Of a stretch of DNA of 31,922 bases, positions 1 to 31,922 are shown one piece after another. Every line of letters starts with the position of its first letter. Position 1 is the first letter of the stretch. The notes below the pieces were generated by a model. It was not told where the DNA came from, made no database searches, and saw only the letters and a program-made list of their open reading frames with translations. A program made the translations under genes and the position numbers. Source of the stretch: a virus; the IMG/VR virus record IMGVR_UViG_3300025671_000286, positions 1 through 31,922 of that record. One strand, given 5' to 3'.

Positions 1-311
1 ACTTGTCTATTGCTCTGTATGATTCCGCTGGTAAACACCTTGATCCTGAAGTAAAAGTATATGGAGGTAGCACAGTTAATGTAGCGTTCCGTCCTAAGTT
101 CTGGTACACAGCATCGATGGGATTCGGAGTATCGTTTGAGTTGCAAGCAGTACAAGTCCTTAAACTTGGAGAAGGTGGAGTATCCAGTATCGCAGCATCT
201 GCGTTCGGATTCACTACTGAAGAAGAAGGATTTGTTAATGGCGGTGAAAACTTAGAGGGTGGATTCGATGCGGAAGAAACGGAAGAAGAAATCCTGTCGT
301 CGAACTTCTAA
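1..311 (+). CDS. Single-stranded DNA-binding protein, C-terminal part
   Basis: The gene enters from the left edge already in frame (the first two bases finish a codon), so only about the last 103 residues are visible. The visible part contains a beta-rich stretch with FWYTASMGFGVSF and LQAVQVLKLGEG, which I associate with the DUF2815/Enc34-type phage ssDNA-binding fold, followed by a disordered Gly/Glu-rich tail. The protein ends in a cluster of Glu and then a terminal Phe, the arrangement that T7 gp2.5 uses to contact polymerase and primase-helicase. Its position directly before endonuclease I matches T7 gene 2.5. Inferred role: coat ssDNA and coordinate the replisome. It overlaps the next gene by 44 nt. 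Product class is fairly sure; the exact family is less so because the N-terminus is missing. Confidence 0.8.
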   Translation, partial: LSIALYDSAGKHLDPEVKVYGGSTVNVAFRPKFWYTASMGFGVSFELQAVQVLKLGEGGVSSIAASAFGFTTEEEGFVNGGENLEGGFDAEETEEEILSSNF

Positions 312-777
312 TTACAGATCAGGCTTCGAAGAAAAGTTAGCATCACAGCTTAGGCGTGGTGGTGTCAGCTTTCAGTACGAGACTTTGAAGTTGGAGTATA
401 CTAAGACTGCAACCTACACACCTGACTTTATCGTTGGTGATATTATCATCGAAGCTAAAGGAGTATGGACAGTAGAAGATCGTAAGAAACATTTGTTGGT
501 ACGAGAGCAACATCCACATCTAGATATTAGATTGGTGTTTCAGAATGCGAGAAACAAAATCCGTAAAGGAAGCGACACCACCTACGCAGCTTGGTGCGAA
601 AAGAAAGGAATAAAATATGCACACCAAACAATACCTAAGTCATGGCTTTTATCAAAACACACCATGACTGTCCCGACTGCGGAGCAAGTGATGCCTGTTC
701 CACCAACGACGACGGGAGTACACACTGCTTCTCATGTAATGAACACAGAGGTAGACATGGAGGGAGAGCTAGAGTGA
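268..777 (+). CDS. T7-type endonuclease I (Holliday junction resolvase, gp3-like)
   Basis: Predicted 169-residue junction-resolving nuclease that would cut branched replication and packaging intermediates and degrade host DNA. The catalytic set of T7 endonuclease I is visible: Glu21 in SGFEEK, Asp53 in TYTPDF, and Glu62 and Lys64 in IIIEAKG, followed by the family-typical DRKKHLLVREQHP. T7 gp3 has 149 residues. The conserved core here ends at about residue 126 (IPKSW), and the last ~44 residues are read entirely inside the next gene, out of frame. I chose ATG 268 over an in-frame GTG at 259 because a GAGGGTGG-like ribosome site lies just upstream and family members start close to this point. 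It overlaps the SSB gene by 44 nt and the primase gene by 136 nt. Confidence 0.93.
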   Translation: MRKKRKKKSCRRTSNYRSGFEEKLASQLRRGGVSFQYETLKLEYTKTATYTPDFIVGDIIIEAKGVWTVEDRKKHLLVREQHPHLDIRLVFQNARNKIRKGSDTTYAAWCEKKGIKYAHQTIPKSWLLSKHTMTVPTAEQVMPVPPTTTGVHTASHVMNTEVDMEGELE

Positions 778-2231
778 CAGACACAACACCGAGTGATTTT
801 GCACAAGGCAAACCAGAGTCTATACCTGCGAGAGGATTAAACGAAGATACCTGTAAGAAGTGGGGATACTGGAGAGGAGAGTATAGAAACAAAGGAGTAC
901 AGATAGCTAACTATCGTAATAAAGATGGTGCTATCATGGGTCAAAAGATACGATTCGCTGACAAGTCTTTCGCTACTACAGGTACGATTAAAGGTCTATA
1001 CGGTCAGCATTTATGGAGAGATGGAGGTCGTCGCCTAATAATATGTGAGGGTGAGATCGACGCTTTATCTGTGTCACAAATCCTAGACAATCGCTGGGCG
1101 GTGGTATCAATACCGAATGGTGCAGCTAGTAGTATGCAAAACTTTAAGCATGCTTTAGATTGGGTCGAGCGTTACGAGAAAGTAATATTCTGTTTTGATA
1201 ACGACGACACAGGAAGAAAGGGTGCAGCAAGTTGTGCTAGTATGCTAAGTCCCGGTAAGGCACACATCGCAGAGCTACCACTAAAGGATGCTAACGATAT
1301 GTTATTAGCAGGTAGATCAAAGGAACTAGTAGACTGCTTGTTTGACGCTCGTGAGTACAGACCGGACGGTATCGTAAACGGTAAGGAGTTGTGGGATGTT
1401 ATCAGCCACAAGGAGGAACACAAAAGCAAACCGTATCCGTTTATCGGACTGAATCACATAACACATGGCATGAGACTAGGAGAACTTGTTACTGTTACTG
1501 CTGGTAGTGGTATCGGTAAGAGTCTGTTCTGTCGTGAGATAGCACACCATCTGTTAGGACTGGGTGAGACGGTAGGTTATATAGCTCTTGAAGAATCTGT
1601 CAGGCGTACAGCACTAGGTATCCTTGGTATTCACATGAACAAACCACTACACCTTGACGATGATATGTTAGATGAGAAGGAGATGAGACCTGCGTTCGAT
1701 AAGACTGTTGGCAACGGTAAGTTCTACACCTACGATCACTTCGGGAGTATGGAGTCCGACAATCTTCTGTCCAAAATAAGGTACTTAATTAAGGGCTTTG
1801 ATTGTAAGTGGATATTCTTAGATCACCTATCGATTGTTGTCAGTGGGATACAGGGAGACGATGAACGCAGACTGATTGATAATACTATGACCAAGCTACG
1901 ATCTCTAGTTGAGGAGACAGGGTGCGGTATGGTATTGGTCAGTCACTTGAAGCGTGTGGATACTGGACATGAAGAGGGTGGACGAGTAAGTCTGCACCAC
2001 CTCCGAGGGTCACAAGCAATCGCACAGCTATCGGACATGGTCATCGGACTGGAACGCAACCAACAAAGCGACAGACTATCTAACGAAACAAAAGTAAGAG
2101 TACTGAAGAATCGATTCAGCGGTGAGACCGGACACTGTAGTACATTGTATTACAACTGTGATACAGGTAGGTGCACCGAGGAGGAGAGGGCTAGTACCTT
2201 CAATGAAGAAACAAATAATGAACCATTCTAA
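642..2231 (+). CDS. DNA primase-helicase (T7 gp4-like)
   Basis: Bifunctional replicative primase and hexameric helicase, 529 residues (T7 gp4A: 566). Order of domains: N-terminal zinc-binding domain with CPDC and CFSC pairs (about residues 10-35); TOPRIM primase domain with CEGEIDALS (about 135-143) and DNDDTG; linker; RecA-like helicase with Walker A AGSGIGKS (about 287-294), Walker B ending IFLDH (about 390-395), and the motif HLRGSQAIAQLSD. The C-terminus is acidic and ends in Phe (NEEPF-like), as in T7 gp4, where that tail binds the polymerase. The start at 642 is fixed by the need to include the zinc-binding domain; no strong ribosome site precedes it, so translation is probably coupled to the overlapping endonuclease I gene. 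Confidence 0.96.
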   Translation: MAFIKTHHDCPDCGASDACSTNDDGSTHCFSCNEHRGRHGGRARVTDTTPSDFAQGKPESIPARGLNEDTCKKWGYWRGEYRNKGVQIANYRNKDGAIMGQKIRFADKSFATTGTIKGLYGQHLWRDGGRRLIICEGEIDALSVSQILDNRWAVVSIPNGAASSMQNFKHALDWVERYEKVIFCFDNDDTGRKGAASCASMLSPGKAHIAELPLKDANDMLLAGRSKELVDCLFDAREYRPDGIVNGKELWDVISHKEEHKSKPYPFIGLNHITHGMRLGELVTVTAGSGIGKSLFCREIAHHLLGLGETVGYIALEESVRRTALGILGIHMNKPLHLDDDMLDEKEMRPAFDKTVGNGKFYTYDHFGSMESDNLLSKIRYLIKGFDCKWIFLDHLSIVVSGIQGDDERRLIDNTMTKLRSLVEETGCGMVLVSHLKRVDTGHEEGGRVSLHHLRGSQAIAQLSDMVIGLERNQQSDRLSNETKVRVLKNRFSGETGHCSTLYYNCDTGRCTEEERASTFNEETNNEPF

Positions 2232-2239
2232 AAACAAAT

Positions 2240-4114
2240 ATGAGAACACTATTCTTTGATATAGAAACAAATGCTCTTGAGGACTTCACTAATCTGACGG
2301 ACTTACACACTGTACACTGCTTGTCTGTGTACGATCCAATGACTCCGAAGATGGTGACATTTGCGGGAGATAGTATACACCGTGGACTGACAGCACTAGC
2401 AGAAGCAGACCGTATCGTCGGACACAATGTTATTAAGTTTGATATACCTGCTTTGAAGAAGCTGTACGGATTCTCCCCGCCTCTTGTTAAAGTAGTAGAT
2501 ACCTTAGTATTATCTAGGTGTATCTTCTCTGACCTACGCAACGAGGACTTCGGTCGTAATAACTTCGATCCTAAACTTGTAGGTAGTCACAGTCTGAAAG
2601 CTTGGGGACACCGGATGGGTAAAGCTACGAAGCTGACATACGGAGAAGAGGACGGTGCGTTCGATCACTATAATGAAGAGATGAAGAAGTACTGTGAGAG
2701 AGACTGTATAGTTACACAGTTGTTGTACGATTATTTGATTAAGCAGGACCCTAGTAATGTAATGATGAGCATCGAGCATTGGTTCGCATTTATCATCGCT
2801 CAACAAGAACGGCACGGATTCAGCTTTGATCTTGATAAAGCAGACAAGTTAACCGCTAAGCTGACATCTATTCGTGCTGAGTTGAAGGACGAGTTGCAAC
2901 AGATGGTATCACCCAAGGTGGAAGAGATGAAGAGTCCAGCTGGTTGGGTGTTACAATTAGACAGAGAAGATGGAGTAGAACTTATCAAAGCTGAGACCAA
3001 GGTAAAACTAAAGGAGATATTGAAAGCTAGGGGTCTGAAGCAGACCTTGTTAAAGGAAGCTAAGAAGAGCGGTAACAAACAAAAGACTACACTGTTTAAT
3101 CCTGGTAGTAGACCACAGATAGCAGCAGCATTAGCTGACCTCGGATACGAGTTACCAGTAGAACAAGATGCTACCACACCTAAAGTAGATGAGGGCGTAC
3201 TGAAGAAGATCGATCATCCAATAGCAGCTAAGTTGTTAGACTATCTCTTGGTACAGAAAAGACTTGGTCAGTTAGCAGAGGGAGAACAAGCGTGGTTGAA
3301 GCTGGCTAAGAACGGACGGATACACGGAGCGGTGAATACAAATGGAGCAGTGACGGGAAGATGTACACACAGCAATCCAAATGTAGCACAGGTTCCAGCT
3401 TGTCGTGTACCGTATGGTGAAGAGTGTCGGGATTTATTCGGTGCGGGTAGTGGTATGAAGTTGGTGGGATGTGATGCTAGTGGGTTGGAGCTACGGATGT
3501 TAGCACATTACCTAGCATTCTACGACGGTGGTCAGTACGGAAAGATCGTAACAGAAGGAGACATCCATACATTCAACATGGAACGAGCAGGGTTAGACAA
3601 CAGAGACCAAGCTAAGACAATGATCTATGCTCTACTCTATGGTGCTGGACCAAAACTCATGGGTGAAATCGTAGGAGGTGGTGCTAAAGAAGGAGTGCAA
3701 CTGAAGCGTAAGTTCTTAGATAACCTACCAGCTCTGAAGAGACTACAAGATGCTATCCAAAAGAAAGTAGAGAACGGTGGTACATTGATGGGACTGGACG
3801 GTCGGGTGTTACGGATACGCAGTAGTCACGCAGCACTGAACATGTTGTTACAATCAGCCGGAGCAGTGTGTATGAAGGTAGCTTTGATACAGTTATATCA
3901 TGCACTCGGTAAGAGTAAGTGGCAGCACGGTAGAGAGTATGCATTTGTTGCTAACATCCACGACGAGTTCCAAGCAGAAGTAATACCACAACACGCAGAT
4001 GACTTCGGTAAGTTAGCAGTGAAAGCGATTCGTGTAGCTGGTAAAGAACTGAAGCTGAATGTACAACTCGACGGTGAGTACAAAGTAGGTACAACATGGG
4101 CGGAGACTCATTGA
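2240..4114 (+). CDS. Family A DNA polymerase (T7 gp5-like)
   Basis: Replicative polymerase with 3'-5' proofreading, 624 residues. The exonuclease domain begins at once, with FDIETN (Asp7, Glu9), HNVIKFD and a later YCERDC motif. Polymerase motif A is CDASGLELRML (Asp412), motif B is RDQAKTMIYALLYGAG (Arg455, Lys459, Tyr463) and motif C is IHDEF (Asp575). The segment FNPGSR...QKRLGQLAEG and GAVTGRCTHSNPN closely follow T7 gp5. T7 gp5 has 704 residues; the shortfall of about 80 falls mainly before FNPGSR, where T7 carries the thioredoxin-binding loop, so this enzyme probably uses no thioredoxin or a different clamp (inference). Eight bases separate it from the primase gene and one base from the next gene. 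Confidence 0.97.
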   Translation: MRTLFFDIETNALEDFTNLTDLHTVHCLSVYDPMTPKMVTFAGDSIHRGLTALAEADRIVGHNVIKFDIPALKKLYGFSPPLVKVVDTLVLSRCIFSDLRNEDFGRNNFDPKLVGSHSLKAWGHRMGKATKLTYGEEDGAFDHYNEEMKKYCERDCIVTQLLYDYLIKQDPSNVMMSIEHWFAFIIAQQERHGFSFDLDKADKLTAKLTSIRAELKDELQQMVSPKVEEMKSPAGWVLQLDREDGVELIKAETKVKLKEILKARGLKQTLLKEAKKSGNKQKTTLFNPGSRPQIAAALADLGYELPVEQDATTPKVDEGVLKKIDHPIAAKLLDYLLVQKRLGQLAEGEQAWLKLAKNGRIHGAVNTNGAVTGRCTHSNPNVAQVPACRVPYGEECRDLFGAGSGMKLVGCDASGLELRMLAHYLAFYDGGQYGKIVTEGDIHTFNMERAGLDNRDQAKTMIYALLYGAGPKLMGEIVGGGAKEGVQLKRKFLDNLPALKRLQDAIQKKVENGGTLMGLDGRVLRIRSSHAALNMLLQSAGAVCMKVALIQLYHALGKSKWQHGREYAFVANIHDEFQAEVIPQHADDFGKLAVKAIRVAGKELKLNVQLDGEYKVGTTWAETH

Positions 4115-4115
4115 T

Positions 4116-4553
4116 ATGAAGACAGATACTTGTACTAAATGTGGAGAGACCAAAGCACTTGAAGAGTTCACACGCTGTAAGAAATCTAAAACAGGATACA
4201 GAAAAACTTGTAAGGATTGTAGGCGTGTACAACAACGCAAGTGGATGGATGAAAACTCAGATCACTTCAAAGCGTTGTGTCGTAAGCAGCATCTGAAAGT
4301 TAGATACGGAATAACACCTGAAGATTATGATGTTATGCTACAGAAACAGAAGGGTAAGTGTGCTATCTGTGATAGGCACGGTCAGAGTCCTGGTAACAAA
4401 AGATTGTTAGATGTAGACCACTGCCACAAGACAGGGAAGATAAGAGGTTTGTTATGTAACAGATGTAATCAATCAATGGGTAAAGTTAAAGACGACATTG
4501 ATCTGTTAAAGAAGTTTCTAGCTTACCTAATTAGTTGGGAGTATAGAGATTAA
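4116..4553 (+). CDS. Endonuclease VII-like HNH (beta-beta-alpha metal) nuclease
   Basis: 145 residues. The C-terminal half is a recombination endonuclease VII (Endonuclease_7) domain: zinc pairs Cys82/Cys85 (CAIC) and Cys114/Cys117 (CNRC) flank DVDHCHKTGKIRGLLC, where Asp101-His102 would be the catalytic pair. The N-terminus carries a separate small zinc ribbon (Cys6/Cys9 and Cys32/Cys35). This layout is common in free-standing phage HNH proteins, some of which act as homing nucleases; F-CphI of cyanophage S-PM2 is a characterised endonuclease VII-like example. It begins one base after the polymerase stop. Because a T7-type resolvase is already present at 268-777, junction resolution would be redundant, and a homing or host-DNA-cutting role is as likely. 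Confidence 0.88.
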   Translation: MKTDTCTKCGETKALEEFTRCKKSKTGYRKTCKDCRRVQQRKWMDENSDHFKALCRKQHLKVRYGITPEDYDVMLQKQKGKCAICDRHGQSPGNKRLLDVDHCHKTGKIRGLLCNRCNQSMGKVKDDIDLLKKFLAYLISWEYRD

Positions 4554-4555
4554 TT

Positions 4556-5017
4556 ATGGACGAGATACAATACGACATGTACACTACCCTTGCATACCTC
4601 TATGATACACAAGACCTTACCATGCCATCATCAAACGCACAACGGATAGGAGCCATCGCAGAGACACGCTTCATAACAGAATGTTTAGAGCGGGACTTTG
4701 AACCACACACTCCAACGACTCCTATGCCGTGGGACTATATCGTACACTGTCCGGCAGGTGATCTAAAGGTACAAGTAAAGAGTACATCTTGTAAGACTGA
4801 ACGGTGTTACAATGTAAACACAGCAAGCGGGTGTACATCGAAGGAGCATATGTCTGACCTCATTGATGTCGTTGCTATTTATCTAGCACCTTTAAACGAG
4901 TGGTGGATGATACCTAGAAATATAATTACATCTATGACAATTCGTTTGTATCCAGAGAACCCAAGTAAGAGTAAATACAAGAAATATCAAAACAATTGGA
5001 GCGTATACTATGAGTAA
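4556..5017 (+). CDS. Putative PD-(D/E)XK-fold nuclease
   Basis: 153 residues, resembling the PDDEXK_5 group that includes the cyanobacterial intron endonuclease I-Ssp6803I. Visible pattern: IGAIAE with Glu36, then PWDYIV with Asp60, then LKVQVKSTS with Gln73-x-Lys75, which is the E...D...(E/Q)XK order expected of the fold with Gln in place of the usual acid. The rest (SDLIDVVAIYLAP, WWMIPRN) fits the strands that follow the active site. The ATG lies two bases after the upstream stop; a second ATG at 4622 would still keep the whole motif set. It overlaps the exonuclease gene by 8 nt (ATGAGTAA). It could be a second homing-type or restriction-like enzyme; the family assignment is from pattern only. 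Confidence 0.65.
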   Translation: MDEIQYDMYTTLAYLYDTQDLTMPSSNAQRIGAIAETRFITECLERDFEPHTPTTPMPWDYIVHCPAGDLKVQVKSTSCKTERCYNVNTASGCTSKEHMSDLIDVVAIYLAPLNEWWMIPRNIITSMTIRLYPENPSKSKYKKYQNNWSVYYE

Positions 5018-5927
5018 AACTACACTATTAATAGACGCAGATGTCCTCGCTTTCGAGGCAGCTGTTGTCGCAGAAGAACCTATACAATGGAAGGAAGAAC
5101 TGTGGACTGTACACGCAGACATGGCATTAGCTAAAGCTCGTGTTATAAATAAGATACAAGAGTTCAGAGATCAGTTGAAGTGTGAGAATGTAGTGCTGTG
5201 CCTGTCAGACCGTGCTAACTTCCGACGCAAGCTGTACCCTGACTATAAAAGTAACAGAGCTAAGTCCCGACTACCTATAATACTTAGACAAGTAAAGCAG
5301 TGGATCATCGATGAACTTGGTGGTGTGCTGTGGGCTAACTTGGAAGCAGACGATGTTATATCTATCCTTGCAACAGATAAAGCAATGGATGAAGAGACGA
5401 TCATTGTTAGCATAGACAAAGACTTCAAGAGTGTACCAGGTATCTTCTACGATTACAACAAAGGAGAGTACCACCAACCATCAGTAGAAGAAGCAGATAA
5501 CTTCCACTTGATACAAACGCTGACCGGAGATTCAACAGATGGATACAGTGGTGTACCAAAGGTAGGACCAGTAGCTGCTAAGAAAGTATTGGATAAATAC
5601 GGATACACTTGGGAAACTGTTGTCAGCATGTACGAGAAAGCAGGACTTACTGAACAAGATGCTTTAATGAATGCATGGATGGCACGATTACTACGAGCAG
5701 AGAACTACTGCTTCAGAACTAAAACAATAAAGAAACTATGGACACCGAAGAACTACCAAACCAAGGATATACTAGAAACTTCAGCACTGGGGCAAGGCGT
5801 GATGGGGACGATGGACGGGGACGACCCAGCCTTATACCTCCGGTCGCCTTACGCAGTCTCGCCAAAAGATTTGAAGCTGGCGGAAAGCTTTACGGAGACG
5901 ACAACTGGAAGCAAGGATTCCCACTAA
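5010..5927 (+). CDS. 5'-3' exonuclease / flap nuclease (T7 gp6-like)
   Basis: 305 residues (T7 gp6: 300). It would remove RNA primers and degrade host DNA during replication and recombination. Metal-binding motifs of the FEN/5'-nuclease family are in order: LIDADVLAF (Asp9, Asp11), YPDYKSNR, LEADDVIS, VSIDKDFKSVPG, and the helix-hairpin-helix GDSTDGYSGVPKVGPVAAKKVL split over the usual acidic residues. The conserved part ends around KKLWTPKN (about residue 245). The remaining ~60 residues have low-complexity composition and are encoded entirely within the overlap with the next gene, so they are probably a by-product of that overlap. Translation starts inside the stop region of the upstream gene (ATGAGTAA). 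Confidence 0.93.
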   Translation: MSKTTLLIDADVLAFEAAVVAEEPIQWKEELWTVHADMALAKARVINKIQEFRDQLKCENVVLCLSDRANFRRKLYPDYKSNRAKSRLPIILRQVKQWIIDELGGVLWANLEADDVISILATDKAMDEETIIVSIDKDFKSVPGIFYDYNKGEYHQPSVEEADNFHLIQTLTGDSTDGYSGVPKVGPVAAKKVLDKYGYTWETVVSMYEKAGLTEQDALMNAWMARLLRAENYCFRTKTIKKLWTPKNYQTKDILETSALGQGVMGTMDGDDPALYLRSPYAVSPKDLKLAESFTETTTGSKDSH

Positions 5928-6106
5928 GTAGATTGTATGACTCGATGTTTAGACATTTGTTGGGGCTGGCTGAGGGGGACAACTCTGAAGACCATGCGGG
6001 TGCTATACTGTGGAATGCTTCAGCTTGGATATGGACGGAGCAAAAGATCAAAGAAGGAAAGCTGCCACAAGAACTATCAGATATAAGTTATAGAGATGAA
6101 CAATGA
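5738..6106 (+). CDS. dATP/dGTP diphosphohydrolase-like protein (DUF5664 type)
   Basis: 122 residues. The core matches what I recognise as the phage DUF5664 / dATP-dGTP diphosphohydrolase N-terminal family, an all-alpha MazG-like fold: GRGRPSLIPP, LAKRFEAGGKLYGDDNW, the Arg-His of MFRHLL, and the acidic EGDNSEDHAGAILWNASAW, whose Glu and Asp residues would bind the metal and the phosphates. Inferred role: cleave purine dNTPs and reshape the nucleotide pool. The conserved region begins near residue 20, so the ATG at 5738 gives a short N-terminal leader and makes a 190-nt out-of-frame overlap with the exonuclease gene. It overlaps the next gene by 11 nt. Confidence 0.82.
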   Translation: MDTEELPNQGYTRNFSTGARRDGDDGRGRPSLIPPVALRSLAKRFEAGGKLYGDDNWKQGFPLSRLYDSMFRHLLGLAEGDNSEDHAGAILWNASAWIWTEQKIKEGKLPQELSDISYRDEQ

Positions 6107-6302
6107 AGAAATAGTATTACCAGCGTTGAGTAAGTCTTTGATAGAAAAGCTTGACAAACTGTTCCCCGATAAATGTCCCCTCTTGACAGACTCTGATAGA
6201 GATGTATGGTTTAAAGTAGGACAAAGAAGTGTAATTAATTATTTACAACAGACTTACGACGAACAGTTACAAGACAACATCATCACTAAAGACTTAAAAT
6301 AG
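6096..6302 (+). CDS. Small conserved phage protein of unknown function
   Basis: 68 residues, no signal peptide or membrane segment. The central segment LFPDKCPLLTDSDRDVWFKVGQRSVINYL resembles a short protein I have seen in other T7-like phages (DR-x-WFK-x-GQRSV core), but I know no function for it. It starts 11 nt before the end of the diphosphohydrolase gene and ends two bases before the polyproline protein, so it is part of the same translated string. Composition is mixed helical, compatible with a small soluble accessory or virion protein. Confidence 0.75.
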   Translation: MNNEEIVLPALSKSLIEKLDKLFPDKCPLLTDSDRDVWFKVGQRSVINYLQQTYDEQLQDNIITKDLK

Positions 6303-6304
6303 CT

Positions 6305-6517
6305 ATGTGTTTCGGATCATCCACACCACCACCACCTCCTCCTCCGCCTCCACCACCTCCTCCTCCAACGGCTACCGCTGAGAGAGTAGAGCCTACAAGA
6401 GCTAGAGCAGCTAGTACTACAATGGGTAAGAGAAGAGGAACTCGTCAGTTAACAGTGCGTCGTCCTACATTAGGTATGGGTGGTCAGACCGGAACCGGAG
6501 TACAGCTTTCACAGTAA
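6305..6517 (+). CDS. Polyproline virion-associated protein (T7 gp6.7-like)
   Basis: 70 residues beginning MCFGSST, followed by 14 consecutive prolines (6326-6367, written with CCA, CCT and CCG codons) and then an Arg/Thr/Gly-rich disordered tail. T7 gp6.7, a small ejected virion protein encoded at the same map position, also begins MCF and is otherwise disordered and basic, so the equivalence is supported by start, size and position rather than by alignment. The gp14-like protein later in this window also starts MCF. Such a long proline run should stall ribosomes unless elongation factor P rescues them. Confidence 0.72.
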   Translation: MCFGSSTPPPPPPPPPPPPPPTATAERVEPTRARAASTTMGKRRGTRQLTVRRPTLGMGGQTGTGVQLSQ

Positions 6518-6544
6518 CAACTAATATATATATATAAATAAATT
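6518..6544 (+). promoter_or_regulatory. AT-rich leader with TA repeat
   Basis: A 27-base gap made almost only of A and T, including an alternating TA run at about 6524-6535, just before the ATG at 6545. It contains TAACAACTA, a string also seen in other gaps (see findings). It could be an unstructured ribosome landing site or part of a phage promoter; there is no clear Shine-Dalgarno sequence. Confidence 0.35.
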
Positions 6545-6862
6545 ATGAGCCTTCGCACACTTGATAAAAAGACGCTACTCTCATCTGTCTCTGCTTCAGG
6601 AGCGGGTAGTGCATTCTCAGTTGAGCGTTCTAAGGGTTGGACATTTGTCATAGCCACTGAGTCCGCTGGAGCTGCAACCGTAGATATAGAAGCTTACATT
6701 GGAGGAGCTTGGCATGTAGTACACAGTCAATCAGTATCAGCCGAAGGATCGGTTATGGTACGAGATGACATGGGACACTACGAAAAGCTAAGAGCTAATG
6801 TAAGTGCATATACAGCAGGAACCCACAGCGTCTACGCTACCGGAACTGTTGACTCCCTATAA
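6545..6862 (+). CDS. Small beta-rich protein, probable virion or tail component
   Basis: 105 residues, Ser/Ala/Val-rich with alternating hydrophobic pattern (WTFVIATESA, ATVDIEAYIGGAWHVVHSQ, HSVYATGTV), which suggests a single beta-sandwich domain. No signal peptide. I do not recognise a named family. Its place at the head of a run of small beta-rich genes just upstream of the portal corresponds to T7 genes 7 to 7.3, where gp7.3 is a virion protein needed for adsorption, so a role in the tail or head decoration is inferred. Its stop overlaps the next start as TAATG, which suggests coupled translation. Confidence 0.7.
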   Translation: MSLRTLDKKTLLSSVSASGAGSAFSVERSKGWTFVIATESAGAATVDIEAYIGGAWHVVHSQSVSAEGSVMVRDDMGHYEKLRANVSAYTAGTHSVYATGTVDSL

Positions 6863-7053
6863 TGTCGATTGAGTTTACATCAGGATTTGAAAAGCCCAGC
6901 GGTATCATCGCATTCCCTGGTAACTTTATTCGACCTGCTTTTGAAAAGCTCTACGGATTTGATGCACCACAAGTTGACGGAGCAATCTTTACAGAAGCTA
7001 GTGAACCATTGACAACAGAACTAAACGAAATATTATTATTTGAACCAGCATAA
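6862..7053 (+). CDS. Small hypothetical protein with LTTE C-terminal motif
   Basis: 63 residues, unrecognised. The start overlaps the upstream stop (TAATG). The C-terminal third reads EASEPLTTELNEILLFEPA; a very similar tail closes the protein at 28107-28454 (GDSLTTEVGDILIVEPVA), 21 kb away in the second adhesin-like cluster. Patterns of this kind (TE-x-G-x-x-L-x-TE-x-G-x-x-IL-x-E) are frequent in small phage structural proteins. A virion or fibre-accessory role is inferred from that and from its neighbours. Confidence 0.65.
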   Translation: MSIEFTSGFEKPSGIIAFPGNFIRPAFEKLYGFDAPQVDGAIFTEASEPLTTELNEILLFEPA

Positions 7054-7055
7054 TC

Positions 7056-7541
7056 ATGGCTAATAAAAAAATTACAGAACTTACCGAGCTGACGACACCA
7101 GCAGGTGCTGACATTGTGGCAATCGTTGACGATGTAGCAGGTACACCCACCACTAAGAAAGTAACCGTTACCAATTTAATGGGGCAAGCGTCTGCCTCTA
7201 ACTTATCAAGCTACGACTTTAACGGTAATGCGATCAGTAACTTCGGTGCTTCTATTAACGATCAAACAGGAACCACATATACATTAGTAGCTGGAGACAA
7301 CGGTAAAGTAGTTGTGTTAGATAATGCTTCTGCTGTAACTGTCACAGTACCAAGTGGTTTAGGAGCTGGTTTTAATTGTAGCTTTGTACAAAAGGGAGCA
7401 GGTCAAGTAAGCTTCAGTGCTTCCGGTACTACCGTTAATAACAGACAATCCCACACCAAGATCAACGCTCAGTACGGAGTAGCTAGTATAGTAGCTTACG
7501 CAGCTGACACCTTTGTTCTTGCTGGAGATACTGCTGCATAA
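7056..7541 (+). CDS. Probable tail/fibre-associated structural protein
   Basis: 161 residues. The N-terminus MANKKITELTELTTPAGADIV, with TPTTKKVTVTNLM after it, is typical of phage tail-fibre or structural proteins, where this first 40-residue module precedes various adhesive domains. The rest (TYTLVAGDNGKVVVLDN, VTVTVPSGLG, FVQKGAGQVSF) is a repetitive beta sandwich like those in tail appendage proteins. No enzyme motif is visible. It is separated from its upstream neighbour by two bases and joined to the next gene by a TAATG stop/start. Confidence 0.72.
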   Translation: MANKKITELTELTTPAGADIVAIVDDVAGTPTTKKVTVTNLMGQASASNLSSYDFNGNAISNFGASINDQTGTTYTLVAGDNGKVVVLDNASAVTVTVPSGLGAGFNCSFVQKGAGQVSFSASGTTVNNRQSHTKINAQYGVASIVAYAADTFVLAGDTAA

Positions 7542-7750
7542 TGTTCGTTCTTCCGACATTTAATCTTGGGGTAGTAGGTACAGTATTTGCTGCTGGAGGA
7601 TTTAATATATCAACGAGAGATACAGAAGCTAACATAGCGGCATCTACACCAACCAACCCATCAGGAGAAGTAACAATAGCTTACGGAACAGACACTGAGG
7701 ACTTTTACATCTGGGACGGATCGTCTTGGTATGTTTATAAAAATATATAA
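7541..7750 (+). CDS. Small beta-rich protein with TDTEDFYIWDGSSW tip motif
   Basis: 69 residues. The start overlaps the upstream stop (TAATG). The N-terminal 24 residues are mildly hydrophobic (LGVVGTVFAAGG) but too polar to be a clear signal peptide. The C-terminal part, GEVTIAYGTDTEDFYIWDGSSWYVYKN, is a hairpin of the type that recurs in the next gene (TDTNKVIVYSGTAWKEY) and in the fibre-like genes at 27856 and 28107. It is likely an accessory tail or capsid protein; precise role unknown. Confidence 0.6.
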   Translation: MFVLPTFNLGVVGTVFAAGGFNISTRDTEANIAASTPTNPSGEVTIAYGTDTEDFYIWDGSSWYVYKNI

Positions 7751-7754
7751 TTAA

Positions 7755-8642
7755 ATGAGTACATTACTAACCTGCACATCTTCTACTAGACCTGGTTCTC
7801 CAGCTGCTGGTGATACATTGTTTGAAACAGATACCAATAAAGTTATCGTATACAGCGGCACAGCTTGGAAAGAATATCAAGACAATGCTCAGTTGTACAA
7901 TGATTCAGACATCACAGGTTTAAGTCCACACCTATGGTTGGACGGTGCTAATAGCGATTTCTACGATGACCATTTAAAAAGTAATTCAGTGTCAGCAATG
8001 AATGAAAGAGTAGGTGCTTGGGCGGATAGGTCTGGTAACGGTTTTGATTTTACGCAATCTGTCGTTAACTCTCGACCTAAAATAGTTAAGAACTTAGGCA
8101 CTTACAATAATACATTTTTAAATTACGATACTGACCAATTAAGTTTTACAGGAACTGCATCTAGTCAAATAGCTGCAAGCCCGTCTACTTTGTTTTTTGT
8201 GGGACTGATTTACCCTCAGAATGCTGACAGCATAATTTTCAGTAGTGATACTTCTTTAAGACTAGTTACACAGGTTCCTTTTGGGACTAATCTCCGAATA
8301 GCAGTTGATGATCTTGGGGGTGTAGGAAATATAGCGTTTGCTACAACAGACTCAGAGATTGGTTTAAGCGAAAATATATTCCTTTACGGATTAAGAGTTG
8401 GTACATCTTTGATTGAATCTTTTGTTAATGGTTCTGTTTCAGCAGATACGGAAACGACCATACCAACGGGTACTATATTTAATAATGGTGCTACTTATGA
8501 TTTGCTCTCTACTACAGTCAATGAGTCTCCTAATTTCCTAGCTGAGTTTATGGTGTTTGATAGTGCTTTATCCGACTCAAACATGAATACAGTATTTAGT
8601 TATCTTAGTAAGAAGTACGGGATAGCTGTAACAACTATATAA
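7755..8642 (+). CDS. LamG / concanavalin A-like lectin-domain protein, probable adsorption protein
   Basis: 295 residues. Residues 1-45 are a short tip module (RPGSPAAGDTLFETDTNK, VIVYSGTAWKEY). From about residue 55 the pattern LSPHLWLDGANSDFYDD, then VGAWADRSGNGFDFTQ and SRPKIV, is the characteristic opening of a LamG/concanavalin A-like jelly-roll domain. The end, LAEFMVFDSALSDSNMNTVFSYLSKKYGI, is the usual closing strand and helix. Such domains bind glycans. The gene lies just upstream of the portal, where T7 has its adsorption protein gene 7.3, so a receptor-binding or decoration role is inferred. No catalytic residues are evident. Confidence 0.8.
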   Translation: MSTLLTCTSSTRPGSPAAGDTLFETDTNKVIVYSGTAWKEYQDNAQLYNDSDITGLSPHLWLDGANSDFYDDHLKSNSVSAMNERVGAWADRSGNGFDFTQSVVNSRPKIVKNLGTYNNTFLNYDTDQLSFTGTASSQIAASPSTLFFVGLIYPQNADSIIFSSDTSLRLVTQVPFGTNLRIAVDDLGGVGNIAFATTDSEIGLSENIFLYGLRVGTSLIESFVNGSVSADTETTIPTGTIFNNGATYDLLSTTVNESPNFLAEFMVFDSALSDSNMNTVFSYLSKKYGIAVTTI

Positions 8643-8647
8643 TCTTC

Positions 8648-10204
8648 ATGCACGAAACAGCCCAAGGGCTATATCACTCGTTGGAGAACCAACGGTGGTC
8701 ATTCTTAGACAGAGGTCGTACATCTTCTGAGCTTACACTTCCTTATGTGCTACCACCTGACGGACACAACTACGCTACTAAGTACTACACACCGTACCAA
8801 GGTATAGGAGCTAGAGGTGTACTGAATCTTAGCAGTAAGTTATTGTTAGCACTGTTACCACCTAACGCTCCGTTCTTCCGTTTGGTTATAGATAGATACG
8901 AACTGGACAAAGCAAAGCAGGAGTTAGGACCAGAGGGTGGTGAGCAGTTACGCACAGACTTAGAGAAAGCATTAGCTGATGTAGAGCGTAGTGTATCACA
9001 GGAAGTAGAAGTACAGAACTTCAGGAACGGTATCTTCCAAGCACTTAAGAACTTACTTATAACAGGTAACAGTTTGTTGTACTTACCGGACGAAGGTGGT
9101 ATGCGTGTGTTCAAGCTTGATCGTTATGTAGTCAAGAGAGACCCGATGGGTAATGTTACACACATAGCAGTGAAAGAAACTGTAGCTCCTATGATGCTTC
9201 CTGAATCTGTAAGAGATGAAGTATACCGTCAAGAAAAGGAGAACAGCTGTGACCTCTACACCGCAATCATCAGAGAAGATGACAAGTACAAAGTCTACCA
9301 GGATGTCAAAGGTATGCTCATCGAGGAAAGTATGGGTGAGTATCCGATTGATAAGTCCCCGTGGCTCCCGTTACGCTACACCCAGATTGATGGAGAGGAC
9401 TACGGCAGAGGATTTGTTGAAGAGTACCTCGGAGACTTAAAGAGTTTAGAAGCACTGACTAAAGCAATCGTAGAAGGTAGTGCAGCAGCAGCTAAAGTAT
9501 TGTTCATGGTTAATCCGAATGGTACAACAAGAGCACGGACATTAGCTGAAGCTCCTAACGGTGCGATTGTACAAGGGTCGGAAGGAGATGTATCTGTGTT
9601 GCAGTTGAATAAGTTCAATGACTTCCGGACTGCACAAGCCACAATGAATGGTATAACAGATCGTCTCTCACAGGCATTTCTTTTGACATCGGGAGTTGTT
9701 AGAGATGCAGAGAGAGTGACTGCTGAAGAGATACGCATGTTAAGTCAAGAGCTTGAAGCTGCACTTGGTGGTCTCTACTCTCTGTTATCTCAAGAGCTAC
9801 AGCTTCCTATTGTCAGTCGTTTGATGGACAAGATGTCTAAGAGCAAGCGTCTACCTAAGATACCTAAAGATATTGTTAAGCCTACTATTGTTACTGGTGT
9901 TGAAGCACTTGGTCGTGGTAATGATCTTAACAGATTGGATATGTTCTTAGCAGGTGCTAATCAGATAGTAGGACCACAAGCAGTTAATCAATACTTAAAT
10001 GTATCTGACTACTTCAAGCGTCGTGCTACTGCTCTTGGTATTGAGACTGAAGGACTAATCAAGACAGAAGAAGAAATTCAACAAGCTATGCAACAAGCTC
10101 AGATGATGGAGATGGCACAGAAACTCGGAGCACCCGCAGTAGCACCAGCTATCAACGCAGCACAGGAGCAGTACATGGCACAACAACAACCACAAGAGGA
10201 ATAA
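8648..10204 (+). CDS. Portal protein (head-tail connector, T7 gp8-like)
   Basis: 518 residues (T7 gp8: 536). Twelve copies would form the ring at the unique capsid vertex through which DNA is packaged and ejected. The family signature is clear throughout: LENQRWSFLDRGRTSSELTLP near the start, YQGIGARGVLNLSSKLLLALLPPNAPFFRL, ITGNSLLYLP, YGRGFVEEYLGDLKSLEALTKAI, and RDAERVTAEEIRMLSQELE. The C-terminus is rich in Gln and Met, as often in this family. It begins five bases after the LamG gene and lies six bases before the scaffold gene. Confidence 0.97.
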   Translation: MHETAQGLYHSLENQRWSFLDRGRTSSELTLPYVLPPDGHNYATKYYTPYQGIGARGVLNLSSKLLLALLPPNAPFFRLVIDRYELDKAKQELGPEGGEQLRTDLEKALADVERSVSQEVEVQNFRNGIFQALKNLLITGNSLLYLPDEGGMRVFKLDRYVVKRDPMGNVTHIAVKETVAPMMLPESVRDEVYRQEKENSCDLYTAIIREDDKYKVYQDVKGMLIEESMGEYPIDKSPWLPLRYTQIDGEDYGRGFVEEYLGDLKSLEALTKAIVEGSAAAAKVLFMVNPNGTTRARTLAEAPNGAIVQGSEGDVSVLQLNKFNDFRTAQATMNGITDRLSQAFLLTSGVVRDAERVTAEEIRMLSQELEAALGGLYSLLSQELQLPIVSRLMDKMSKSKRLPKIPKDIVKPTIVTGVEALGRGNDLNRLDMFLAGANQIVGPQAVNQYLNVSDYFKRRATALGIETEGLIKTEEEIQQAMQQAQMMEMAQKLGAPAVAPAINAAQEQYMAQQQPQEE

Positions 10205-10210
10205 CAAACT

Positions 10211-10981
10211 ATGGCTGAATTACACCGAGTAGAGATAAATGAGAAAGCACCAAGCGAAATCGAACCCGAAGAGAAAGCAAGCACCGAGCAACCGCAAACC
10301 GAGGAAGTCCAAAGCGACCGTCCGGAGTGGCTCCCAGAGAAGTTCAAGAGTGCGGAAGACATGGCGAGAGCCTACTCCGAGTTGGAAAAGAAAATGGGAG
10401 CAGGGGCTAAAGAAGATGAAGCAGAAGTTGAACAAAGTGAAACGGAAGCTGAGAACAAACAAGAACAAACTGAAGAGAATGTTAGTGAAGCATATCAAAC
10501 GATTGCGGAAGCTAGTAAAGAGTTCTTTGAAAACGACGGTCAACTTAGTGAGGAAACTTATAACGCTTTAGAGAAAGCCGGACTTCCTAGAGATTTAGTT
10601 GACAGCTACGCAGCTGGTCAGCAAGCATTATTACAATCTGAAGAGGCTCAAATACAAAGCGTGGCGAACGGTCAATACGATGCGATGGCAGAGTGGGCGA
10701 ATGAGAATTTACCACAAGAAGAGATCGATGCTTTTGATGAGGCGGTCACAGGTGGTACAGTTCAACAAGCTAAATTAGCAGTTCAAGGATTGTACGCCAG
10801 GTATCAGAATGCTACAGGGTCTACTCCTAAGTTAACCCAAGGTAGTGTGTCTGGTGTATCTACCATGCCTTTTAAAAGTATGCAGGAGTTAGCACGAGCA
10901 CAGTCTGATCCACGCTATCGCAGTGGTGATAAAGCATACCACGAAGAGATTGACAGACGACTAGCAGTCAGTAATATTTAG
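10211..10981 (+). CDS. Capsid assembly scaffolding protein (T7 gp9-like)
   Basis: 256 residues (T7 gp9: 307). The N-terminal part is highly acidic, Glu/Gln-rich and disordered, with the short motif DRPEWLPEKFKSAEDMARAYSELE that is typical of podovirus scaffolds. The middle is helical (QTIAEASKEFFENDG, LPRDLVDSYAAGQQALL) and the C-terminus is basic and short (ELARAQSDPRYRSGDKAYHEEIDRRL), the part expected to touch the coat protein. It would direct procapsid assembly and then leave. It sits between portal and the capsid block and is followed by a hairpin. Confidence 0.94.
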   Translation: MAELHRVEINEKAPSEIEPEEKASTEQPQTEEVQSDRPEWLPEKFKSAEDMARAYSELEKKMGAGAKEDEAEVEQSETEAENKQEQTEENVSEAYQTIAEASKEFFENDGQLSEETYNALEKAGLPRDLVDSYAAGQQALLQSEEAQIQSVANGQYDAMAEWANENLPQEEIDAFDEAVTGGTVQQAKLAVQGLYARYQNATGSTPKLTQGSVSGVSTMPFKSMQELARAQSDPRYRSGDKAYHEEIDRRLAVSNI

Positions 10982-11012
10982 TAGATAGTAGATAGTTCAT
11001 TATTCATAGTAG

Positions 11013-11061
11013 CCCCTAGCTAGGTTTTGTTTCGCTCTTTATTTGTTTCCCTAGCTAGGGG
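11013..11061 (+). terminator. 12-bp hairpin after the scaffold gene; possible terminator or translation switch
   Basis: Left arm 11013-11024 (CCCCTAGCTAGG) and right arm 11050-11061 (CCTAGCTAGGGG) are perfect complements, with a 25-base T-rich loop. Each arm also contains the self-palindrome CCTAGCTAGG. The sequence after the right arm (TTTCTGTTT) is only moderately T-rich and the loop is large, so this is not a textbook terminator. The AGGGG at 11057-11061, inside the right arm, is the ribosome binding site of the gene starting at 11071, so folding would hide it. Attenuation, RNA processing or translational control all fit. Confidence 0.6.
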
Positions 11062-11070
11062 TTTCTGTTT

Positions 11071-11445
11071 ATGATAAAGTCTATGGCGACAGAACTAGGT
11101 GATAATGTACAAGTAAAAGCTAACCTTGCATTCATGGCTAAAGTAATAGCTGTGGTAGGTAGCGTGGTTTGGGGATACAGTGTTATATGGAACAAGATCA
11201 ATGAGTTGGATAACGGACTTGGTCGAGTACAACACGAGGGTACTATGCTTGGAGACTTGTCAGCACGGATGATGCACATAGAGAAGTTTGCAGAACAATC
11301 CAAAGCAGACCTAGATCATCTGTTGGAAATGCAAGATGCACCGATAACATCAGACCATCAACAGTTTGAACGATTGAAGTATCTTGAGAAAGAGTTAGAT
11401 ATTCTACGAGCTAAAGTAGATCAAATGAGAGTAGGAGCGTGGTGA
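11071..11445 (+). CDS. Membrane protein with one TM segment and a coiled coil
   Basis: 124 residues. A hydrophobic segment at about residues 19-40 (LAFMAKVIAVVGSVVWGYSVIW) is followed by a long charged helical region with heptad spacing (LEKELDILRAKVDQM near the end). This layout, an N-terminal anchor plus periplasmic helix, is found in Rz-type spanins and in some small phage membrane proteins, but no family is recognised. ATG 11071 has AGGGG nine bases upstream; ATG 11083 is an alternative start with a weaker site. The gene lies between scaffold and capsid, an unusual place for lysis genes. Confidence 0.7.
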   Translation: MIKSMATELGDNVQVKANLAFMAKVIAVVGSVVWGYSVIWNKINELDNGLGRVQHEGTMLGDLSARMMHIEKFAEQSKADLDHLLEMQDAPITSDHQQFERLKYLEKELDILRAKVDQMRVGAW

Positions 11446-11449
11446 AAAG

Positions 11450-11917
11450 ATGGGTGAATTACTTATGTTATTTATTACGGGCGGTGGTAGCACTGCTATG
11501 GGGGCGATCCTTAAAGGTGTGTTTGGATATGTGTTTGAAGCCCGTCAACAAAAGCACGATCTTGAAATGGCGAGAGAGGCTCGTAACAACGATAATTTCC
11601 TTAGACTACAAGCTAACCTCCATAAAGAAGGTGCTGGGGAGTTTGTTTCTTTTACTCGTCGTATTCTTGCTGTTATCGGGGTGTCTACGCTCTGTGCGTG
11701 TATCATCATGTGTACCCTCTTCCCCACCGCAGAAATCGTCACCATCACCAACGCAGACGGAGAGGGAGTCAATCAATTCTTCTTTGGACTTATCAGTTGG
11801 CAAGCAGCTCAAGAGCCACTCACTATATCTTCTGGACACATCAGCCTTATGGGATGCACAGTAATTCTACCTTGTATCCTTGGTTTCTACTTTGGTCCAA
11901 GTGGTCGAAGAGGTTGA
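11450..11917 (+). CDS. Multi-pass membrane protein, holin candidate
   Basis: 155 residues. Three hydrophobic stretches are visible: residues 1-30 (LLMLFITGGGSTAMGAILKGVF, amphipathic), about 68-92 (RRILAVIGVSTLCACIIMCTLF) and about 127-149 (HISLMGCTVILPCILGFYFG), the last ending in a short basic tail. Between the first two is a charged helical region. Three membrane passes and small size fit a class I holin or the GTA_holin_3TM type, but I cannot confirm the family. It follows the coiled-coil membrane protein by four bases. A second long frame overlaps it (see findings). Confidence 0.7.
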   Translation: MGELLMLFITGGGSTAMGAILKGVFGYVFEARQQKHDLEMAREARNNDNFLRLQANLHKEGAGEFVSFTRRILAVIGVSTLCACIIMCTLFPTAEIVTITNADGEGVNQFFFGLISWQAAQEPLTISSGHISLMGCTVILPCILGFYFGPSGRRG

Positions 11918-12082
11918 CAGTCAAGCCTTTTTCCCTTTTACTTATACTTAAATTTAATCGACAACTAGCAACAACTAGTCCCTCGACCCTCTGCGGAGGA
12001 CAATCCTGTGAAGACGAAAGATGTGAAAGTCACTGGTAATCATCACACATTCAATAACTTATAACATAGGAGATCATATATT
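11914..12082 (+). promoter_or_regulatory. Capsid gene leader: candidate promoter, tandem 10-bp repeat and ribosome site
   Basis: No gene fits in this gap. TTGACA at 11914-11919 overlaps the upstream stop and is followed after 17 bases by TTTACT (11937-11942), a plausible sigma-70 type pair; TATACT at 11943 is an alternative -10. Two copies of ACAACTAG start at 11961 and 11971, exactly ten bases apart. GGAG near 12069-12072 is a good ribosome site, followed by an AT-rich spacer to the capsid ATG. The leader probably serves high-level capsid expression; whether host or phage polymerase is used cannot be told. Confidence 0.45.
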
Positions 12083-13138
12083 ATGGCTAACGGAGATACC
12101 TCCCCCAGTCGTGTAGGTCAGATTAATTCAGCTGGCGATACAGATGCCTTGTTCCTTAAAAAGTTCAGCGGAGAAATTCTGCAAACCTTTGAGGAAAGCA
12201 ATGTATTCAAGCCCCTACACACAATCAGAACCATTGAGTCTGGTAAATCAGCACAGTTCCCAGTAACCGGAATTGCTTCTGCTGCTTACCACACTCCTGG
12301 TGAAAACATTGCTGACGCTGGAAACAGCTACTTGAGCGACATTAAGAAGGCAGAGCAAATCATCACCATCGATAAGATGCTTGTTGCTTCTACTTTCTTG
12401 GCTAACATCGACGATGTAAAGAATCACTACGACATTCGCAGCGTATACGCTAACGAGTTGGGTAAAGCTCTTGCAGTTCGTTTCGACACCGCTCTTGCTA
12501 AAGTGTTCATCGCTGCTGCTCGTTCATCTGCTGTCATTACTGGCGGTAAAGTTGGTGGACAGCTTGATGTTGCTAACAACGACTTCTCTGCTCCTGATAC
12601 TCCAGGTACTCCTGCTGCTATCACTGGTGCTGACCTCGTTGCTGCATTCTTCACCGCTGCTCAAAAGCTTGACGAAAACGATGTTCCTAGCGACGGTCGT
12701 TTCTGCGTTCTTCGCCCATCCGATTACTACAAGTTAATCACTGGTGCTGACGCTTCCAACAGCTTCTCCCTTACTTCCGCAGTTAACGCTGACATCGGAG
12801 GTCAAGGCGGATTGGCTACTGGAATGATCCCACAAATCGCTGGTATCAGCATCTACAAATCCAACCACATTCCATCAACTGATCTTAGTGCTGTTTCTTC
12901 TGGAGACGGAGCTTCGAACAATGATGTGTTTGGTGTTAGTGGTATCGGATACAACGGTGACTTCCGCAATAGTGTTGGAATTGTTTCCCACTCTGCTGCT
13001 GTCGGAACCGTTAAGTTGCTTGATCTTGCTACCGAATCTGAGTATCAGATCGAGCGTCAAGGTACGCTTTTTGTTGCGAAGTATGCTATGGGTCACGGAG
13101 TTCTCCGTCCTGAGTGTGCTATCGAATTAGTAGCATAA
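12083..13138 (+). CDS. Major capsid protein (T7 gp10-like)
   Basis: 351 residues (T7 gp10A: 345), HK97-fold coat protein. Recognisable blocks: SRVGQINSAGDTDALFLKKFSGEIL at the N-terminus, FPVTGIASAAYHTPGENI, AEQIITIDKMLVASTFLANIDDVKNHYDIRS, RFCVLRPSDYYKLI and YAMGHGVLRPECAIEL at the end. Codons are strongly biased to C-ending forms (AAC, GAC, ATC, TTC) and to GCT, GGT and CGT, unlike most neighbours, which fits very high expression. It has its own long leader with a strong ribosome site, and a hairpin terminator follows. No second, frameshifted form like T7 gp10B is evident from the sequence at the end of the gene. Confidence 0.98.
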   Translation: MANGDTSPSRVGQINSAGDTDALFLKKFSGEILQTFEESNVFKPLHTIRTIESGKSAQFPVTGIASAAYHTPGENIADAGNSYLSDIKKAEQIITIDKMLVASTFLANIDDVKNHYDIRSVYANELGKALAVRFDTALAKVFIAAARSSAVITGGKVGGQLDVANNDFSAPDTPGTPAAITGADLVAAFFTAAQKLDENDVPSDGRFCVLRPSDYYKLITGADASNSFSLTSAVNADIGGQGGLATGMIPQIAGISIYKSNHIPSTDLSAVSSGDGASNNDVFGVSGIGYNGDFRNSVGIVSHSAAVGTVKLLDLATESEYQIERQGTLFVAKYAMGHGVLRPECAIELVA

Positions 13139-13146
13139 CCGTTTCT

Positions 13147-13203
13147 CTCGGTGTTGGGAGGTCTGTGATTCGTTCCGCTCCCTCCATCGGGATTACTTTT
13201 TTA
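13147..13203 (+). terminator. Intrinsic terminator after the capsid gene
   Basis: Arms 13147-13160 and 13178-13191 pair over seven outer pairs (including two G-U) and five inner pairs (GGGAG with CTCCC), separated by two mismatches, with a 17-base loop. A T-rich tract with six consecutive T follows at about 13197-13202. The position is equivalent to the T-phi terminator behind T7 gene 10. It should reduce, not abolish, transcription into the tail genes. Confidence 0.68.
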
Positions 13204-13210
13204 TAGAGCT

Positions 13211-13789
13211 ATGGCACTTACGACTAAACTAAATGCAGTAAACACGATGATCTCCGTTATTGGAGAAGCACCAGTAAATACATTAGGAGGAACAGCAGTT
13301 CCGGTAACAGTCGTACAAGCGGAAGCAGTGCTGGACGAAACCAGTAAAGCCGTACAGTCAGAGGGTTGGCACTTCAATACAGAACATGAATACACTCTTA
13401 CTCCTGACGCTTCCACATCTAAGATTAACCTACCAAGTAACACACTGAAGGTAGACTTAGACCCACAAATTTATACAGACAGTGATCCAGTACAGCGTGG
13501 ACTTACTCTATACGATAGAAAGAATCACACGGATGTATGGACCAAAGAGGTTAAAGCCTCTATTACTTTTGAGTTAGCGTTTACAGATATGCCTGAGCAG
13601 TTCAGACACTACATCACAGTTAAAGCAGCTCGTATCTTTGCTAACAGATTCTTAGGCAGTAGAGAGATTGAAGGGTTTGCTTTGAGAGATGAGATAGAAG
13701 CTAAAGCCCGTGCTATCGATAGTGACTCTGAGAATGCAGACAGAACTATCTTTGACCACTACAGCGTACTAAGAGTATTAGATAGATAA
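13211..13789 (+). CDS. Tail tubular protein A (gatekeeper, T7 gp11-like)
   Basis: 192 residues (T7 gp11: 196). It forms the ring under the portal that links head and nozzle. Family features: TKLNAVNTMISVIGEAPVNTL at the start, VLDETSKAVQSEGWHFNTE, then LTLYDRKNHTDVW and the helical FRHYITVKAARIFANRFLGS. The start lies seven bases after the terminator T-tract. It is followed five bases later by tail tubular protein B, the standard pairing. Confidence 0.96.
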   Translation: MALTTKLNAVNTMISVIGEAPVNTLGGTAVPVTVVQAEAVLDETSKAVQSEGWHFNTEHEYTLTPDASTSKINLPSNTLKVDLDPQIYTDSDPVQRGLTLYDRKNHTDVWTKEVKASITFELAFTDMPEQFRHYITVKAARIFANRFLGSREIEGFALRDEIEAKARAIDSDSENADRTIFDHYSVLRVLDR

Positions 13790-13794
13790 GCGAC

Positions 13795-16443
13795 ATGCCT
13801 CTGTTAGTAAACAGTGTACCTAACCTAGCACAGGGCGTATCGCAGCAGCCTGACAATCTTCGTTATCCTGGACAGTGTGACGAACAAATCAATGCTTGGG
13901 CTACTGTTGTTGAGGGATTAGTAAAGCGTCCGAATACTAGACACACAAGCAAGCTGTTCACAAGTAAAGTAAGCAACGATGCGTTTGTACACTTTATAGA
14001 TAGAGACGACGATAATCAGTTTGCTGCTGTTATAGATAACAATGATCTATCTTTATTTGATCTGAGTGACGGTTCTGAGAAGACAGTTACTATTACAGCT
14101 AATGCTCAGACTTATCTAAATAATGTTACTACTCCCCGTACTGATGTTAAAGCTCTGACAGTTGCAGACTATACATTTATAGCTAACAAAGAACAGACGG
14201 TAGCGTTGAACAGCACAGTTAGTTCTACACTTTCCTACGAAGCTTTAGTATTTGTTAAGTTAGGAGACTACGATAAACAATACGCTGTACACACTATCTT
14301 TGCAGGACCAGACGGTGAGTTTGATACAAGCGATGATGTATCGGATAGTTTTGATATTATTAGTGGAGATGGAGTAGCGGGTGGAGGTAGCGATGCTGAT
14401 ACTATTACTATAGCTACACAACTATACAACATATTAAACAACGGAGGTGCTGCTGACTTTGTAGCTTCTGCTACTATCACACACGCTGGTGCTAACTACG
14501 ATCCTGCTAATCCTCCTGCTGTTACTATTAGTGGTGGGGGAGGTTCTGGTGCTACTGGTATTGCTGCTGTTAGTGTAGGAGGCTTTATTACAGGGATTGT
14601 CATAACTAACGGTGGAAGTAACTATTCATCTGCACCTACTATTACTATAGCTAATCCACCGTCTGGAGGTAATGTAGCAACAGCAACAGCTGTATTAGGA
14701 ACAGTTTCCGCATTCAACGGTACAGTAGAAAGACAAGATGCTATTATAAAACTTACAGCTACTGAAGACTTTAGAATACACACCAACGATGGTTTAGCGG
14801 ATCAAGGATTAGGTTTAGTATATAAAGAAGTATCTAATATAACAGACCTACCAGCTAAAGCGTTTAATAACTTCCGAGTAAAAGTAAAAGGAGATACAGA
14901 ACTGGTCCAAGATGATTACTATGTTATCTTCCAAACAAAAGACGGTAATGACTTCGGAGAAGGTACTTGGGTAGAGGATATAGGATACGGTGTAAAGACT
15001 GAGATCAACGCTAACACTATGCCCCTACAGCTAGTACCAGATGCTACATTTAACAACTGGACATTAGATGTTACTGATTGGTCAGATAGACTAGTAGGTG
15101 ACGACGAAACGAATCCAGCTCCTACATTTGTAGGTAGTAAGATAAACGATATGTTCTTCTTTAAGAATCGTCTGGGTATACTCACAGATGACAGTATTGT
15201 ATTCAGTGAAGCAGATGAGTTCTTTAACTTTTGGAGGGCTACTGTACTACAGCTGTTAGACAGTTCCCGTATAGATGTAGGAGTCAGTCACACAAGAGTA
15301 GCTATTCTTAAACACGCTGTGCCATTCCAAGAGAAGTTATTGTTGTTCTCCGAGAATACACAGTTTGTATTGAGAGGTAGTGACTTGTTAACACCTAAGA
15401 CGGTAAGCATAACACCAGCTACTGAATATAATTCTACACCAGAGATTCGTCCAATCGTACTGAACAACTATGTATACTTCCCATTCAAACGAAACGGATA
15501 TGCAGGGGTTACTGAGTACTATGTAGACAACGACACTAATATCTTTGATGCAGCAGAAGTAACAGCTCAAGTACCTACTTACATACAATCGGATGTTATC
15601 GCTATGGTGGGTACTGCTGTTGAGAATGTCGTAGCACTGGTTAACAATCAGAACAGAAAAGAGATATTTGTGTACAAGTATTTTTGGCAAGGTAAAGAGA
15701 AGATACAATCAGCCTGGCAGAAGTTCACACTTAGTAGAGATATTATCGGATTGGACTTCATCGAGTCTAACTTACACTTAGTAACAAACGATACCACATC
15801 CACCTATTTAGAAGTACTACCACTAGAGAATGATCTACAGGACACAGGACTTACTTATACTATCTGTTTAGACAGCAGGATAGACGGTAGTGCTTTGACG
15901 ACTAGCTTTAGTGGCGGTGTTACTACGATCAGCGGATTTCCTTACGATCCAGTAGATGTTGAGATATTTAGTAAAGCTGGGCACAAGTATACATTCACTA
16001 GGACATCAGCTACCGCAGGTACAGTTAGTGGAGATATAACATCTGTTCCATTCTTTGCGGGTATCCCGTACAATATGTTGTACAAGTTCTCCGATCAAAC
16101 ACTGAAGCAACCAACAGAAAGAGGAGGTCGTAGTGCATCTGATTACACCTTCCAAACAATTCGTAGCGGTAGCTTGAACTACGCAGAGACCGGACACTTT
16201 GTTGTGGAAGTAACTCCTAAGTTTAGGGATACCTACAGCTACGCATTTAATCCTGATATACTAGGTGCTAACTTAACACTTAACAGTTTCACACCACAAG
16301 ACGGACACTTCAGATTCCCTGTACAAGCACAACCAAATGATGTAACAATCGAAGTGAAGAGTAGTTCAGCCTTGCCAGTTAAGTTATTAGCTGCAGAGTT
16401 TGAATCCATGATGATACCGAGAAGCAGAAGATATGGAGCTTAG
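13795..16443 (+). CDS. Tail tubular protein B (nozzle, T7 gp12-like) with a repeat insertion
   Basis: 882 residues (T7 gp12: 794). It forms the tail nozzle that holds the fibres. The N-terminus NSVPNLAQGVSQQPDNLRYPGQCDEQINAW with LVKRPNTRH is diagnostic, and later NNWTLDVTDWSDRLVGDDETNPAPTFVG, FFFKNRLGIL and ENTQFVLRG are family blocks. Residues ~224-303 (14470-14703) are two tandem copies of a Gly-rich pattern (YDPANPPAVTISGGGGSGAT, then NYSSAPTITI with ATATAV), absent from T7 gp12 and about the size of the extra length, so an inserted module. It overlaps the gp13-like gene by 11 nt. Confidence 0.95.
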   Translation: MPLLVNSVPNLAQGVSQQPDNLRYPGQCDEQINAWATVVEGLVKRPNTRHTSKLFTSKVSNDAFVHFIDRDDDNQFAAVIDNNDLSLFDLSDGSEKTVTITANAQTYLNNVTTPRTDVKALTVADYTFIANKEQTVALNSTVSSTLSYEALVFVKLGDYDKQYAVHTIFAGPDGEFDTSDDVSDSFDIISGDGVAGGGSDADTITIATQLYNILNNGGAADFVASATITHAGANYDPANPPAVTISGGGGSGATGIAAVSVGGFITGIVITNGGSNYSSAPTITIANPPSGGNVATATAVLGTVSAFNGTVERQDAIIKLTATEDFRIHTNDGLADQGLGLVYKEVSNITDLPAKAFNNFRVKVKGDTELVQDDYYVIFQTKDGNDFGEGTWVEDIGYGVKTEINANTMPLQLVPDATFNNWTLDVTDWSDRLVGDDETNPAPTFVGSKINDMFFFKNRLGILTDDSIVFSEADEFFNFWRATVLQLLDSSRIDVGVSHTRVAILKHAVPFQEKLLLFSENTQFVLRGSDLLTPKTVSITPATEYNSTPEIRPIVLNNYVYFPFKRNGYAGVTEYYVDNDTNIFDAAEVTAQVPTYIQSDVIAMVGTAVENVVALVNNQNRKEIFVYKYFWQGKEKIQSAWQKFTLSRDIIGLDFIESNLHLVTNDTTSTYLEVLPLENDLQDTGLTYTICLDSRIDGSALTTSFSGGVTTISGFPYDPVDVEIFSKAGHKYTFTRTSATAGTVSGDITSVPFFAGIPYNMLYKFSDQTLKQPTERGGRSASDYTFQTIRSGSLNYAETGHFVVEVTPKFRDTYSYAFNPDILGANLTLNSFTPQDGHFRFPVQAQPNDVTIEVKSSSALPVKLLAAEFESMMIPRSRRYGA

Positions 16444-16879
16444 GATAGATGAAGCACAAGGAGACATGGACGCAGTTGATCTGTATGAAGACCTGCGGGA
16501 GGAAGACATGTTAGAGATTCTTGGGCTTATGCACCACCCTAGAGATGCTGTGTATATGTCTTACGCTACATCCAGTAAGTGCTACAGTGTACGGGATGAA
16601 TGGAACAATCTGTATTGCTCGTTTGGAGTGTGTCCTATCAACGGTACTAATATCGGAAGTGCTTGGTTATTAGGTACTAGAAGATTACCACAGATTAAGA
16701 AGTTCTTTTTGAAACACTCCGCTGAGAAGGTAGCTGATCTGTTAGATGGATTTGATTACTTAACTAACTTTGTTATGCGTAGTAACACCCTGAGCATTAG
16801 ATGGTTGGAGTGGTTAGGGGCTGAGTTTAACGATTGTCAGTACGAGAACTATCTGTCATTTATATTAGAGAGGAAGTAA
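16433..16879 (+). CDS. Internal virion protein A-like (T7 gp13-like)
   Basis: 148 residues (T7 gp13: 138). The order of features follows gp13: a short acidic helical start, a central beta region (IGSAWLLGTRRLPQIKKFFL) and the ending NTLSIRWLEWLGAEF, which matches the N-x-x-H/SIRFL-x-x-IGA-x-F pattern of gp13 and of GNAT-fold proteins in general. No acetyl-CoA loop is obvious, so a structural role is more likely than catalysis. The gene starts 11 nt before the nozzle stop and ends five bases before the gp14-like start, the position expected for gene 13. Confidence 0.82.
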   Translation: MELRIDEAQGDMDAVDLYEDLREEDMLEILGLMHHPRDAVYMSYATSSKCYSVRDEWNNLYCSFGVCPINGTNIGSAWLLGTRRLPQIKKFFLKHSAEKVADLLDGFDYLTNFVMRSNTLSIRWLEWLGAEFNDCQYENYLSFILERK

Positions 16880-16884
16880 TTGTT

Positions 16885-17535
16885 ATGTGTTTTCCAGTTA
16901 TAGGTGCAGCGATGTTAGGTTATACCGGAGCTGGTTCTGTGGCTGCTGCTACAGCTGCTACTGGATTAACTAGTACAGGTTTAGGTATAATGGGAGCCAC
17001 TACTGCTTTAGGTATAGCTTCCCCTGTTGTGGGTGCTATTGGTCAGCGTCAGCAAGCTAAGACACAGATGGCGTTACAGGCACAACAAAGACAAGCTGCA
17101 ATACAGAAACAAGGACTTCAACGAACTTCTGCATTGTTAGAGGCACAGCAAAAAATTGAATCTATAGCCCTTAGGAAACAGCAGTTACTGATGATGCGTG
17201 AGGCAGCTCGTGGTACTCTTAGGGCTAAACAAGGTGTGGCTATATCAGATGCTTTTGAACGGGACTTAGATAGACAGTTAGGTGTTGACCTTAGTATGTT
17301 AGAAGAAGAGGAAGGTCTATACGGTATTCAATACGGACTTGGTATGCAGGAGCTAGGACTAGCAGGGCAGCAGGAGTTATTAAAATACAGTCAACCAATA
17401 CAAACAGAGAGTCCATTGGTAACCAGCTTTAGAGCTATAAGTGGCGGTCTGTCTGGTGCTAGTGCAGGTTTAGGTTTAGCAAGTGCTGGTAGAAAAAGAA
17501 GAGATGTTAGCATCGGTGATAAGAGCGTAGTATAA
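16885..17535 (+). CDS. Internal virion protein B (T7 gp14-like)
   Basis: 216 residues (T7 gp14: 196). It is an ejected core protein expected to form the outer-membrane part of the DNA channel. It starts MCFPVIGAAMLGYTGAG, a hydrophobic Gly/Ala-rich segment running to about residue 50 that should insert into membrane, followed by a long Gln-rich coiled-coil region (QQAKTQMALQAQQRQAAIQ) and a Gly/Ala-rich end. I use ATG 16885 rather than upstream in-frame starts because GAGAGGAAG lies just before it and MC(F/W) starts are the rule for gp14. Confidence 0.9.
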   Translation: MCFPVIGAAMLGYTGAGSVAAATAATGLTSTGLGIMGATTALGIASPVVGAIGQRQQAKTQMALQAQQRQAAIQKQGLQRTSALLEAQQKIESIALRKQQLLMMREAARGTLRAKQGVAISDAFERDLDRQLGVDLSMLEEEEGLYGIQYGLGMQELGLAGQQELLKYSQPIQTESPLVTSFRAISGGLSGASAGLGLASAGRKRRDVSIGDKSVV

Positions 17536-17539
17536 TATT

Positions 17540-19402
17540 ATGACTAAACTTAGAACAGTACCTTTTGTTGATATGCCTAGCTTCCAATTTGGATTAGCTA
17601 ATGTGAAAGCAGGGCGTAGTGGGTATCAAGATTTAGCTGATGCACTATCTCAAATAAATCCAGCACTGCAACAGTTTGGTCGAATAAGTTTAGCTAAACA
17701 ACAACTGATAGAACAAAAACAAGAGGAAGATAGATTAGCTAGAGAAGCGGAGATAGCTAAGGGTAGAGAAGCTTTTCAATTGGACCCAAGCGGTGTTAGT
17801 GAACAGTTAAAGAATCTTACCAGGAAGGGTATTAACGCTGGTGTTATTCCTGAGAATGCTAACGCCCCATTTATTATTGGAGGTCTACAAGCACAAGGTG
17901 AAGTATTAGTTAACAGAGATTATAGAGGTCAATTAAGAAGTCTTGTTGAAACGACAAACGATCCTGAAGTAGCCATCGCACAAACCAAAGCTGAGTTCCT
18001 GAAACGACCTGAGTTCTCTGATCCATCTGTTAGAGCATACGCTGCTGAAGTATTCGGTAAAGTAGATGATGAGTTCAGGAGGGATGTTAACAATAGATTA
18101 GATTCAGTAAGGACTGAGAAGAGTAAGGGTGCTTGGTTGGAACTAGGACTACCGCTAGTAGATGGTGTCGTAAAAGGTGATATAGATATTAACAGCCCTG
18201 AGATGGTTGGTTGGGTTAACAGAGCAGCGGGTGTGTTTAAAGGTTCACATAAGTATGCTTTCGATGAATTAATCAAACCATCCATACTAGAATTGGTTGA
18301 GGCTGGTGGTAGTGCTATAGCTCTAGATAAAGTGCAAGAAATAGAGAACTGGGTAATTAATCCAAATACAGGTGCTAAGTTTATTACAGCAGAACTCAGA
18401 GATGATATAGCTACATTTAAAAGAGATATAGAAGCTAAAGATGCCTATTTTAAAAACAAAACAAAAAACTTATATACTACTAATAAAGAGAAAGTATTAA
18501 ATCCTTTGGTCACAGAGTTTAAGGGTAAGCTTAACGATGGTGATATTATTACTGATTCTTATTTAAAAGATTGGACAAATAGAGTCAGAGAGGCGGGTTC
18601 AACTTCTGGTGTTTTTGGTTTAGATATAGAAGAAACTATCGGAAGTATGATTGAGCTGTCTAACAAAGATTACTACAATGCAGATACGGGTGATGTGGAA
18701 ACCAACACGAGCGTTTGGACTGCATTACAGGCTGATTTGGATAAAGGTATAGATGTATTACCAGATGCTCAAGATGCTTTAGAGCGAGGGGATTTAACTT
18801 GGGATGATTTTAAAGATATACAAAAAAGAAATGGAGATAGTGATAGATTTAATAAAGAAATAATGGAAGGCGTAGCTGCTATTAAAAGAGCAACTGAAAG
18901 TTTTGGTAATCAATTTAAAGATACAACCTTAACTGAAGAAATGCGTATAAGAGGTATTACCCCTCCAACAACAAACTTTGTTAAAAATATAACCGGATTA
19001 AATGCACACCCGAACACACTTGATACTCTAAAACTTAGAGGCTTGTTATCATGGAGCAGGAAAGTTAAAGAAACAAGAGATAATATATTAAAAGCTAACC
19101 CAAACACTACTCCACAACAATTAGACGAAGCCTTAACAGATCAATCACTAGAGCTATATGAATCATTTAACGAAGAGTATAGGGAAACAGTACTAAGTCA
19201 ATTAAGGACTGGTAAGTATATAATAGATAACGACCAGACTATAACTGTTAAAATGTTAGACAAAGCTATAACAGGTATTGAAACAGGTAACCCTTCGCTA
19301 GTTGATTTAAAGATAGAAGATTTAGTTTTAAAATTAGAGTTCTCAGATAACTTAGAGGAACGGTTACAGTTTCTGCGAACTTACAAAAATAAAATAAAGT
19401 AA
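17540..19402 (+). CDS. Internal virion protein C (T7 gp15-like)
   Basis: 620 residues (T7 gp15: 747). Almost wholly helical and charged, with RTVPFVDMPSFQFGLANVKAGRSGYQDLADAL at the N-terminus, then a coiled-coil run (LIEQKQEEDRLAREAEIAKGREAF) and tandem helical segments of the type found in core proteins. No enzymatic motif is seen. Gene order between gp14-like and gp16-like genes gives the assignment; sequence similarity to T7 gp15 is weak by eye. Its stop overlaps the next start (TAATG), so the two core proteins are probably translationally coupled. It would form the periplasmic tube with the gp16-like protein during DNA ejection. Confidence 0.85.
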   Translation: MTKLRTVPFVDMPSFQFGLANVKAGRSGYQDLADALSQINPALQQFGRISLAKQQLIEQKQEEDRLAREAEIAKGREAFQLDPSGVSEQLKNLTRKGINAGVIPENANAPFIIGGLQAQGEVLVNRDYRGQLRSLVETTNDPEVAIAQTKAEFLKRPEFSDPSVRAYAAEVFGKVDDEFRRDVNNRLDSVRTEKSKGAWLELGLPLVDGVVKGDIDINSPEMVGWVNRAAGVFKGSHKYAFDELIKPSILELVEAGGSAIALDKVQEIENWVINPNTGAKFITAELRDDIATFKRDIEAKDAYFKNKTKNLYTTNKEKVLNPLVTEFKGKLNDGDIITDSYLKDWTNRVREAGSTSGVFGLDIEETIGSMIELSNKDYYNADTGDVETNTSVWTALQADLDKGIDVLPDAQDALERGDLTWDDFKDIQKRNGDSDRFNKEIMEGVAAIKRATESFGNQFKDTTLTEEMRIRGITPPTTNFVKNITGLNAHPNTLDTLKLRGLLSWSRKVKETRDNILKANPNTTPQQLDEALTDQSLELYESFNEEYRETVLSQLRTGKYIIDNDQTITVKMLDKAITGIETGNPSLVDLKIEDLVLKLEFSDNLEERLQFLRTYKNKIK

Positions 19403-22400
19403 TGGCTAAGACGATTGCAGAACTAATTGAAGAGCAAAAAGCTTTTGAAGAATCGAAGATAAAAGATGTTTCTTTAGCTGATTCGGCATCTACCCGTGCT
19501 CCTAGCGAGTTATCTACAGCAGGTGTTATCAAACAGGAAGATGAAGAAGATGGTCAATATTTAAGATTAGCTGAATCAATCGCAGCTGAAGCTGGAGGTA
19601 GTATTGCTGTCGGTGCAGTAACGACTCCTTTACTTGGTGGAGGTCCGCTTGGAATAGGTGCGTATATAGCAGTAAATGGATTAAGCAACTTTGGTCTTAA
19701 TTATTGGGCACAAAGTCACAGAGATCCCGACGCAGAATATTCCCCCGAAGAGGGTTTAGCTACAACAGCTATAGGCACGATAACACCTTTAGCCACTTAT
19801 AAAAAAATGGCTGATCTTTCTAGGTTAGGGAAGGTAGCTGTTACTGCTGGGGAAGGTACGGCAATGGCTGTCACTGAGGATTTATTAAGACAAGGTCTTG
19901 AGATAGGTACTGGGAAAAGACAAGAAATTAGCTTACAACAAACAGCCTTCTCAGGCACTGCTGGTTTGATATTTGGAGGCGGGACCGGATACTTAACATC
20001 AGGTCAGAACTTTCATAAATTAGGAGCATCTGAAGCTACTGTAGAAAGTATGAAAAAAACAGCTGAAGTTAACGCAGCTAAAAAAATATCATCTATAGAT
20101 AGTATGCTGGAAAACCCTGAAGTCACAGGTGAGTACAGAGATTTGTTATTAAGAGAGAAAAGAGAAATTAAAGAAACTCTTGAGACTGTCAGAACTGGGG
20201 ATAAAGAATATTTAGAATCTTTAAAAGCGGATGCAGTCAAGCAAGAGCAGGAATCAAGACAAGCTCTTGTTGATAGAATTAATAAATTAAAAGAACCAGA
20301 GGTAGGCGAAGGTACAGTACTTAGACCTAAAGAAGAAGTTGAAGCAGCACCGAAGGAACAACCAAAGACTGTAGAGCCAGAAGCTTGGGACCCTACGGAA
20401 ATACCTTTAGGTATTAGAAGGACACCTGTAGTTGAACCTGAGCTAGCATCCTTAGATGATGAGGCTTTAGAGTTAGCACAGAAACAAGCTTTAAAAGCAG
20501 CCGAACCATTAGAGGATGAATTTTTTGGTTATCCGACTAAGGGGGCTTGGTTTACTGCACCTAAAGATTTAGCGGTCAAGTTGGGAGAAGCACAAGATAA
20601 AGTAACAGCTATTGAACTTGAAATATTTAGAAGACAAATAGATACAGAAGAACCTTGGTTTGTTGCTACGGAATTTAATAAATTAACAGGAGCTACGGAG
20701 GATGCAGAGAATACTTTTAAATTAGCATTACTTGGAGAGACTATTCAAAAAAGAGGCATACAAAAAGAGGTAGCAAAAGAGTTAGAAGATAAGTTTGGTA
20801 GAGGTGCTGATGCTCAAGAAGTTTTAATATCTAAAATAGAGACTGCTCAGAAAGCTATGAAAACAATGGCGGAGCAGAAAAAAGAATTAAAAGCCCCAAT
20901 GGAGGCACCAACCGCAGAAAAAGCTGTTGAACCAGAAGTAGCACCGCAACCTACTCAACCTACTAAGCTTACCACTGAACAGAAGCTGGAAGCCCTAGAA
21001 AGAATGGGGATGAGTGATGAAGACTTATCTAAATTACTAGAAGGCAAGAGTGAAATTATACCACTTAACCTAGCTGCTTTTACTACGGATGAAGGTGTAC
21101 AAAGGGCTATGGCTGGGGTACTTGAACAGTTAAGCGATAAGATAAAAACAAGCCGTGTTAAGACTGATAAAGAATCTTTAATAAAGCAGGTAACAGAGTT
21201 AAGAAAGAGATTAGACCCTGAATTAGATGAAGCTAAGTTTGTTCAACAAATAGCCAAAGAGACAGAAGATATTATATTTAAAGCCGCTTTGGCTGATAGT
21301 ATGACTTTATCTGCTTTTGATAATTTGTATAAAAAAATAGATGCTAATACAGACTTAAACGATCCTGCTGTAGCTTTAGAAATAATGGCTGATTTAAATA
21401 GGGTACAGTTATTAGCAGAAGGTTCATCTGTTATATCTAGCTCTTCAGGTAAATTATTGCAGAGCCGAAAAGTTGCTAGAGATCAGATGGCTGCGAATAT
21501 AAATTCGATAGAACGCAAAGCATTAAAAGCCGAAAAGGATTTAGTTGAGGAACTTATTAAGTATCCAGAGGGATTAAACCCAAGTGAAATTAAAAAGGAA
21601 TTAGATAAATTAGGAGGATTAAAGAATGTTAAAGCTTTCCTAAATGAAATAAGATTAGTAAAAGACCCACATAAATTAGGAAAACTACTAGAAATAAGTA
21701 AGAGATCAACAGGTGAAAAGTTTGGTAGAGTAGCTAAAGAACTAATTTACGATAGTGTTTTAAGTGCTCCTCCTACACAAGCAGCTGCTGCCGGTGGTAA
21801 TGCCATGATGACTCTTTATTCGTTAATGACTCAAGGGGTCGGAGGGTTAGCTACAGGCAATTTAGAGCAGACGAGGATGGCTCTGAGAACTAGTAAGTAT
21901 TTGTTATACGGAATAGACGATGCTTTTCAAGCTGCTAAACTAGCTGCTGCTAATTCTCAAGGGTCGATGTCTTTAAATAACCACTATGAGAAGGTAGGTG
22001 AAAGAGCTTTGGCTATGGAGGCTACTGGATTATCAGGACCTATAGGAGAAACTGTTGAAAATACAGGAGAGCTTCTAGCCTTCGGACCTAAAGGTTTAGT
22101 ATTTCAAGATGAGTTCTATAGACACTTATTTGGTAAGGCTCAAGCTCGTGCATTGTTAGCGGAAGAATATAAACAACTAGTTAAAAGAGGGGAGGCTCCT
22201 GTAGGTCAGATACAAGATTACATGGAGTCTAGATTATCTAGGTATTTTGTTGACGGTAAAAGATTTAAAACAAAGAACGATGTGGAAATGGAAGCCATGT
22301 CTAAAATTAGAGAACAAGGGTTAAAAGCTGAAGAAGCTAAAGATTATTTCAACAATTATGTTAGAGATAACTGGTCAAATAAACTGGCTAGTGAAATAGA

Positions 22401-23889
22401 ATACATGAAGGACTTTGGAGATAAAATAACATTCCAAAGAGAACTAAGCAGTGACTACGGTGTACTAGAGGCGGGTGCTACAAAGCTAGGTGAATTAAGG
22501 CAGAAATCAAGTGTTTTGGAATTGCTTCAGTTATTTTTAAGAACTCCTACTAACATGTTTATGGAGTTAGGTGGTACAGCATCTGGTTTAGCTATTCTTC
22601 CAGGTGTTAATAAAGTTACATTTAAAAGAACATTAGACGAATTAAGAAGCGACAATCCATCTATCAGAGCACAAGCTAGAGGTAGGCAGATCGTGGGTGC
22701 TGGTTTATGGGCTTCTGCTTTATATCTTGCAGATCAAGGTATAACGACTGGAGCTGGACCACAGGATTATAAAGAGCGTGAAACTAAAATGAGTACAGGA
22801 TGGGAGCCACACGCTATAAACATGTCAGCTCTCAAAAGATATTGGGATACAGGTAATTCAGGTGGGGATCAAATGGGCGACACTTATTTACCCTTGAGTC
22901 GGTTAGGTTCTATAGCTGATGTATACGGTATAGCTGCTACTGCTTTAAGAGCTTCGGAAGATAACTCGATGCCTGACGATTTAAAAGGACAGGTAATCAG
23001 TTCTGCTCAATTAGCTTTAACTACATTGATAGCTGATAAAACATACTTAGCTAATATAAGCGAATTAAATGACGGGTTGTTTAGAGGTAAATGGGAAGAA
23101 GGAGGTAAGAGCGGTGCTAATGCTTTGTTCACAGCTATAAATAGAATGGCTACACCGTCTATAATGAAAGCTGCTGCACAGTTAAACGATCCATATCTCA
23201 GAGAAATAAACGAACCTATGGAACAGTTTAAAATGGCTCTTGCTAGTACTCGTAGGGAGTTAGACCCTAAAAGAGATGAATTAGGAATACCTAAACCAGC
23301 TTCTCAATACGATTCTGTAGGGCAAGCGATAAATTATTTAAGCCCGGTCCGAGTGGAAAGGTTAAGATCGAAGGAAGCTGATGAGAAAGATGTGAAAGAA
23401 GGTAGAGCATCTAAAGTAGGTGAGAAGTTATTTACTAAGGAAGACGAAGCTAGAATGATTTTAGCAGAAGTAGGAGGTCGTTTTAAGTTTAGTCGTCCTG
23501 ACGATGGAATCCCTGGTTTGAATCTAAAAAAATTAAAGGTACAAAAAGATTACGGTTTCGGATTGGAGCAAACTTTATACGACCGTTGGCAACAAATTTA
23601 CTCAGAACTAAACCCAGCTGATGCGATAATTAAAGCTTACAATAAACCTAAATATCAAAGGATGGGTAAAGTGCCCAAAGGTTCTCCTATAACTAATGCA
23701 AGGCGACTTACCATAGAATCAGACCTTAGTGCGTTGAGGGGAAAAGCTTTAGGGCAACTAGTAAAAGAAAACCCTGAATTAAAAGCACAGTTTTTCTTAT
23801 TAAGAGACTTAACTAAGAAAGTTTTACTAGAGGGAGAAACCGCTCCAAGAAAAGTGATAGCTCCTGAATTAGCTCCGCTATTAGACTAA
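19402..23889 (+). CDS. Internal virion protein D (T7 gp16-like), giant ejection protein
   Basis: 1495 residues (T7 gp16: 1318), the largest gene here. The first ~180 residues are Gly/Ala-rich with hydrophobic patches (AGGSIAVGAVTTPLLGGGPLG), which could insert into membrane; residues ~200-500 are charged and Pro/Glu-rich. From about residue 770 a block common in podovirus giant virion proteins appears: ELIYDSVLSAPPTQAAAAGGN, later FLRTPTNMF (about 1046), QARGRQIVGAG (about 1091) and DQGITTGAGPQDYKERE. I see no ExSxGNP/GLMQ-type transglycosylase motif, which T7 gp16 has at its N-terminus. Role inferred: form the inner-membrane end of the ejection channel and help draw DNA into the cell. Confidence 0.88.
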   Translation: MAKTIAELIEEQKAFEESKIKDVSLADSASTRAPSELSTAGVIKQEDEEDGQYLRLAESIAAEAGGSIAVGAVTTPLLGGGPLGIGAYIAVNGLSNFGLNYWAQSHRDPDAEYSPEEGLATTAIGTITPLATYKKMADLSRLGKVAVTAGEGTAMAVTEDLLRQGLEIGTGKRQEISLQQTAFSGTAGLIFGGGTGYLTSGQNFHKLGASEATVESMKKTAEVNAAKKISSIDSMLENPEVTGEYRDLLLREKREIKETLETVRTGDKEYLESLKADAVKQEQESRQALVDRINKLKEPEVGEGTVLRPKEEVEAAPKEQPKTVEPEAWDPTEIPLGIRRTPVVEPELASLDDEALELAQKQALKAAEPLEDEFFGYPTKGAWFTAPKDLAVKLGEAQDKVTAIELEIFRRQIDTEEPWFVATEFNKLTGATEDAENTFKLALLGETIQKRGIQKEVAKELEDKFGRGADAQEVLISKIETAQKAMKTMAEQKKELKAPMEAPTAEKAVEPEVAPQPTQPTKLTTEQKLEALERMGMSDEDLSKLLEGKSEIIPLNLAAFTTDEGVQRAMAGVLEQLSDKIKTSRVKTDKESLIKQVTELRKRLDPELDEAKFVQQIAKETEDIIFKAALADSMTLSAFDNLYKKIDANTDLNDPAVALEIMADLNRVQLLAEGSSVISSSSGKLLQSRKVARDQMAANINSIERKALKAEKDLVEELIKYPEGLNPSEIKKELDKLGGLKNVKAFLNEIRLVKDPHKLGKLLEISKRSTGEKFGRVAKELIYDSVLSAPPTQAAAAGGNAMMTLYSLMTQGVGGLATGNLEQTRMALRTSKYLLYGIDDAFQAAKLAAANSQGSMSLNNHYEKVGERALAMEATGLSGPIGETVENTGELLAFGPKGLVFQDEFYRHLFGKAQARALLAEEYKQLVKRGEAPVGQIQDYMESRLSRYFVDGKRFKTKNDVEMEAMSKIREQGLKAEEAKDYFNNYVRDNWSNKLASEIEYMKDFGDKITFQRELSSDYGVLEAGATKLGELRQKSSVLELLQLFLRTPTNMFMELGGTASGLAILPGVNKVTFKRTLDELRSDNPSIRAQARGRQIVGAGLWASALYLADQGITTGAGPQDYKERETKMSTGWEPHAINMSALKRYWDTGNSGGDQMGDTYLPLSRLGSIADVYGIAATALRASEDNSMPDDLKGQVISSAQLALTTLIADKTYLANISELNDGLFRGKWEEGGKSGANALFTAINRMATPSIMKAAAQLNDPYLREINEPMEQFKMALASTRRELDPKRDELGIPKPASQYDSVGQAINYLSPVRVERLRSKEADEKDVKEGRASKVGEKLFTKEDEARMILAEVGGRFKFSRPDDGIPGLNLKKLKVQKDYGFGLEQTLYDRWQQIYSELNPADAIIKAYNKPKYQRMGKVPKGSPITNARRLTIESDLSALRGKALGQLVKENPELKAQFFLLRDLTKKVLLEGETAPRKVIAPELAPLLD

Positions 23890-23929
23890 GTGCTTGAACT
23901 CCTAACTCAATAGTTAATAATATATTATC
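23890..23929 (+). promoter_or_regulatory. AT-rich leader of the tail fibre gene
   Basis: Forty bases between the giant core protein and the fibre gene. The stretch just before the ATG is nearly pure A/T (GTTAATAATATATTATC), and no Shine-Dalgarno sequence is evident. It resembles the AT-rich starts before 6545, 12083 and 28519, so an unstructured start region is the likely function; a promoter cannot be excluded. Confidence 0.3.
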
Positions 23930-26845
23930 ATGGCAAACACCTATGTAGACTACACAGCGGTCGCCTCTCAGACTGACTACAACTTTTCTTTTGAATACCT
24001 CCTGGACGATCATGTTAAGGTTAAGGTAAATGGTACTTTAGTTACTAACTATACCATAGTAACATCTCCTACTCCCACTAAGATTCGTTTCAATACTGCT
24101 CCTACTGCGGGTGCTGCTATTAAGATATATCGTGACAGTCGTGGTGATTTCTCCCCGCTTGTGGACTTTGAAGATGGTTCAGTACTTACTCAAGTACCGT
24201 TAGATTTATCTTACAAACATAACCTATTCGTATCCCAAGAATCATCTGAAGGTACTGGAGGAGAACAGCTTACGAAGAAAGGACTGACTCACTACGACGC
24301 TGAAGGTAACAAGATAATAAACCTTGGTACTCCTACTACTGGTACTGACGCTGCTAACAAAGGTTATGTCGATCAAACAATAGACAACGCTATAGCTCTT
24401 GGTGGTAGTCCTGCTATTGTATCGCTTGGTGGGTACGATGTTACTTCTACTAACGATACTCTTAAACAACTTAGAGCTTGGACTGCTGATATAGAGACTA
24501 ATGCTAGTGATATATCAACAGCTAATATAGATGTTACAGCTACAGGTTCAACCACAGCTAGGAGTCTTGCTGATCGGTTTGCTGATGTCGTAAATGTGTT
24601 GGACTACGGAGCTTATAACGACGGTACAAACGCAACAGCTACAACAACTGCCATTCAAAACGCTCTTAACAGTGGTGGGAAAATGGTTTATGTTCCAGCA
24701 GGTACTTACAAACTAGATTCTAATCTAAGCGTACCTCAAGGTGTTAGTATCAAAGGGGACGGTCAAGGTTCTACGATCTTTGATGCATCTACAATCGATT
24801 ATACCACGCTATCTGCTGCTTCTAGTATTATTGAGGTTGCTGAAATTACTCCTACTGCTCTACCTGACTTAGCTTCACCCGCTAGTGTAAACGATAAAGA
24901 AATTACTTTAGCTTCAGCACCTAGTGTGGAAGTTGGTGATATTATTTTGATTTATAATCCTACTGATGGTTCTTGGATAGGAAATAGAAATGAATATAGG
25001 GCTGGTGAGTATTTAAAAGTAAGTGCTGTATCAGGTTCTACTTTGAGGTTTGAAGGGTCTATTGTAGACAATTATGCAGTAGCAGATGTTGACTTGTATA
25101 AAATGGACATGGGTTATTGTTCGATGACAAGTTTTACAATTAAATGTAAACCGAAAGAAATTGTAGACGCACCAGACTTAGTGGTGGATTTGGAATATAC
25201 AATCACATCTCAAGGAACTACTGATTTTACATTAGTAGGAGCAGCTAATAACAATGTAGGAACTACCTTTACAGCCACAGGACCGGGAATAGGTACGGGT
25301 CAAGCTGAGTTTAAAAATTCAATTCATGGTTTAACTTTAAATCATTGTAAACATTCTGTCGTGAGAGATGTCGAAGTAATAACAGCACCATATACTGCTA
25401 TAGCTTTTAATATGTGTTTCGATGTTACTGGAGATAATTGTCGAGCTACTGATAACTTTGAAGATGAGTTTGGTGGGGAATATGGTTTAGCAGTATTTAA
25501 CTCCACATATGTAACAGTTAAAGATTGTCATTTATGTGCACAAAGGCACGGTTTAACCACAGGAGGTGGGGACGGAATTGGAAGAATTACTAATCGTTTC
25601 TTGAACTATGTAAACAACCATGTAGCGACTGAAGGAACTGTCCAAGCTTTAGATGTTCACGGTAATTCTGAATATGTAAATATCTCTAATAATATTATTG
25701 ATGGAGGTATAGACTTCGGTGGAGATTATATCAATATATCAAATAATCACTTTATGGGTAAAACCGTTAATGGTAGTGCTATATATTTTACTGAAGTGAA
25801 AGGTCTTCATATTTCCATTACGGGTAATACGATTAAATCCGACTTCCAAGATTTAAGTAGAGGTAACTTGATCGACTGCGGTGGTAATAGCCAAGCTTTC
25901 GACAGTAATGCGACTCGTGGCGGTATTCTTCAAATAAGTAATAATACTTTAATATACGACGCTCCTTTAAGCGATGCCGATAATGAATACGATTTAATCA
26001 ATGTGGTTAATAGAGGTTATAACGGTAATGAACCTATAAGTATTAGCGTACAAAATAACACAGGGATCGCTAGAAACGAGTTTGCCGATCCAAATTCATC
26101 TATGATTCAATCGTTCTTACTCGTTAATGTTGATTCAGGAAGGCATTGGGATTTAATAACTATTAATAATAACACAGGATCAGGCGGTTTAGCAATATCT
26201 ACATCAGTTGATTATTCCGCTAATACTGTAAGTATTACAAATAATACGCTAAAAGGTGGTGAACAAGTTACTGTTAATAATGCTAAAAATATTTGTACTT
26301 TTGTAGGTAATTCGTTTGAAAATATTAAAGTTTTCACAGGGTCTGCAGGAAATTCTACAAATCCGACGAAGACTGTTAGAATTAGTGACAATGTTTATAA
26401 AGATTGTTTCTGGGGGCGGACAAGCTCAGGCTCTACTAATGTAGTGATTTTATGTCTTAACGCTGAAAATGCGTATGTTGCTAATAACTTTATTACAGGT
26501 GCTAATAAAAAATTAAGAACTAACGGCTTACCTTCATCACCTGCGTTTCAATTAGGAGAGACTATTACTGGAGGTACTTCAGGAGCTACTGCTGTAGTTT
26601 ACGATACGGCTGCGGAATACCTGTTAATAAAAGATTCGGCAGTGGGTACATTCACCAACAGTGAAACAATCACAGGAGGTACTTCAGGAGCTACTGCTAC
26701 TCTGTTCTCTGCGGGTGCTTATGTTTCGACTAAAGATTATTCAAGGGCGTTTGATACAATAACAAACTTATACACGGGAGCTAATGCTGATACCGAGCTT
26801 ACTACTGAGTATAAGAACGCTATAACAAACGATATAGCCTTGTAA
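23930..26845 (+). CDS. Tail fibre/tailspike: T7-type anchor plus pectate-lyase-like beta-helix
   Basis: 971 residues. Residues 1-~115 match the T7 gp17 N-terminal anchor that docks on the nozzle (VDYTAVASQTDYNFSFEYL, IYRDSRGDFSPLVDF, YKHNLFVSQE). A linker with YDAEGNKIINLGTP and ANKGYVD follows. From about residue 221 a Pectate_lyase_3 domain begins (VVNVLDYGAYNDGTNA, TTAIQNALNSGGKMVYVPAG) and continues as a right-handed beta-helix with many NISNN-type turns to about residue 840. This architecture is that of capsule or polysaccharide depolymerases. Residues ~415-461 are an inserted GTTDFT module and residues ~875-930 carry a duplicated GGTSGATA motif. Substrate unknown. Confidence 0.93.
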   Translation: MANTYVDYTAVASQTDYNFSFEYLLDDHVKVKVNGTLVTNYTIVTSPTPTKIRFNTAPTAGAAIKIYRDSRGDFSPLVDFEDGSVLTQVPLDLSYKHNLFVSQESSEGTGGEQLTKKGLTHYDAEGNKIINLGTPTTGTDAANKGYVDQTIDNAIALGGSPAIVSLGGYDVTSTNDTLKQLRAWTADIETNASDISTANIDVTATGSTTARSLADRFADVVNVLDYGAYNDGTNATATTTAIQNALNSGGKMVYVPAGTYKLDSNLSVPQGVSIKGDGQGSTIFDASTIDYTTLSAASSIIEVAEITPTALPDLASPASVNDKEITLASAPSVEVGDIILIYNPTDGSWIGNRNEYRAGEYLKVSAVSGSTLRFEGSIVDNYAVADVDLYKMDMGYCSMTSFTIKCKPKEIVDAPDLVVDLEYTITSQGTTDFTLVGAANNNVGTTFTATGPGIGTGQAEFKNSIHGLTLNHCKHSVVRDVEVITAPYTAIAFNMCFDVTGDNCRATDNFEDEFGGEYGLAVFNSTYVTVKDCHLCAQRHGLTTGGGDGIGRITNRFLNYVNNHVATEGTVQALDVHGNSEYVNISNNIIDGGIDFGGDYINISNNHFMGKTVNGSAIYFTEVKGLHISITGNTIKSDFQDLSRGNLIDCGGNSQAFDSNATRGGILQISNNTLIYDAPLSDADNEYDLINVVNRGYNGNEPISISVQNNTGIARNEFADPNSSMIQSFLLVNVDSGRHWDLITINNNTGSGGLAISTSVDYSANTVSITNNTLKGGEQVTVNNAKNICTFVGNSFENIKVFTGSAGNSTNPTKTVRISDNVYKDCFWGRTSSGSTNVVILCLNAENAYVANNFITGANKKLRTNGLPSSPAFQLGETITGGTSGATAVVYDTAAEYLLIKDSAVGTFTNSETITGGTSGATATLFSAGAYVSTKDYSRAFDTITNLYTGANADTELTTEYKNAITNDIAL
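26570..26698 (+). repeat. Two 24-nt direct repeats in the fibre gene
   Basis: 26570-26593 and 26675-26698 are identical (GGAGGTACTTCAGGAGCTAC then TGCT) and both encode GGTSGATA within the wider peptide repeat ETITGGTSGATA. They are 105 bases apart, a multiple of three, so recombination between them would remove or add one 35-residue unit in frame. Confidence 0.85.
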
Positions 26846-27096
26846 TGATCGACTCCGTCTCACACTTCCTTGACACCGCTTTAGCCGTCATTCTAGGCAT
26901 CATTGGGTGGATCATCAAGCGTCTAATAGAACGCCTAGATCTCGGTGAGAAACGGATGACTAAGATAGAGGTGGAGTTAGCTGCTCAGAAAGAAAGAGAT
27001 AGAGCTGTTGAAGCACGGATAGAAAAGGTAGAGGAAGCACTTAAAGAAGTTCACAACAAACTAGATCGTATGATGGAGGTATTAGTAAAGAGATGA
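26845..27096 (+). CDS. Small TM plus coiled-coil protein, lysis-related candidate
   Basis: 83 residues. One membrane segment at about residues 9-27 (DTALAVILGIIGWIIKRLI) is followed by a charged amphipathic helix with heptad pattern to the end (IEKVEEALKEVHNKLDRM). The location just after the fibre gene is where T7 encodes its holin (gp17.5), and T7's spanin gp18.5 is also close, so a holin, pinholin or spanin role is inferred; the TM-first coiled-coil shape also resembles XhlA-type proteins reversed. Translation starts inside the fibre stop (TAATG), and its own stop overlaps the next start (ATGA). Confidence 0.7.
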   Translation: MIDSVSHFLDTALAVILGIIGWIIKRLIERLDLGEKRMTKIEVELAAQKERDRAVEARIEKVEEALKEVHNKLDRMMEVLVKR

Positions 27097-27218
27097 AGAG
27101 AGGATTATACGCAAACATTAACAGACGAAAGAAACTAGGCATCAGTCGTAGTAAGAAGAAGTCTACTATATCTGCTAAAGCTTACGCTAATATGAAGCGT
27201 GGGTTTCCAAAGAAGTAA
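27093..27218 (+). CDS. 41-residue highly basic protein
   Basis: Starts MKRGLYANINRRKK and ends YANMKRGFPKK. Fifteen of 41 residues are Lys or Arg and none is acidic. It begins in the stop codon of the preceding gene (ATGA). I recognise the pattern YANI-x-x-R...KSTIS-x-KAYANMK-x-GFPKK as recurring in environmental phages, without known function. The charge suggests nucleic-acid binding. The ATGA coupling, codon-sized conservation of pattern and dense packing support it as a real gene. Confidence 0.72.
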   Translation: MKRGLYANINRRKKLGISRSKKKSTISAKAYANMKRGFPKK

Positions 27219-27220
27219 CG

Positions 27221-27361
27221 ATGCCTTACTCACAATACAGTCCTAAACAGAAACGCCTAGCTGCTGTAGCAGGTGATAAGAAGAAAATAACACAAGCTGA
27301 CATCATAGCGTTAAGAAGGCGTGGTGTTACCCTGAAGAGTCGTAATGGCAAAAAAGCGTAA
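27221..27361 (+). CDS. 46-residue basic protein
   Basis: Starts MPYSQYSPKQKRLAAVAGD and continues with KKKITQADIIALRRR. Thirteen residues are Lys or Arg and two are Asp. The motif PKQKRLAAVAG-x-x-KKIT-x-A-D is one I associate with tiny proteins of marine podo- and siphophages, function unknown. It starts two bases after the previous stop and overlaps the next gene by 17 nt. A small helix-forming nucleic-acid-binding protein is the simplest reading. Confidence 0.7.
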   Translation: MPYSQYSPKQKRLAAVAGDKKKITQADIIALRRRGVTLKSRNGKKA

Positions 27362-27596
27362 AGGTGTATCGTTATCCCTCGGTAGAGGCGAGAAGTCCCG
27401 TAAGGGTGGGTTGACTGCGAAAGGCAGAGCTAAGTACAATCGTGCTACTGGTTCCAATCTTCAAGCTCCTCAACCTGGTGGTGGTCCTAGAAAGCGTTCC
27501 TTTTGTGCGAGGATGTCTGGAGTCAAAGGACCAATGAAGGACAGTAAAGGTAGACCAACAAGAAAAGCTTTAGCGTTGCGTCGTTGGAAGTGCTGA
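27345..27596 (+). CDS. Basic Arg/Lys-rich protein (DUF6321-like)
   Basis: 83 residues with about 25 Lys/Arg and two acidic residues. The segments SRKGGLTAKGRAKYNRATGSNL, PQPGGG, RKRSFCARMSGVKGPMKD and GRPTRKALALRRWKC follow a pattern I recall as DUF6321 in phage genomes; the label is from memory. Two cysteines (in FCARM and at the very C-terminus) could bind metal or form a bond. The AKGRAKYNRATG core resembles short DNA-binding segments. It is the third of three consecutive basic genes that end about 2 kb before the terminase. Confidence 0.8.
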   Translation: MAKKRKGVSLSLGRGEKSRKGGLTAKGRAKYNRATGSNLQAPQPGGGPRKRSFCARMSGVKGPMKDSKGRPTRKALALRRWKC

Positions 27597-27597
27597 T

Positions 27598-27852
27598 ATG
27601 CCCATCCGTCCTATAGTTCGTCCACACCCGCTGTCTGCTCAATACCGGACGCTTAGTAATGTTGCTAGTAAAGGCGTGGCTGAAGCAGTCGCTACTACAC
27701 AAGCTGCTAAAGCAATTACAGATTCTATTACATCAGACCCTGACATCATCGGTATTAGCGGTGGTGATGCCCCTTTAAGTGATCCACAGATATATGCAGG
27801 TGCTGCGAATGCCAGCGATAACTTAGATGTTTACAACGGAGGAGGAGCGTAA
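27598..27852 (+). CDS. Hypothetical protein, Ala/Ser-rich
   Basis: 84 residues, unrecognised. The N-terminus is Pro/Arg-rich (PIRPIVRPHPLSAQYR), the middle is a probable helix rich in Ala (KGVAEAVATTQAAKAITDSI) and the end is Gly/Asp-rich and probably flexible. It begins one base after the previous stop and ends three bases before the Mtd-like gene, so it probably belongs with the fibre accessory genes that follow. No signal peptide or membrane segment. Confidence 0.6.
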   Translation: MPIRPIVRPHPLSAQYRTLSNVASKGVAEAVATTQAAKAITDSITSDPDIIGISGGDAPLSDPQIYAGAANASDNLDVYNGGGA

Positions 27853-27855
27853 CAA

Positions 27856-28089
27856 ATGGCTACTTTTAGTAAAAGAATACAACTTAGAAACGATACACCC
27901 AGTAACTGGAGCACAGCCAACCCCGTGCTTTTAGCTGGGGAAATAGGTCTTGAAATAGACTCAACTAGGAATCGTATGAAGATAGGAGACGGGACGACTG
28001 CCTGGAATGATCTGCCTTACTTCTTAGACGCACACGAAGAGGAGGTTGGGGATTATCAAGATTTCCTTGACGGTCTCAATACACCCTAA
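27856..28089 (+). CDS. Mtd N-terminal-like tail fibre module
   Basis: 77 residues. The sequence IQLRNDTPSNWSTANPVLLAGEIGLEID followed by MKIGDGTTAWNDLPY is the classic short domain found at the N-terminus of Bordetella phage Mtd and in many phage tail fibres and hyaluronidase-like spikes. Here it forms nearly the whole protein, ending in an acidic tail. Inferred: a small fibre or tip protein, or a docking module for another fibre chain. GGAGGAG about eight bases before the ATG is a strong ribosome site. Confidence 0.8.
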   Translation: MATFSKRIQLRNDTPSNWSTANPVLLAGEIGLEIDSTRNRMKIGDGTTAWNDLPYFLDAHEEEVGDYQDFLDGLNTP

Positions 28090-28106
28090 TATAACATCGA
28101 CTCGAT

Positions 28107-28454
28107 ATGAGCAGTTTACTCACACAACTAGGGCAGAAAGTTAAAGCCAAGCTTAATAATAAGTTTGATAAGTCAGGAGGATTGATAAGTGGGTCTCTGT
28201 CTGTATCACAATCTATACAATTCGGATCGTATCTAGCTTCTGCATTACCCACCGTAGGTACATCAGGTCGTGTTATTTTTGTAACAGATGGTGACGGAAA
28301 CGGAGGTCCTTGTCTGGCGATTGACGACGGAACGGATTGGAAAATAATAGAGCTTGGTGGTGCAGTACCTACTGTTACTCATATACTTGCGGAAGACGGA
28401 GACAGTTTAACAACAGAGGTTGGGGACATTCTTATTGTTGAACCCGTTGCTTGA
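28107..28454 (+). CDS. Small fibre-like protein with MSSLLTQLGQK anchor
   Basis: 115 residues. The first eleven residues are identical to those of the next gene (28519), and the following KxKxxLxxK keeps the same spacing. Then comes a short beta domain (TSGRVIFVTDGDGNG, PCLAIDDGTDWKIIEL), ending in a TE-repeat tail (ILAEDGDSLTTEVGDILIVEPV) like that of the protein at 6862-7053. No enzyme motif. A tail appendage sharing an attachment site with its neighbour is the likely role. Confidence 0.7.
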   Translation: MSSLLTQLGQKVKAKLNNKFDKSGGLISGSLSVSQSIQFGSYLASALPTVGTSGRVIFVTDGDGNGGPCLAIDDGTDWKIIELGGAVPTVTHILAEDGDSLTTEVGDILIVEPVA

Positions 28455-28518
28455 CACTGATAAGTTCTACTAATACTCTTTTTAAACACAACTAACCCAC
28501 AACAAAGGATTATATATT
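28451..28518 (+). promoter_or_regulatory. Leader of the coiled-coil fibre gene with TTGACA
   Basis: TTGACA at 28451-28456 overlaps the stop of the preceding gene, as TTGACA does before the capsid gene. The -10 match is poor (TACTCT at 17 bases; TAATAC at 14), so a host-type promoter is uncertain. AAAGGA at 28504-28509 is a good ribosome site, nine bases from the ATG, followed by TTATATATT, close to the end of the capsid leader. Confidence 0.35.
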
Positions 28519-29493
28519 ATGTCTAGTTTGCTTACCCAATTGGGACAAAAAACCAAAGTAGAGCTTGATAAGAAGCTTGCCCTCGCAGGAGGAACAATGA
28601 CCGGAGCTTTGACGCTCTCAGGTGCTCCTACTGCCTCCCTTCACGCTGCTACCAAAGCTTATGTTGATAGCGTTGCTGGTGATGTAACTTCTCTTCAGTC
28701 CGAAGTAGATGCTACTCAAAGTGGTGCTGGTCTTGGTGCTAACGGTGCTTACAGTGCTAACAGTGGTACGAACTACTTAGCTTCTGTTACCAGCCTTAAA
28801 GCCGCTGACGAAGCTCTTGATACACAACTTAAAAGCGTTGCTGACGCTGTATCTTCTAACGATAGCGACATCTCGACCCTCCAGTCCAATGTTTCTACTG
28901 CTCAATCTGACATCAGCACTCTTCAGTCAAATGTTAGCTCGAATGACAGTGATATTTCTTCACTTCAATCTGATGTTAGCACGCTGCAAAGCAATGTCTC
29001 TTCGAATGATTCGGACATCTCCACTCTGCAATCGAATGTATCCAGCAATGACAGCGACATCTCTGCGTTGCAAACTGCTACAGGATCGCTCGCTTCTGAC
29101 GGTAACTCCGCTTCCTTCTCCGGTAACATCTCCGCAGCCAATGCTACTTTCAGTGGTAACTTGACTGTTAATGGTACAACCACTTCGGTAAACACCACTA
29201 ACATCGATGTAGCTGACAGCATCATGAACCTTTCTAAAGGTGCTGGTTCCGGAACGAATGCTTCTAATGACGGTGGTTTCATCGTTGAGCGTGGTTCTGC
29301 TGAAAGCAATGTTGCTTTGATCTGGGACGAAGGAGACGACATGTTTAAGGTTCTCTCTACTTCCGCAACTGCTGCTGCTACTGACATCTCTTCGACTGAC
29401 GGTTCAGCTACTCGTGCGAAGTTTGACGGTAACATCTACCACAACGGAACTGAATTAGGAACCGTTGCTGAGTTCGAAGCTGCTTTAAGCTAA
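28519..29493 (+). CDS. Coiled-coil fibre protein, probably abundant
   Basis: 324 residues. Order: anchor peptide MSSLLTQLGQK (1-11); GGTMTGALTLSGAPTASLHAATKAYVDS, a common fibre element (about 25-55); a heptad coiled coil at about 107-190 built from repeats of SSNDSDISTLQSNV; then a beta region with FSGNISAANATFSGNLTVNGTTTSV and GGFIVERGSAESNVALIWDE (about 199-280), typical of phage fibre shafts; and a short alpha end. Codon choice is like that of the capsid gene, unlike its neighbours. With its own leader and a strong terminator, it looks like a separately controlled, highly expressed structural protein, probably trimeric. Confidence 0.85.
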   Translation: MSSLLTQLGQKTKVELDKKLALAGGTMTGALTLSGAPTASLHAATKAYVDSVAGDVTSLQSEVDATQSGAGLGANGAYSANSGTNYLASVTSLKAADEALDTQLKSVADAVSSNDSDISTLQSNVSTAQSDISTLQSNVSSNDSDISSLQSDVSTLQSNVSSNDSDISTLQSNVSSNDSDISALQTATGSLASDGNSASFSGNISAANATFSGNLTVNGTTTSVNTTNIDVADSIMNLSKGAGSGTNASNDGGFIVERGSAESNVALIWDEGDDMFKVLSTSATAAATDISSTDGSATRAKFDGNIYHNGTELGTVAEFEAALS

Positions 29494-29518
29494 GAGTTTA
29501 TCTCATATCTATCATTAA

Positions 29519-29551
29519 GGGGCAGTCCAATCGGGCTGCCTCTTTTTGTTT
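29519..29551 (+). terminator. Strong intrinsic terminator
   Basis: Ten-base-pair stem: GGGGCAGTCC (29519-29528) pairs with GGGCTGCCTC (29533-29542), with two G-U pairs and a four-base AATC loop, directly followed by TTTTTGTTT. This is a canonical rho-independent terminator, 26 bases after the coiled-coil fibre gene and 33 bases before the terminase small subunit. Confidence 0.92.
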
Positions 29552-29583
29552 ACAAAGATAACAACTATTAATACACTAAGTAT

Positions 29584-29841
29584 ATGCTAAGTCATACCGA
29601 AGGAAGTAAACTGCACGACAAGATAGCTGGTGCATATCGTAACAGTATTGATCTGATGGAGGCTGAAGGAGAGTACAACGCTGCTCTATTAAACGGAGCT
29701 AGACAGTTCCTCAAGGATAACAATGTTGTTATGGACTCCGGAATGGGTACTCCTCTACAAGCGTTAGCTGATGACTTAAAGACTTTACCATTTGAAGAAG
29801 AAGAAACACCAAGAGATACCGCCCAAGCTACGGGACTTTAG
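29584..29841 (+). CDS. terS: Terminase small subunit (T7 gp18-like)
   Basis: 85 residues (T7 gp18: 89). The helical segment SIDLMEAEGEYNAALLNGARQFLKDN followed by LQALADDLKTLPFEEEE is typical of podovirus small terminases, which bind the packaging site on the DNA and regulate the large subunit. The acidic end leads into a 50-nt overlap with the large subunit gene. A weak ribosome site precedes the ATG. It is the first gene after the strong terminator, so its transcription must come from read-through or a promoter in the short gap. Confidence 0.85.
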   Translation: MLSHTEGSKLHDKIAGAYRNSIDLMEAEGEYNAALLNGARQFLKDNNVVMDSGMGTPLQALADDLKTLPFEEEETPRDTAQATGL

Positions 29842-31483
29842 AAACTTCCTGTACCTGGTTTGGAAGCACCTAAACCTCCCTGACCCCACCGAGCTACAAT
29901 ACGACATCGCTGAGTACCTGCAACACGGTCCAAAGCGGTCTGTTATTATGGCGTTCCGTGGAGTAGGTAAGTCGTGGATAACAAGTGCTTTTGTAGTACA
30001 TCAGTTGCTGCTGGACCCCTCTAAGAACATACTTGTTGTATCAGCTAGTAAGAATCGATCAGATGACTTCTCTACCTTTACCTTGCGAATTATTCAGGAG
30101 ATTCCCATTTTACAAGGATTAAAGCCGTCAGAGAACCAACGATTCAGTAAGATAGCTTTCGATGTAGGACCTGCTCCTGCGTCTCACGCTCCCTCTGTTA
30201 AGTCCCTTGGTATATCATCCCAGCTAACAGGTTCTCGTGCTGATATAATCGTGGCAGACGATGTGGAGGTAGCTAACAACTCCGCTACTCAAGGAATGAG
30301 AGATAAGCTGGATGAACAAGTAAAAGAGTTCGACGCTATCATTAAACCCCTAGACTCCTCAAGGATCATCTTTCTTGGTACTCCTCAATGTGAAGACAGT
30401 ATATACAACAAACTGCGGGAGAGGGGCTACAAGAGCCGTATATGGTCTTCAGAGTATCCAGACGATAGAGAAGCTATTAACAACTACGGAGGCGATTTAG
30501 CACCCCTTATAGCGGACAGAATAACACCTGAGACAGTTGGTACCTCTACAGAACCCCTACGGTTCACTGATCTGGACTTAGAGGAAAGAAAGATGTCGTA
30601 CGGTCGGACGGGGTACGCTCTTCAGTTCATGCTTAATCCTAAGCTATCGGATGCTGATAGATACCCACTAAAGATTAACGATCTGGTCATTATGGATGTG
30701 GATGTAGATGTAGCCCCTGAGAAGGTAGTGTGGTCATCTGACCCTGATAACTGTGATAGAGAGTTACCTAATGTAGGGTTGGCTGGGGACAGATACAGAA
30801 GACCTGCTAACACTGTTGGGGATATGATACCGTACACAGGCTCTGTGTTATCTATTGACCCGTCTGGTCGTGGTAAGGATGAAACAGGGTACGCTGTAGT
30901 GAAGATGTTAAACGGTCAGCTGTTTGTTCCGGATGCTGGAGGGATAAGAGGTGGATACGATGAGAAGACCCTTAAACAACTTGTAGCTATAGCAAAGGAT
31001 AACAAAGTTAATAAGGTAGTGATAGAGTCTAACTTTGGTGACGGTATGTTTATGGAGCTGATAAAGCCTCTGTTTAGAACAACCTATCCTGTAACTATAG
31101 AAGAAGTCAGACATAACAAACAGAAGGAGCTTCGTATTGTTGACACTCTTGAACCTGTACTCAATAGCCATCGTCTAATCGTTGACCCTTCCGTCATCAC
31201 GGATGACTACAGGTCTGCTCTTAGCTATCCTATTGAACAACAAACCAGGTACATGCTTATGTATCAATTAAGTAGGATAACAAGAGATAGAGGTAGCTTG
31301 GTACATGATGACCGTCTTGATGCTTTATCAATAGCTGTTGGTTATTGGGTGCAGCAGATGGCTGCTGATGTTAACCAATCTATGATTGATAGACAACAAG
31401 AGCTGTTGGAAGAAGAGTTAACAAAGTTTACTGATAGCTTTCATAAAAGAAGTAATAAGGTTACCGCTTACCTCTGGTCGTAG
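29792..31483 (+). CDS. terL: Terminase large subunit (T7 gp19-like)
   Basis: 563 residues (T7 gp19: 586), the packaging ATPase and nuclease. Walker A is FRGVGKS (Lys60), Walker B is IIVADDVEV (Asp156, Asp157) with the coupling motif FLGTPQ after it. The RNase H-like nuclease has LSIDPSGRGKDETG (Asp356), VIESNFGDGMF and HDDRLDAL (Asp507, Asp510). Long stretches such as SVKSLGISSQLTGSRADII and YALQFMLNPKLSDADRYPL follow T7 gp19. The start is a TTG inside the small subunit gene; the next in-frame Met lies within the ATPase motif, so TTG or another non-ATG start is required. Translation is probably coupled. Confidence 0.97.
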   Translation: MKKKKHQEIPPKLRDFRNFLYLVWKHLNLPDPTELQYDIAEYLQHGPKRSVIMAFRGVGKSWITSAFVVHQLLLDPSKNILVVSASKNRSDDFSTFTLRIIQEIPILQGLKPSENQRFSKIAFDVGPAPASHAPSVKSLGISSQLTGSRADIIVADDVEVANNSATQGMRDKLDEQVKEFDAIIKPLDSSRIIFLGTPQCEDSIYNKLRERGYKSRIWSSEYPDDREAINNYGGDLAPLIADRITPETVGTSTEPLRFTDLDLEERKMSYGRTGYALQFMLNPKLSDADRYPLKINDLVIMDVDVDVAPEKVVWSSDPDNCDRELPNVGLAGDRYRRPANTVGDMIPYTGSVLSIDPSGRGKDETGYAVVKMLNGQLFVPDAGGIRGGYDEKTLKQLVAIAKDNKVNKVVIESNFGDGMFMELIKPLFRTTYPVTIEEVRHNKQKELRIVDTLEPVLNSHRLIVDPSVITDDYRSALSYPIEQQTRYMLMYQLSRITRDRGSLVHDDRLDALSIAVGYWVQQMAADVNQSMIDRQQELLEEELTKFTDSFHKRSNKVTAYLWS

Positions 31484-31922
31484 TCGCTACTGCTCCTACT
31501 CCTTAATAACAAATCTCTTTAGTAGATATATAAGGTGCTGTTGTAGTTAGTTTAAATACAGGTCTATTTATAGACACACCTATCCTTAAAAACCTAAGTT
31601 AAAGAATATGTATCAGTAGCTATTGTTAAAGTAACAGCGAAAGAACGGATGTATGAGCTGTTCAACAGAGTCTTACTGATATGATGGGTGTTGAAGTATC
31701 TGCTAATGTTATCTTTGTTAAAAGGAAAGGAGCAGCAGTAACAACTTATACGACTCTAGAACGAAGTGCTTGTACACTTGTTGTTTAATACTTTGAATTA
31801 TTTTAAAGTACAGTTATAGGTACTATCTTAATATCAATATTATAACGATCTCACACCGAAGGAAACATGTAAAGCATAAAATTTAAAACCCTAGATAAAC
31901 ACTGGTCAAGAATCGGTGTCTC
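31484..31922. other. 439-base region without a convincing gene
   Basis: After the terminase gene no frame longer than about 35 codons with a start is credible. A 35-residue frame from ATG 31681 to 31788 is preceded, in another frame, by a 28-codon open stretch (31598-31680), see findings. Small inverted repeats: GTCTA/TAGAC at 31562-31575, TACTTT/AAAGTA around 31790-31810, and ACACCGA (31853-31859) against TCGGTGT (31913-31919). T7-like genomes carry terminal direct repeats and early promoters beyond the large terminase, so this may be the approach to the genome end, but no repeat of it is seen elsewhere in the window. Confidence 0.5.

Follow-up and report, generated by a model that had tools for sequence, protein, structure and literature searches.

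Overlapping endonuclease I and primase genes

The window analyzed here is a stretch of viral DNA of 31,922 nucleotides (IMG/VR record IMGVR_UViG_3300025671_000286, positions 1 to 31,922). Its genes begin, in order, with the 3' part of an SSB gene, an endonuclease I gene, a primase-helicase gene (642-2231), and a DNA polymerase gene (2240-4114). The opening gene fragment gave no match in Pfam and is assigned as a probable gp2.5-like SSB from its position and acidic end. The gene for endonuclease I, of the T7 gp3 family, occupies positions 268 to 777 of the plus strand, and an SD-like site (-7.3 kcal/mol) precedes its ATG at 268. The profile of phage endonuclease I (PF05367, Phage_endo_I) matched residues 9 to 134 of the 172-amino-acid ORF with an E value of 5.8e-49, and this match spans the core. 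The conserved core runs to a Trp codon at 643-645 and is followed by a tail (646-774), out of frame with the primase, and the stop codon TGA (775-777). The full-length primase-helicase of 529 amino acids, of the T7 gp4A type, is encoded on the same strand at 642-2231. Its ORF matched Helic-prim_T7_N (7.5e-22), Toprim, and DnaB_C in Pfam, and it contains the zinc domain, the RNA polymerase/Toprim domain, and the DnaB-type helicase of a T7-type primase-helicase.

The two genes overlap by 136 nt (642-777, plus strand), with the endonuclease I frame at +1 relative to that of the primase. The Trp codon TGG (643-645) ends the motif IPKSW, and the primase ATG (642-644) borrows its TG. A stop codon is found in the primase frame at 636, just upstream; therefore, 642 is the only possible start (ATG, GTG, or TTG) ahead of the first zinc cysteine. 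No Shine-Dalgarno (SD) sequence accompanies this ATG (SD energy, +2.4). The tail of endonuclease I overprints the zinc-binding domain of the primase, whose cysteines C10, C13, C29, and C32 (CPDC...CFSC in translation) are encoded at 669-737. A preliminary description of this DNA had proposed the 136-nt out-of-frame overlap and a primase start built from the Trp codon of the conserved IP-x-x-W motif, and both can be read directly from the sequence. It also had endonuclease I reading on for 45 codons; the tail indeed lies inside the zinc-domain region, but between the Trp and the stop there are 43 codons, or 44 if the Trp is counted.

A second overlap, of 44 nt, joins the 3' end of the SSB ORF, which ends at 311, to the start of endonuclease I (268-311, plus strand). 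The two frames of this GAA-rich tract encode the acidic tail of SSB (AEETEEEILSSNF) and the basic N terminus of the endonuclease (MRKKRKKKSCRR). In annotated roseophages and pelagiphages, the SSB and endonuclease genes overlap by about 26 to 65 nt. Elsewhere in the window, the DNA polymerase and exonuclease genes are separated by two additional nuclease genes, Endonuclease_7 and PDDEXK_5 (4116-5017), and a short ORF at 6305-6517 encodes 14 consecutive prolines close to its start. An ORF at 11439-11864 encoding a hydrophobic stretch and a lipobox-like LLSGC overlaps a membrane-protein ORF (11450-11917) in another frame. It resembles an embedded outer-membrane spanin, or may be due to chance; neither of these two ORFs gave a Pfam match.

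Distribution of the overlap among related phages

A search with the endonuclease retrieved 80 IMG/VR loci, and further scans added sister subclades. Among the 80 loci, all sufficiently long ones sharing 64% identity or more kept the overlap, its frame, and the Trp/ATG junction. The tail is shared throughout the subclade of the window, so that the statement of the preliminary description that it has no family counterpart was wrong for this subclade. Across the clade, the overlaps measured 58, 64, 70, 73, 109, 118-136, and 148 nt. Sister subclade B has 109 or 148 nt and subclade C has 73 nt, while single loci have 58 nt (L214) or 64 nt (L226). For subclade D, the overlap is 70 nt if the primase starts at a TTG formed with the Trp codon of IPKSW, or 97 nt if an ATG farther upstream, which has an SD sequence, is used. 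In three loci of this subclade (L154, L157, and L158), the candidate primase starts are an ATG that draws on a more upstream Trp codon of endonuclease I (in KWC) and has an SD-like AAGGA, and the TTG from the Trp of IPKSW. The arrangement exceeds what is expected by chance, being kept by every independently assembled relative in the subclade and by sister subclades with other overlap lengths. In a quick tree of the primase body, all of the overlap carriers, and only these, fell on one side of a branch with an SH-aLRT value of 100. Judged from this tree, the overlap clade is a monophyletic group of marine T7-like phages represented by IMG/VR contigs. Since overlap carriers alone fill one side of this fully supported branch, the Trp/ATG junction most likely arose once. 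A DNA-level search of phage genomes returned short matches only, and a scan of genomes for a cellular host or prophage returned only weak Toprim matches, mostly from Flavobacteriales.

The nearest isolates share around 45 to 55% identity in the primase, and most have a lysozyme/amidase gene between endonuclease I and primase. This is the case for roseophages CRP-125, CRP-804, CRP-118, and CRP-403 and for pelagiphages HTVC109P, HTVC019P, and HTVC011P; lysozyme likewise sits between the two genes in T7 and T3. Amidase_2 was absent from the window and from six related records, which may be incomplete. With the same reservation about the records, a lysozyme gene moved elsewhere in the genome was rejected. 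The preliminary description had suggested that a deletion removed the lysozyme gene and left the upstream stop displaced. The position of lysozyme in T7, T3, and the nearest isolates, its absence from the window and the six records, and the grouping of the overlap carriers in a single supported clade agree with this claim. On the other hand, no deletion scar is visible at the junction, and lysozyme is missing from the site without a long overlap in HTVC134P, S-CBP1, and three further loci (L169, L250, and L257), in which the genes are separated by 1 nt. It is plausible, from these gene orders, that lysozyme loss preceded the overlap.

The endonuclease I frame ends on a putative internal start

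The stop codon of endonuclease I overlaps a GTG that is codon 45 in the primase frame, as GTGA at 774-777 (plus strand), and an SD-like GGAGGG lies 9 nt 5' of this GTG, at 759-764. Initiation there would give a predicted helicase of 485 amino acids lacking the zinc domain (774-2231, plus strand), with the same anatomy as 4B of T7, T3, and K1F. The GTG follows the last Cys (codon 32) and leaves Toprim and helicase intact. Its SD energy of -9.8 kcal/mol was the strongest among the 179 internal ATG and GTG codons of the ten large ORFs of the window, so this candidate gp4B-type start has a ribosome-binding site of its own, one expected from the codons of the linker (P = 0.24). The end of the tail on a 4B-type start tells more than the tail itself, and the preliminary description had missed it.

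The site is conserved. An ATGA or GTGA stop was found in 41/41 distinct sequences of the subclade, its in-frame Met or Val being codon 39 to 45, a few codons past the last zinc cysteine; indels shift the site within this range. The SD energy was -5.6 or lower in 38 of these 41 sequences, compared with 10.6% of 527 other internal starts, and the SD was weak (-2.4) in the other 3. Where the codon is Val, it was GTG in all seven sequences compared, whereas only 1 of 18 other all-Val columns was uniform. GTG makes up 13% of the Val codons of the window, and GTA at this place would end endonuclease I too. Synonymous change relative to expectation was 0.51 over codons 42 to 61, 0.75 over codons 2 to 41, and about 1 elsewhere. 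In subclade C, the synonymous constraint (0.64) reaches zinc-domain codons beyond its overlap; therefore, the constraint cannot be assigned to the tail. Across the subclade, local RNA structure was weaker at both starts (-3.1 and -7.5) than in the gene body (-10.8); in the window itself, it was weaker than background only at the 774 start.

These features have to be read against the primase protein. Given the Gly-rich linker, the SD is not unusual (P = 0.1 to 0.9; for the window, P = 0.24), and SD strength was consequently rejected as codon-level evidence. A stop exactly at the site had a probability of 0.2 to 0.66 when the primase protein was given. The stop/start coincidence and the SD are thus not independent proof of selection, because the linker protein predicts the SD, and an open frame with a start followed by A gives the stop. 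In sister subclades B and C, a Met or Val is found in the same linker, mostly without an SD sequence, and endonuclease I mostly stops earlier. Many genes of this phage lack an SD sequence and are presumably translated all the same.

Proposed coupling of endonuclease I and helicase translation

Overlaps of the AUGA type with an SD sequence support termination-reinitiation (PMC6728339), and the GTGA at 774-777, conserved in the subclade, is an overlapping stop/start of this type with an SD. With the geometry of the site, its conservation, its SD strength, and its likeness to T7 4B, we lean toward a reading in which termination of endonuclease I is coupled to the start of a 4B-type helicase, the use of the internal start and the coupling both being deduced from sequence. 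We propose the following course of events. The endonuclease I and primase genes would have become neighbors in the marine T7-like clade, with lysozyme absent, and the primase start would have come to sit in the Trp codon that closes the conserved core of endonuclease I. Endonuclease I reads on from there in the +1 frame of the zinc-binding domain until the first stop. In the subclade of the window, this frame is open across the remainder of the zinc domain and stops at the GTGA or ATGA, on a putative in-frame internal start with its own SD. Ribosomes finishing endonuclease I could reinitiate there to make a helicase without the zinc domain, as in T7 gp4B, and the SD-less ATG at 642 would serve the full-length primase-helicase. 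The upstream endonuclease would in this way have taken over the frame of gene 4.1 of T7, and coupling would be what keeps the endonuclease frame open. A further step, which we regard as speculative and rather doubtful, is that translation of endonuclease I determines how much helicase-only protein is made relative to primase-helicase, linking recombination and replication enzymes translationally, and that gene 4.1 of T7 may itself act as a leader that couples 4B.

Origin of the tail and alternative explanations

Neutral read-through is a less probable but serious alternative. In this case, the two genes were joined by loss, the endonuclease I stop was lost, and the frame runs to a chance stop; the ATGA or GTGA and the SD result incidentally from the linker sequence, and 4B is not produced. 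Several properties of the tail agree with such an origin. Its length ranges from about 19 to 49 codons across subclades and tracks the first stop encountered in the endonuclease frame, so that it varies, as the overlap lengths do, as stops arise. When the primase protein was fixed and synonymous codons were drawn by phage usage, the endonuclease frame was open to the real stop with a probability of 0.2 to 0.73 in the subclade of the window, against 2.8% for random 44-codon stretches of the large ORFs of the window in that frame; given the primase protein, the open frame is therefore not above chance. This probability reflects the scarcity of Leu, Ile, Val, and Met residues in the zinc domain. 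The SD is expected from the Gly codons, and, according to simulations, long phase-1 overlaps need no selection (PMC3887535). An AlphaFold2 model of endonuclease I was confident in the core, while residues 132 to 163 had a pLDDT below 50 and no secondary structure. The tail is best seen, from this model and these frequencies, as overprinted and passive, mostly a by-product, and probably unstructured. Neutral read-through of the whole arrangement accounts less well for the strongest internal SD of the window falling at this site, the uniform GTG, the fall in synonymous change at the internal start and downstream of it, and the matching layout of established 4B starts. Stop-generating codons were also absent from the subclade (0 at 30 sites, compared with 12.4 predicted by usage), although these sites are not independent, 17 of the 30 being one GTT column. 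This absence hints that the open frame is maintained, but shared ancestry weakens the hint.

A tail that functions as a protein in endonuclease I, for example as an acidic C-terminal peptide binding partners, is improbable. All members of the subclade have the tail, with an acidic end (E-L-E, E-P-D-E, or E-E-D-E), but its sequence is dictated by the primase frame, its length varies widely between subclades, no structure is predicted for it, and an SD followed by GAATGA or GAGTGA encodes an acidic end too. Selection on the tail as a protein was set aside: it is inseparable from primase constraint in this phase, and synonymous suppression is also found outside the overlap. Programmed -1 frameshifting to an endonuclease I-primase fusion is very improbable; relative to endonuclease I, the primase frame is -1 over a long shared stretch, but the scanned overlap sequences held no conserved slippery heptamer, only two scattered hits, none in that of the window, and we rejected it. 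An assembly or sequencing error, in favor of which nothing was found, is ruled out by the dozens of independent contigs with in-frame indels that keep the arrangement.

Significance and comparison with known systems

The two forms of T7 gp4 and the control of their ratio are an old question. With an upstream gene that terminates on the presumed 4B start in one branch and stops earlier in sister subclades, the clade offers a natural experiment on translational coupling of 4B, and gene 4.1 of T7 gains a testable role as a leader frame. More generally, the junction illustrates how an overlap can arise when an upstream gene is extended into a conserved domain; the cost is small here, since stops are scarce in that frame of the zinc domain. 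A literature search found reviews of T7 4A/4B and no paper on gene 4.1 or on the endonuclease I/primase junction.

T7 initiates a 56-kDa gp4 without the zinc domain at codon 64, which has a separate ribosome-binding site, and makes about equimolar amounts of it and the 63-kDa form (PMC9198812; PMC12593628). The 4B starts are ATGA in T7, ATGA in T3, and GTGA in K1F, with SD energies of -11.6, -10.3, and -11.6, respectively. Gene 4 of K1F (L194; 5639-7399) has this GTGA with a GGAGG at codon 66, and its record annotates no 4B. Among Studiervirinae, 16 of 18 4B-type starts with a strong SD have A as the next base, and the +1 frame upstream is usually open for 56 to 80 codons. The annotated gene 4.1 of T7 (11635-11757) is the +1 frame over the zinc domain, and it ends on the 4B start.

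Gene 4B of T7 and the site in the window are alike in having an internal start right after the zinc domain, a strong SD (GGAGG), a start followed by A, and a +1 frame ending there. They differ in that the +1 frame is a separate small ORF, gene 4.1, in T7 and the end of endonuclease I in the window; the start in the window, whose use is predicted, is a GTG about 12 codons past the last cysteine, whereas that of T7 4B is an ATG 24 codons past it. Compared with the ATGA/GTGA termination-reinitiation pairs (PMC6728339), the window has the same four-base stop/start overlap behind an SD; unlike in those pairs, the downstream start lies within a gene that itself begins 132 nt farther upstream, inside the first gene. 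Endonuclease I of T7 (gp3), like that of the window, is a Phage_endo_I protein with a conserved core to IP-x-x-W, but its tail after the Trp is short, basic, and outside the primase gene, while that of the window is read from the primase zinc domain.
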